DNA of 41,416 bases from Anaerolineae bacterium (GTDB lineage Bacteria > Chloroflexota > Anaerolineae > Anaerolineales > UBA11858): contig DUEG01000015.1 of assembly GCA_011176615.1 (NCBI GenBank), forward strand, positions 1-41,416. Reading direction: 5' to 3'. This document shows positions 1 through 41,416 of the stretch, piece by piece; the stretch's first letter is position 1, and each line of letters opens with the position of its first letter. The translations under genes were made by a program, and so were the position numbers. The notes under the pieces were generated by a model. That model made no database searches. It was not told where the DNA came from and was given only the letters and a program-made list of their open reading frames with translations.

Positions 1-42
1 GCGCCATGAATAGGGAGAATTATAGTGTTCGTAATTGTCCAT
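1..42 (-). CDS. purB: N-terminal tip of probable adenylosuccinate lyase (partial)
   Basis: Only 14 codons are inside the window. The ATG is at 42-40 on the minus strand, behind an AAGGGAT-type ribosome binding site about 8 bases upstream. The visible peptide, MDNYEHYNSPYSWR, carries the Y-x-SP-x-SWR pattern found at the very start of many bacterial adenylosuccinate lyases, the enzyme of purine synthesis that releases fumarate from SAICAR and adenylosuccinate. The gene runs off the left edge, so no catalytic residue can be seen and the call rests on the N-terminal motif alone. It is divergent from the kinase operon that starts at 392. Confidence 0.5.
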   Translation of the reverse strand, partial: MDNYEHYNSPYSWR

Positions 43-391
43 TTCAAATATCCCTTCTTTTTTGACAGTTCGAAACAAAGCCATCAAACCGTTAACCAAA
101 TTCCGATTTAATTATTCGAAGTTGATATGAAATTCCTCGTAAATTTTATTATGTGTTCCTTTTTCTTTGACCAAAGTTCAGAAAAGTTATATGCGGTCTT
201 CTTTTTCACTCAATTATTGAGTAAAAGAAGGAAACTTTGTTTCCATATATTTCTTCGTATGATATTATAATATTATGTGTCTCAATCAGGGTGTATATCA
301 TCCAAGACATTTTAGCAATTAGCACAAAATATCATTTGCTTTTTTGTTATTGACTATATAATTGCAAATGATTATTTAAGGAGAAATTACT
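43..391. other. Divergent intergenic region with hairpin and promoter
   Basis: This 349-base gap separates the purB-like gene (leftward) from the kinase operon (rightward). I see no gene in it. It holds an imperfect hairpin at 198-230: arms of 8 and 7 bases (cttctttt / aaaagaag and actcaat / attgagt), a 2-base bulge at 206-207 and a single-base turn at 215. It also holds an AT-rich palindromic stretch around 262-273 and the probable operon promoter at 335-362. Whether the hairpin ends a transcript or binds a regulator is not clear; there is no clean U-tract on either side. Confidence 0.5.
335..362 (+). promoter_or_regulatory. Sigma-70-type promoter of the kinase operon
   Basis: A perfect -10 box TATAAT lies at 357-362, with a weaker -35 (TTTGCT, 335-340) 16 bases upstream. 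The predicted transcription start near 369 leaves a short leader that contains the AAGGAG at 378-383. This agrees with translation starting at the CTG at 392. Confidence 0.5.
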
Positions 392-2272
392 CTGGAAACT
401 CATAATACAACACATAATCTGCTCCCAGACGATAATGAGAAAACAGCACAATTAAAACCGGGGACAATCCTCGAGGGACGCTACTTGATTGAAGGTATTC
501 TAGGCGTTGGAGGGATGGGTGCCGTTTATAGCGCAAGGGACATGCGTTTTAATGTAGTGAAAAATGTCGCTGTAAAAGAGATGATCAACAAGGCTCGCAA
601 TGAACTAGTGCGTGAAACTATTATTAAAAACTTTGAACGCGAAGCGAACATTTTAGCAACACTTAGTCACCAAGCAATTCCAACCATTTATGATTACTTT
701 ACTCGGAATAACCGATCTTATTTGGTGATGGAATTGATCAATGGGAAAAACCTCGAATTGCTCATGGCAGAGAATAAAGGGTTTTTCCCTGAAACCCAAA
801 TAATTGCTTGGACTATTGAACTATGTGATGTCTTGACCCATTTACACAATCATCTCCCCACTCCAATTATTTTCCGAGACATGAAACCCGCAAATATTAT
901 TATTAATCAAGAAAATCATGTCGTTTTAGTGGATTTTGGAATTGCAAAAACCTTTCAGGCTGGAATAAAAGGAACCATGATAGGAACAGAGGGATATTCT
1001 CCACCTGAACAATACCGGGGCGAAGCGACCCCCCTCGTAGACATCTATGCACTTGGTGCAACCTTACATCACTTACTAACCAAAAAAGACCCTCGCGTTG
1101 AGGCTCCCTTCACATTTTCTGATAGACCTATACGAAAATTCAATCCAAATGTCTCAGAAGAATTTGAAGCATTAGTCAACAAAGCACTGCAGTACGATCC
1201 AGAAGCCCGATTTCAATCTGCTACTGAGATGAAGGACGCCCTTATGGGTGTTGCAAAGAAAACAGGTATTTTATCTGATGTATCTTCACCATTTGTAAGT
1301 TATATCAATAATCAAAACGTAAAGCCAGCTTGGGTTTTCGCATGCGAAGATGAAATTCGCGGAACACCATCTGTTTCTGATGGAGTGCTATATGTTGGTT
1401 CTTATGATAACAATTTATATGCATTAAATGCAGAAACAGGTGATTTTGTTTGGAAATATCCTACAGATGGCGGTATTGTTTGCAAACCAGCAATTTTCCA
1501 GAATAATGTATTCTTCGGTTCTGAAGATGGGCAATTACATGTCGTATCATCCCACTCCGGAAGAATAGTCTGGACTTATTACACTGACATGCCAATTCGC
1601 TCAAGCCCAATAATAGAAGAACAGCATGTTTTTATAGGCTCGGATGACGGTAATCTACATGTAGTAAATGCCAACAATGGACGTAGAGTATTGCTAATTG
1701 ATACAGGTTCACCAATTCGCTCTACACCCACTATTTTCAATGAATATGTTTACTTTAGCAATCAAGGGGGCGATTTCTGGTGTACGGACTTTAGAGGAAA
1801 CGTAAAATGGCGGACAAAGGCAAAAAGAGCTATTACAGGTTCCGCATATATTAGTGAAGATATTGTTTATTACAATTCAATGGATTCCACTCTTTACGCC
1901 GCAGATGCGCTCTCTGGATGGGTTATCTGGCGCTATCGTCTGGGTAAGGGGTCAATATCAACCCCCACAGGGATTGAACACTTCGTCTTTACTGGAAGCA
2001 TAGACCATAATATTTACGCGTTAGACAAGCGAACAGGGAAAGAAGTCTGGCGTTATACTACCGAACACCAAGTCACCGGGTCCCCTATTATTTACAAAGA
2101 CTCACTTTTCTGTGGAAGTGTTGATGGGAATTTGTATTGTCTAGAATACAAAACAGGGAGATTGCTTTGGCAGTATAAGACTGAAGGTCCAATTACAAGT
2201 ACACCCACAATTAATAATAATATGCTTTATTTAACTTCTTTGGATAATAAAGTCTATGCCATTCCAGTATAG
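392..2272 (+). CDS. Ser/Thr protein kinase fused to a cytoplasmic PQQ-type beta-propeller
   Basis: Hanks-type kinase domain at about residues 30-290: glycine loop GVGGMG (from residue 38), ATP-binding Lys in VAVK (K62), catalytic loop FRDMKPAN with Asp163, DFG at 181-183, then a GTEGYSPPEQ activation segment. From about residue 305 to the end there are eight blade-like repeats of the PQQ/BamB type (pattern S-x-D-x-x-LY-x-x-D-x-x-TG-x-x-x-W); the N-terminal WVF strand probably closes the last blade. There is no signal peptide or membrane helix, so the propeller is predicted to be cytoplasmic. The first ATG/GTG/TTG candidate (TTG 485) would cut off beta-strand 1 of the kinase. The frame stays open upstream to a CTG at 392, 8 bases after AAGGAG, giving the expected ILEGRY lead-in, so I chose CTG. 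It is the first gene of a tight operon; the next start is 29 bases after its stop. Confidence 0.88.
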   Translation: METHNTTHNLLPDDNEKTAQLKPGTILEGRYLIEGILGVGGMGAVYSARDMRFNVVKNVAVKEMINKARNELVRETIIKNFEREANILATLSHQAIPTIYDYFTRNNRSYLVMELINGKNLELLMAENKGFFPETQIIAWTIELCDVLTHLHNHLPTPIIFRDMKPANIIINQENHVVLVDFGIAKTFQAGIKGTMIGTEGYSPPEQYRGEATPLVDIYALGATLHHLLTKKDPRVEAPFTFSDRPIRKFNPNVSEEFEALVNKALQYDPEARFQSATEMKDALMGVAKKTGILSDVSSPFVSYINNQNVKPAWVFACEDEIRGTPSVSDGVLYVGSYDNNLYALNAETGDFVWKYPTDGGIVCKPAIFQNNVFFGSEDGQLHVVSSHSGRIVWTYYTDMPIRSSPIIEEQHVFIGSDDGNLHVVNANNGRRVLLIDTGSPIRSTPTIFNEYVYFSNQGGDFWCTDFRGNVKWRTKAKRAITGSAYISEDIVYYNSMDSTLYAADALSGWVIWRYRLGKGSISTPTGIEHFVFTGSIDHNIYALDKRTGKEVWRYTTEHQVTGSPIIYKDSLFCGSVDGNLYCLEYKTGRLLWQYKTEGPITSTPTINNNMLYLTSLDNKVYAIPV

Positions 2273-2301
2273 GAAGAATAATACATCGGGAGAATTCATC
2301 A

Positions 2302-3237
2302 GTGTTTAACTATATTAAGAAAATAATACAAAATATATATTCCGAAGGTAAAACAACATTTGGCACAGTTGAATCACCGCCTCATCATGCCAACATGGAC
2401 ACTAAGCCTCTTTCACCTGAAGACCTTAAACAAGTCCTGTTGCTTAAACCCAAAGAAAAAGAACCCAAGCAATTAATAGTATCAGCCAGACAATCCGTTG
2501 GGATGGAGCGAGATCATAATGAGGACTCAATATTTAGTCTTACAGTTAACCTAGGAAACAATACGGGTTCAACGCTATTTGGATTTTATATCGTAGCAGA
2601 TGGAATGGGGGGACATTTACATGGAGAAATTGCAAGTGCAACTGCAGTGCGTTCAATGTCCAATCATGTAATTAAAGAATTATATAATCCTTTATTCGGA
2701 GAAAAGCCATCTATTCCTAATGAATCAATAGCAGAGATCCTTAAAAAGGGAGTAATTAGCGCACATGAATCTATTCTCGAAAAAACAAGCGGTGGAGGCA
2801 CCACTTTAACTTCCATCTTTATTCTTAAAAGTCAAATGGTAATCACACACGTGGGAGATAGCCGTGTTTACAAAGTTGATAATAACGGTACGATGGAAAT
2901 ACTAACCCGTGATCACTCACTTGTAAATAGGCTAGTAGAACTTGGTCAAATTACTACGAAAGAAGCAGCGGTTCATCCCCAAAGAAATGTTTTATACCGG
3001 GCTCTTGGGCAAGGCGAACCTTTTGAACCGGATATAATTACTAGTCCACTTCCAGAAACCGGCTATTTACTCATCTGCTCAGATGGTTTATGGGGAGTTG
3101 TTCCAAAGGACAAAATTGGAAAAACTATCAGTGATATGAATAATCCTTTCAACGCAAGCAAAAAGTTAGTCGAGTTAGCGAATGCTGCTGGAGGTCCTGA
3201 TAATATTTCTGTGATTCTAATTAAATTATCTAATTGA
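2302..3237 (+). CDS. PP2C-family Ser/Thr protein phosphatase
   Basis: A metal-dependent phosphatase expected to reverse the kinase encoded just upstream. After an extension of about 60 residues with no recognisable domain, the PP2C motifs appear in order: ERDHNEDS, VADGMGGH, GGGTTLTS, HVGDSRVY, LTRDHSL, LICSDGLWG and GGPDNIS. Together they supply the metal-binding Asp residues. Translation starts at GTG 2302 behind CGGGAGA. The protein is 311 residues with no signal peptide or membrane helix, so it acts in the cytoplasm. Kinase-phosphatase pairing in one operon is common for bacterial Hanks-type systems. Substrates are unknown; the FHA and VWA neighbours are the obvious candidates (inference). 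Confidence 0.92.
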   Translation: MFNYIKKIIQNIYSEGKTTFGTVESPPHHANMDTKPLSPEDLKQVLLLKPKEKEPKQLIVSARQSVGMERDHNEDSIFSLTVNLGNNTGSTLFGFYIVADGMGGHLHGEIASATAVRSMSNHVIKELYNPLFGEKPSIPNESIAEILKKGVISAHESILEKTSGGGTTLTSIFILKSQMVITHVGDSRVYKVDNNGTMEILTRDHSLVNRLVELGQITTKEAAVHPQRNVLYRALGQGEPFEPDIITSPLPETGYLLICSDGLWGVVPKDKIGKTISDMNNPFNASKKLVELANAAGGPDNISVILIKLSN

Positions 3238-3253
3238 CAAAACAATAAAGACT

Positions 3254-4738
3254 ATGCCTTCAAAAATAGATTTATACAATCAATTAGGAATATCAAAAAA
3301 CGCAACTCCAGAGGAAATAAAACAAGCGTTTTTCCAATCTGCGCGTCGTCTGCATCCTGATGTAAACATCCAATCCAATGCCAATGAACAATTTCTATTG
3401 ATAAAAGAGGCTTATGAAATATTGTCTAATCCTCAAAAAAGAGCAAAATATGACAATAATTATATTCGCGAAATTACCAAATCACCCGTCAATATAGAAA
3501 TTCTATATAGCCGCAATGAAATCCTACGGCTTACCGAGAAACAGCTAATTTATACTCTTCTTGATATCCATTTTTACTCAGATAACGATCAAGAAACCGC
3601 TACGAGAATACCAATTAATGCTGCAATTGTACTAGATGTCTCTACATCAATGCGCGGATCTCGACTTCAAGCGATTAAAAGCACAACTGCCGAGATTATT
3701 CACAAACTAACTTCTAATGACATATTGTCAATTGTCAGTTTTAGTGACCGGAGCAAAGTAATCATTCCAGCGTCTCATCCTGATGCGGCACATAGTCTTG
3801 AACCCAATATTCGTCGATTACAAACTCATGGTGGAACAGAGATTTTTCAAGGTCTGCTAGCAGGTTTTTCTGAAATACGAAAAAATCTATCTGCACGCTA
3901 CCATAATCATATAATTCTTATCACAGATGGTAGAACTTATGGCGATGAAATTGCTTGTTTAGATTTAGCAGACCAATGTGCTTCTCTTGGTGTCGCTATT
4001 AGTTGTTTAGGAATTGGTAGCGAATGGAATGATGAATTTTTAGATGAACTTGCAAAACGCACTGGAGGAACAAGCAAGTATGTTGCAACATCACGGGGAA
4101 TTAATGATATTCTCCCTAATATATTTACAGAACTCGAACGGGTAGTAGCTGCTCGAATTGAATTTGATTTTAACCTGGGCACAGGGGTAGATTTGCTCTA
4201 TGCTTTTCGAATTCATCCGGAATTAGGAGTACTTCCATTAACATCACCCATCCAATTTGGCGGTTGCCCCAAAGATTCTTTCCAACGAATATTATTTGAA
4301 TTTCAAGTTTCACCGTTAAATCAAGATATAAAGCACTTTTTGCTACTTTCTGGAGAACTAAAGATTAATATTCCTCAAGTATCCGAATCAAATTATCAGA
4401 TTCCATTATCATTTATCCAAAAAGTGAGTAATTCTCCAGAACAGCCCATCCCTCCCCCACAACTCATTGTTGAATCAATGTCAAAATTAACTCTTTACCG
4501 AATGCATGAACGTGCTAATAAGTTTTTTGTGGAAGGAAAAATTGATGAAGCAAAAGAGCAACTTCAAAATCTAGCGACTCATCTCCTCTCAAAAGGAGAA
4601 AACAAACTTTCAAAAACTGTCCTCCTGGAAGTTGAACATCTTGAAAAGCAAAAACGCTACAGCGATTCAGGTAACAAAGAAATAAAATATGGTACTCGGG
4701 CATTATTATTGCCCAATAAGAATAATGCCGAGAGGTGA
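3254..4738 (+). CDS. J-domain / von Willebrand factor A fusion protein
   Basis: Residues about 4-70 form a DnaJ-type J-domain with the HPD tripeptide at 34-36 and the helix-4 end QKRAKYD; this is the part that stimulates Hsp70 (DnaK) ATPase. Residues about 120-290 form a VWA domain with an intact MIDAS site, D128-x-S130-x-S132, followed by GGTE and ITDG motifs. The C-terminal third (about 300-494) has a beta region, then a helical segment ending in KYGTRALLLP, a tail I associate with bacterial VWA proteins. It has no signal peptide. It lies 16 bases after the PP2C gene and ends 2 bases before the FHA start. The coupling of a chaperone-recruiting domain with a metal-dependent adhesion domain is unusual; its job is inferred to be assembly or remodelling of a target complex. 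Confidence 0.85.
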   Translation: MPSKIDLYNQLGISKNATPEEIKQAFFQSARRLHPDVNIQSNANEQFLLIKEAYEILSNPQKRAKYDNNYIREITKSPVNIEILYSRNEILRLTEKQLIYTLLDIHFYSDNDQETATRIPINAAIVLDVSTSMRGSRLQAIKSTTAEIIHKLTSNDILSIVSFSDRSKVIIPASHPDAAHSLEPNIRRLQTHGGTEIFQGLLAGFSEIRKNLSARYHNHIILITDGRTYGDEIACLDLADQCASLGVAISCLGIGSEWNDEFLDELAKRTGGTSKYVATSRGINDILPNIFTELERVVAARIEFDFNLGTGVDLLYAFRIHPELGVLPLTSPIQFGGCPKDSFQRILFEFQVSPLNQDIKHFLLLSGELKINIPQVSESNYQIPLSFIQKVSNSPEQPIPPPQLIVESMSKLTLYRMHERANKFFVEGKIDEAKEQLQNLATHLLSKGENKLSKTVLLEVEHLEKQKRYSDSGNKEIKYGTRALLLPNKNNAER

Positions 4739-4740
4739 AT

Positions 4741-5253
4741 ATGATCAAGTGCCCAAATTGTAATCATGAAGAGCCATATGGCACCCTATTTTGTAGTAAA
4801 TGTGGTGCCCGATTAGTTCCTAACGATACTGAAAATACCGAAAACAATCAAAGTGGTTCTCAAATACCAAACTTTGAGGATACTAATATTTTAGACCGCC
4901 CTGTACCTCCTATAGATTTACTAGATTACCCTGCATTACTTTTCATTGTTTCATCTAATGTATATATTCCTATAGAAGAAGATAACGATTTTACATTAGG
5001 ACGAGTCTCAAAAGACCAACCACTTGTGCCTGATATTGATTTAACCCCTTATAACGCCTATGAAGAAGGAGTGTCGCGTCTCCATGCTTCTATTAAGTTC
5101 TCCAATGGAAATTGTATAATTACTGATCTCGGGTCTGTCAATGGCACCAAAATCAATGGGAAACGGATTATATCAAACCAGGCAATGAATTTATCCGATG
5201 GCGATATGATTTCTCTCGGTCAATTTAAAATGCTAGTAATCATAAACAATTGA
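4741..5253 (+). CDS. Zinc-ribbon / FHA domain protein
   Basis: The N-terminus is a short zinc ribbon with two CxxC knuckles (CPNC at residues 4-7 and CSKC about 14 residues later). A linker of about 50 residues rich in Asn, Asp and Pro follows, then a C-terminal FHA domain with LGR, SRLHA and the VNGTKING stretch that reads phosphothreonine. I place the start at ATG 4741 with GAGAGG upstream. A GTG at 4735 is also possible and would overlap the previous stop, but it adds only two residues. FHA proteins beside Hanks kinases are typical readers of their phosphorylation, so it probably links the kinase/phosphatase pair to the J-VWA protein (inference). Confidence 0.88.
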   Translation: MIKCPNCNHEEPYGTLFCSKCGARLVPNDTENTENNQSGSQIPNFEDTNILDRPVPPIDLLDYPALLFIVSSNVYIPIEEDNDFTLGRVSKDQPLVPDIDLTPYNAYEEGVSRLHASIKFSNGNCIITDLGSVNGTKINGKRIISNQAMNLSDGDMISLGQFKMLVIINN

Positions 5254-5267
5254 GAATTGGAGGCATT

Positions 5268-5507
5268 ATGGCAATCCAGGCAATATTACACATAAAAAGC
5301 GAGGAACCAATAATGGGAGAACTTGATGATCTTCCTTCTCTGGGTGATACTTTGATTAAGGTAAATAATCCTAGGCAAAAAGATGGAAAAGATCTTTATT
5401 ATATTGAAATGGACGTGGTTACAGTTTATTGGCCAATTGAGAGATTAAATTTCATTGAAATACTACCAACCGAGGATGAAGAAATCATCGGTTTTGTCAG
5501 GGAGTAA
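5268..5507 (+). CDS. Small acidic protein of unknown function
   Basis: A 79-residue protein that I do not recognise. ATG 5268 is preceded by TTGGAGG and gives the N-terminus MAIQAILHIK; the longer version starting at 5250 lacks a ribosome binding site. The sequence alternates hydrophobic and charged residues (AILHIK, YYIEMDVVTVYW, LNFIEILP), suggesting a small beta-barrel or beta-sandwich, and it is acidic overall. There are no cysteines and no membrane segment. It sits between the FHA gene (14 bases) and the OmpR-type regulator (3 bases), so it is almost certainly cotranscribed and may be a structural part of the same signalling unit. Confidence 0.72.
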   Translation: MAIQAILHIKSEEPIMGELDDLPSLGDTLIKVNNPRQKDGKDLYYIEMDVVTVYWPIERLNFIEILPTEDEEIIGFVRE

Positions 5508-5510
5508 ATA

Positions 5511-6224
5511 ATGAAATATCAAACGAAAAAACGTCACTTGATACTTGTTGTCGATGACGAAAAAAGAATGGTCCGTTTTATCCGTTTAAACCTTGAACAC
5601 GATGGCTTCCAAGTATTAAGCGCCTATTCAGGTATGCAAGCACTTGACCGTGTTCGAACAGCATTGCCTGATTTGGTCTTATTAGATATTATGCTTCCAG
5701 ATTTAGATGGCTTTGAAGTATTACGCCGAATCCGAGAAGTAAGTTCTGTGCCAGTAATCATGCTCACAGCAAAAAGCGAGGAGGATGATCGTGTACGCGG
5801 GCTTGAAATGGGGGCAGACGACTATATTACAAAACCATTCAGCCCTCGAGAATTAGTCAGTAGGGTTAGAGCCGTCCTCCGTCGTATTGAAACATTAACA
5901 GATAGTACTTCTGATGTCATTGAAGTTGACGACCGCTTAAAATTAGATTTTGGGCGTAGAGAAATTTGGGTTGATGGCAAACTTACCAAACTAAGACCAA
6001 CTGAATACCGTCTACTCTATCATCTTGTTCAAAATGCTGGATGGGTTTTAACGCATGAACAACTGCTTACTAAAGTGTGGGGGTATGAATACCGAGATGA
6101 ACCTCATTATGTTCGCTTATATATCAACTATTTAAGGAAAAAAATCGAAAAAGATCCAGCAAATCCAAAATATATTCTCACAGAACGTGGAGTGGGATAT
6201 CGATTTGTAGATTTTCATAGATAA
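5511..6224 (+). CDS. OmpR/PhoB-family response regulator
   Basis: The receiver domain (about 1-125) shows the acidic pair D15-D16, phospho-acceptor D59 in LLDIMLPD, Thr in MLTAK and Lys in TKPFSPRE. The C-terminal winged helix (about 140-235) carries LRPTEYRLL and the closing RGVGYRF motif. The total of 237 residues is normal for the family. It starts only 3 bases after the small acidic protein, so it belongs to the kinase operon. No sensor histidine kinase is present nearby, so it is an orphan by position. Cross-talk with the upstream Ser/Thr kinase is possible but is inference. Confidence 0.95.
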
Positions 6225-6245
6225 GTTTCTATACTCTCAGAAATT

Positions 6246-6275
6246 TTGACAAATTGCTAATATACAGTTTATGTT
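6246..6275 (+). promoter_or_regulatory. Probable promoter of hsp20
   Basis: A perfect -35 box TTGACA lies at 6246-6251. A -10-like TATGTT lies at 6270-6275 with an 18-base spacer. The -10 lies inside the left arm of the palindrome at 6259-6297, so anything binding the palindrome would block RNA polymerase. Confidence 0.5.
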
Positions 6276-6297
6276 TTTTTAACATAAACTGTATATT
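6259..6297. promoter_or_regulatory. Perfect 17-bp palindrome: operator or terminator
   Basis: Arms 6259-6275 and 6281-6297 are exact reverse complements around a five-T centre. The structure begins 35 bases after the response-regulator stop and could end that transcript, but no U-tract follows the right arm. Its overlap with the -10 and expected start of the hsp20 promoter fits an operator equally well. It does not resemble CIRCE (TTAGCACTC-N9-GAGTGCTAA). Confidence 0.6.
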
Positions 6298-6377
6298 CTA
6301 TATATCGTAAGAAACAATTTGGCTACTTCATAAGTTTTAAATTGAAGGTGCAAAAGATAAGTATGAAGGAGGTAGAA

Positions 6378-6818
6378 ATGGCAAATTTAACTCGATTTGA
6401 ACCTTTACATGAAATAATCTCTCTACGAGAAGCGATGGATCGATTATTTAACGATGCTTTTACTAGACCGCTGTCCCTTGTACCGGATTCGCGGCAGCCA
6501 CTAGTGGATATCTACCAAACAAAAGATGAAATAGTCGTAAAAGCCACGGTGCCCGGTGTTAAACCTGAAGACATTGACGTATCCATAACTAATGACCTTC
6601 TTACTATTAAAGGTGAATTTAAGGAAGAGAAGAAAATAGAAGAGGCAACCTATACTTTACAGGAACATCAATACGGTAAATTTGAGCGAGCGCTACCACT
6701 CCCGGTACCTGTGAAAACAGCCGATGCAAAAGCAACTTACAAAGATGGCGTCCTCACTTTGTATTTACCAAAAGTAGAAGAGGTTCGTCCAAAAACAATA
6801 AAGGTCAACGTAAAATAA
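6378..6818 (+). CDS. Hsp20-family small heat-shock protein
   Basis: A cytoplasmic ATP-independent holdase that keeps unfolded proteins soluble. The alpha-crystallin domain covers about residues 40-146: PLVDIYQTKDEIVV, VPGVKPEDIDV, the GEFKEE turn, and the GVLTLYLPK end strand; the IKV near the C-terminus may be the I-x-I/V dimer-contact motif. The start is ATG 6378, 4 bases after a perfect AAGGAGGT at 6366-6373. The upstream ATG at 6363 and the start at 6342 lack a site this good. At 146 residues it is of normal length. A second, divergent copy lies at 25912-26337 beside lon. Confidence 0.95.
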   Translation: MANLTRFEPLHEIISLREAMDRLFNDAFTRPLSLVPDSRQPLVDIYQTKDEIVVKATVPGVKPEDIDVSITNDLLTIKGEFKEEKKIEEATYTLQEHQYGKFERALPLPVPVKTADAKATYKDGVLTLYLPKVEEVRPKTIKVNVK

Positions 6819-6837
6819 TTTCTGTAAATCAAAGTAA

Positions 6838-6865
6838 ACCTGGGGAGATATATCTCTCTCCAGGT
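6838..6865 (+). terminator. Hairpin after hsp20
   Basis: An 11-bp stem (acctggggaga 6838-6848 with tctctccaggt 6855-6865, one G-T pair) with a 6-base loop lies 19 bases after the hsp20 stop. A clear U-tract does not follow, so it may be a weak terminator or an mRNA 3'-end stabiliser. Confidence 0.55.
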
Positions 6866-6891
6866 ATTGATTCATCTAAAAGTGTGAAATT

Positions 6892-7095
6892 ATGCCAACT
6901 TATGAATTTATTTGCAAAGAATGTGGATTAAGGTTCACGAAAAGTTATCACTTTGGAGAAAATTTGGATAAAGCCATTTGCCCTAATGGGCACATGAACG
7001 CGCAGCGAATATATTCTCCTCCCTCAATTATTTTTAAAGGGAATGGTTGGTATATAACAGATAGTAAATCTCATAAAAAAAACACAAATTCCTAA
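6892..7095 (+). CDS. FmdB-like zinc-ribbon protein, variant second knuckle
   Basis: A 67-residue protein with the FmdB hallmark: MPTYEFICKECG at the start, then the conserved SPPSIIFKGNGWYITD segment. The usual second metal knuckle CPxC is replaced by CPNGH at about residues 33-37, so zinc would have to be held by Cys and His, or not at all. FmdB was first named as a putative regulator of amidase/formamidase genes, but for most members the role is unknown. The gene sits alone between the hsp20 hairpin and the NarL-type regulator. Confidence 0.8.
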   Translation: MPTYEFICKECGLRFTKSYHFGENLDKAICPNGHMNAQRIYSPPSIIFKGNGWYITDSKSHKKNTNS

Positions 7096-7126
7096 AGATA
7101 CTCAACATAACAAAAACAAAGTGGTC

Positions 7127-7155
7127 TTGTCAGTCCGTAAAGACTAGACTATACT
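7127..7155 (+). promoter_or_regulatory. Strong sigma-70 promoter of the NarL-type regulator
   Basis: -35 TTGTCA at 7127-7132 and -10 TATACT at 7150-7155 are separated by exactly 17 bases, each one mismatch from consensus. A start near 7162 leaves about 15 bases of leader containing AAGGAGA (7164-7170). Confidence 0.72.
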
Positions 7156-7176
7156 CACCGTATAAGGAGAGTATAG

Positions 7177-7833
7177 ATGGCTAAAAAGCGCATCCTTTTA
7201 GTTGACGATCACGAAATTGTCCGTTTGGGGTTAAAAGCACTGCTCGATCGCCATCCTCAATTTGAAGTCGTTGCAGAAGCAGCCACTGCACATGAAGCCA
7301 TTGACCGTGTAGAACAATACTTTCCAGATGTAGTTGTCATGGACATACGTCTCCCAGGCGGTTCTGGAATAGAGGCATGCGAGGAAATTACCAAAAAATA
7401 TCCGAATACTAAAGTAATCATGCTCACATCTTATGCCGAGGATGAAATGTTATTCTCGTCGATCCGTGCTGGAGCAGCAGGTTATGTTCTCAAACAAATA
7501 GGGGGGGAAGACTTAATTCGGGCAATTGAAGCAATTGGACGCGGAGAAGCGCTGCTAGATCCAGCAGTTACCCAACGTATCTTCCAAGAAGTCCGAAAGG
7601 CTGCTAAAGAAGAGGAAGCATCTGCTTTCGCCGCTCTTACACAACAAGAACGCCATGTGTTATTACTTGTTTCAGAAGGAAAAACAAATCGCGAAATTGC
7701 AAAGGCGCTGTTCCTAGGAGAGGGTACAGTCCGAAACTATGTAAGCAGTATTCTTTCTAAACTTGAGGTTAGCAATAGAGCTGAGGCTGCTGCATACGCT
7801 GTCGAACATAACCTCCGCAATCATCTACAATAA
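7177..7833 (+). CDS. NarL/LuxR-family response regulator
   Basis: Receiver domain (about 1-120) with D10-D11, phospho-acceptor D56 in VVMDIRLPG and Lys in VLKQIGG; C-terminal LuxR helix-turn-helix (about 150-215) with [20 protein letters not shown] and the [10 protein letters not shown] recognition helix. It is 218 residues long, as usual. The start ATG 7177 follows AAGGAGA by 6 bases, and a good promoter lies just upstream. No sensor kinase is adjacent. The organisation resembles DosR/DevR-type regulators, but the regulon cannot be seen here. Confidence 0.95.
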
Positions 7834-7878
7834 AATATTCTTCCCATTTCCCTATAAACGTTTATTCCCCCCTTTAGT

Positions 7879-8214
7879 CTATTTTCTTATCAGCACACCT
7901 TCACAAAGATCTCGAAGGTATTCCCAGTTATAAATTCCAAAGTCGTGGCCGTCTTCCCAACCAATCGTAATACCATAAGTACCTGTTTGTACAATTGATT
8001 TCATCCTAGTTTTCGGAGAATCCTCTTCCGGAAGATCAAAGACAACTGGGTCAGGACCATGCCCCATATTCTCGTGACCGCCTCTACATTCGGCACAAGG
8101 ACATGCGTTTCTTAGTAGCGAAAATGTTAATTCACATGTCATATTATCGTTCCACACGATAATTAATTTTCTCTGTTCTCGAATTGCTGTGATTTGTTTT
8201 GGTGTTATTTCCAT
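7879..8214 (-). CDS. DUF971-family protein
   Basis: A 111-residue protein matching DUF971, the domain also found at the N-terminus of gamma-butyrobetaine hydroxylases and in a few Fe-S-related proteins. Visible features are the WNDNMTCELTFSLLRNACPCAECRG stem region (about residues 15-39, with a C-x-C-x-x-C cluster) and the GTYGITIGWEDGHDFGIYNW end. I take ATG 8214 as start because homologues begin at this MEITP-type N-terminus and GGAGAA lies upstream; the longer frame back to 8319 overlaps the next gene. It is the last gene of a leftward trio with the SH3b protein (20-base gap) and the lipid kinase. Its exact role is unknown. Confidence 0.85.
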   Translation of the reverse strand: MEITPKQITAIREQRKLIIVWNDNMTCELTFSLLRNACPCAECRGGHENMGHGPDPVVFDLPEEDSPKTRMKSIVQTGTYGITIGWEDGHDFGIYNWEYLRDLCEGVLIRK

Positions 8215-8234
8215 CGTGTTCTCCACATTGTTTT

Positions 8235-8723
8235 TTATGGTTGTTGGACTACTTCTAAATAATCTTGCACTGCCCATCCAGAACGATAAGCATCCGTTGG
8301 CGCTGATAACTCCCACCACAAATAACCATCACTCTCTTCTGGGCCATCCTTTACAACAAATATCTCTGATTCAAGTCCCAAAAATGATATTTCTCCATCA
8401 AGCCCTGATGATGAGCGAATTCTCAACCCCTTTCCTCCCGTACCAACTACTTGGACATATGCTCCAATAGATATCTCTTTGCCTTTGGTGCCTCCTCCCT
8501 CTTGATTATCATTAGGAGTTATGGATGGGACAATTGCTGGAACAGGGGTGACAGTTGGGATAAATGGAATAGTTGTTATACAAGCAGTAATATTATATGT
8601 CTCAACCATAGTAGGCTTTGTAATAGCAAGCAAGACCCATGACATAGCAACCAACAAGACTCCTGCGAAGATCGACCCGAATATTAAACCTGGATTGAGT
8701 ATTAAAGAAAAAATCTTTCTCAT
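8235..8723 (-). CDS. Membrane-anchored SH3b-domain protein
   Basis: 162 residues. One hydrophobic segment at about 10-34 (PGLIFGSIFAGVLLVAMSWV) acts as a signal anchor. A Thr/Pro-rich linker follows, then an SH3b-type domain at about 85-158, with the typical LRIRSSSGLDGEI, SEIFVVKDGPEE, YLWWELSAP and SGWAVQDYL strands. SH3b domains on the outside usually bind cell-wall or surface ligands. The gene starts 9 bases after the stop of the lipid kinase and lies 20 bases before DUF971, so the three are probably one transcript. The ribosome binding site is weak. Confidence 0.82.
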   Translation of the reverse strand: MRKIFSLILNPGLIFGSIFAGVLLVAMSWVLLAITKPTMVETYNITACITTIPFIPTVTPVPAIVPSITPNDNQEGGGTKGKEISIGAYVQVVGTGGKGLRIRSSSGLDGEISFLGLESEIFVVKDGPEESDGYLWWELSAPTDAYRSGWAVQDYLEVVQQP

Positions 8724-8732
8724 ATTTTTGTT

Positions 8733-9674
8733 TTACTTTTCCTTAAATAATATTCCTGGTGCTTCTGATGGTATAAGTACGCGCAGCGCTTCTGGTTTTA
8801 CAAATATCTCAACCTTATGTTCTACATTCATAGGTTCGCCATCATGTTGCAAATATAATTGGGAATCTGCTTCTAGGCACAACTCTCTAAACGAAACCTT
8901 CCTCACATCCTGAGAATTTACATGCTTTCCGGATAATAGGTTCCAAACATGTTTTATCGTTTCCTGTATCGTATCTCCAGCGAATAGCCATAAGTCCATC
9001 TCTCCGTCATTGAGACATGCACCAGGGGAAATCTTAGCAATCCCACCAGCGTATAAATGAATATTACTTGTGATTGCAACAACGTATCGCCCGCTAATTT
9101 GCTCGCCGTCCGCAACGATTTTTAAGTTCATGCCGCGCCAAAAACTTGCACTTCGAACTGCTTGAGCAGCATACTGCGCTATTGCAAAATGCTTTTCCAA
9201 TCGACTTCGAGGTTCAATATGATGTACGATTAACGCATCTAAACCAATCCCAGCCCAAAGCAAAAAAGGAAAACCGTTACAAATGCCAACATCAACATTC
9301 TTTACCACGCCCCTTGAGAGAATACGAGCCGTTTCTTCTAAAGCAGTTAAATTTGTCCATGATAACCCAGGAAGTCCCAATTCTTGTGCCCATACATTAG
9401 CTGTGCCTGCAGGTAATACAGCTAATGCAGTATTACTTCCTGCAAGACCCGCAACAGCATAACCAATAGAACCATCTCCACCAGCAATAAACAGTGTATC
9501 GACTTTCATTTGAACTGCTTGCTTAGCCAAATTGGTTATATTCGGTCCACCACTCGTTTTAATTAGTTCGATTTTCCATCCATTTTCTTTCAGGACGGAG
9601 GCGGCTCTTTCAGTAAGCATCTTTGACGGAAATCTACCTGCAGCAGGATTGTATAGTATTTGAGCATTTTTCAT
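8733..9674 (-). CDS. Diacylglycerol-kinase-family lipid kinase
   Basis: 313 residues of the DAGK catalytic family (YegS/DgkB-like), which phosphorylates diacylglycerol or related lipids with ATP. Residues near the start, YNPAAG, form the nucleotide site; the GGDGS motif at about 66-70 and the PAGTANVWAQELG motif at about 93-105 are diagnostic. The C-terminal part (about 150-300) is the usual beta-sandwich, with GGIAKISPGACLNDGEMDL. No membrane helix is present. It is the first gene of the leftward trio; ATG 9674 has only a weak ribosome binding site. The lipid substrate cannot be told from sequence. Confidence 0.9.
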   Translation of the reverse strand: MKNAQILYNPAAGRFPSKMLTERAASVLKENGWKIELIKTSGGPNITNLAKQAVQMKVDTLFIAGGDGSIGYAVAGLAGSNTALAVLPAGTANVWAQELGLPGLSWTNLTALEETARILSRGVVKNVDVGICNGFPFLLWAGIGLDALIVHHIEPRSRLEKHFAIAQYAAQAVRSASFWRGMNLKIVADGEQISGRYVVAITSNIHLYAGGIAKISPGACLNDGEMDLWLFAGDTIQETIKHVWNLLSGKHVNSQDVRKVSFRELCLEADSQLYLQHDGEPMNVEHKVEIFVKPEALRVLIPSEAPGILFKEK

Positions 9675-9772
9675 AATTTAATAATTTTAATCCAGTTTTG
9701 TAAAAATAGTGGCTTTTTCTTTTAATTAAAACCCCTTATTTGATTCGTCGTTGTGAAAATATTTTTCATTGG

Positions 9773-9801
9773 TTAGCATGTTTACACTAAAATGGTAAAA
9801 T
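9773..9801 (+). promoter_or_regulatory. Promoter with extended -10, upstream of kinase 2
   Basis: Extended -10 TGGTAAAAT at 9793-9801 (hexamer TAAAAT 9796-9801) with a partial -35 TTAGCA at 9773-9778, spacer 17. The same TGG-TAAAAT string recurs at 14424, 17601 and 40415. Confidence 0.5.
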
Positions 9802-9828
9802 TGCTCATAGATATATGGAGAACACTTC

Positions 9829-10875
9829 ATGATTGATAACAGCATTCTTAACGATCGATATCAATTAATTGAACCTCGAGGTAAGGGTGGTATGGCAATC
9901 GTTTATCGAGGTAAAGATCTAATGCTGGAAAGGACAGTAGCGGTAAAGATTCTTAGACAAAGCTTCTCACAAAGCCCAGCCTTCCGAGAAAGATTCCGTC
10001 AAGAAGCTAAGGCTGCTGCTAATCTATCGCATCCTAATATCGTAACGGTCTACGATTTTGGATGGGATAAGGATTATTTCTTTATTGTTATGGAATATAT
10101 TCCTGGTATCGATCTGAAGAAATGGGTTCATTATCATGGAAGATTATCGCAAAAGGAAAGTCTATCATTAATAATTCAGGCGTGTGCAGGAATTGGCTAT
10201 GCGCATCGAGCAGGTCTCGTCCACTGTGATATCAAACCTCAAAATATGCTTGTCACACCTGATAAACGGTTAATGGTAACGGATTTTGGTATTGCACGAG
10301 CACTTGCATCTATTCACCCAGGAGAAAAATTAGATATTGTTTGGGGCTCTCCTCAATATATTTCTCCCGAACAAGCCGCCGGTTTAGCCCCTTCACCAGC
10401 ATCTGATGTTTATAGTTTAGGCGTTGTTCTCTACGAATTATTAACTGCGAAATTGCCATTCACTTCACAAAACCCAACTGAATTGGTACATTTACATCGT
10501 GAAGTTATCCCCACTTCCCCGAAGTCAATCAATCCCCAAATATCAAACGAATTAGACACTATAATCATGAAGGTTCTTGCAAAAGAGCCATCAGCGCGAT
10601 ACCGTACAGCCGATCAATTAGGTCGAGTTCTTATCACAATTACAAAAGACAATACTCTTGTTCCATCATCTCCCCCTAAAAATCCTTTTACTACCCGAAG
10701 AATAATTCCCTCTGCATCGCCGATACAATCAGATGATTTTGCGGAAAAATCTACGTCAGCCATTAATATTGATTGGATCACTATCTTATTAGGATTTATC
10801 TCATTACTTGCTCTTGGGGGACTTATTCCATTTTGGTTATGGGTCTATTTGCGCATAAACCCGCCTTTTTCATAA
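9829..10875 (+). CDS. Membrane-anchored Ser/Thr protein kinase (non-RD)
   Basis: 348 residues. Kinase domain at about 10-270: glycine loop GKGGMAIVY (18-26), Lys40 in VAVK, DFG in VTDFGIAR, GSPQYISPEQ activation segment and the DVYSLG helix. The catalytic loop reads HCDIKPQN (His132-Cys133-Asp134): the catalytic Asp is kept, but the Arg that normally senses activation-loop phosphorylation is Cys. After a Ser/Pro-rich linker there is one membrane helix at about 316-340, with only a short tail outside and no sensor domain. ATG 9829 is preceded by ATGGAGAA. It is not linked to a phosphatase gene here, unlike the kinase at 392. Confidence 0.93.
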   Translation: MIDNSILNDRYQLIEPRGKGGMAIVYRGKDLMLERTVAVKILRQSFSQSPAFRERFRQEAKAAANLSHPNIVTVYDFGWDKDYFFIVMEYIPGIDLKKWVHYHGRLSQKESLSLIIQACAGIGYAHRAGLVHCDIKPQNMLVTPDKRLMVTDFGIARALASIHPGEKLDIVWGSPQYISPEQAAGLAPSPASDVYSLGVVLYELLTAKLPFTSQNPTELVHLHREVIPTSPKSINPQISNELDTIIMKVLAKEPSARYRTADQLGRVLITITKDNTLVPSSPPKNPFTTRRIIPSASPIQSDDFAEKSTSAINIDWITILLGFISLLALGGLIPFWLWVYLRINPPFS

Positions 10876-10987
10876 ACGATCTGCTTTCGCTAAAAATCTA
10901 ATTTCGTAACCTTGTCATTCTATAAACCATCAATTATGATACAGCCGCTTGATGGAATTGATAATCATTGTAAAGTACCAGCACATT

Positions 10988-11029
10988 AAAAAAACAGATT
11001 GTAGCATTTATAATTTTAATCTGCTACAA
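10988..11029 (-). terminator. Rho-independent terminator of rpmB
   Basis: Read on the minus strand: stem TTGTAGCA (11029-11022), loop, TGCTACAA (11006-10999), then TCTG and a run of seven T (10994-10988). It lies about 38 bases after the rpmB stop. It also separates rpmB from the convergent kinase gene. Confidence 0.8.
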
Positions 11030-11067
11030 CCAATCTTTACAATATATTTATATTGTTATTTTATTTT

Positions 11068-11250
11068 TTAGACAGTTTTCGAAAGTGTACGAATACAACG
11101 AGTACAAAGTACTTTTTGGACTTTTCGCCCATTTTCATATATAGTAACTTTCTGAAGATTTGGTTTAAAAGTCCTCAACGTTGCCTTTTTTGACCAAGGT
11201 CTATTCTTCCCGAATTTAGTTTCTTTACCACACATTTCACATTTAGCCAT
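11068..11250 (-). CDS. rpmB: 50S ribosomal protein L28, zinc-type
   Basis: 60 residues of bacterial L28, a component of the large ribosomal subunit. The N-terminus [14 protein letters not shown] and the later CTRCIRT supply two CxxC knuckles, the zinc-binding (C+) form. The family core [19 protein letters not shown] is present. Start at ATG 11250, with GGAAAAG upstream; an extra seven residues to 11271 in the longer frame are not part of the family. It is a single gene ended by the terminator at 10988-11029, divergent from the Asp23 gene. Confidence 0.95.
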
Positions 11251-11419
11251 CTTTCTTTTCCTTTCCAACAATCGTGCAAATTAATCTAAAATTTGTAAAT
11301 AGCCATATAATATAAAAACAAATATAATAACAACAATGTTCACTTAGAGCAAGCCGAGCAATATTACCACAATTCGTATCCTCAAACAAGATAAGTTGTT
11401 ATAGATTCAAGAGGCAAAC

Positions 11420-11776
11420 ATGACAAATGATCAAACAGCACTGGGTAAAATCAATATATCTCCAAAAGCAATTGCTTCAATCACTTCCCATGCAGCTGAG
11501 CAGTCCTATGGCGTAGTGGGATTAGCATCTAAGAATATAGTTGATGGTATAGCAAATTTATTAACTAAAGATCCGACGCGAGGCGTTGATGTTCATTATG
11601 ATGGTGAACATATTAACATTGATATTTACATCATCATCGAGTATGGCACTCGAATAAAGTCCGTGGCTACAAGTGTAGCCAATACAGTGCGATTCAATGT
11701 TGAAAAAGCGATTGGGTTGCCTGTCAATGAAGTCAATGTTCATGTCCAAGGGCTCCGGATAAGTGATATCGACTAA
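11420..11776 (+). CDS. Asp23/Gls24-family envelope stress protein
   Basis: 118 residues of the Asp23/Gls24 (former DUF322) family, with the family pattern: GKINISPKAIASI, an AAEQSYGVVGL segment, DVHYDGEHINIDIYIIIEYG strands and the VNEVNVHVQGL end. In Firmicutes, Asp23 lies at the membrane and is tied to cell-envelope stress. Members are often encoded directly upstream of the fakA-type DAK2 gene, as here. ATG 11420 follows AAGAGG. It is the first gene of a rightward fatty-acid kinase cluster, with 73 bases before fakA. Confidence 0.9.
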   Translation: MTNDQTALGKINISPKAIASITSHAAEQSYGVVGLASKNIVDGIANLLTKDPTRGVDVHYDGEHINIDIYIIIEYGTRIKSVATSVANTVRFNVEKAIGLPVNEVNVHVQGLRISDID

Positions 11777-11849
11777 ACAGTTAATATAATGGATAGAATT
11801 ATTATTACGGTCTTTCATCGAAAAGAATTCGCAAGAGGAGCACTTATTC

Positions 11850-13538
11850 ATGAGTTCTGAATCACAAAATAAGGGGCAGGTTGAACTATTTAAACACAGC
11901 AGTGATCACCCTATTGATGGAATGGCATTAAAAAAACTGGCATCTGCTGGTTTAAAATGGTTGAAAACAAATCAAGAAGTTGTTAACTCCCTAAACGTGT
12001 TCCCTGTTCCAGATGGTGATACAGGTACAAATATGGTGCTCACTATGCAATCCGCTTTCGACGAGATTGCTGATTCGCCAGAAGAAAATATCGGAAAAAT
12101 GGCACAGAAACTATCACATGGGGCATTGATGGGGGCAAGAGGAAACTCCGGTGTGATTCTCTCACAGATCTTGCGTGGTTTTGCGCGAGCATTAGACGAT
12201 AATGAAACCTTAGATATCCCCACCCTAGTCAAAGGCTTAATTGAAGCAAAGGAAACAGCATATAAAGGGGTTGTCCGCCCTGTTGAAGGTACAATCTTAA
12301 CAGTTGCAAAGGATATAGCCATCGCTGCAGAATTTGCTCAATTCAATACAGATGATCCTATATTATTTTTACAGAAAATCGTTGAAGCAGCAGACCAATC
12401 CGTTCAAAAAACTCCCGATCTACTCCCTGTACTCAAAGAGGCAGGCGTTGTTGATTCAGGAGGTAAGGGTCTCTTCTATCTTTTTGAAGGGATGCTTAAA
12501 TATATTAAGGGTGAGCCGTTGGATACTTCATCCACAATTATCCAACCTATTAGCGCATTGAATCTAGAAAACACGTTGGAATCGATTGAGCCTGGGCAAG
12601 ATTTCGAAGTTGTTGTTGATTTTTCGCCTAACAAAAAATTGAATTTAGAGAAATTTTACAGTGACTTAGAACAAATGGGAACATCCATACAGGTTGGCGA
12701 AGGCGATGGGATGTACCGTATGCATATTCATGTACCAACTGAGAAACGTTATGAGCCAATAGATTATACAATGACCCTAGGCACAATCAAACAAGTTCAC
12801 CTTGAAAACTTAGTTGACCAAATAAGCGAACTCCAAAAATCACGTAATCAAGAAAAGATAGTTTTTACACCTGTCGAACCAGGACAAATAGCAGTTATTG
12901 CTGTTTCACCGGGGAAAGGACTTACAAGAGTATTCGCAAGTCTCGGAGTTACTGCAATTGTTGCCGGGGGGCAAACAATGAATCCAAGCACAAAGGAAAT
13001 CATTGCTGCGTTTGACAACTTGCCCGCTAACAAAATTATCATCTTGCCTAATAATAAAAATATCATTATGGCTGCAGAGGCAGCCAAGGATGTTACCGTA
13101 AAAACCGTTGCGGTAATTCCTAGCAAAACTGTACCAGAGGGCTTGTCAGCAATGTTAAGGTACGTACCAGATGGCGACTTTACAACAATTGTAAAAGACA
13201 TGAACGATGCGCTTGATGACGTAGAAACTGGCGAAATCACAACTGCTACGCGTGATGTCGAGATAGATGGTGTCCAAGTTAAAAGAGGCGAAATTATTGC
13301 ATTGCTCAATGGCAAATTATTGCTTTCTGCCAAAAGTCTCGAAGATGGCTGTCTTAAATTTCTCGAAAAGGCTAAGGTTGAAGAATTTGAATTAATTACT
13401 TTGTTCTATGGGGAAAACATAAAGAAATCAGAAGCAAATAGAATTGTGGACCTAATTAGAAACAAATATCCTAATTTAGATATTGAAGTTCAAGAAGGTG
13501 GACAACCCCATTACCAATTTATAATTTCTCTGGAATAA
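11850..13538 (+). CDS. fakA: Fatty acid kinase catalytic subunit FakA-like (DAK2 domain)
   Basis: 562 residues. N-terminal DhaL/DAK2 ATP-binding domain (about 20-220) with the Asp-rich PVPDGDTGTNM motif, GARGNSGVILSQILRG and DSGGKGLFYLFEG. A middle domain and a C-terminal domain that contacts FakB follow (about 300-560), ending YQFIISLE. In Staphylococcus, FakA transfers phosphate from ATP to a fatty acid held by FakB, feeding exogenous fatty acid into phospholipid synthesis. The FakB/DegV gene starts 17 bases downstream, which supports this reading. The GAGGAG site is about 11 bases before ATG 11850. Confidence 0.9.
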   Translation: MSSESQNKGQVELFKHSSDHPIDGMALKKLASAGLKWLKTNQEVVNSLNVFPVPDGDTGTNMVLTMQSAFDEIADSPEENIGKMAQKLSHGALMGARGNSGVILSQILRGFARALDDNETLDIPTLVKGLIEAKETAYKGVVRPVEGTILTVAKDIAIAAEFAQFNTDDPILFLQKIVEAADQSVQKTPDLLPVLKEAGVVDSGGKGLFYLFEGMLKYIKGEPLDTSSTIIQPISALNLENTLESIEPGQDFEVVVDFSPNKKLNLEKFYSDLEQMGTSIQVGEGDGMYRMHIHVPTEKRYEPIDYTMTLGTIKQVHLENLVDQISELQKSRNQEKIVFTPVEPGQIAVIAVSPGKGLTRVFASLGVTAIVAGGQTMNPSTKEIIAAFDNLPANKIIILPNNKNIIMAAEAAKDVTVKTVAVIPSKTVPEGLSAMLRYVPDGDFTTIVKDMNDALDDVETGEITTATRDVEIDGVQVKRGEIIALLNGKLLLSAKSLEDGCLKFLEKAKVEEFELITLFYGENIKKSEANRIVDLIRNKYPNLDIEVQEGGQPHYQFIISLE

Positions 13539-13555
13539 TGGAAAACTCTTAATTA

Positions 13556-14386
13556 ATGAAAACAGCAATAGTCACCGATAGTACATCTGACATTCCTGAA
13601 AATATTGCGGAAAAATATAACATTTCAATAATTCCAGCAATCCTAGTTGTTAATGGTAAAAGTTATAAAGACGGAGAAGGCATAACTCGCAAACAATTTT
13701 ATGAGGAATTACCTCATCTAACAATTCCTCCAACAACAGCAACACCGCCATTAAACGCATTTCAAGATGTATATGAAACCCTACTGTCTTCTGGATATAC
13801 AAATATCATTTCCGTACATGTTGCAAAATCATTGAGCGGGATTTATAACACCGCTTTGTTAGCAGCAAGAACATTCAACAATAAAATTCATGTAATTGAC
13901 AGCGAGCAGATTTCATTGGGTTTAGGGTTTCAAGCAATAATTGCTGCAGAACAAGCAATTCAAGGTATCCAAGTTAATCCTATTCTCGATAAGATATCCA
14001 CAATACAAAGCAAAATCAGAGTATTTGCAATGTTAGACACAGTAGATTACCTTCGTAGAAGTGGACGAGTCTCCTGGGCAAAAGCGAGAATTAGTTCCTT
14101 ATTAAGGATCAAACCTTTTATCGAGTTGCGAAAAGGGTTTGTATATAATGTCGGACAAGTCCGCACACGCCGAAAAGGAATTATCCGCCTTAAATCAATG
14201 CTTGATAAACTCGGGGCAATTGAAAGACTTGCAGTTCTCCATTCCAACGCCGAATCTGACGCACTTGGTTTTGCTTCAGATTTGGTCAATACAGTTTCCT
14301 CACACCCAATAATCGTAAATGTTACAACGATCCTTGGTACACATGTTGGTCCAAATGGATTAGGCTTTGCCACAGTCTTGGCATAA
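13556..14386 (+). CDS. fakB: DegV-family fatty-acid-binding protein (FakB-like)
   Basis: 276 residues of the DegV family: VTDSTSDIPE at the N-terminus, PPTTATPPLNAF, SVHVAKSLSGIYNTA, HVIDSEQISLG and LDTVDYLRRSGRVSW. FakB proteins bury a fatty acid in this fold and present its carboxylate to FakA. The gene directly follows fakA, so the pair is probably a working fatty-acid kinase. Chain preference cannot be read from the sequence. ATG 13556 has only a weak GGAAAA site, suggesting translational linkage with fakA. Confidence 0.9.
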   Translation: MKTAIVTDSTSDIPENIAEKYNISIIPAILVVNGKSYKDGEGITRKQFYEELPHLTIPPTTATPPLNAFQDVYETLLSSGYTNIISVHVAKSLSGIYNTALLAARTFNNKIHVIDSEQISLGLGFQAIIAAEQAIQGIQVNPILDKISTIQSKIRVFAMLDTVDYLRRSGRVSWAKARISSLLRIKPFIELRKGFVYNVGQVRTRRKGIIRLKSMLDKLGAIERLAVLHSNAESDALGFASDLVNTVSSHPIIVNVTTILGTHVGPNGLGFATVLA

Positions 14387-14423
14387 TCCAATAAATAATC
14401 AACCTCAAATCGCTCAATTAAAC

Positions 14424-14432
14424 TGGTAAAAT
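14424..14432 (+). promoter_or_regulatory. Extended -10 promoter upstream of recG
   Basis: TGGTAAAAT at 14424-14432 matches TGn-TAtAAT. There is no recognisable -35, as is allowed for extended -10 promoters. The expected start near 14439 gives about 45 bases of leader before the recG ATG at 14485. Confidence 0.45.
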
Positions 14433-14484
14433 AATCTTATCTTTGCACTATCATTAAATTATTCGCGCTATTAGAATATTCAAT

Positions 14485-16962
14485 ATGAAACCATCCATCG
14501 AAAAACTTAAAAAATTCTTTAAACTAGAAGAAGAGAGGGGCTACGACGATAAGGCTGTTATGGGTGGGCTGGAGGGTATACTTGATTCTTGGATCGCAGA
14601 TGCACGCGCTGACGGTATTGGTGAGGATTTAATAAAAGTTGTTTCTAGCAGATTAAGAGATTATCAACGGCTTAGCAAGGTTTCCCGTGAAGAAATCTTA
14701 AACGGTTTATGGAAGCGTATCTCACAAGAATTTGATTTAGATTCACTCCAAAAACTTCCGAAACATGCATCTGAACCCCGCAAACAGCGCACAAAAAAAC
14801 AAGAAACTCAGATTTCGAAACCTGAAATTGTAAAGTCCATCCCCTCTTCTTCATCTCTACTAATTGTAGAAACCAAAGACGATCACCTTGCTGCACTTGA
14901 TGCACCCGTCTCTGTTCTTCAGGGTATTGGTCCAAAATATGCAAAAGGTTTGAGCAAGATTGGTGTCCTTACACTTTCGGATCTTCTTTATCATTTTCCT
15001 AGACGCTATGATGATTATTCAAAACTAAAGACCATTAATCGATTACGTTATGGCGAACAAGTTACGCTTATCGGAACCGTCCAATCTTCACAAACCCGTA
15101 AATTACAAGGCGGAAAATTAAAACTCGTCGAAGCCATTATTTCTGATGGCAGCGGTGCTATACGCGCAACCTGGTTCAACCAACCATGGATCCAGCAATA
15201 CCTTAGATCAGGGTCTCAAGTAGTCCTCGCAGGCAAGATTGATCAGTACTTAGGACGATTAACATTGAATAATCCGGAATTAGAACAATTAGACCAAGAA
15301 AATTTACATACCAATCGGATTGTTCCAGTTTATCCCTTGACGTCATCTATTAGACAGAAAAAACTTCGGTCAATCATCAACCAAGTAGTTTCTTATTGGG
15401 CGCCGAGGATTAAAGACTATCTTCCTGAAAACATAAAAACCGGGGAAAATCTAATGGATTTGCAATCAGCGTTGTTACAAATCCATTTTCCTGATTCAAT
15501 GGATTCCCTTGAGGCTGCTCGTACAAGATTAGCATTTGACGAAATCTTTATGCTCCAATTAGGAGTCCTGGAACAAAAATGGGCATGGCAAAATCAAATC
15601 GCTCGAATATACCAAGCAGAGGATTATTGGATCAACGAAAGATTAAACAATTTGCCTTTCTCATTAACAAAGGCGCAAAAATCTGCTCTAGGGGACATTT
15701 TAAAAGATCTCTCTTCTGGACATCCGATGAATCGACTTCTTCAAGGTGATGTTGGCTCCGGAAAGACAATCGTGGCTGCTCTCGCCATCGCTGTCGTCAC
15801 ATCCCAAAAAGGACAAGCCGCATTGATGGCTCCGACAAGTATTCTAGCAGAGCAACATTATAAAACGATCACCCGTACTTTATCTCAATCTGACGCGGTT
15901 TTAATGCCTAGCCAGATACGGCTCCTTGTCGGTGCTACACCCGCAGCAGAAAAAGAAGAAATCATTAATAACCTAGCAAACGGATCTATTAAAGTTATTA
16001 TCGGAACGCACGCACTTATTGAAGAACCAATTCATTTTCAGAATTTACAATTAGCGGTTATTGATGAACAGCATCGTTTTGGCGTTGAGCAGAGAGCAGC
16101 ACTTCGGGAAAAGGGTAAAAACCCACATATTCTCGTAATGACCGCTACGCCAATACCTCGTTCGCTCTCTTTAACAATTTATGGCGACCTAGATATTTCT
16201 ATTATCGATGAGATGCCTCCTGGTCGTCAGGAGATCGTTACACGACTTCTTTCCCCCATCCAACACGAGATCGCCTATAGACTTATTCAAAGAGAAGTTG
16301 GCAAAGGTCGCCAAGTATATATGGTTTATCCACTAATAGACGAAAGTAGTCTATCAGAATTTAAAGCCGCAGTAAAAGAACACAAACGACTACAAGATGA
16401 GATTTTTCCAAACTACAGAATCGGTTTGTTACATGGTAGACTTAAACCATCCGAAAAAGAAGTCATCATGGCAAGATTCCGAGACGGAGATTACGATATT
16501 CTTGTAACTACTTCGGTTATCGAGGTCGGCGTGGACGTTCCTAATGCCACAGTAATGATCATTGAAGGGGCGAATAGATTCGGGCTTGCTCAATTACACC
16601 AATTCCGCGGTCGCGTTGGTCGAGGGGAAGATAAATCTTATTGTATTCTTATCCCTCAAAACGAAGATGCCATTGAAAACAAACGCCTTAAAGCCATTGT
16701 GGAAACAAATGACGGATTTGTCTTGGCTGAAAAAGACCTTGAGCAAAGAGGACCCGGCGAGTTCTTAGGCACTCGCCAATCAGGATATACTAATTTACGC
16801 TTAGCAAGCATTACGGATACAAAACTCATTCAAAAAGCAAGACATCAAGCGCTCAAGTTATTTGAGTCTGACCCTAAATTTCAATCACCTGAACATCAAC
16901 TTCTCAGAAAGGCAATGAGAAAGTTTTGGGGCGAAAATCATGACTATGGTGAAATCAGTTAA
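14485..16962 (+). CDS. recG: ATP-dependent DNA helicase RecG
   Basis: 825 residues. RecG unwinds branched DNA and reverses stalled replication forks. After a non-catalytic N-terminal extension of about 130 residues (charged, helical, with a Lys/Gln/Ser-rich linker), the wedge/OB region begins at VSVLQGIGPKYAKGLSKIG. The helicase core then shows Walker A GDVGSGKT (about 421-428), motif II DEQH, MTATPIPRSL, TSVIEVGVDVPNA, and the QLHQFRGRVGRG arginine-finger motif. E. coli RecG is 693 residues, so the extra length is mostly the N-terminal extension. The gene follows fakB by 98 bases and has its own promoter candidate; coaD follows 21 bases downstream. Confidence 0.96.
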   Translation: MKPSIEKLKKFFKLEEERGYDDKAVMGGLEGILDSWIADARADGIGEDLIKVVSSRLRDYQRLSKVSREEILNGLWKRISQEFDLDSLQKLPKHASEPRKQRTKKQETQISKPEIVKSIPSSSSLLIVETKDDHLAALDAPVSVLQGIGPKYAKGLSKIGVLTLSDLLYHFPRRYDDYSKLKTINRLRYGEQVTLIGTVQSSQTRKLQGGKLKLVEAIISDGSGAIRATWFNQPWIQQYLRSGSQVVLAGKIDQYLGRLTLNNPELEQLDQENLHTNRIVPVYPLTSSIRQKKLRSIINQVVSYWAPRIKDYLPENIKTGENLMDLQSALLQIHFPDSMDSLEAARTRLAFDEIFMLQLGVLEQKWAWQNQIARIYQAEDYWINERLNNLPFSLTKAQKSALGDILKDLSSGHPMNRLLQGDVGSGKTIVAALAIAVVTSQKGQAALMAPTSILAEQHYKTITRTLSQSDAVLMPSQIRLLVGATPAAEKEEIINNLANGSIKVIIGTHALIEEPIHFQNLQLAVIDEQHRFGVEQRAALREKGKNPHILVMTATPIPRSLSLTIYGDLDISIIDEMPPGRQEIVTRLLSPIQHEIAYRLIQREVGKGRQVYMVYPLIDESSLSEFKAAVKEHKRLQDEIFPNYRIGLLHGRLKPSEKEVIMARFRDGDYDILVTTSVIEVGVDVPNATVMIIEGANRFGLAQLHQFRGRVGRGEDKSYCILIPQNEDAIENKRLKAIVETNDGFVLAEKDLEQRGPGEFLGTRQSGYTNLRLASITDTKLIQKARHQALKLFESDPKFQSPEHQLLRKAMRKFWGENHDYGEIS

Positions 16963-16983
16963 ATTATCGAGCAAAGGACATTT

Positions 16984-17508
16984 ATGATACGAGCAGTTTT
17001 TCCCGGTACTTTTGACCCAATCCACTACGGACATATCAATATCGCTATTAGAGCATCACGACTTTTTAGAGAAGTCGTTGTGGCGGTTTATGACAGACCT
17101 TTGAAAAACATATTATTTTCACCTGAGATGCGAATTCTTTTAGCGACAAAATCATTCGAGGGCTATCCAAACATCCAAGTTGTCGGATATAGTGGACTTA
17201 CTGTGGAGTTCTGTCGTAAAATCAATGCACAGGTAATTGTGCGTGGATTACGTGTATTTTCTGATTTCGAGTACGAATTCCGCATGGCACTTGCTAATCA
17301 TCGACTTGCACCAGAAATTGAAGTCGTCTCGCTAATTACAAACGAAGAACACACTTTTTTGTCTGGCACGACTGTTAGAGAAATCGCATCTCTTGGCGGA
17401 GATATTAGCAGTCTCGTTCCCCCTTATGTCGAAGTAGCCTTAAAAAATAAATTTCAGGAGCTTGGAGATAGTCAAGACATTGTCCCAACTTCTTCTTTAA
17501 GAGATTGA
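16984..17508 (+). CDS. coaD: Phosphopantetheine adenylyltransferase
   Basis: 174 residues. CoaD makes dephospho-CoA from 4'-phosphopantetheine and ATP, the fourth step of coenzyme A synthesis. The nucleotidyltransferase HxGH site is in PGTFDPIHYGHINIA (about 6-20), the phosphopantetheine region in VIVRGLRVFSDFEYEFRMA, and the C-terminal ATP contact in FLSGTTVREIA, where the more usual ISSS is LSGT. ATG 16984 sits 21 bases after the recG stop with AAAGGACATTT upstream, so it is probably cotranscribed with recG. Confidence 0.95.
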   Translation: MIRAVFPGTFDPIHYGHINIAIRASRLFREVVVAVYDRPLKNILFSPEMRILLATKSFEGYPNIQVVGYSGLTVEFCRKINAQVIVRGLRVFSDFEYEFRMALANHRLAPEIEVVSLITNEEHTFLSGTTVREIASLGGDISSLVPPYVEVALKNKFQELGDSQDIVPTSSLRD

Positions 17509-17600
17509 TTATAATGTTAGCTAAGAATAATACTCTAATAAATTTTTTCGCTCCTTATATAAGTATCATTTTTCTATATTCTTTGGCTTAATTATTGCAA

Positions 17601-17609
17601 TGGTAAAAT
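17601..17609 (+). promoter_or_regulatory. Extended -10 promoter before the coiled-coil gene
   Basis: TGGTAAAAT at 17601-17609 lies 61 bases before the ATG at 17671. A poor -35 (TTGGCT at 17583) would leave a spacer of only 15. Confidence 0.4.
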
Positions 17610-17670
17610 ATAACAATAATTATATTGCCCTAAAATTTGATAACAAGCATCAATGTCGGGAAGGGTGTTT

Positions 17671-18183
17671 ATGGACATATTACATTTAGTAGACAGAATG
17701 GAAGAGCTCTTCAACCATGGTCGTCCAATACCATTCACACGAAGTGTCATCGTAGATGAAGATCGCATGCTAGATCTCATCGACCAAATGCGTGTTGCTA
17801 TCCCTGAAGAAGTAAAAAAGGCTCAACAAATTCTTGTCCAAAAAGATCGCATACTTGCACAAGCACAAGAAGAGGCTAATAGAACTGTACAAATCGCAAG
17901 AGAAAAGAGCGAGCAACTCGTGGAACGAGATAGCATTGTTCAAGCAGCAAAAGTACGCGCAGAACAAATCGAAGCGCAAATTTTGGAGGACATCGATCAA
18001 ACCCGCAAAGATGCTGATCAATATGTAATCGAAACACTAACGCAACTCGAAAAAGAATTAGAACGCATCTTAATCCAAGCAAGAAATGGCATTAAAGCGC
18101 TTGAACAACAAAATGACCTCAATTCTGAGCCTGATCCAACCGAAGATATCAATACCGAATTCGATGAAATTGAACATATATAA
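17671..18183 (+). CDS. Coiled-coil protein, SepIVA/DivIVA-like by shape and position
   Basis: 170 residues. The conserved N-terminus MDILHLVDRMEELFNHGR leads to a short segment and then a long charged coiled coil (about 45-150) rich in Glu, Gln, Ala and Lys, ending in an acidic tail. ATG 17671 follows GGGAAGGG by about 7 bases and gives the family start; an ATG at 17653 is less likely. It is downstream of coaD, the position held in mycobacteria by sepIVA, a DivIVA-domain septation protein. The sequence also resembles the b-subunit stalk of ATP synthase, but only as coiled coil. A role in cell-pole or septum organisation is inference. A terminator follows at 18207-18245. Confidence 0.75.
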   Translation: MDILHLVDRMEELFNHGRPIPFTRSVIVDEDRMLDLIDQMRVAIPEEVKKAQQILVQKDRILAQAQEEANRTVQIAREKSEQLVERDSIVQAAKVRAEQIEAQILEDIDQTRKDADQYVIETLTQLEKELERILIQARNGIKALEQQNDLNSEPDPTEDINTEFDEIEHI

Positions 18184-18206
18184 TGGGAAATCATCCGGCA
18201 TTATTA

Positions 18207-18245
18207 AAAAGCACCTCTCCGATTAATTTTCCATGAGGTGCTTTT
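18207..18245 (+). terminator. Rho-independent terminator after the coiled-coil gene
   Basis: An 11-bp perfect stem, aaaagcacctc (18207-18217) with gaggtgctttt (18235-18245), loop of 17, ending in a T-run inside the right arm. It closes the recG-coaD-coiled-coil cluster. Confidence 0.85.
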
Positions 18246-18426
18246 GTCTAAGAATATCTAGTTACTTGGATTAAAATGCTCTCCTTTATATCTATTTTTT
18301 TGACTTCCACACAAACCCCAAGGAAACGTAAATTTTTGAGCCAAACTTATTGATTACATTAAAACTGATAGTTGCATGAAACAATAATCTAATTAAATTA
18401 TTAATAGGCAGGAAAGGTGGTCATAA

Positions 18427-19578
18427 ATGGATTTCAAACTTTCTGAAGAACAACAGATGTGGCGCGATACAGTACATCGTTTTGTCGAAAAAGAAGTAAA
18501 ACCCCGTGCGGCGGAATTATCAGAGGCTCAAGAATTAAATTGGTCTGCTATTCGAAAGATGGGCCAACTTGGTCTGCTTGGTTTAAATATTCCCGAGGAA
18601 TATGGGGGAAATGGCTTGGATGCTATCAGTGCTGCAATTGCTATTGAAGAACTCGGCTGGGGAGATGGCGGTACTGCTCTCGTAATAGCCGCCCATACAG
18701 GTTTAGGTTGCTGGCCAATCGTTAAATTTGGCACCGAAAAACAAAAACAAAAATATCTTTCCGTAGCAACTAGCGGGAAAAGCAAATTATCTTCCCTCGC
18801 CCTAACCGAACCCGGCGCTGGATCTGATCTAAAAGGCATAAAAACACGTGCTGAGTTAAAAGGAAACGAGTGGGTTATCAATGGATCAAAAATGTGGATC
18901 ACAAATGCTGGTGATGCTGACTACATTATCACACTAGTGAGAACACCCCCGTTCACTGGCTCCCATTCAATGAGCATGATCATTGTTCCTACCCAGAGTA
19001 AAGGATTAATCATAGCGCCCCCTGAAAATAAGATGGGTCTAGGTACATGTCACAGCTATGCGATTAACTTTGATAATGTTCATGTTCCTAAAGAAAATCT
19101 ACTTGGTGAAGAAGGGATGGGACTACGTCAAACTTTACAAACACTAGACGGAGGACGGATTAGCATAGGTGCAATCTCGGTGGGAATTGCCCAGTCAGCA
19201 ATGGAAGAAGCCATTCGTTATGCAAAACAAAGGCAGGCATTCGGTCATACAATTACACAATTCCAAGCAATTCAATGGATGATTGCGGATGCTGGTACAG
19301 AAATCTATGCATCAAGATTGATGATCTATCATGCTGCTTGGCTTAAAAACAAAGGAAAACCATACACAAAAGAGGGAGCAATGGCAAAACTATTTGCTAC
19401 TGAGATGGCGGAACGAGTAACTCGTAATGCAATCCAGATACATGGCGGTTATGGTTACAGCAAAGAGTTCCCTGTTGAACGTATGTATCGAGATGCGCGC
19501 TTAATGACAATCGGAGAAGGGACAAGTGAGGTTCAGCGGTTAGTTATCGCAAGGAAATTGTTAAAGGAGTTTGATTAA
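18427..19578 (+). CDS. Acyl-CoA dehydrogenase
   Basis: 383 residues of the flavin acyl-CoA dehydrogenase family, which oxidises an acyl-CoA to the trans-2-enoyl-CoA with FAD and passes electrons to ETF. Visible motifs: LTEPGAGSD (FAD/substrate), WVINGSKMWITNAGDAD, the RQAFGHTITQFQAIQ helix, QIHGGYGYSKEFPVERMYRDAR, and the catalytic-Glu segment IGEGTSEVQ near residue 365. Length and order match short/branched-chain types, but chain preference is not certain. ATG 18427 has AAAGGTGG upstream. It stands alone between two terminators; ETF genes are not in the window. Confidence 0.94.
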   Translation: MDFKLSEEQQMWRDTVHRFVEKEVKPRAAELSEAQELNWSAIRKMGQLGLLGLNIPEEYGGNGLDAISAAIAIEELGWGDGGTALVIAAHTGLGCWPIVKFGTEKQKQKYLSVATSGKSKLSSLALTEPGAGSDLKGIKTRAELKGNEWVINGSKMWITNAGDADYIITLVRTPPFTGSHSMSMIIVPTQSKGLIIAPPENKMGLGTCHSYAINFDNVHVPKENLLGEEGMGLRQTLQTLDGGRISIGAISVGIAQSAMEEAIRYAKQRQAFGHTITQFQAIQWMIADAGTEIYASRLMIYHAAWLKNKGKPYTKEGAMAKLFATEMAERVTRNAIQIHGGYGYSKEFPVERMYRDARLMTIGEGTSEVQRLVIARKLLKEFD

Positions 19579-19587
19579 ACCAAAAAG

Positions 19588-19617
19588 GCGAAAGCCACAT
19601 ATAAAAGTGGCTTTCGC
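19588..19617. terminator. Bidirectional terminator
   Basis: Perfect 11-bp stem, gcgaaagccac (19588-19598) with gtggctttcgc (19607-19617), 8-base loop, with A-rich and T-rich flanks on both sides. It lies between the convergent acyl-CoA dehydrogenase and the small membrane-protein gene. Confidence 0.85.
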
Positions 19618-19644
19618 TTCATTTCTGCATGGTAATTAAAATTT

Positions 19645-19863
19645 CTATTCTTTTTTAGTGATATACGATTTATAGATGTAGTACCACGCAATACAGAGTA
19701 CTGCAGCAATAAGCATCGCTGCCCAAAAACGCCATTGACCAAGAATAAGCAATCCTGTTCCTAATACGCCCCCAACATAAACGGCTGCAGCAGCAAAAAT
19801 GATAACAAATGTCCCAAAAAGCCAAAATTTCATGAGTTTTAACATTTTATCAGGGTCTTTCAT
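19645..19863 (-). CDS. Small two-helix membrane protein
   Basis: 72 residues that I do not recognise as a named family. A charged N-terminus is followed by two hydrophobic helices at about 12-38 and 45-63, with a basic tail (YKSYITKKE). ATG 19863 has GAGGT about 9 bases upstream. It is the last gene of the leftward lepB-moaB-PHP cluster and may be a small accessory membrane protein. Confidence 0.7.
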   Translation of the reverse strand: MKDPDKMLKLMKFWLFGTFVIIFAAAAVYVGGVLGTGLLILGQWRFWAAMLIAAVLCIAWYYIYKSYITKKE

Positions 19864-19989
19864 TTATCATATACCTCACTTTCATCTTGTTTTTCTCGTA
19901 TAGCCTAATTATTTTATCATAATCCCCACTTCCCAATGCAATAATGGGACATGCTTCTTGTTTACAATTTTGCAAGTATTTGCAATTCC

Positions 19990-20580
19990 TTAAGGGTATT
20001 CTGCTGCAATTGCTTTGATTGTCAAGGCGCCCCACTCTCTTGGCGGCCAATACACAAAGATCGCTTTGCCAATTACATTCTCAAACGGCACCATACCCCA
20101 AGCCCTTGAATCAGAAGAATTTCCACGATTGTCGCCCATTACAAAAAGATTTCCTTCTGGCACTTTCCATTTTCCGCTCTTACCCCCCGTATTTCTAATA
20201 TAAGGCTCTTTAATTCTTTCCCCATTTATAAATACATTCCCATCCTGGATTCGAATATCGTCTCCAGGTAATCCTATCACTCTCTTAATATATGGTTCAG
20301 GAGAATAAAACGGCGGATTGAAGACAATAATATCCCCTCGATCAACCCCTTTAAACTTATACACAACTCTGCTTACAACAACAAAATCATCGGGTTTTAA
20401 TGTCTCGCGCATGCTTACAGATTCAACACGAATTCTTGCAGAGAGAAAATTTATTATAAAAAAAATTATGAGTGACAGAACTATTGTCTGACTGATATCT
20501 TTCAAAACCTGATGCGGAGACTCACCACCCTGCTCTTCTTCAATCTCATCTGGAAACATTTCTGAGCGATAGATATTCAT
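19990..20580 (-). CDS. lepB: Signal peptidase I
   Basis: 196 residues from ATG 20580. One N-terminal membrane helix (about 30-46) anchors the catalytic domain outside. The Ser-Lys dyad is visible: Ser56 in VESVSMRETL and Lys99 in YIKRVIGLPGD. The MGDNRGNSSDSRAWG box of the family follows. It cleaves signal peptides from secreted proteins such as the LysM/M23 peptidase in this window. A TTG at 20592 would add four residues and overlap the moaB stop, but has no better ribosome binding site. Confidence 0.95.
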   Translation of the reverse strand: MNIYRSEMFPDEIEEEQGGESPHQVLKDISQTIVLSLIIFFIINFLSARIRVESVSMRETLKPDDFVVVSRVVYKFKGVDRGDIIVFNPPFYSPEPYIKRVIGLPGDDIRIQDGNVFINGERIKEPYIRNTGGKSGKWKVPEGNLFVMGDNRGNSSDSRAWGMVPFENVIGKAIFVYWPPREWGALTIKAIAAEYP

Positions 20581-20588
20581 ATTAATTC

Positions 20589-21113
20589 TCAAGAATCAGA
20601 ATTGATATCCGCAGCATGATGTTCCATTTCAGCATCAGGTTCATCTCTCAACAAGTGAACTGCATGGGGTATCACTGGAATAACAACATTTAAATTTTCT
20701 GCTGCCCCTCTTACACTGCCAGGGAGATTAATAATCAATGTCTTTTTTCTGATGCCAACGACTGCACGAGAAAGCATCGCATGGAGAGTAACTTTTAGGC
20801 TTTCCGCTCGCATTTTTTCTGCTAACCCAGGTGCCTCTCTATCAATAACAGCCTTTGTTGCTTCTGGTGTTATATCCCGCAAACCAAATCCTGTGCCGCC
20901 TGTCGTAATAATTACATCAAACGCTTCAGAATCGCTCCACTCCATTAATTTATCTTTGATGGCTAAGAATTCATCCGGGATAATATCGACTTTAATAATC
21001 TCCCATTTTTGTTCGCGGACGATTTTTGCCAAATTCGGACCAGTGATATCGTCTCTTTCACCTCGTGAAGAACGATCGGATATAGTTAATATCCCGATCC
21101 TTATAGAGATCAT
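20589..21113 (-). CDS. MoaB/MogA-family molybdenum cofactor protein
   Basis: 174 residues of the MoCF-binding fold: IGILTISDRSSRGERDD at the N-terminus, then ITTGGTGFGLRDITPEAT, REAPGLAEKMR and LIINLPGSVRGAAENL. Relatives adenylylate molybdopterin (MogA) or are the related MoaB. The start ATG 21113 overlaps the TGA of the PHP gene as ATGA, with GGAGAGGAGG just before it, so translation is coupled to the upstream gene. The further ATG in the longer frame to 21140 lies inside the PHP gene. No other molybdenum-cofactor gene is present here, and its partner in the operon is unexpected. Confidence 0.88.
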   Translation of the reverse strand: MISIRIGILTISDRSSRGERDDITGPNLAKIVREQKWEIIKVDIIPDEFLAIKDKLMEWSDSEAFDVIITTGGTGFGLRDITPEATKAVIDREAPGLAEKMRAESLKVTLHAMLSRAVVGIRKKTLIINLPGSVRGAAENLNVVIPVIPHAVHLLRDEPDAEMEHHAADINSDS

Positions 21114-22834
21114 TCCTCCTCTCCAACAAGTTTTTTCCAAGGCCCGTGAATGCCGTCATCGGTTACCCCAAAGTAATATCTAAAACTCCCGTTCATCTTT
21201 TGAATCAGATCATACCTCTGAATATTCCCGCGTTTATGACGTGCTATAATCCCCAAATTTCCCTGCCAATGGATATCCGCCTTTTGTATTTCTTTTGGTA
21301 AGCTACGGTATCTCATGATTGCTTGGTGCCACAACTTTCTCGCAGATTTGCGAGTTACATTCTTAACAACATTTCCATTGCGCAAATCGCGGACAGTGTA
21401 ATATTCAGTTCCACTTCTAACTTCCATCGAAACAATCTCAACACCTGTACGAGGAGCGTGTATCGATTCTTCTAAAGGCACTCCTATAGTGTCTTGAGAA
21501 TCCTTTCTATTAATAACCTCAGGTATATGAGTGCGCTGGCTTGTTAAGCTCTCCTTTCCTCTAATCACCAAATCAACAATTTCATCTCTAACCGCAAGAC
21601 CCGTTTCTGATTCAGTTCGAACATAGATTTTATTATCGTCCACCGCATAAGGTGGATCTGTTCCCCTTGGAACAATGACTCTTATAATTTTCTTTCCATT
21701 AATTGGATGAGAATCATAAGTACAGTTTAATGGTGGGCTAATTCTATTACTTACTTCTTTCTCTAGAAGTGCAATTGCTTTATCAGTATCTTCAACACCT
21801 ATAATTGGTCGTTTCGGATTGCTATGGATACCAATATACAACGTGCCACCATTAGTGTTCGCAAATGCGCAGATATCCGCAATAACAGCATATAATTTTC
21901 CCCCGCGAATAGTCATCCCTTCGTGAAAATCCTGGATGATATTCGCGCCCTCGTCTTGTGCACCCCGTATAAAATCAAACACAGGACCAGCTTTTTGCTG
22001 GTGGGGGCGTGTTCTCATGAAATCATTACTTTCGAATAATTCTTTTAACTCCTCAAATGAAAGTGATCGCATGCGAACATCGGTGGCGCGACTACCAACA
22101 CCCAGCACTTTTGCCCGCAAAGGATCTGGTTCTATACGATGTGCATCCGATCCTTGGATACAATGCATTCGTCGAGGATATTCTGGTTTAGATCCATTAA
22201 AAAACGTGGCTGTTGCTCGTTTCCCTTTACTCTCTAAATCAGTTACCTCAAGCGCATGTAAATTTGGGTCTTGGGTGTAAGCAATTTTAGTTTGTCCTCC
22301 AATCGGAAAGCCACGCATAGCAACACCGTGATTCGAGTTCGCGTGCGCGGCAATAACAATTCCTCCTGCCATATTGATTGTTCGATATACTGTCAATACA
22401 TCAGCGCTTGCACCTATGGTTACTGATCCCGAATCCAGTTGATCTGCCGGAATATTCAAATTCAATAAGATATGTTCGATTTCTCTAATCGGCTTATCGG
22501 GAGAAAATATTCCCAAGATATGAAAACCGAATGTCGCGGTAAATTCGAAGCCTGGCAAAACCAAGATTTTTTTTAGGTACCGTCGATATTCATTCAATCT
22601 TATCTTTTCTTCAGGTAATAGCCGATTTAATTGCTCCAACAATTCCAGTTGCCTTATTTCTTCCTGCATTCCACGGTATCCAGCAACTGTATTATGGTCC
22701 GTAAAAGCCAGAATATCTATCCCCCTCTTCTCTGCAGCAGATAAAATATCTAAATAAGTAACATCTTTTTGCTGGTAATCACTAGATGCGGGTGTATGTA
22801 TATGTAAGTCAATTGTATACCAGTTCATTTTCAT
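21110..22834 (-). CDS. PHP phosphoesterase / AlbA_2 fusion protein
   Basis: About 574 residues. The N-terminal PHP domain (about 1-240) has DLHIHTPAS, the FTDHNT motif, GFEF, AAHAN and SDAHR, that is, the His/Asp residues that hold the metals, which suggests an active phosphoesterase. At about 285-400 there is an AlbA_2/Schlafen-type domain with ADICAFANTNGGTLYIGI and IKVIVPRGTDPPY-type strands (here RVIVPRGTDPPY). The C-terminal about 120 residues form a domain of basic and aromatic character with RYDLIQKMNGSFRYYFGV, not recognised. The start is uncertain: ATG 22834 is preferred (it gives MKMNWYTIDLHIHT), GTG 22858 is the alternative. A role in nucleic-acid processing is inference. It lies upstream of, and overlaps, the moaB-like gene. 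Confidence 0.85.
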   Translation of the reverse strand: MKMNWYTIDLHIHTPASSDYQQKDVTYLDILSAAEKRGIDILAFTDHNTVAGYRGMQEEIRQLELLEQLNRLLPEEKIRLNEYRRYLKKILVLPGFEFTATFGFHILGIFSPDKPIREIEHILLNLNIPADQLDSGSVTIGASADVLTVYRTINMAGGIVIAAHANSNHGVAMRGFPIGGQTKIAYTQDPNLHALEVTDLESKGKRATATFFNGSKPEYPRRMHCIQGSDAHRIEPDPLRAKVLGVGSRATDVRMRSLSFEELKELFESNDFMRTRPHQQKAGPVFDFIRGAQDEGANIIQDFHEGMTIRGGKLYAVIADICAFANTNGGTLYIGIHSNPKRPIIGVEDTDKAIALLEKEVSNRISPPLNCTYDSHPINGKKIIRVIVPRGTDPPYAVDDNKIYVRTESETGLAVRDEIVDLVIRGKESLTSQRTHIPEVINRKDSQDTIGVPLEESIHAPRTGVEIVSMEVRSGTEYYTVRDLRNGNVVKNVTRKSARKLWHQAIMRYRSLPKEIQKADIHWQGNLGIIARHKRGNIQRYDLIQKMNGSFRYYFGVTDDGIHGPWKKLVGEEE

Positions 22835-22879
22835 TTTTTTTATAGTTTTTCTTTTCACCTATATTAATCCATTTACCTG

Positions 22880-22910
22880 TAATCCCTCTAAAAAACCATC
22901 GCAGGGATTA
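22880..22910 (-). terminator. Weak hairpin in the PHP leader
   Basis: Arms taatccct (22880-22887) and agggatta (22903-22910) form an 8-bp stem around 15 bases containing six T on the minus strand. It could end the broken ORF upstream or act as a leader structure for the PHP gene. There is no following U-tract. Confidence 0.3.
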
Positions 22911-22913
22911 TTC

Positions 22914-23174
22914 TCACATTAATCTTGTATCTAATTTCCCGATTAATTCATTAGGCATTTTTAGTTTTGCAATAAAATCATCTGCTCTAATATTTAAGCA
23001 CTCATCCATTAAGTAAATACTTGACTGCAAAATTTCTTTCAAGTCATCATTTAATGTATTATGCCTGAATTTTTTCAAAATATACAAACCTTTGTATTCT
23101 TTTGTGTCCTTATGTCCTATGGAAACGCCAAAGAGAATAACATCGGATATTTCTTATCTTGCTTGATTTAGAAT
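22914..23174 (-). pseudogene. Broken small ORF between lon and the PHP gene
   Basis: Too short and start-less for routine gene calling. On the minus strand a frame stays open for 79 codons (23153-22914), ending in TGA, with a protein-like sequence: DVILFGVSIGHKD near the start, then KEYKGLYILKKFRHN, DDLKEIL and KLKMPNELIGKL. In the same frame a TAA at 23156-23154 interrupts it, and six codons further up an ATT at 23174 sits right after AAAGGAG. This looks like a gene that lost its start and gained an early stop. I do not recognise the family. It may be chance: the region is very AT-rich. The rest of the gap (23175-23330) shows no gene. Confidence 0.4.
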
Positions 23175-23330
23175 GATCTCCTTTCAATCGATCGAAATTA
23201 CATGATTCTCTTCGTATTTAATAAATATAGAAAGAAGGTCTCATATAACCTGATTGTTATAAATCAAAAGGTTGTCTTCCATTTTTAACACATAATTCAA
23301 TAATTAACGTCAACAAACTATAACACATAT

Positions 23331-25904
23331 TTAATCTAATTTTTCATTCCTTTTAGTATGTTTTTTTATCGGTTTTGGGGGTTCTAATGCAGCGTCCAAT
23401 ACCTGATCAACAGTCTCGACAAAAATAAACTTAATCGACTCCTTTACTTCTTCAGGTAAATCCTCGAGATCCGCTTTGTTTCGTTTTGGCAAAATAATTG
23501 TATCCAAGCCGAATCTGTGAGCGGCTAATACTTTCTCTTTAATTCCTCCAACTGGTAATACTTGACCACGCAGGGTAATTTCTCCTGTCATTCCAACTTT
23601 CGATTTTACTGGTCTTCCTGAAAACAACGAAACCAATGCTGTTGCTATTGTTACACCAGCGGATGGACCATCTTTTGGCTGGGCACCAGCGGGAATGTGT
23701 AAATGTATATCCGAATGTTCGAAGAAATTTGTCTCAAGATTCAATTTATCTGCTCGTGAACGCACGAAGGATAAAGCAGCTTTAGCAGACTCTTGCATAA
23801 CATCCCCTAATTGTCCCGTCATTTGGAATCCCTTGCTTCCTGGCATCCGCGTAGCCTCAATAAACAATACTTCACCACCAGTTGGTGTCCAAGCCAATCC
23901 AGTAGCAACACCAGGAATAGATGTTCGAATTGCAGCCTCCTCAGGACCATAATATTTTGGTCTTCCGAGAAATTCACTAACAATTTTAGGGGTTATTTCA
24001 ACACTGACATGCTTGTCTTCTGCAATTCGTGTGGCTACCTTTCGGCAGACTGCACCAATTCCTCGTTCCAAGCCACGAACGCCTGCTTCTCTCGTATAAG
24101 ACCTTATTATCTTTAAAAGACTCCCGTCAGTAAATGATATTTCTTCTTGTTTCAAACCATTTTCACGAATTTGACGAGGAATTAGGTACCCCCTTGCAAT
24201 TTTCACTTTCTCCCCTTCAGTATAACCTGATAGTGTGATAATCTCCATTCGATCTCTCAGTGGTATCGGGATCGCGTCTAACCAATTTGCTGTGGTAATA
24301 AACATCACTTGAGAAAGATCGAATGCAACTTCTAGGTAGTGATCACGAAATTCCCCATTTTGCTCAGGATCTAAAACTTCCAACAAAGCAGAGGCGGGGT
24401 CACCTTGAAAACTCGTGCTTAGTTTATCGATTTCATCGAGCATAAACACGGGATTATTTGATTCCACTCTTCTTATCGCCTGCAAAATTCTTCCAGGCAT
24501 TGCCCCAATATAGGTACGACGATGCCCGCGTATCTCGGCTTCATCACGCACACCCCCCAATGAAATTCGTGTAAACTTCCTTCCCATTGCACGAGCAATT
24601 GATCTTCCGAGCGATGTTTTTCCTACGCCAGGAGGACCAACAAAGCACAAAATGACACCTTCGCGTATATGCCTAATCTCATCATCGTATGGGGTAGTAA
24701 TCTCTTCTTTTCGTTCAATTCTTAACTTACGGACAGCAAGAAATTCGAGAATACGCTCTTTAATATCTTCAAGCCCATAATGGTCATGGTCAAGAACTTC
24801 TCTAGCATGCTTGATATCAAGATCATCTTGAGTGCCTTTAGACCACGGTAATGAAACAAGCCAATCCAGATAAGTACGAATCACGCCATATTCTGCTGCG
24901 GCTGTCGGAAGTCGCGATAACCTATCTAGTTCGTGCTTTGCTTGTTTTTCTGCCTCTTCAGGCAATTTCGCATCTTCGATGCGCTTACGGAATTCTTCTA
25001 CCTCAACCGTTTGTTCATCCCCCTCACCAAGTTCTTTACGAATAGCCTTCAATTGTTCCCGCAGGAAATATTCCCTTTGAACTTTCTCTATCTCAGATCT
25101 TGCTTCATTTTGGATTTTTTTCCCGATTTCCAAAACCTCAATCTCATGCGCCAACAACCCAACCAATTTATGCAATTTGTCCTTGACAGAATCAAGTTCC
25201 AATATCTCTTGCGAATCTTCTAGCTCCATGCGCTGAAAATTTGCAATTGTATATACAACTTGTATCGGATTCTCCAGCGCTAGGATTGATTCAATCAGTT
25301 CTCTTGGAATAGAAGGAACCATCTCCGCTATATGAGCAAACTGCTCTTTAGCATTTCTTGCCAATGCCTCGACTTCCAAATTTTCTTCAATGGTTTCGGG
25401 AATAAGTTTTATCCTTGCTTTCAGGTAAGGTTCTTCCTGCAAATATTCTTCCACCTGAAATCTCCGAGCACCTTGAATCAATAAGCGGATTGTCCCATCA
25501 GGGGCACGAAACAATCGATGGACAGTTGCTATAGTTCCCACTTCATATAAATCATCAGGCAACGGCGTTTCCAATTCTGGCTTCTTTGAAGCAATCAACC
25601 CAATCAAACGATTGTCACTTGCCATCACATCGTCAATTAATCGAATAGACCGAGGTTGACCAATTGTTAAGGGAACAGCCGTTTCTGGATAAACAACTAA
25701 CCCACGTAAAGGCAAAATTGGTAGTTCTGAAGGTAGATCATCAATCGCTTTATTCTTAGTTTCATTACTTTCCTGATTGTCTTTACTTTCATCTATTACT
25801 TTTGGAACAATAGATTTAAGGACAAAATCATCAAAGCTCAATTTTGCATTATCCATCCTATTAATCAATTTTTGATACTTCAGATTCCATTTTATTATTG
25901 ACAT
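23331..25904 (-). CDS. lon: ATP-dependent protease Lon
   Basis: 857 residues, slightly longer than E. coli Lon (784). An N-terminal extension of about 60 residues, acidic and helical, precedes the substrate-recognition LON domain ([14 protein letters not shown] onward). The AAA+ module has Walker [10 protein letters not shown] and Walker [10 protein letters not shown]. The C-terminal protease has the Ser in [10 protein letters not shown] and Lys in [10 protein letters not shown], so the dyad is intact. Lon degrades misfolded and regulatory proteins in the cytoplasm. ATG 25904 is 7 bases after the stop of hsp20-2, so chaperone and protease are one transcription unit. Confidence 0.97.
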
Positions 25905-25911
25905 ATTCTAT

Positions 25912-26337
25912 TCACTGATCAATCCAAATTCTTTGTGGTTCTGCTTTGGGTAATATGACCTTTAGAAATCCCTCTTGGTATTCAGCAACGATTTGTTCAG
26001 AAAGAATTAAACATGGCAAATTAACCTGGATTATAAAAAACCCAAAATTAATTTCCATTTGCTGATATGCACGTTTTTCAGCATCATCCTTCCGGATACC
26101 CCGAATAATTAGTAATTGACCATCCAACGTAATTGCAAAATCGTTTCCGTTCATTCCAGCAATCTCAACCCGTACTACAACCTCATTCTCAGTTTCATAG
26201 ACATCAGTCGGTGGTCTCCACTTATAGGAATGCTGGATTATTTGCCAATGAATGCCTTGAAAATTGTTTTCTCGGCGTTCCTTTGATACTATTCCCTCCC
26301 CCGAACGGGATTTTTCTACTAAAATCAATCTAGCCAT
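25912..26337 (-). CDS. Hsp20-family small heat-shock protein, divergent copy
   Basis: 141 residues. The alpha-crystallin domain covers about 45-138: WRPPTDVYETENEVVV, VEIAGMNGNDFAITL, a LLIIRGIRK turn, then VNLPCLI and GFLKVILPK. The N-terminal 40 residues are unlike the copy at 6378, and the usual YGxFxRxFxLP segment is changed to FGFFIIQVNLP. It precedes lon by 7 bases, suggesting that holdase and protease are made together under stress. ATG 26337 has GGAG about 8 bases upstream. The TATAAT at 26456-26451 may be its -10. Confidence 0.9.
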   Translation of the reverse strand: MARLILVEKSRSGEGIVSKERRENNFQGIHWQIIQHSYKWRPPTDVYETENEVVVRVEIAGMNGNDFAITLDGQLLIIRGIRKDDAEKRAYQQMEINFGFFIIQVNLPCLILSEQIVAEYQEGFLKVILPKAEPQRIWIDQ

Positions 26338-26450
26338 GTGGTTGCTCCAGATTTACACTTTTTCTTACTCGTCGCAAAACCTTGTTCCGCAGAAACAGTT
26401 TTTCTTTACGATACCTCATACACATAACGGTCATCCGGAATAATATTTTT

Positions 26451-26456
26451 ATTATA
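26451..26456 (-). promoter_or_regulatory. Possible -10 box of the hsp20-lon operon
   Basis: A perfect TATAAT on the minus strand, about 115 bases upstream of the hsp20-2 ATG. No well-spaced -35 is visible: the nearest, TTGGAA, leaves 15 bases. No CIRCE or HrcA-type repeat is seen. Confidence 0.35.
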
Positions 26457-26504
26457 CCTTCAAAAAAACCATTCCAATGTAAAAACTAAGTAAGATTAAA
26501 CCTT

Positions 26505-26538
26505 ACAAAAATGCTCCGATCGATACATTAATCGGAGC
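26505..26538 (-). terminator. Rho-independent terminator after tRNA-Arg
   Basis: On the minus strand: GCTCCGAT (26538-26531), 10-base loop, ATCGGAGC (26520-26513), then ATTTTTG. It begins 9 bases after the tRNA 3' end. Confidence 0.85.
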
Positions 26539-26546
26539 TCCAAAGG

Positions 26547-26619
26547 CGCCCCCGGTGCGACTCGAACGCACAACCGTCGGATTAGAAGTCCGGTGCTCTA
26601 TCCATTGAGCTACGGGGGC
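26547..26619 (-). tRNA. tRNA-Arg (UCU anticodon)
   Basis: 73 bases fold as a complete cloverleaf: acceptor GCCCCCG/CGGGGGC, D-stem GCTC/GAGC with GG in the loop, anticodon loop CTTCTAA (anticodon TCT) and T-arm GTGCG-TTCGAGT-CGCAC. Discriminator base is G. The top pair of the anticodon stem (27-43) is C-A and would not pair. The CCA end is not encoded (the next bases are CCT). It is followed closely by a terminator, so it is a single-gene unit or the end of the transcript that carries the gene at 26636. Confidence 0.95.
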
Positions 26620-26635
26620 ATTAGAATAAAGTGCT

Positions 26636-27076
26636 CTAACCCTCTGAGTAAGGACGAATCCCTTTATAAACCCTCTTTCCAGAAATTGTTCTCAATATGA
26701 TCATAGCCGGTCTATGTAATTTTTCTGAAAGTTCGATGGGAGTCATATGTGCATTCCCCGATGCCAGAAACGAACGGAATATCCCCTCCACAAGCGAAGT
26801 TTGTTCTGTTATGAAATCCTCCTGTTTTGCACAGTGATTAATCAATATATGCAGAAGTCCATCAACTCGCTGCACTTCCGCAGTATCTGGATCAATCCAA
26901 TCTACTAATTCATTACTACCTATATCTGCGAATGCTTCCTTGTGCTCAGGACATAAACAACTTAATAAATGAACTCTCCATTCTCTATCATTTTGCTGCC
27001 ACCAATTAAAATCGATATGAAAAGGCGTGTTTAATGTTGGTTTCGCCAAACTATAACGTTTTACTTCTGCCACCAT
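26636..27076 (-). CDS. Conserved-looking protein of unknown function
   Basis: 146 residues that I do not recognise as a named family. It has a Trp-rich N-terminal region (FNWWQQNDREW), a C-x-CPEH motif (LSCLCPEHKEAF, about residues 38-49) that may bind a metal, and a C-terminal helical part (MTPIELSEKLHRPAMIILRTI) that reads like a helix-turn-helix. ATG 27076 has AAGGAG 4 bases upstream. It lies 50 bases after the 528-residue unknown gene, same strand, and the two probably form an operon. A DNA-linked role is a guess. Confidence 0.7.
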   Translation of the reverse strand: MVAEVKRYSLAKPTLNTPFHIDFNWWQQNDREWRVHLLSCLCPEHKEAFADIGSNELVDWIDPDTAEVQRVDGLLHILINHCAKQEDFITEQTSLVEGIFRSFLASGNAHMTPIELSEKLHRPAMIILRTISGKRVYKGIRPYSEG

Positions 27077-27126
27077 ATCGCTCCTTCATAAAAATTATTT
27101 GTCTCCAGTGTTTACTAAAAAATCGT

Positions 27127-28713
27127 TTACTGCTTCTCGACTTCTGAATCATCGAACCGATAATGTAGATCTCCAACATGCTCAAACCAAGGCCTAGAGG
27201 CTAATAACGCCATGATTGGGCCAGGTGGACATCTGCGTACCAAATTCATTGCAGCATATAGTTCCGTAATATGAACATGCGACTGAGGATTTAATTTTGT
27301 TAATTCCCTGATAATATCAACAACTATCCTCTCAAATGCAACATTTGGTTTATTCATGCGTTCCCAAACCTCATCAATAGCATCTGGATCCGGAACAGCA
27401 ATAGCCAAACTATCATCATAAACTGCTGTGATAATCTGTTTTAGCAATGCAAAGACCATTCCACCATCAGCCCCAACAAGAACTGTACGTAGCCAGTCTT
27501 TACTAGATCGCTGAGAATTTACCTGAATAATGACTTCTCCGGCTTTTTCTCCATTAATAATGTGGATTAGACTACCTGGCATTAAACCTCGTTCTTTATA
27601 CCATTCTGCTAACCCGAATACATATCCTCTGTCCCTTACAACCCAACCCGGGAATTTTTCCCCGGTATTTCCATCGACGAAAATAAATCGAATCCTGGGT
27701 GATTCATAGGCTGTTGGGAAGAATGGTTTTATTCTTGGCGTGAGTGGAATTGTTCCCGATCGAATATGAGGATATATAAGCCTAATTGTAATTTCTTTAA
27801 TTTGAGGACCTCTTTCCAGATTTGGAGACAATTCATCGTCCAATTCTTTCTCGAGTGCAATCATCTCATCAGAGAGTACTCTTTGATCATATTCGATTGG
27901 AGTATAGCGCAGAAACTTTGGGGTTTTCCTAACCTCTTCTGGTTCAAGTCTATGCAAAAACCATTGAACCTCTCCGGCTGGACCAACTTCATCAAAACGC
28001 TCGTCCTCTTCTAGGGCAAGGTCAAGTGAAAATTCAATAAGTTTCTGATTTTCATCAGCGCCCAATTCAATCTCTTTGATAAGAGCGGATGTTGATAATG
28101 GGCCACCATTTGCCATATCCAATACTGCTTCTGCAAGATTAAGATGACCAGCATTCACGTTGACCAACAATGCTCTTGGAAACCAGCGCCCTGCAATCCG
28201 AACAAAATCATCTTCTTCGCGAAGTCCTTCCTCCAATTTATTGAGCAGGTATTCACCATGAATATTAATGATGGTATTTGTTTCAGGCACATTGCCTTCA
28301 GTCTGATTGGATTCAAAATTCAATTGATGTTCTTCTACTCCAGAAGCAAATTCCTTCGTCTCCGAACCATCAAATTGAACTTTAATGACTTTGAATTTAC
28401 CTACGTCCGGATTCATTCCTTCTCGCACACTTATTACTTTCGCCTTCTTCCAACCTAACGCAGGGAACACTAACTTTTGCCCTTTCTTATAATGCCCTTT
28501 TGGCAAATAAATATCCCCACCCGAGAGCACTTGTTCCTTCGCAGCCTTTATTTCCCGACGTATCCTTTCCTCAACTAGAATAGCAAGCAATTCATCAGGA
28601 GTTTTTGGTGACTCAACTTCAAGAAGATATGAATACAGAAATTCGATATCATCTTCCTGTATGGAAAATTCATCCCAATAATTCTCTTTTATCGCTATTG
28701 GTGCTGCACCCAT
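27127..28713 (-). CDS. Large conserved protein of unknown function
   Basis: 528 residues, no signal peptide or membrane helix, acidic overall. At about residues 75-115 there is an SH3/KOW-like beta segment (KGQKLVFPALGWKKAKVISV), and around 330-390 a second beta-rich part (FVDGNTGEKFPGWVVRDRGYVFGLAEWYKERGL). The N- and C-terminal parts are helical. I cannot name its family; there is no nucleotide-binding or nuclease motif that I can defend. It forms a pair with the smaller unknown downstream and is divergent from the DUF2007 gene. ATG 28713 has AAAGGAC upstream. Confidence 0.75.
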   Translation of the reverse strand: MGAAPIAIKENYWDEFSIQEDDIEFLYSYLLEVESPKTPDELLAILVEERIRREIKAAKEQVLSGGDIYLPKGHYKKGQKLVFPALGWKKAKVISVREGMNPDVGKFKVIKVQFDGSETKEFASGVEEHQLNFESNQTEGNVPETNTIINIHGEYLLNKLEEGLREEDDFVRIAGRWFPRALLVNVNAGHLNLAEAVLDMANGGPLSTSALIKEIELGADENQKLIEFSLDLALEEDERFDEVGPAGEVQWFLHRLEPEEVRKTPKFLRYTPIEYDQRVLSDEMIALEKELDDELSPNLERGPQIKEITIRLIYPHIRSGTIPLTPRIKPFFPTAYESPRIRFIFVDGNTGEKFPGWVVRDRGYVFGLAEWYKERGLMPGSLIHIINGEKAGEVIIQVNSQRSSKDWLRTVLVGADGGMVFALLKQIITAVYDDSLAIAVPDPDAIDEVWERMNKPNVAFERIVVDIIRELTKLNPQSHVHITELYAAMNLVRRCPPGPIMALLASRPWFEHVGDLHYRFDDSEVEKQ

Positions 28714-28757
28714 TTATTGTGTCCTTTAATAAAATAAACTTTCAGATAAAAACCAAG

Positions 28758-28786
28758 TTGCTTTTTTATCCAGACAATATTATACT
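28758..28786 (+). promoter_or_regulatory. Promoter of the DUF2007 gene
   Basis: -35 TTGCTT (28758-28763) and -10 TATACT (28781-28786), spacer 17. A start near 28793 leaves a leader of about 60 bases. Confidence 0.5.
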
Positions 28787-28855
28787 CGACACTGATAAAG
28801 AGACAAGGCAATCTAACCAACATACTAATAATGTGTGGGAAAGGTCAGTTTAATC

Positions 28856-29104
28856 GTGAATAATCAAGATTGGGTAAAAATCACGGAAGTCCCTGGTGAT
28901 ATTCAAGGGGAAATCATTAAAGGTTTACTTAATGCAAATAGCATCCCAACACAACTAAACCAAGAGGGAGCTGGACGTGCTTACGGCATTATGTCTGGAC
29001 CATTGGGTGCAGTCCAAATTTTTGTTCCAAAAGAATTCGCGGAAGATGCAAAACAAATCCTGAAAGACTATGAACAAGGCAAATACGAAGAAGACGCCCG
29101 GTAG
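28856..29104 (+). CDS. DUF2007-family putative signal-transducing protein
   Basis: 82 residues. The motif EIIKGLLNANSIPTQL (about 20-35) and the second half GAVQIFVPKEFAEDAKQIL match the DUF2007 (PII-like fold) family, small cytoplasmic proteins of unknown partner. GTG 28856, about 11 bases after GGGAAAGG, gives the family N-terminus DWVKITEVPG. The GTG at 28835 would add seven residues upstream. It is convergent with the LysM/M23 peptidase gene. Confidence 0.85.
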   Translation: MNNQDWVKITEVPGDIQGEIIKGLLNANSIPTQLNQEGAGRAYGIMSGPLGAVQIFVPKEFAEDAKQILKDYEQGKYEEDAR

Positions 29105-29126
29105 TATTATTGGGTAATTTTATTCT

Positions 29127-30530
29127 TTAAGGAAATTCCTTCTCTAACCATTCAATTGGATCAACTTGCACACCCCCAGCCCATACTTCCCAATGAAGAT
29201 GGGGTCCGGTAACACGCCCTGTTGAACCGACCTTCCCAATCAATTGCCCTGGCTTTACAATATCACCAACATTGACTAGCGTTTCGGATTGGTGCGCGTA
29301 TGCAGTGTAAACGCCCCAACCATGGTTGATAACCGTTGCATTTCCGTGAATAGTTGATTCCCCCACATATACAACAACCCCTTTTGCGGCGGCGAATATA
29401 TCATTTCCTACTTGCCCGCAAAAATCTAAACCAGTGTGAAAATATATATATGGACTGCCATTAAACGACCGTCGATTTCCAAATTTCGATGGCCAGCAAT
29501 GACTCAAATAATCTGCGACTGGACTCCGAAATTTCCCTTCCCAGATTCTTTCCGTGAGAGGTTGAAAAAGAGAATCCCAAAATTCATCTTCTTGGGTAGT
29601 AACATCATAGTCAACCGTTTCAGAATTAACAATTAAAGGTGGGTCAAACGGATAATTTCCATCCTGGACATAAACTGATTGTGTAAAATCAATCTCCGTT
29701 CCATTAACTAGCGTTGTCTTAATATTCAAGGGGTAAATCCCTGGTTCAAGCATTGCATGGACGCCCTGCAAAGCAACATAAGAATTTTCATCCAGTTTCC
29801 AAAAAGTGAGTTTATTTCCAACAAAATCGCCCTTTATATTATTTAGTGTTAGAGGCGTACTTATCAATATCACCATTGTTCGCCCTTGAATAACGGGCAT
29901 TTCTTTTAAGGCATAGTTAACTTCGGGAGTAAATGATTCTCTGTTGAAATTATTTTCAATTGATGGAAAATATAATACATCACCTGGCAGAACACTTTCC
30001 GAACTTAGCAAGGTATTAAATGACAACAGCGACCAAGGATCTACTCCTGCCTTCAACCCAACTTCTAAGAGCGTTTCACCTTTCTCCAAAATAGTCTTGG
30101 ATTCGGATGGCACATCCTTTACTTCATTATTCACCGGAATGATTAGAGAATATCCTGCGTAAACTTCACTAGGCGAAGTTAAATGATTGAGTCTTACCAA
30201 CTCTTGCTCAGAAATATTGAATTTCTCGCTAAGTTTGTGTATCGTTTCTCCAAATGCTACCTGGTATGTTTCCAGTACACCATCGACCCCTTCATACCCA
30301 GGTATTACAATCTTTGCTCCAACGTTTAGAAGGTTTGGGTTTTGTATCTGGTTATATGCTATCAAATCATTAATGGGCATTCGAAAACTTTTAGCAATAC
30401 TAAATAGCGTATCTCCCGATTGGACAATATAGACGGGTCCAGGCGGTAATTCTTCTTGCGCTCTAACTACTCTAAACGGGATAATGACAAGAAAAGATAA
30501 TAAAATAAGGCACAATCTGCGATTATTCAA
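29127..30530 (-). CDS. Secreted LysM/M23 peptidoglycan peptidase
   Basis: 467 residues. Signal peptide at 1-24 (LCLILLSFLVIIPFRVVRAQ, with a cut near AQ). Three LysM repeats follow (about 33-77, 87-130 and 145-190: YIVQSGDTLFSIAKSF, YQVAFGETIHKLSEKF and a more degenerate third). A linker leads to the M23 metallopeptidase domain (about 365-460) with the metal site in HTGLD and the catalytic GPHLHWEV. It probably cuts cell-wall cross-bridges outside the cell. The start is a TTG at 30530 overlapping the end of the DUF192 gene by 8 bases; the only upstream site is GGAG 12 bases away. Confidence 0.93.
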   Translation of the reverse strand: MNNRRLCLILLSFLVIIPFRVVRAQEELPPGPVYIVQSGDTLFSIAKSFRMPINDLIAYNQIQNPNLLNVGAKIVIPGYEGVDGVLETYQVAFGETIHKLSEKFNISEQELVRLNHLTSPSEVYAGYSLIIPVNNEVKDVPSESKTILEKGETLLEVGLKAGVDPWSLLSFNTLLSSESVLPGDVLYFPSIENNFNRESFTPEVNYALKEMPVIQGRTMVILISTPLTLNNIKGDFVGNKLTFWKLDENSYVALQGVHAMLEPGIYPLNIKTTLVNGTEIDFTQSVYVQDGNYPFDPPLIVNSETVDYDVTTQEDEFWDSLFQPLTERIWEGKFRSPVADYLSHCWPSKFGNRRSFNGSPYIYFHTGLDFCGQVGNDIFAAAKGVVVYVGESTIHGNATVINHGWGVYTAYAHQSETLVNVGDIVKPGQLIGKVGSTGRVTGPHLHWEVWAGGVQVDPIEWLEKEFP

Positions 30531-30885
30531 ATGAGATTATATCTCCGATATTAAATGAACTAAAACATTCTTCTGATAATTCTAATGTGTATAGAGCGGG
30601 TTTTTTGGGAATATAAATAGGCATCCAAGGTTTTGCTAATATAGTGTCCACAACTCGTTTTTTCTTGTCTAACCAGATGATAGTCAGGTTAGTAAAAACA
30701 AACATCATGTGGATAGCAGAATCCATTTTGCTCTCGCGTTTCTGTACCATAAGTAAACCCCTACTCTTAGGTACTGACTTGTAAAACATCAAACCCCGCA
30801 TCTTACATAAAAAATTCTCGCAGTATTTTACTTTGATATCTGCAATCTGCGGATTGTTAAGATTAGTTATTTTGATTTCTTCCAT
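30523..30885 (-). CDS. DUF192-family protein
   Basis: 120 residues of the DUF192 family: CKMRGLMFYKSVPKSRGLLMV, HMMFVFTNLTIIWLD and WMPIYIPKKPALYTLEL are the conserved pieces. Members are usually small, sometimes secreted proteins; here no signal peptide is present. Its 3' end overlaps the TTG start of the peptidase by 8 bases, so the two are translationally linked. ATG 30885; function unknown. Confidence 0.85.
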   Translation of the reverse strand: MEEIKITNLNNPQIADIKVKYCENFLCKMRGLMFYKSVPKSRGLLMVQKRESKMDSAIHMMFVFTNLTIIWLDKKKRVVDTILAKPWMPIYIPKKPALYTLELSEECFSSFNIGDIISFE

Positions 30886-30934
30886 TATCCAAACGAAACC
30901 CCCAAAATGGAGGTTATGTACTCATATTCTAGCA

Positions 30935-31351
30935 TTATAAATTAGTTACTTCGCTACTAGAATCAGCCTCTCCCTGAGAAAGTACTCTCTCCACGCTTTG
31001 AATTAATTCCTGAGGGCTAAAGGGCTTGGAAATATAATCGTTAACTTTTGCAATATGGAGACCTAATACCTTATCGATGGCTTGCGCCTTCGCTGTTACC
31101 ACAATCACGGGGATATCGTCTGTTGAAGAATCCGATTTCAACTGTTGGTATACGTCCCAACCATCCAAATCCGGCATCATTAAATCCAACAGAACAAGGT
31201 CTGGTTTTTGACTTTTAATTAAGTTTATGCCATTCCGCCCACCTGATGCCCCTGTAACTATATAACCCTTGCTCTCCAAGATCAACCGAACTAAGTCAAT
31301 CATCTCGGGTTCATCTTCCACATAAATAATATGTTTTTCTTCTTTTGGCAT
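30935..31351 (-). CDS. CheY-like single-domain response regulator
   Basis: 138 residues, receiver domain only: acidic pocket E12-D13, phospho-acceptor D56 in LLDLMMPD, Thr in VVTAKA and Lys in SKPFSPQE. There is no output domain, so it must act by binding a partner. ATG 31351 has AGGAGG 5 bases upstream. It is divergent from efp and 49 bases upstream of the DUF192 gene, so it may be the first gene of a leftward unit. Confidence 0.94.
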   Translation of the reverse strand: MPKEEKHIIYVEDEPEMIDLVRLILESKGYIVTGASGGRNGINLIKSQKPDLVLLDLMMPDLDGWDVYQQLKSDSSTDDIPVIVVTAKAQAIDKVLGLHIAKVNDYISKPFSPQELIQSVERVLSQGEADSSSEVTNL

Positions 31352-31407
31352 CCATGCCTCCTGCAGCGCGAATTCGTTGATTTTAGTTTACCACAAGTAA
31401 TATTCCC

Positions 31408-31436
31408 TTGTCAGAGAACTATGGCTGGGCTATAAT
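31408..31436 (+). promoter_or_regulatory. Strong sigma-70 promoter of efp
   Basis: -35 TTGTCA (31408-31413), 17-base spacer and perfect -10 TATAAT (31431-31436). A start near 31443 leaves a leader of about 79 bases before the efp ATG. It is the closest to consensus in the window. Confidence 0.8.
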
Positions 31437-31521
31437 CACACGTCGTTACAAATATATTTGGATCAGCAATCCTCCATTTGGCGCGCCTCAAATAAATTAA
31501 ACTAGAAATAAAGGGAATATA

Positions 31522-32079
31522 ATGATTGACGTTAATGATCTAAGAAAAGGCATAACATTTGAGAAAGATAATGATATATATAAGGTTTTAGAGTATACAC
31601 ATCATAAACCGGGACGTGGTAAGGCAACAATCCGGGTCAAAGCAAGAAACCTGCGAAAAGGCACAACTCTAGACATGAGTTTTATCTCGGGTGACCGTGT
31701 TCAAGACATCCGGCTCGATCATCACAATGTTCAATATCTATACAAAGATGGCAATTCCTATATTTTCATGGACTTAGAAACCTATGAACAACCTTCAATT
31801 CCCAGCGATCTAATTGAAGATGTTGTGCCATATTTAAAAGAGGGGATGGAAGTTAAACTAACATTCTTCGGTAACGAACCACTTGATATTGATCTTCCTA
31901 CAACTATTGATCTAAAAGTTGTACGAGCGGAAGCATCTGCAAAAGGTGATACCGCTACAGGGGTAACTAAGAAAGTAGAGACTGAAACTGGATTAATCGT
32001 TGATGTTCCAGGTTTTGTAAAAGTTGATGACACTATTCGTGTTGATACTCGAAACGGGTCTTACGTTACTCGTGTTTAA
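31522..32079 (+). CDS. efp: Elongation factor P with Arg at the modification site
   Basis: 185 residues with the three beta-barrel domains of EF-P: KOW-like N-domain, OB middle domain (VEVKLTFFG-type strands; here MEVKLTFFGNEP) and the C-terminal signature IDVPGFVKVDDTIRVDTRNGSYVTRV region. EF-P rescues ribosomes stalled at proline runs. The loop that reaches the P-site tRNA reads HKPGRGKA: the residue that is Lys34 in E. coli (PGKGQ) is Arg32 here, as in the rhamnosylated P. aeruginosa protein. No modifying enzyme (EpmA/B, YmfI or EarP type) is seen nearby. AAAGGGA precedes ATG 31522. Confidence 0.95.
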   Translation: MIDVNDLRKGITFEKDNDIYKVLEYTHHKPGRGKATIRVKARNLRKGTTLDMSFISGDRVQDIRLDHHNVQYLYKDGNSYIFMDLETYEQPSIPSDLIEDVVPYLKEGMEVKLTFFGNEPLDIDLPTTIDLKVVRAEASAKGDTATGVTKKVETETGLIVDVPGFVKVDDTIRVDTRNGSYVTRV

Positions 32080-32147
32080 ATTTTAGACTGTTTTTCTTCC
32101 TATTAAAACTGAAAGTCGCAAAGTCCATTTTTTCCATTATATTGACA

Positions 32148-32156
32148 TGCTATAAT
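32148..32156 (+). promoter_or_regulatory. Extended -10 promoter giving a leaderless mRNA
   Basis: TGCTATAAT at 32148-32156 is a perfect extended -10. The ATG at 32164 lies 7 bases after it, which is where transcription would start. There is no ribosome binding site between them. Confidence 0.6.
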
Positions 32157-32163
32157 TCCATAC

Positions 32164-32517
32164 ATGCGTACACCATCCGGTAAAGACTGCAAATTTTTTT
32201 ATGGTGATTATTTCAGAGGCCGTAATAAAGAAGAATGCAGATTATTTCTTGGTACACAATATGAATATCAATGGAACGCTAATTTATGTCTCACTTGTCC
32301 AGTACCAGATATTTTGCTAGCAAATGCTTGTGAGCACATGATCCTCACAGGGAAAATAGTGAAACCGTTTTTCATATTGAAAGCAAGAGTCGAAATTTCA
32401 GCATTCTGTAACAAAACCAAGCAAGTTGTTGATAAACCATATATCGGCTGTGGTGAATGCCATTCACTTCCATCAATCTTCAATAAGGCGAACGATGACT
32501 CTTACAATACTGATTGA
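32164..32517 (+). CDS. Small Cys-rich protein, likely metal or Fe-S binding
   Basis: 117 residues with eight cysteines, at 9, 25, 42, 45, 56, 82, 96 and 99, plus His58 and His100. The CxxC at 42-45 and the GCGECH at 95-100 look like metal-site halves, so a zinc or iron-sulfur protein is likely. I do not recognise a named family; the spacing suggests a conserved fold and not random sequence. There is no signal peptide. Start at ATG 32164: no Shine-Dalgarno, but a perfect extended -10 ends 7 bases upstream, so the mRNA is probably leaderless. Its last 23 bases overlap the next gene, which suggests joint expression. Confidence 0.7.
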   Translation: MRTPSGKDCKFFYGDYFRGRNKEECRLFLGTQYEYQWNANLCLTCPVPDILLANACEHMILTGKIVKPFFILKARVEISAFCNKTKQVVDKPYIGCGECHSLPSIFNKANDDSYNTD

Positions 32518-33703
32518 TCTTGACGATACATTACTTGATAATGATATGGGGGTTTTCCTTCCTAATTACCTGAATACCCTAGGGAACTTCATGGCTTCTA
32601 CAATTGACCCCAATATCCTCTCCTCTGCATTAAGAAGAGGAACAAGCAAGATGTTTGAAAACAATTCGATTGACCGAACCCTTAAAAGTGTCTTCAACGA
32701 TTTTTTCTATAGTAACATCGACTTTAAGGAAGACCAAATTGGAAACTTAATTAATGATTTCTACAAAAACGAATTCCCAAAATTAAAAAACATAACAAAA
32801 CCAATTCCCGAGGCTAAAACATTTATCGATCGTGCTCTTGAGCGTAAATATCGGATTGGAATTGCTACCAACCCTTTATTCCCGCGCACAGCCATTATCC
32901 AGCGCCTTCAATGGGCAGGTTTGGACTCGAATAAATATGATTTCGCCCTAATTCCATCGTACGCAGATTTTCATTTTGCAAAACCAAACCCTGCATATTT
33001 TGCAGAGTTTATTTCAAGAATAGGCTGGCCAGAAGATCCTATCATCATGATAGGCAATGATCCCGAACATGATATCCAAGGCGCCAAAAACTTCGGAATA
33101 CCTGCTTTCCAAATAATCAAACACGACATAAGCACAAAATCCAACCTCACAAAAAGATATGGACAAGGGAGTATCAATTCTGTATTTGATTGGATTGATC
33201 GATTCAATGTTAAAGACTTGTCCCCAAATTTCGAAAAACGAACTTCAATCATTGCACAACTTAAAGGAATCCCCGCAGCAATTGACACGATTTATAATCA
33301 AACCAATACTTCTTCTTGGAATGCGCACCCCAATAAAAACGAACGGGGATTGCTTGAAATTTTATGCCATGTCAGAGACGTTGAAAAAGAAGTAAATATT
33401 CCACGCATCAAAAAAATCTTAAATGAGACTAACCCCTTCATCTCTGAGACCGACATAGATCAATGGCTTGAAACAAGGAAATATCAAGAACAAAACAAGC
33501 ATTCTGCACTCCCTGAATACTTAAATGCTCGCAAGGAAACCATCGCATTAATTGAGAATATGTCAGACTTAGATTGGAAACGACCTGCTAATCATGCTTT
33601 ACTTGGCACAACTTCATTGCACGAACTTATCCGAATGATAAATCAACATGACCGTCTTATTATTCGTCAGATTCATCAAGTAATCACGGAACCAACCAAC
33701 TAA
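32495..33703 (+). CDS. HAD-family hydrolase fused to a DinB-like domain
   Basis: 402 residues from ATG 32495, behind AAGG and overlapping the previous gene by 23 bases. The first half (about 1-225) is a HAD phosphatase-type domain: nucleophile motif DLDDT at 8-12, ATNP motif II, AKPNP Lys motif III, and GNDPEHDIQGA motif IV. The second half (about 250-400) resembles a DinB/DUF664 four-helix bundle, with His residues in LCHVRD and SLHELIRMINQHDR where this family places its metal-binding histidines. HAD hydrolases remove phosphate from small metabolites; what the DinB part does, and the substrate, are unknown. Confidence 0.82.
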   Translation: MTLTILIDLDDTLLDNDMGVFLPNYLNTLGNFMASTIDPNILSSALRRGTSKMFENNSIDRTLKSVFNDFFYSNIDFKEDQIGNLINDFYKNEFPKLKNITKPIPEAKTFIDRALERKYRIGIATNPLFPRTAIIQRLQWAGLDSNKYDFALIPSYADFHFAKPNPAYFAEFISRIGWPEDPIIMIGNDPEHDIQGAKNFGIPAFQIIKHDISTKSNLTKRYGQGSINSVFDWIDRFNVKDLSPNFEKRTSIIAQLKGIPAAIDTIYNQTNTSSWNAHPNKNERGLLEILCHVRDVEKEVNIPRIKKILNETNPFISETDIDQWLETRKYQEQNKHSALPEYLNARKETIALIENMSDLDWKRPANHALLGTTSLHELIRMINQHDRLIIRQIHQVITEPTN

Positions 33704-33720
33704 TATTCAGTTGATAGTAT

Positions 33721-33755
33721 AAAAATCCCCAGAGTCATTATCCTTCTCCGGGGAT
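33721..33755 (-). terminator. Terminator between the HAD-DinB and LysM genes
   Basis: On the minus strand: ATCCCCggag, loop, ctctGGGGAT, then TTTTT at 33725-33721. The 10-bp stem has one mismatch. The T-run lies on the minus-strand side, so it serves the LysM gene better than the convergent HAD gene. Confidence 0.7.
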
Positions 33756-33774
33756 CGCGTATCTTTAAAAGTAA

Positions 33775-34161
33775 TTACCTCTTAAAATCAGGAATAATCA
33801 GTTCCATACCAGGTCGTATGATATTTGGATTGTCCCCAATAATTTCCTTATTTGCTTCATAAATAATCATCCATTTGTCTTTCGCCGCCGAACCGTAATA
33901 CTTCAATGAAATATGGCTTAAGGTTTCGTCTGATTGAACAACATGCTTCCTGGCTTTCTTTTGTGCTTTTGCTAATTCTTTTACTTTCCTTAGTTTGTCT
34001 ACTGAAATTTCCTGTCCGGGTCTACCTGACATCGGCTTTCCCTTATTAACTCTTTCTGATGGGTTAGGACTACCTTCTTTGCCATCTTGCCCACTTGCAT
34101 GCGATTTCATAAGTCCTTTTGCTCTATCAAATAAATCTTTATCTTTGATATTTGCTGTCAT
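33775..34161 (-). CDS. Cytoplasmic LysM-domain protein
   Basis: 128 residues. The N-terminal 75 residues are low-complexity, charged and helical (AKGLMKSH, KLRKVKELAKAQKKARK). The C-terminus (about 78-126) is one LysM domain with VVQSDETLSHISLKYYGSA and IIRPGMELIIPD. There is no signal peptide or membrane helix, so it is likely cytoplasmic, as in the potassium-binding Kbp/YgaU type, though the BON domain of Kbp is missing. It follows a small helical gene by 34 bases on the same strand. Confidence 0.85.
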   Translation of the reverse strand: MTANIKDKDLFDRAKGLMKSHASGQDGKEGSPNPSERVNKGKPMSGRPGQEISVDKLRKVKELAKAQKKARKHVVQSDETLSHISLKYYGSAAKDKWMIIYEANKEIIGDNPNIIRPGMELIIPDFKR

Positions 34162-34195
34162 ACTTTCCTCTATTATTAGTGATGCTTATCTGTAA

Positions 34196-34411
34196 TTATT
34201 TGTCTGTTTTATTAAAAAACCCACCAAGTCCCTTAGCAATATTCTCTATCGTGTCAATTGTTTGCTCATTATCTAAAAAACCTTGCAGATTTCCACCAAT
34301 TGGGGATGGCAACTTGTCATCCAGATAATTCAACACGGTCACGACCACTTTTTTCGCTAACTCTTCTGATATATCCGTTTTCTCAACAACTACTTTAATT
34401 ATTTCGTCCAT
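34196..34411 (-). CDS. Small helical protein (DUF937/DUF2267-like)
   Basis: 71 residues, almost entirely helical: MDEIIKVVVEKTDISEELAKKVVVTVLNYL, a PIGGN turn, then a second helical part. The pattern resembles the small DUF937/DUF2267-type proteins, but I am not sure of the family. ATG 34411 has AAAGGAGG 8 bases upstream. Together with the LysM gene it makes a two-gene unit. Function unknown. Confidence 0.7.
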   Translation of the reverse strand: MDEIIKVVVEKTDISEELAKKVVVTVLNYLDDKLPSPIGGNLQGFLDNEQTIDTIENIAKGLGGFFNKTDK

Positions 34412-34455
34412 TTAATTGATCCTCCTTTTTTTGAAAAAACATTCCAACATAAAAA

Positions 34456-34464
34456 TGCTATAAT
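34456..34464 (+). promoter_or_regulatory. Extended -10 promoter of fabL
   Basis: TGCTATAAT at 34456-34464, perfect extended -10; no -35 of note. A start near 34471 leaves a leader of about 35 bases with GTGAGG before the GTG. Confidence 0.55.
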
Positions 34465-34505
34465 CATTCGAAAAAACTCTCCTTTTTTCTTTTTGTGAGG
34501 ATTCT

Positions 34506-35300
34506 GTGGATAATACTCTTGTATTTCGTAACCATCTGACATTAATTACAGGTTCAGGAAGAGGTATCGGTAAAGAAATTGCAATCCACTTTGCAAAAAA
34601 TGGATCAGATATAGTAATAAACTTTTTCCGAAATCGAAAACCCGCGGAAGAAACAGCCAAGATAATTCACGATCTTGGAAGAAAAGTATGCCTGGTTAAA
34701 GCAAATATTGGCGATATTGATGAATTAAACCACCTATTTGATATAGTTGAAACGAAATTCGGCTATCTCGATAATTTTATTCACAATGCTGCTTCTGGTT
34801 ATAACCGCCCAGCACTTGAACAACGCGGAAAAGGTTGGGACTGGACAATGAACATTAACGCTCGCTCTCTTCTTTTTGCAGCACAACGAGCCGTTCCTTT
34901 AATGAAAAAACGAGGTGGGGGTGCTATCGTAAGCATATCAAGCCCCGGTTCTTCTAGGGTTATTCCTGACTATATCGTTGTCGGTGCCAGCAAGGCTGCG
35001 CTAGAATCCATTACGCGGTATTTAGCAATTGAACTCGCTCAATATAAAATAGTTGTCAATGCAGTATCCCCGGGCATTGTCCTCACGGATGCCTTAAAAC
35101 ATTTTAATCTAATCAGAAAAGAAGAGGATTTGATTACAAAAGTCAGAAAGTTAACGCCTGCAGGTCGCCTTGTAACCCCAAACGACATTGCTGAAGCCGT
35201 TTCATTTTTATGTTCCCCGGCGGCTTATATGATTCGAGGACAAACACTCGTCGTAGATGGCGGCTACACCCTACCATTGACTAGTGTAACCAACGAATAA
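34506..35300 (+). CDS. fabL: Enoyl-ACP reductase III-type short-chain dehydrogenase (FabL-like)
   Basis: 264 residues of the SDR fold: cofactor loop TGSGRGIG (15-22), NNAASG-type motif (HNAASG 93-98), WDWTMNINA and the tail IRGQTLVVDGG. Instead of the common YxxxK, the active-site pair is Tyr156 and Lys163 with six residues between, which is the Bacillus FabL arrangement; the run TRYLAIEL...NAVSPG...TDALKHF also matches FabL closely. FabL reduces enoyl-ACP, the last step of fatty-acid elongation, with NADPH. GTG 34506 has GTGAGG 5 bases upstream. It stands alone, not in a fab cluster. Confidence 0.85.
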   Translation: MDNTLVFRNHLTLITGSGRGIGKEIAIHFAKNGSDIVINFFRNRKPAEETAKIIHDLGRKVCLVKANIGDIDELNHLFDIVETKFGYLDNFIHNAASGYNRPALEQRGKGWDWTMNINARSLLFAAQRAVPLMKKRGGGAIVSISSPGSSRVIPDYIVVGASKAALESITRYLAIELAQYKIVVNAVSPGIVLTDALKHFNLIRKEEDLITKVRKLTPAGRLVTPNDIAEAVSFLCSPAAYMIRGQTLVVDGGYTLPLTSVTNE

Positions 35301-35512
35301 TTCTCCTTTCTCCTATTCATTGTTTAACTATTACAACTGTAAATTTCATGATCAATATTGTTGATAAATTCCGCCCTGCAATAAAAGATATGGATTTTCT
35401 CTTAAACTTTCAATTATTCAAAAGCAGAAGACTCCTAACTAATTATTTACAAAATATCATCATCTATTCAAAAAATTTGTAACTATTTATCACAAATTTA
35501 TTATTTCCTTAG

Positions 35513-36145
35513 TCACACCCCAACCAACACCGCTCGGGCAGGAGCCCCATCCGCACCACTTATTTTTAATGGTAAGCAATAAAGCGTATAGCGCCCCTGA
35601 GAAACTTCAGACAGATCTAATCCTTCAATTACAATTACGCCTGCACCCAACAAAATTTGATGAACAGGCTTGGTATTTTTATAAGGAGAAACAGAAAGAT
35701 AATCAACACCCACGACTTTAACACCACGTTTAACCAGATAAGTTGCTGCATCTGGACTTAATGCCACATAATCTGTATGGAAATCTTTATCCCCTTTTGC
35801 CCAAAAATCAGAATTCTTCGTTTTAAACAAGATTCGGCGTGTTCTAGGAGGAATGTCTGCCGTTTTTAATAATTCAGCAGTTATTATGTCAGCATTAGGA
35901 AAACATTTAACATAGGCTCTTCCCATTAAGGTTTTCACAGGAACTTTATCCACAGTCATTGCCCCATTAATAAAGTGATGCGGTGCATCAATATGTGTTC
36001 CTGTGTGAGCAGACATTGACAACTGTGTAATATTCGATTCTTCTCCATTAGAGATAGAACTAATTTTTTCTAAATGCACACGTGGATCGCCAGGCCAAGT
36101 TGGCATTGTCCCTGCGATTGTTAAAGTAATATCATATATGTTCAT
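35513..36145 (-). CDS. Cyclase-family metal-dependent hydrolase
   Basis: 210 residues of the cyclase/kynurenine-formamidase (KynB-like) family. The metal motif HTGTHIDAPHHF is at about 47-58; MPTWPGDP at 13-20 and VVGVDYLSVSP are also typical. Members hydrolyse formyl or amide bonds of small molecules with zinc or manganese. No tryptophan-catabolism genes are near, so the substrate is open. ATG 36145 follows AAGGAGC. It shares no operon with its neighbours as far as spacing tells. Confidence 0.9.
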   Translation of the reverse strand: MNIYDITLTIAGTMPTWPGDPRVHLEKISSISNGEESNITQLSMSAHTGTHIDAPHHFINGAMTVDKVPVKTLMGRAYVKCFPNADIITAELLKTADIPPRTRRILFKTKNSDFWAKGDKDFHTDYVALSPDAATYLVKRGVKVVGVDYLSVSPYKNTKPVHQILLGAGVIVIEGLDLSEVSQGRYTLYCLPLKISGADGAPARAVLVGV

Positions 36146-36297
36146 ATTGCTCCTTCCTAACTCTTAAAAAAAGTATATATCATCGTATAAAAATAATCAA
36201 ATACAATTTATATTGTTATTCCCAATGAGCAATCCACATGTATTTAATTACCCCTTTAATTTGCCTCCCTGATCGTCAAAGTTATCAAAAACCACTC

Positions 36298-37233
36298 CTA
36301 TGACTTCTTTACAATATTCTGGATCAGAACACGTCTCCAATTCTCGCCTACCAGGTAATCCAAACGCTTTGAAAACCTAGATGGCATTAGGTTAAGTAAT
36401 CTCGGTATCGTGTCAAGTGAACAAGTCCTGTTTGTTGCTAAATAATCTAACCAATAAACAGACACTGGCGCCGTAGGTAGTAAAGATTCAATTAAAACCG
36501 TAATCATACGCAACAAAGGTGGACTAACCGAAACCATCATCCTATTCGTGCCTAATTTTCCCAAGATTAATTTTACGACCTCATGATAATTTAAAAATTC
36601 AGGGCCTCCCAATTCAATCATTTTATTTGAAATATCACGATTTTCCAATGCCCACACCAAACACTTAACCAAATCTTCTACCCAAAGCGGTTGAATCAGA
36701 ATATCACCTTTTCCAGGCATAAAAAAAATAATGGGAACTGCTTTAATTATTTGCGCAATGGAAGTTGTAAACCCGTCGCCCTTTCCAAAAACAATTGACG
36801 TCCTAAATATTGTGTATGGGATTTTGCTCTTTCTAATATATTCCTCTGCAATCGCTTTTGCCTTAAATACTGGGTATGCTGAAGCGCGGTCTGCCCCAAT
36901 ATGACTTAGATAGAATATTTTCTTTACATTCGCATCCTCTGCAGCGTGGATGATTGCTCTTGTCCCCTCAACATCCACTTTTAGCAGGTTTTCTTTGATT
37001 CCTTGTCTCTCTATACCAACAAGATGGAAAACCGTGTCTACGTCGACCATGGCTGCTCTTAACCCCCTTTCATCCTGAAGGCTTGCAACAGCAACATTTA
37101 CTTTAACGCCATGTGGTAATCGTGGAGATTTTTTTGAAGGACGAATCAATACCCTGACAGGATACCCTGCCTCAACCAAGGTCCTGATTAAAGCCTTTCC
37201 AATAAATCCTGTTCCACCAGTAACAAGGATCAT
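36298..37233 (-). CDS. NAD(P)-binding atypical SDR (epimerase-like)
   Basis: 311 residues. The N-terminal Rossmann motif TGGTGFIGKALI (5-16) is clear, and further motifs VFHLVGIE and FYLSHIGADR follow, but the YxxxK couple is replaced by YPVFKAKAIAEEYI, typical of atypical SDRs such as the complex-I NDUFA9-like or NmrA-like proteins. The C-terminal part (about 240-311) is hydrophobic and may touch the membrane (LLRMITVLIESLLP). Substrate unknown; a nucleotide-sugar epimerase role is not supported. ATG 37233 is divergent from the TIM-barrel gene at 37367. Confidence 0.85.
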   Translation of the reverse strand: MILVTGGTGFIGKALIRTLVEAGYPVRVLIRPSKKSPRLPHGVKVNVAVASLQDERGLRAAMVDVDTVFHLVGIERQGIKENLLKVDVEGTRAIIHAAEDANVKKIFYLSHIGADRASAYPVFKAKAIAEEYIRKSKIPYTIFRTSIVFGKGDGFTTSIAQIIKAVPIIFFMPGKGDILIQPLWVEDLVKCLVWALENRDISNKMIELGGPEFLNYHEVVKLILGKLGTNRMMVSVSPPLLRMITVLIESLLPTAPVSVYWLDYLATNRTCSLDTIPRLLNLMPSRFSKRLDYLVGENWRRVLIQNIVKKS

Positions 37234-37366
37234 AAAACACTCACGCTAATTGGATAAATACATTTCTACCCAAGATTTACTGGATTATAGCATGTCACAA
37301 ATTGGCATATCTCTTGCATCATCATAGACCATAATTCAATAATTTTCTAAAAAATGAAGGCAAATC

Positions 37367-38605
37367 ATGGAAAGACTTGGATTCCACTATTATCCAGACA
37401 CAAATCATTATCGCCAAAGCGATTTAAATAAATGGTTACCCGAATTAATTAACCTTGGTGCATCATGGTTAGTAATGCATGCGCCCTATAAGAGAGCAAT
37501 ACCTGAATTCTTTATAAAAGGATTGATCAAATCAGGCATAAATCCTATCCTTCAATATAATATGAAAATTGATCAATCGAGCAATACAGATGATTTCAAT
37601 GTAATTCTACACGCCTATGCGAAGTGGGGAGTGAAAAATATAATTTTTTTTGATCGTCCCAATATGCAGGCGAGTTGGTCTCCATCTCTTTGGCTCAAAT
37701 ACGACCCAGTCGATAAATTCCTGGACATCTTCGCACCTTTAGCGAAGCAACTGATTAGCCATAAAATTACACCCCTTTTCCCACCATTGGAACCAGGCGG
37801 TGACTATTGGGACACAGCATTTCTAAGATCGGCTCTTCAGGGTTTATCACGCCGAGGCGAGAAGGATATCTTGGACAAATTAGTCATCACTTGTTATTCA
37901 TCTCCGAGATCAAAACCATTGAACTGGGGCGCCGGCGGACAAGAACGTTGGCCCGATTCTCGTCCTTATTCGAAATCAGCCAAAGGTCAGGATCATTTCG
38001 GATTTCGAATTTTCGATTGGTATATAACAATAGTCAAAGCAGTATTAATGGAAACCAAACCCGTCTTTTTATTGGGTCTTAATGGGGAAGGTTATAGAAA
38101 GCAGAGTAATCCGTACCTAGATATCGCAAAACTATTAGCATATGAAGAATTAAAAGATGTAGATCCACTCCCTAACGAGATTATTGGTGGCGCGTTTGAA
38201 CTTCCCCAATTCACTAAAAATCAAGAAATTTATTCCAAGAATATTTCAACCTTAAACGAAGAAAAAATTATCAAATCAATAAAAGAATGGATCATTGAAC
38301 GAGATAGGTCGTCCAGCAAGGAACCCATTTCCACATTTAGAATTAAACATTACCTGCTCCTCCCCACTTATGATTGGGGTATTGCAGATTGGCATCTCGA
38401 TGTAATTCGTCCCTATGTAAAAAAATATAAACCTACAATTGGATATTCATTAATCGAAGCGTCTCACGCTCAACGCGTTACCGTTATTGGCGGTAATCAA
38501 CTATTTCCAGAAGAAGAATTAAGAAAACTTCGTAATAATGGCGTTGTTGTAGAGCGAATCGAAGGGGACGGTACAGAAATTGCAACAGTATTAGCAAAAC
38601 ATTAA
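37367..38605 (+). CDS. TIM-barrel protein, possibly a glycoside hydrolase, with CWB2-like tail
   Basis: 412 residues, no signal peptide. The first 300 residues look like a beta/alpha barrel of the glycoside-hydrolase clan (MERLGFHYYPD, NLGASWLVMHAPY, GINPILQYNMKI, NIIFFDRPN, PLFPPLEPGGDYWD), but I cannot point to a certain pair of catalytic Glu residues. The last 45 residues (RVTVIGGNQLFPEEELRKL, then VERIEGDGTEIATVLA) have the rhythm of a cell-wall-binding CWB2 repeat. ATG 37367 is weakly preceded by GAAGG. The ftsZ gene begins 27 bases after its stop, so they are probably one operon. Function unknown. Confidence 0.75.
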   Translation: MERLGFHYYPDTNHYRQSDLNKWLPELINLGASWLVMHAPYKRAIPEFFIKGLIKSGINPILQYNMKIDQSSNTDDFNVILHAYAKWGVKNIIFFDRPNMQASWSPSLWLKYDPVDKFLDIFAPLAKQLISHKITPLFPPLEPGGDYWDTAFLRSALQGLSRRGEKDILDKLVITCYSSPRSKPLNWGAGGQERWPDSRPYSKSAKGQDHFGFRIFDWYITIVKAVLMETKPVFLLGLNGEGYRKQSNPYLDIAKLLAYEELKDVDPLPNEIIGGAFELPQFTKNQEIYSKNISTLNEEKIIKSIKEWIIERDRSSSKEPISTFRIKHYLLLPTYDWGIADWHLDVIRPYVKKYKPTIGYSLIEASHAQRVTVIGGNQLFPEEELRKLRNNGVVVERIEGDGTEIATVLAKH

Positions 38606-38632
38606 TTGGTCATTTTATCAAAGAGGAAAGCC

Positions 38633-39796
38633 ATGTTATTAGATAAATACGCCGCACCCACAAAACCAAATCGCATAATCGAATCTTCAAACAAGAGCGA
38701 AGCCCCAATCCACAAGCCGGTTCTCAAAGTCCTTGGGCTTGGAGGAGGTGGCAGCAATGCTGTTGACAGAATGCTTGAGCTAGGAATAGAGGGTGTTGAA
38801 TTTATCATTGCGAATACTGATCGCCAAGCCCTCGAACAAAGTTATGCACAACATAAGATCCAACTTGGGCCTAAGTTAACCAGGGGATTAGGCGCAGGTG
38901 GGGATCCTCAAGTAGGACAGGCTGCTGCTCAAGAAAGTTGGAAAGAAATTGAGAAAGCACTTGCAGGCGCTGATATGGTTTTTCTAACCGCCGGTATGGG
39001 AGGCGGAACAGGGACTGGTTCTATTCCAATTGCTGCAAAAATCGCTCGTTCTCAGGGGGCTGTCACAATTGCTATTGTTACAACCCCATTCTCTTTTGAG
39101 ATGGGCGCCAGGCAAAAAAACGCAGCAAATGGGCTTGCGCTTCTGCGTAAAAACACAGATACGCTTATCGCCATTCCAAACGATCGACTTTTATATGTCG
39201 CTCCAAAAGACTTGCCCTTAGATACAGCATTCCGCCTTGCAGACGATGTTCTTCGCCAAGCAGTACAGGCGATTACCGAGCTCATTACTATCCCCGGATT
39301 AATCAATGTGGATTTTGCACATATCCGAAGGTTGATGCAACTAGGTGGTGGCGCTTTGATGGCTATTGGTAATGGCGAAGGAGAGAACAAAGCATTATCC
39401 GCAGTAAAGCAAGCGCTCAATCATCCTTTATTAGAATCAATCTCAATTGATCGTGCAGCAGGCATCATTGCAAGTTTTAATGCTGGCGATGATCTTGCTC
39501 TTTCAGATGTTAGCGACGCACTAAATTATCTGCAAGAACAAACTTACCCAGAAACCGAAATTATTTTGGGCGCAACGCAAAAACCCGAACAAAATGGACA
39601 GGTTCAAGTGATTTTGGTTGTTACAGGAATAGGAGCGCCTTCATTGGAGGATATTCTACCCGGATCAGAGCGATACGCTGTACAAAGTGACTCTTTGGTC
39701 AAGAGAAACATCTTCGATAATCTTCCAACCAGAGAACAACCCTCCACGATAGACAAAGCAAATTTGGACCTACCTGCTTTTCTCAGAAGAAGATAA
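38633..39796 (+). CDS. ftsZ: Cell-division GTPase FtsZ, T7-loop variant
   Basis: 387 residues from ATG 38633, behind AGAGGAAAG. Tubulin-fold GTPase: [13 protein letters not shown] at 35-47, NTDRQAL at 61-67, GLGAGGDP at 85-92, the G-box GMGGGTGTG at 121-129, and TPFSFE at 151-156. The synergy (T7) loop reads [14 protein letters not shown]: Asn225 and Asp227 are kept, but the residue equal to E. coli Asp212 is His230. The C-terminal peptide [10 protein letters not shown], which binds FtsA and SepF-type partners, is intact. FtsZ builds the division ring; this one may be a second, slower paralogue (inference). No ftsA, sepF or mur gene is adjacent. Confidence 0.93.
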
Positions 39797-39817
39797 TACT
39801 TACCAATGGAATCAATT

Positions 39818-40069
39818 ATGGATAACAAGACTATCAGCACTGTTAATAGGAAGGTCTACCAAAAGTATCCTGAAACAAAGGGTATCAAACCTAAAATTAA
39901 AAAACAATCTTTAGCAAAGGGTTCTTCAAGAAATAGTGTTTCAGGCAAAAATCTTGTATTCACTTATCATATCAAAGCAGTTACCTCCAATGGTAAAAGT
40001 CTCAACAAGTACGTTCGTGCAGTGGTTAATGAATCAGGAAAAATAGTAAAAATTAGCACTTCTAAATAA
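39818..40069 (+). CDS. Small basic protein of unknown function
   Basis: 83 residues from ATG 39818, with GGAATC upstream; an ATG at 39806 is possible but has no site. Strongly basic, with a Lys/Ser-rich N-terminal half (KGIKPKIKKQSLAKGS) and a beta-rich C-terminus (NLVFTYHIKAVTSNG, YVRAVVNESGKIVKIS). No hydrophobic segment. It begins 21 bases after ftsZ. It may bind nucleic acid or an acidic partner, but no family is recognised. Confidence 0.6.
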   Translation: MDNKTISTVNRKVYQKYPETKGIKPKIKKQSLAKGSSRNSVSGKNLVFTYHIKAVTSNGKSLNKYVRAVVNESGKIVKISTSK

Positions 40070-40085
40070 GAACAGGGTAAACACT

Positions 40086-40304
40086 ATGCAAACGAGAATG
40101 GTATACGAAAAAATTGAATTAAAAATGTGGCGATTATTAATACCCTTAATGGACGACCTCAAAGAATATTCACCACGTATCCAAAAAATAGTATCTTCCA
40201 TAAAATCAATGAATGTTTCAAGGTCAATTATTATAATTGCTGCTATTGCGTTGTCCGGACTTCTTGTTGGATTTCTCTCCGCAATTCTATTAGGATTATC
40301 CTAA
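40086..40304 (+). CDS. Small tail-anchored membrane protein
   Basis: 72 residues. The N-terminal 45 are soluble and basic/helical; one hydrophobic helix at about 47-70 (SIIIIAAIALSGLLVGFLSA) ends the chain. It starts 16 bases after the small basic gene, so it continues the ftsZ transcript, and a terminator follows at 40333. Placement suggests a membrane partner of the division or envelope genes. Not recognised. Confidence 0.6.
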   Translation: MQTRMVYEKIELKMWRLLIPLMDDLKEYSPRIQKIVSSIKSMNVSRSIIIIAAIALSGLLVGFLSAILLGLS

Positions 40305-40332
40305 CAGAAGTTGAGAAATATATCATTATCCC

Positions 40333-40376
40333 AAAATGTAGTGCTTACATTTAATAAGCATTGCATTTTTAATTTA
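40333..40376 (+). terminator. Rho-independent terminator of the ftsZ operon
   Basis: A 15-bp stem with two G-U pairs (aaaatgtagtgctta 40333-40347 and taagcattgcatttt 40355-40369), 7-base loop, followed by T-rich TAATTTA. Confidence 0.8.
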
Positions 40377-40414
40377 AATCAAACAAATTGTTCATCACCA
40401 TAGAATCACATGTC

Positions 40415-40463
40415 TGGTAAAATTTTGATGTGAATAAATTTTTTACACTTATAATGTACATTA
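40415..40463 (+). promoter_or_regulatory. Tandem promoter region of the LCP-like gene
   Basis: Extended -10 TGGTAAAAT at 40415-40423, and a perfect TATAAT at 40450-40455 with TTGATG (40425-40430) 19 bases upstream. The second -10 overlaps a perfect 12-base palindrome, TAATGTACATTA, at 40452-40463, a likely operator. The gene start at 40532 is about 70-110 bases further on. The rest of the gap holds no gene. Confidence 0.45.
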
Positions 40464-40531
40464 CATTTTAATAACCATGATTGGGGTGGCAATAATCCAA
40501 AGATAAGGATTATTTAAAAAATCAGAATCTA

Positions 40532-41290
40532 ATGAAGACATCATCGCCTCGTCATTTTATTAAATTGATCTTGATTTTATCCTTTTTCCTTCTGTGCCTA
40601 ATATTGGGTTTCCGAGGAGGAGTTCTCTACAACCGTCTTAAAGGCGAAAATACGCCATATTCTACAATTACAGCGGCACCTACTCTTCCGCACCCTTTAA
40701 CCGAGCAAGAAAATATTTTACTAATCCTTATTGACGATATAACAAAACCACAGCCAACTCTTTTTGGAACCTGGCTCTTAATTAAAACTGAAACACCTCC
40801 AAAATTAATTTTTCTACCTATTTACCCATCAACTGACAACATCAACACTAAATTGGATGAAAACTTAAATCAATCTTTCAGCCTTAATAAATCAAATTTT
40901 CCGAATCAACAATATTGGAATGAACTCATTGCTCATAAATACTGGTGGAACAATTATATATTGTTAGATATAGAGGCTCTTAGCACTATCATTGATTCAA
41001 TTGGCGGAATTACTTACGAAAAAAAACGCTTAAGTGGTGACGATTTATTATCATTACTAACTGCAAAATCAGACAAATCAGAATTTTCAATGGACGGACA
41101 ATACTTTATAACGAAAGCAATATGTAATCAAATGCAGAAACATGAAGAAAAGAACCCTGTTGATTCGATATTCAAACAATCATCTAAAGGGATAATAACT
41201 GATTTTAATCCCAACGAATTAACAAAACGCTGGAACAACATCATTCAAGGACAATCACAATTTAGTTGTGAATTTCCATCCTTTCCCTGA
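40532..41290 (+). CDS. Degenerate LytR-CpsA-Psr (LCP)-like membrane protein
   Basis: 252 residues. One N-terminal membrane helix (about 9-33) places the rest outside. The extracellular part follows the LCP order: NILLILIDD (for NILLLGVDS), GTWLLIKTETPPKLIFLPI, NYILLDIEALSTIIDSIGGI (for VDFEGFxxIVDAIGGI). The conserved Arg and Asp residues that hold the polyprenyl-phosphate, normally in the SIPRDTYV motif, are replaced (FLPIYPST), so it is unlikely to attach wall polymers itself. LCP proteins otherwise ligate glycopolymers to peptidoglycan. It may be a non-catalytic relative or a different lineage-specific protein. No good ribosome binding site. Confidence 0.65.
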   Translation: MKTSSPRHFIKLILILSFFLLCLILGFRGGVLYNRLKGENTPYSTITAAPTLPHPLTEQENILLILIDDITKPQPTLFGTWLLIKTETPPKLIFLPIYPSTDNINTKLDENLNQSFSLNKSNFPNQQYWNELIAHKYWWNNYILLDIEALSTIIDSIGGITYEKKRLSGDDLLSLLTAKSDKSEFSMDGQYFITKAICNQMQKHEEKNPVDSIFKQSSKGIITDFNPNELTKRWNNIIQGQSQFSCEFPSFP

Positions 41291-41416
41291 TGCATAACCC
41301 AGGAAGTTCGTAAAACATATACATCAACCCATACTCCGCTTGGGCAATCATTTTTCCTGATCGCAGGATTTATCACACTTAAATTTTCTTGTCCACCATA
41401 AATAATTTATCCAATA
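41291..41416. other. Right-edge sequence without assigned gene
   Basis: 126 bases after the LCP-like gene. A minus-strand frame of about 50 codons without a start enters from the right edge and overlaps the LCP-like gene, but it is too short and unsupported to call. No RNA gene or hairpin is evident. Confidence 0.3.

Follow-up and report, generated by a model that had tools for sequence, protein, structure and literature searches.

The described forms of elongation factor P (EF-P) that lie closest to the protein considered here can be told apart by the residue at the tip of the β3–β4 loop and by its surroundings. Lys-tip forms, which include the EpmA/EpmB-dependent type of Escherichia coli, the 5-aminopentanolylated type of Bacillus subtilis, which goes with ymfI, and the EF-P of Staphylococcus aureus, carry a PGKG loop with a rigid-loop proline at position -2 of the tip. 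In Pseudomonas and Neisseria the tip is Arg32, which stands in an SGRN loop (N33, S34) and is rhamnosylated by EarP, an enzyme whose gene usually adjoins efp. The EF-Ps of Thermus and Deinococcus (1UEB, 4V6A) also have Arg32 at the tip, in a GRG context and in a phylum where we find no EarP; in T. thermophilus, contacts of this residue with C75 and C2064/C2065 have been described, along with an adaptation of translation to the lack of modification (PMC2821294). E. coli EfpL likewise has an Arg tip, which was found by mass spectrometry to be unmodified in an active protein (PMC11611912).

The residue at -2 is the subject of a published rule, according to which Arg-tip EF-Ps select against proline at this position. 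In a survey of 1166 EF-Ps, 14.75% had an Arg tip, and proline at -2 occurred with only 2.33% of the Arg-type sequences (PMC6544042). The rule was tested on the EF-Ps of E. coli and P. putida: S30P lowered the rhamnosylation of the P. putida protein in vitro to <1% of the rate and left it with 4% activity even after rhamnosylation in vivo, and the reverse change, P32S, abolished the activity of E. coli EF-P (PMC6544042).

The EF-P analysed here is encoded in a window of 41,416 nucleotides, i.e. the whole stretch of DNA that was examined (contig C57), from a 2.1-Mb metagenome-assembled genome of an Anaerolineae bacterium (order Anaerolineales, phylum Chloroflexota) with a completeness of 82.7% (Table 1). 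The gene is complete and encodes an ordinary EF-P of 185 amino acids, which exceeds the curated cut-off of TIGR00038, contains all three Pfam EF-P domains (PF08207, PF01132 and PF09285) and is the sole EFP_N match in its genome as assembled. Its closest named relatives, at no more than 73% identity, come from metagenome-assembled genomes of Anaerolineales and other Chloroflexi. EfpL/YeiP, which shares the Arg tip, was considered as an identity and rejected, the protein lying far under the model cut-offs (117.8 versus 216, and 105.5 versus 264). The protein is thus an arginine-tip EF-P with a housekeeping role. The promoter-like element upstream is weak, as sites of this type are no more numerous in the region than in shuffled sequence.

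Table 1. Features of the efp locus (positions in the window).
Feature	Coordinates	Strand	Basis or remark
Promoter-like TTGTCA-17-TATAAT upstream of efp	31408..31436	+	11/12 consensus matches; weak
efp, elongation factor P, single copy	31522..32079	+	TIGR00038 225.6 bits vs 185.8; three Pfam EF-P domains
β3–β4 loop region HHKPGRGKA	31600..31626	+	P30 (CCG, 31609-31611) at -2; tip R32 (CGT, 31615-31617); read from the DNA; aligned with the PGKG loops of EF-P structures
Unnamed Cys-rich protein of 117 aa with 8 conserved Cys	32164..32517	+	Follows efp in most Anaerolineales
HAD-like hydrolase with C-terminal DinB_2 domain	32497..33703	+	ATG overlaps end of Cys-rich gene

The initial annotation had placed Arg32 where the modified lysine normally stands, and this is correct, since the residue lines up with the PGKG lysine of three solved structures (6rk3, 6rji and 1yby). 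The top PDB similarity is to a Lys-tip EF-P (KPGKGSA), and the proline at -2 is shared with this kind, but the window EF-P has Arg at the tip and no EpmA or EpmB was found with it, so it does not belong to either Lys-tip type. With the EarP substrates it has Arg32 in common, but its loop reads PGRG with G33 and K34, and P30 stands where EarP-dependent proteins lack a proline. An Arg tip together with no known modifying enzyme, as in the Thermus-like unmodified kind, is what is found here, although the Deinococcota loops that were read are KIGRGGA and KMGRGGA compared to KPGRGKA in the window.

Arginine is the usual tip residue in Chloroflexota, so that this genome is no exception and the gap in knowledge is narrower than the initial annotation supposed. 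Loops were read in 183 Chloroflexota rows, a sample of about 90 family codes that is skewed towards the relatives of the query, with Arg in 149, Asn (PGNWRA type) in 13 and Lys in 11; the remaining 10 rows have odd loops, of which some are shortened (KMKR-TAL) or of QQR type. Arg was also present in all 26 further loci read from the window's own family and order, and in 3/3 loci from Deinococcota. Among the minor forms, Asn tips (PGNWRA or PGNWKA) were seen at eight loci from several Chloroflexota families, and eight EF-Ps have a shortened loop (KMKR-TAL, KM-KHTAL) or a QQR loop. One genome encodes three EF-Ps, one with an Arg tip and two with Asn.

The PGRG loop of the window EF-P contradicts the rule described above (PMC6544042). 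This is no isolated case: among 97 Arg-type EF-Ps from Anaerolineae proline is at -2 in 66, and T, S, L, M or A in the other 31, so that about two-thirds of the sampled Arg-type sequences of the class break the rule. The protein is of a known kind with a loop variant that is unusual, yet common in its own class. On a tree built with the loop columns left out, the state at -2 changes at least nine times, six of these changes being forced by well-supported branches, compared to a mean of 26 after shuffling; as the tree is of one short gene and has many open forks, the exact counts are soft. The state at -2 is thus clustered but repeatedly switched, with Arg retained throughout, and one GTDB genus contains both HKPGRGNA and NKTGRGNA loops. 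Such natural pairs differing at -2 offer material for asking whether arginine works unmodified and which loop geometry it needs.

Considering the known modifying enzymes, the initial annotation saw none and proposed a genome search for earP, epmA and epmB, and none of the three was found in the window's own genome (82.7% complete). Neither EarP (PF10093) nor EpmB has any match there, and the only long EpmA match is a frame of 520 amino acids that falls below the EpmA cut-off and was set aside as a lysyl-tRNA synthetase (LysS-like). The incompleteness of the assembly makes these negatives weak, and it is the phylum-wide negatives that carry the argument. EarP is missing from all 301 Chloroflexota genomes and all 81 Deinococcota genomes searched, while the same search recovered it in 2/80 spirochaete genomes, in both adjoining efp genes whose loops (KGGRN and KSGRA) have no proline at -2. 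No EpmB match exceeded the cut-off in the 301 Chloroflexota genomes; most matches are frames of at least 400 amino acids, which would be lysine 2,3-aminomutases, and only those adjoining a Lys-tip efp, as in two families with the loop NPGKGSA, look like genuine EpmB. EpmA over its cut-off adjoins a Lys-tip efp in three genomes, in two of which an EpmB-like gene is found there too; the third, of 1.5 Mb, also encodes a short-loop EF-P alongside its EpmA-linked one. In Chloroflexota the known enzymes, where found, accompany Lys tips and none was found accompanying an Arg tip, and since EpmA and EpmB adjoin their efp genes, such linkage is visible when an enzyme is present. YmfI is an SDR that a family search does not separate from others, and the modification known from it is made on lysine.

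The analysis does not support the parallel with the P. aeruginosa system that the initial annotation implied, because EarP is absent from all the Chloroflexota genomes searched and because a proline at -2 prevents both modification by EarP and function in P. putida EF-P (PMC6544042). That a diverged EarP was missed by the search and rhamnosylates Arg32 would be in keeping with the tip residue, which is the same as in EarP substrates, but the model that works in spirochaetes found nothing in 301 genomes and the proline is incompatible with such substrates (PMC6544042), and we regard this as extremely improbable. In keeping with the initial annotation's remark on the modification state in this phylum, the literature searched yielded no paper on EF-P modification in Chloroflexota and no mass spectrum of an EF-P from this phylum.

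We consider it most likely that the window EF-P works with unmodified Arg32. Several lines of evidence favour this: EarP is absent from Chloroflexota and also from Deinococcota, whose EF-Ps have Arg as well; the known enzymes adjoin Lys-tip efp genes when they are present in Chloroflexota; and the Arg of EfpL is unmodified (PMC11611912), while contacts of the Arg itself are described for Thermus (PMC2821294). The proline at -2, with six to nine switches between proline and other residues while Arg is kept, points the same way and away from rhamnosylation of the EarP type, since an enzyme that recognises the loop would be expected to fix this position. Arg32 may then reach the tRNA end and 23S rRNA through its own guanidinium group, in the manner reported for the Thermus protein; the absence of modification, the ribosome contacts and the activity of the window EF-P are all inferred from these comparisons. 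If the residue indeed carries no modification, the view that EF-P generally requires one would not hold for most of a large phylum.

Some observations speak against a bare arginine. The Arg-type EF-P of those proteobacteria that have been studied depends on its modification. E. coli EF-P carrying K34R has only about 20% activity when it is not rhamnosylated (PMC6544042), so there is at least one background in which an Arg without modification works poorly. In addition, a novel enzyme unlinked to efp would escape the present analysis. A different modification, for which an enzyme outside the EarP family, possibly encoded elsewhere in the genome, would be responsible, would account for the strict retention of Arg while the remaining loop varies, and would accord with most well-studied EF-Ps needing modification; an activated deoxysugar is conceivable too, as the genome encodes an RmlD-like protein, the best RmlD match, albeit below the family cut-off. 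We nevertheless think it somewhat unlikely, as across the phylum no candidate gene is linked to efp specifically where the EF-P has an Arg tip, the -2 position switches freely, and Deinococcota also have Arg without EarP. That Anaerolineae hold a new kind of arginine modification, by a non-EarP enzyme that tolerates proline at -2 and in which a linked cysteine-rich protein could take part, is an unlikely proposition.

This cysteine-rich protein, of about 110 amino acids, is encoded directly 3' of efp and on the same strand in most Anaerolineales loci, followed by the HAD-like hydrolase. It has seven invariant and one nearly invariant cysteine among 39 members, with 16 invariant residues in all, no relative found in Pfam, NCBIfam or the PDB, and an AlphaFold (AF2) model of a small α/β protein that is fairly confident (pLDDT 85.6, pTM 0.70) and has no significant fold match in the PDB. 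It occurs in 34/38 sampled Anaerolineae genomes and elsewhere among the 301 only as one marginal match with a stop, and is a new 8-cysteine family that within the sampled phylum is restricted to Anaerolineae. Its conservation, its restriction to the class and its order-level synteny with efp make the protein, with or without the hydrolase, a candidate for an Anaerolineae-specific partner or modifier of EF-P, but a weak one, because other families of the class have the gene at a distance from efp, in some cases with a HAD gene still beside it, and because it is present in genomes of one family (f6) whose EF-P has an Asn tip. Four Arg-tip relatives, moreover, show no such gene beside efp, and an extended -10-like element, TGCTATAAT (32148-32164), ends 7 bases before its ATG, a placement that suggests a leaderless mRNA of its own. 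We judge a role as EF-P partner or modifier very unlikely, and a dedicated modification operon of efp, the Cys-rich gene and the HAD gene was down-weighted on the same grounds of lost linkage and Asn-tip EF-Ps. The hydrolase probably starts at the ATG at 32497, within the 3' end of the Cys-rich gene, so the TTG start at 32426 that was assigned mechanically is probably wrong.
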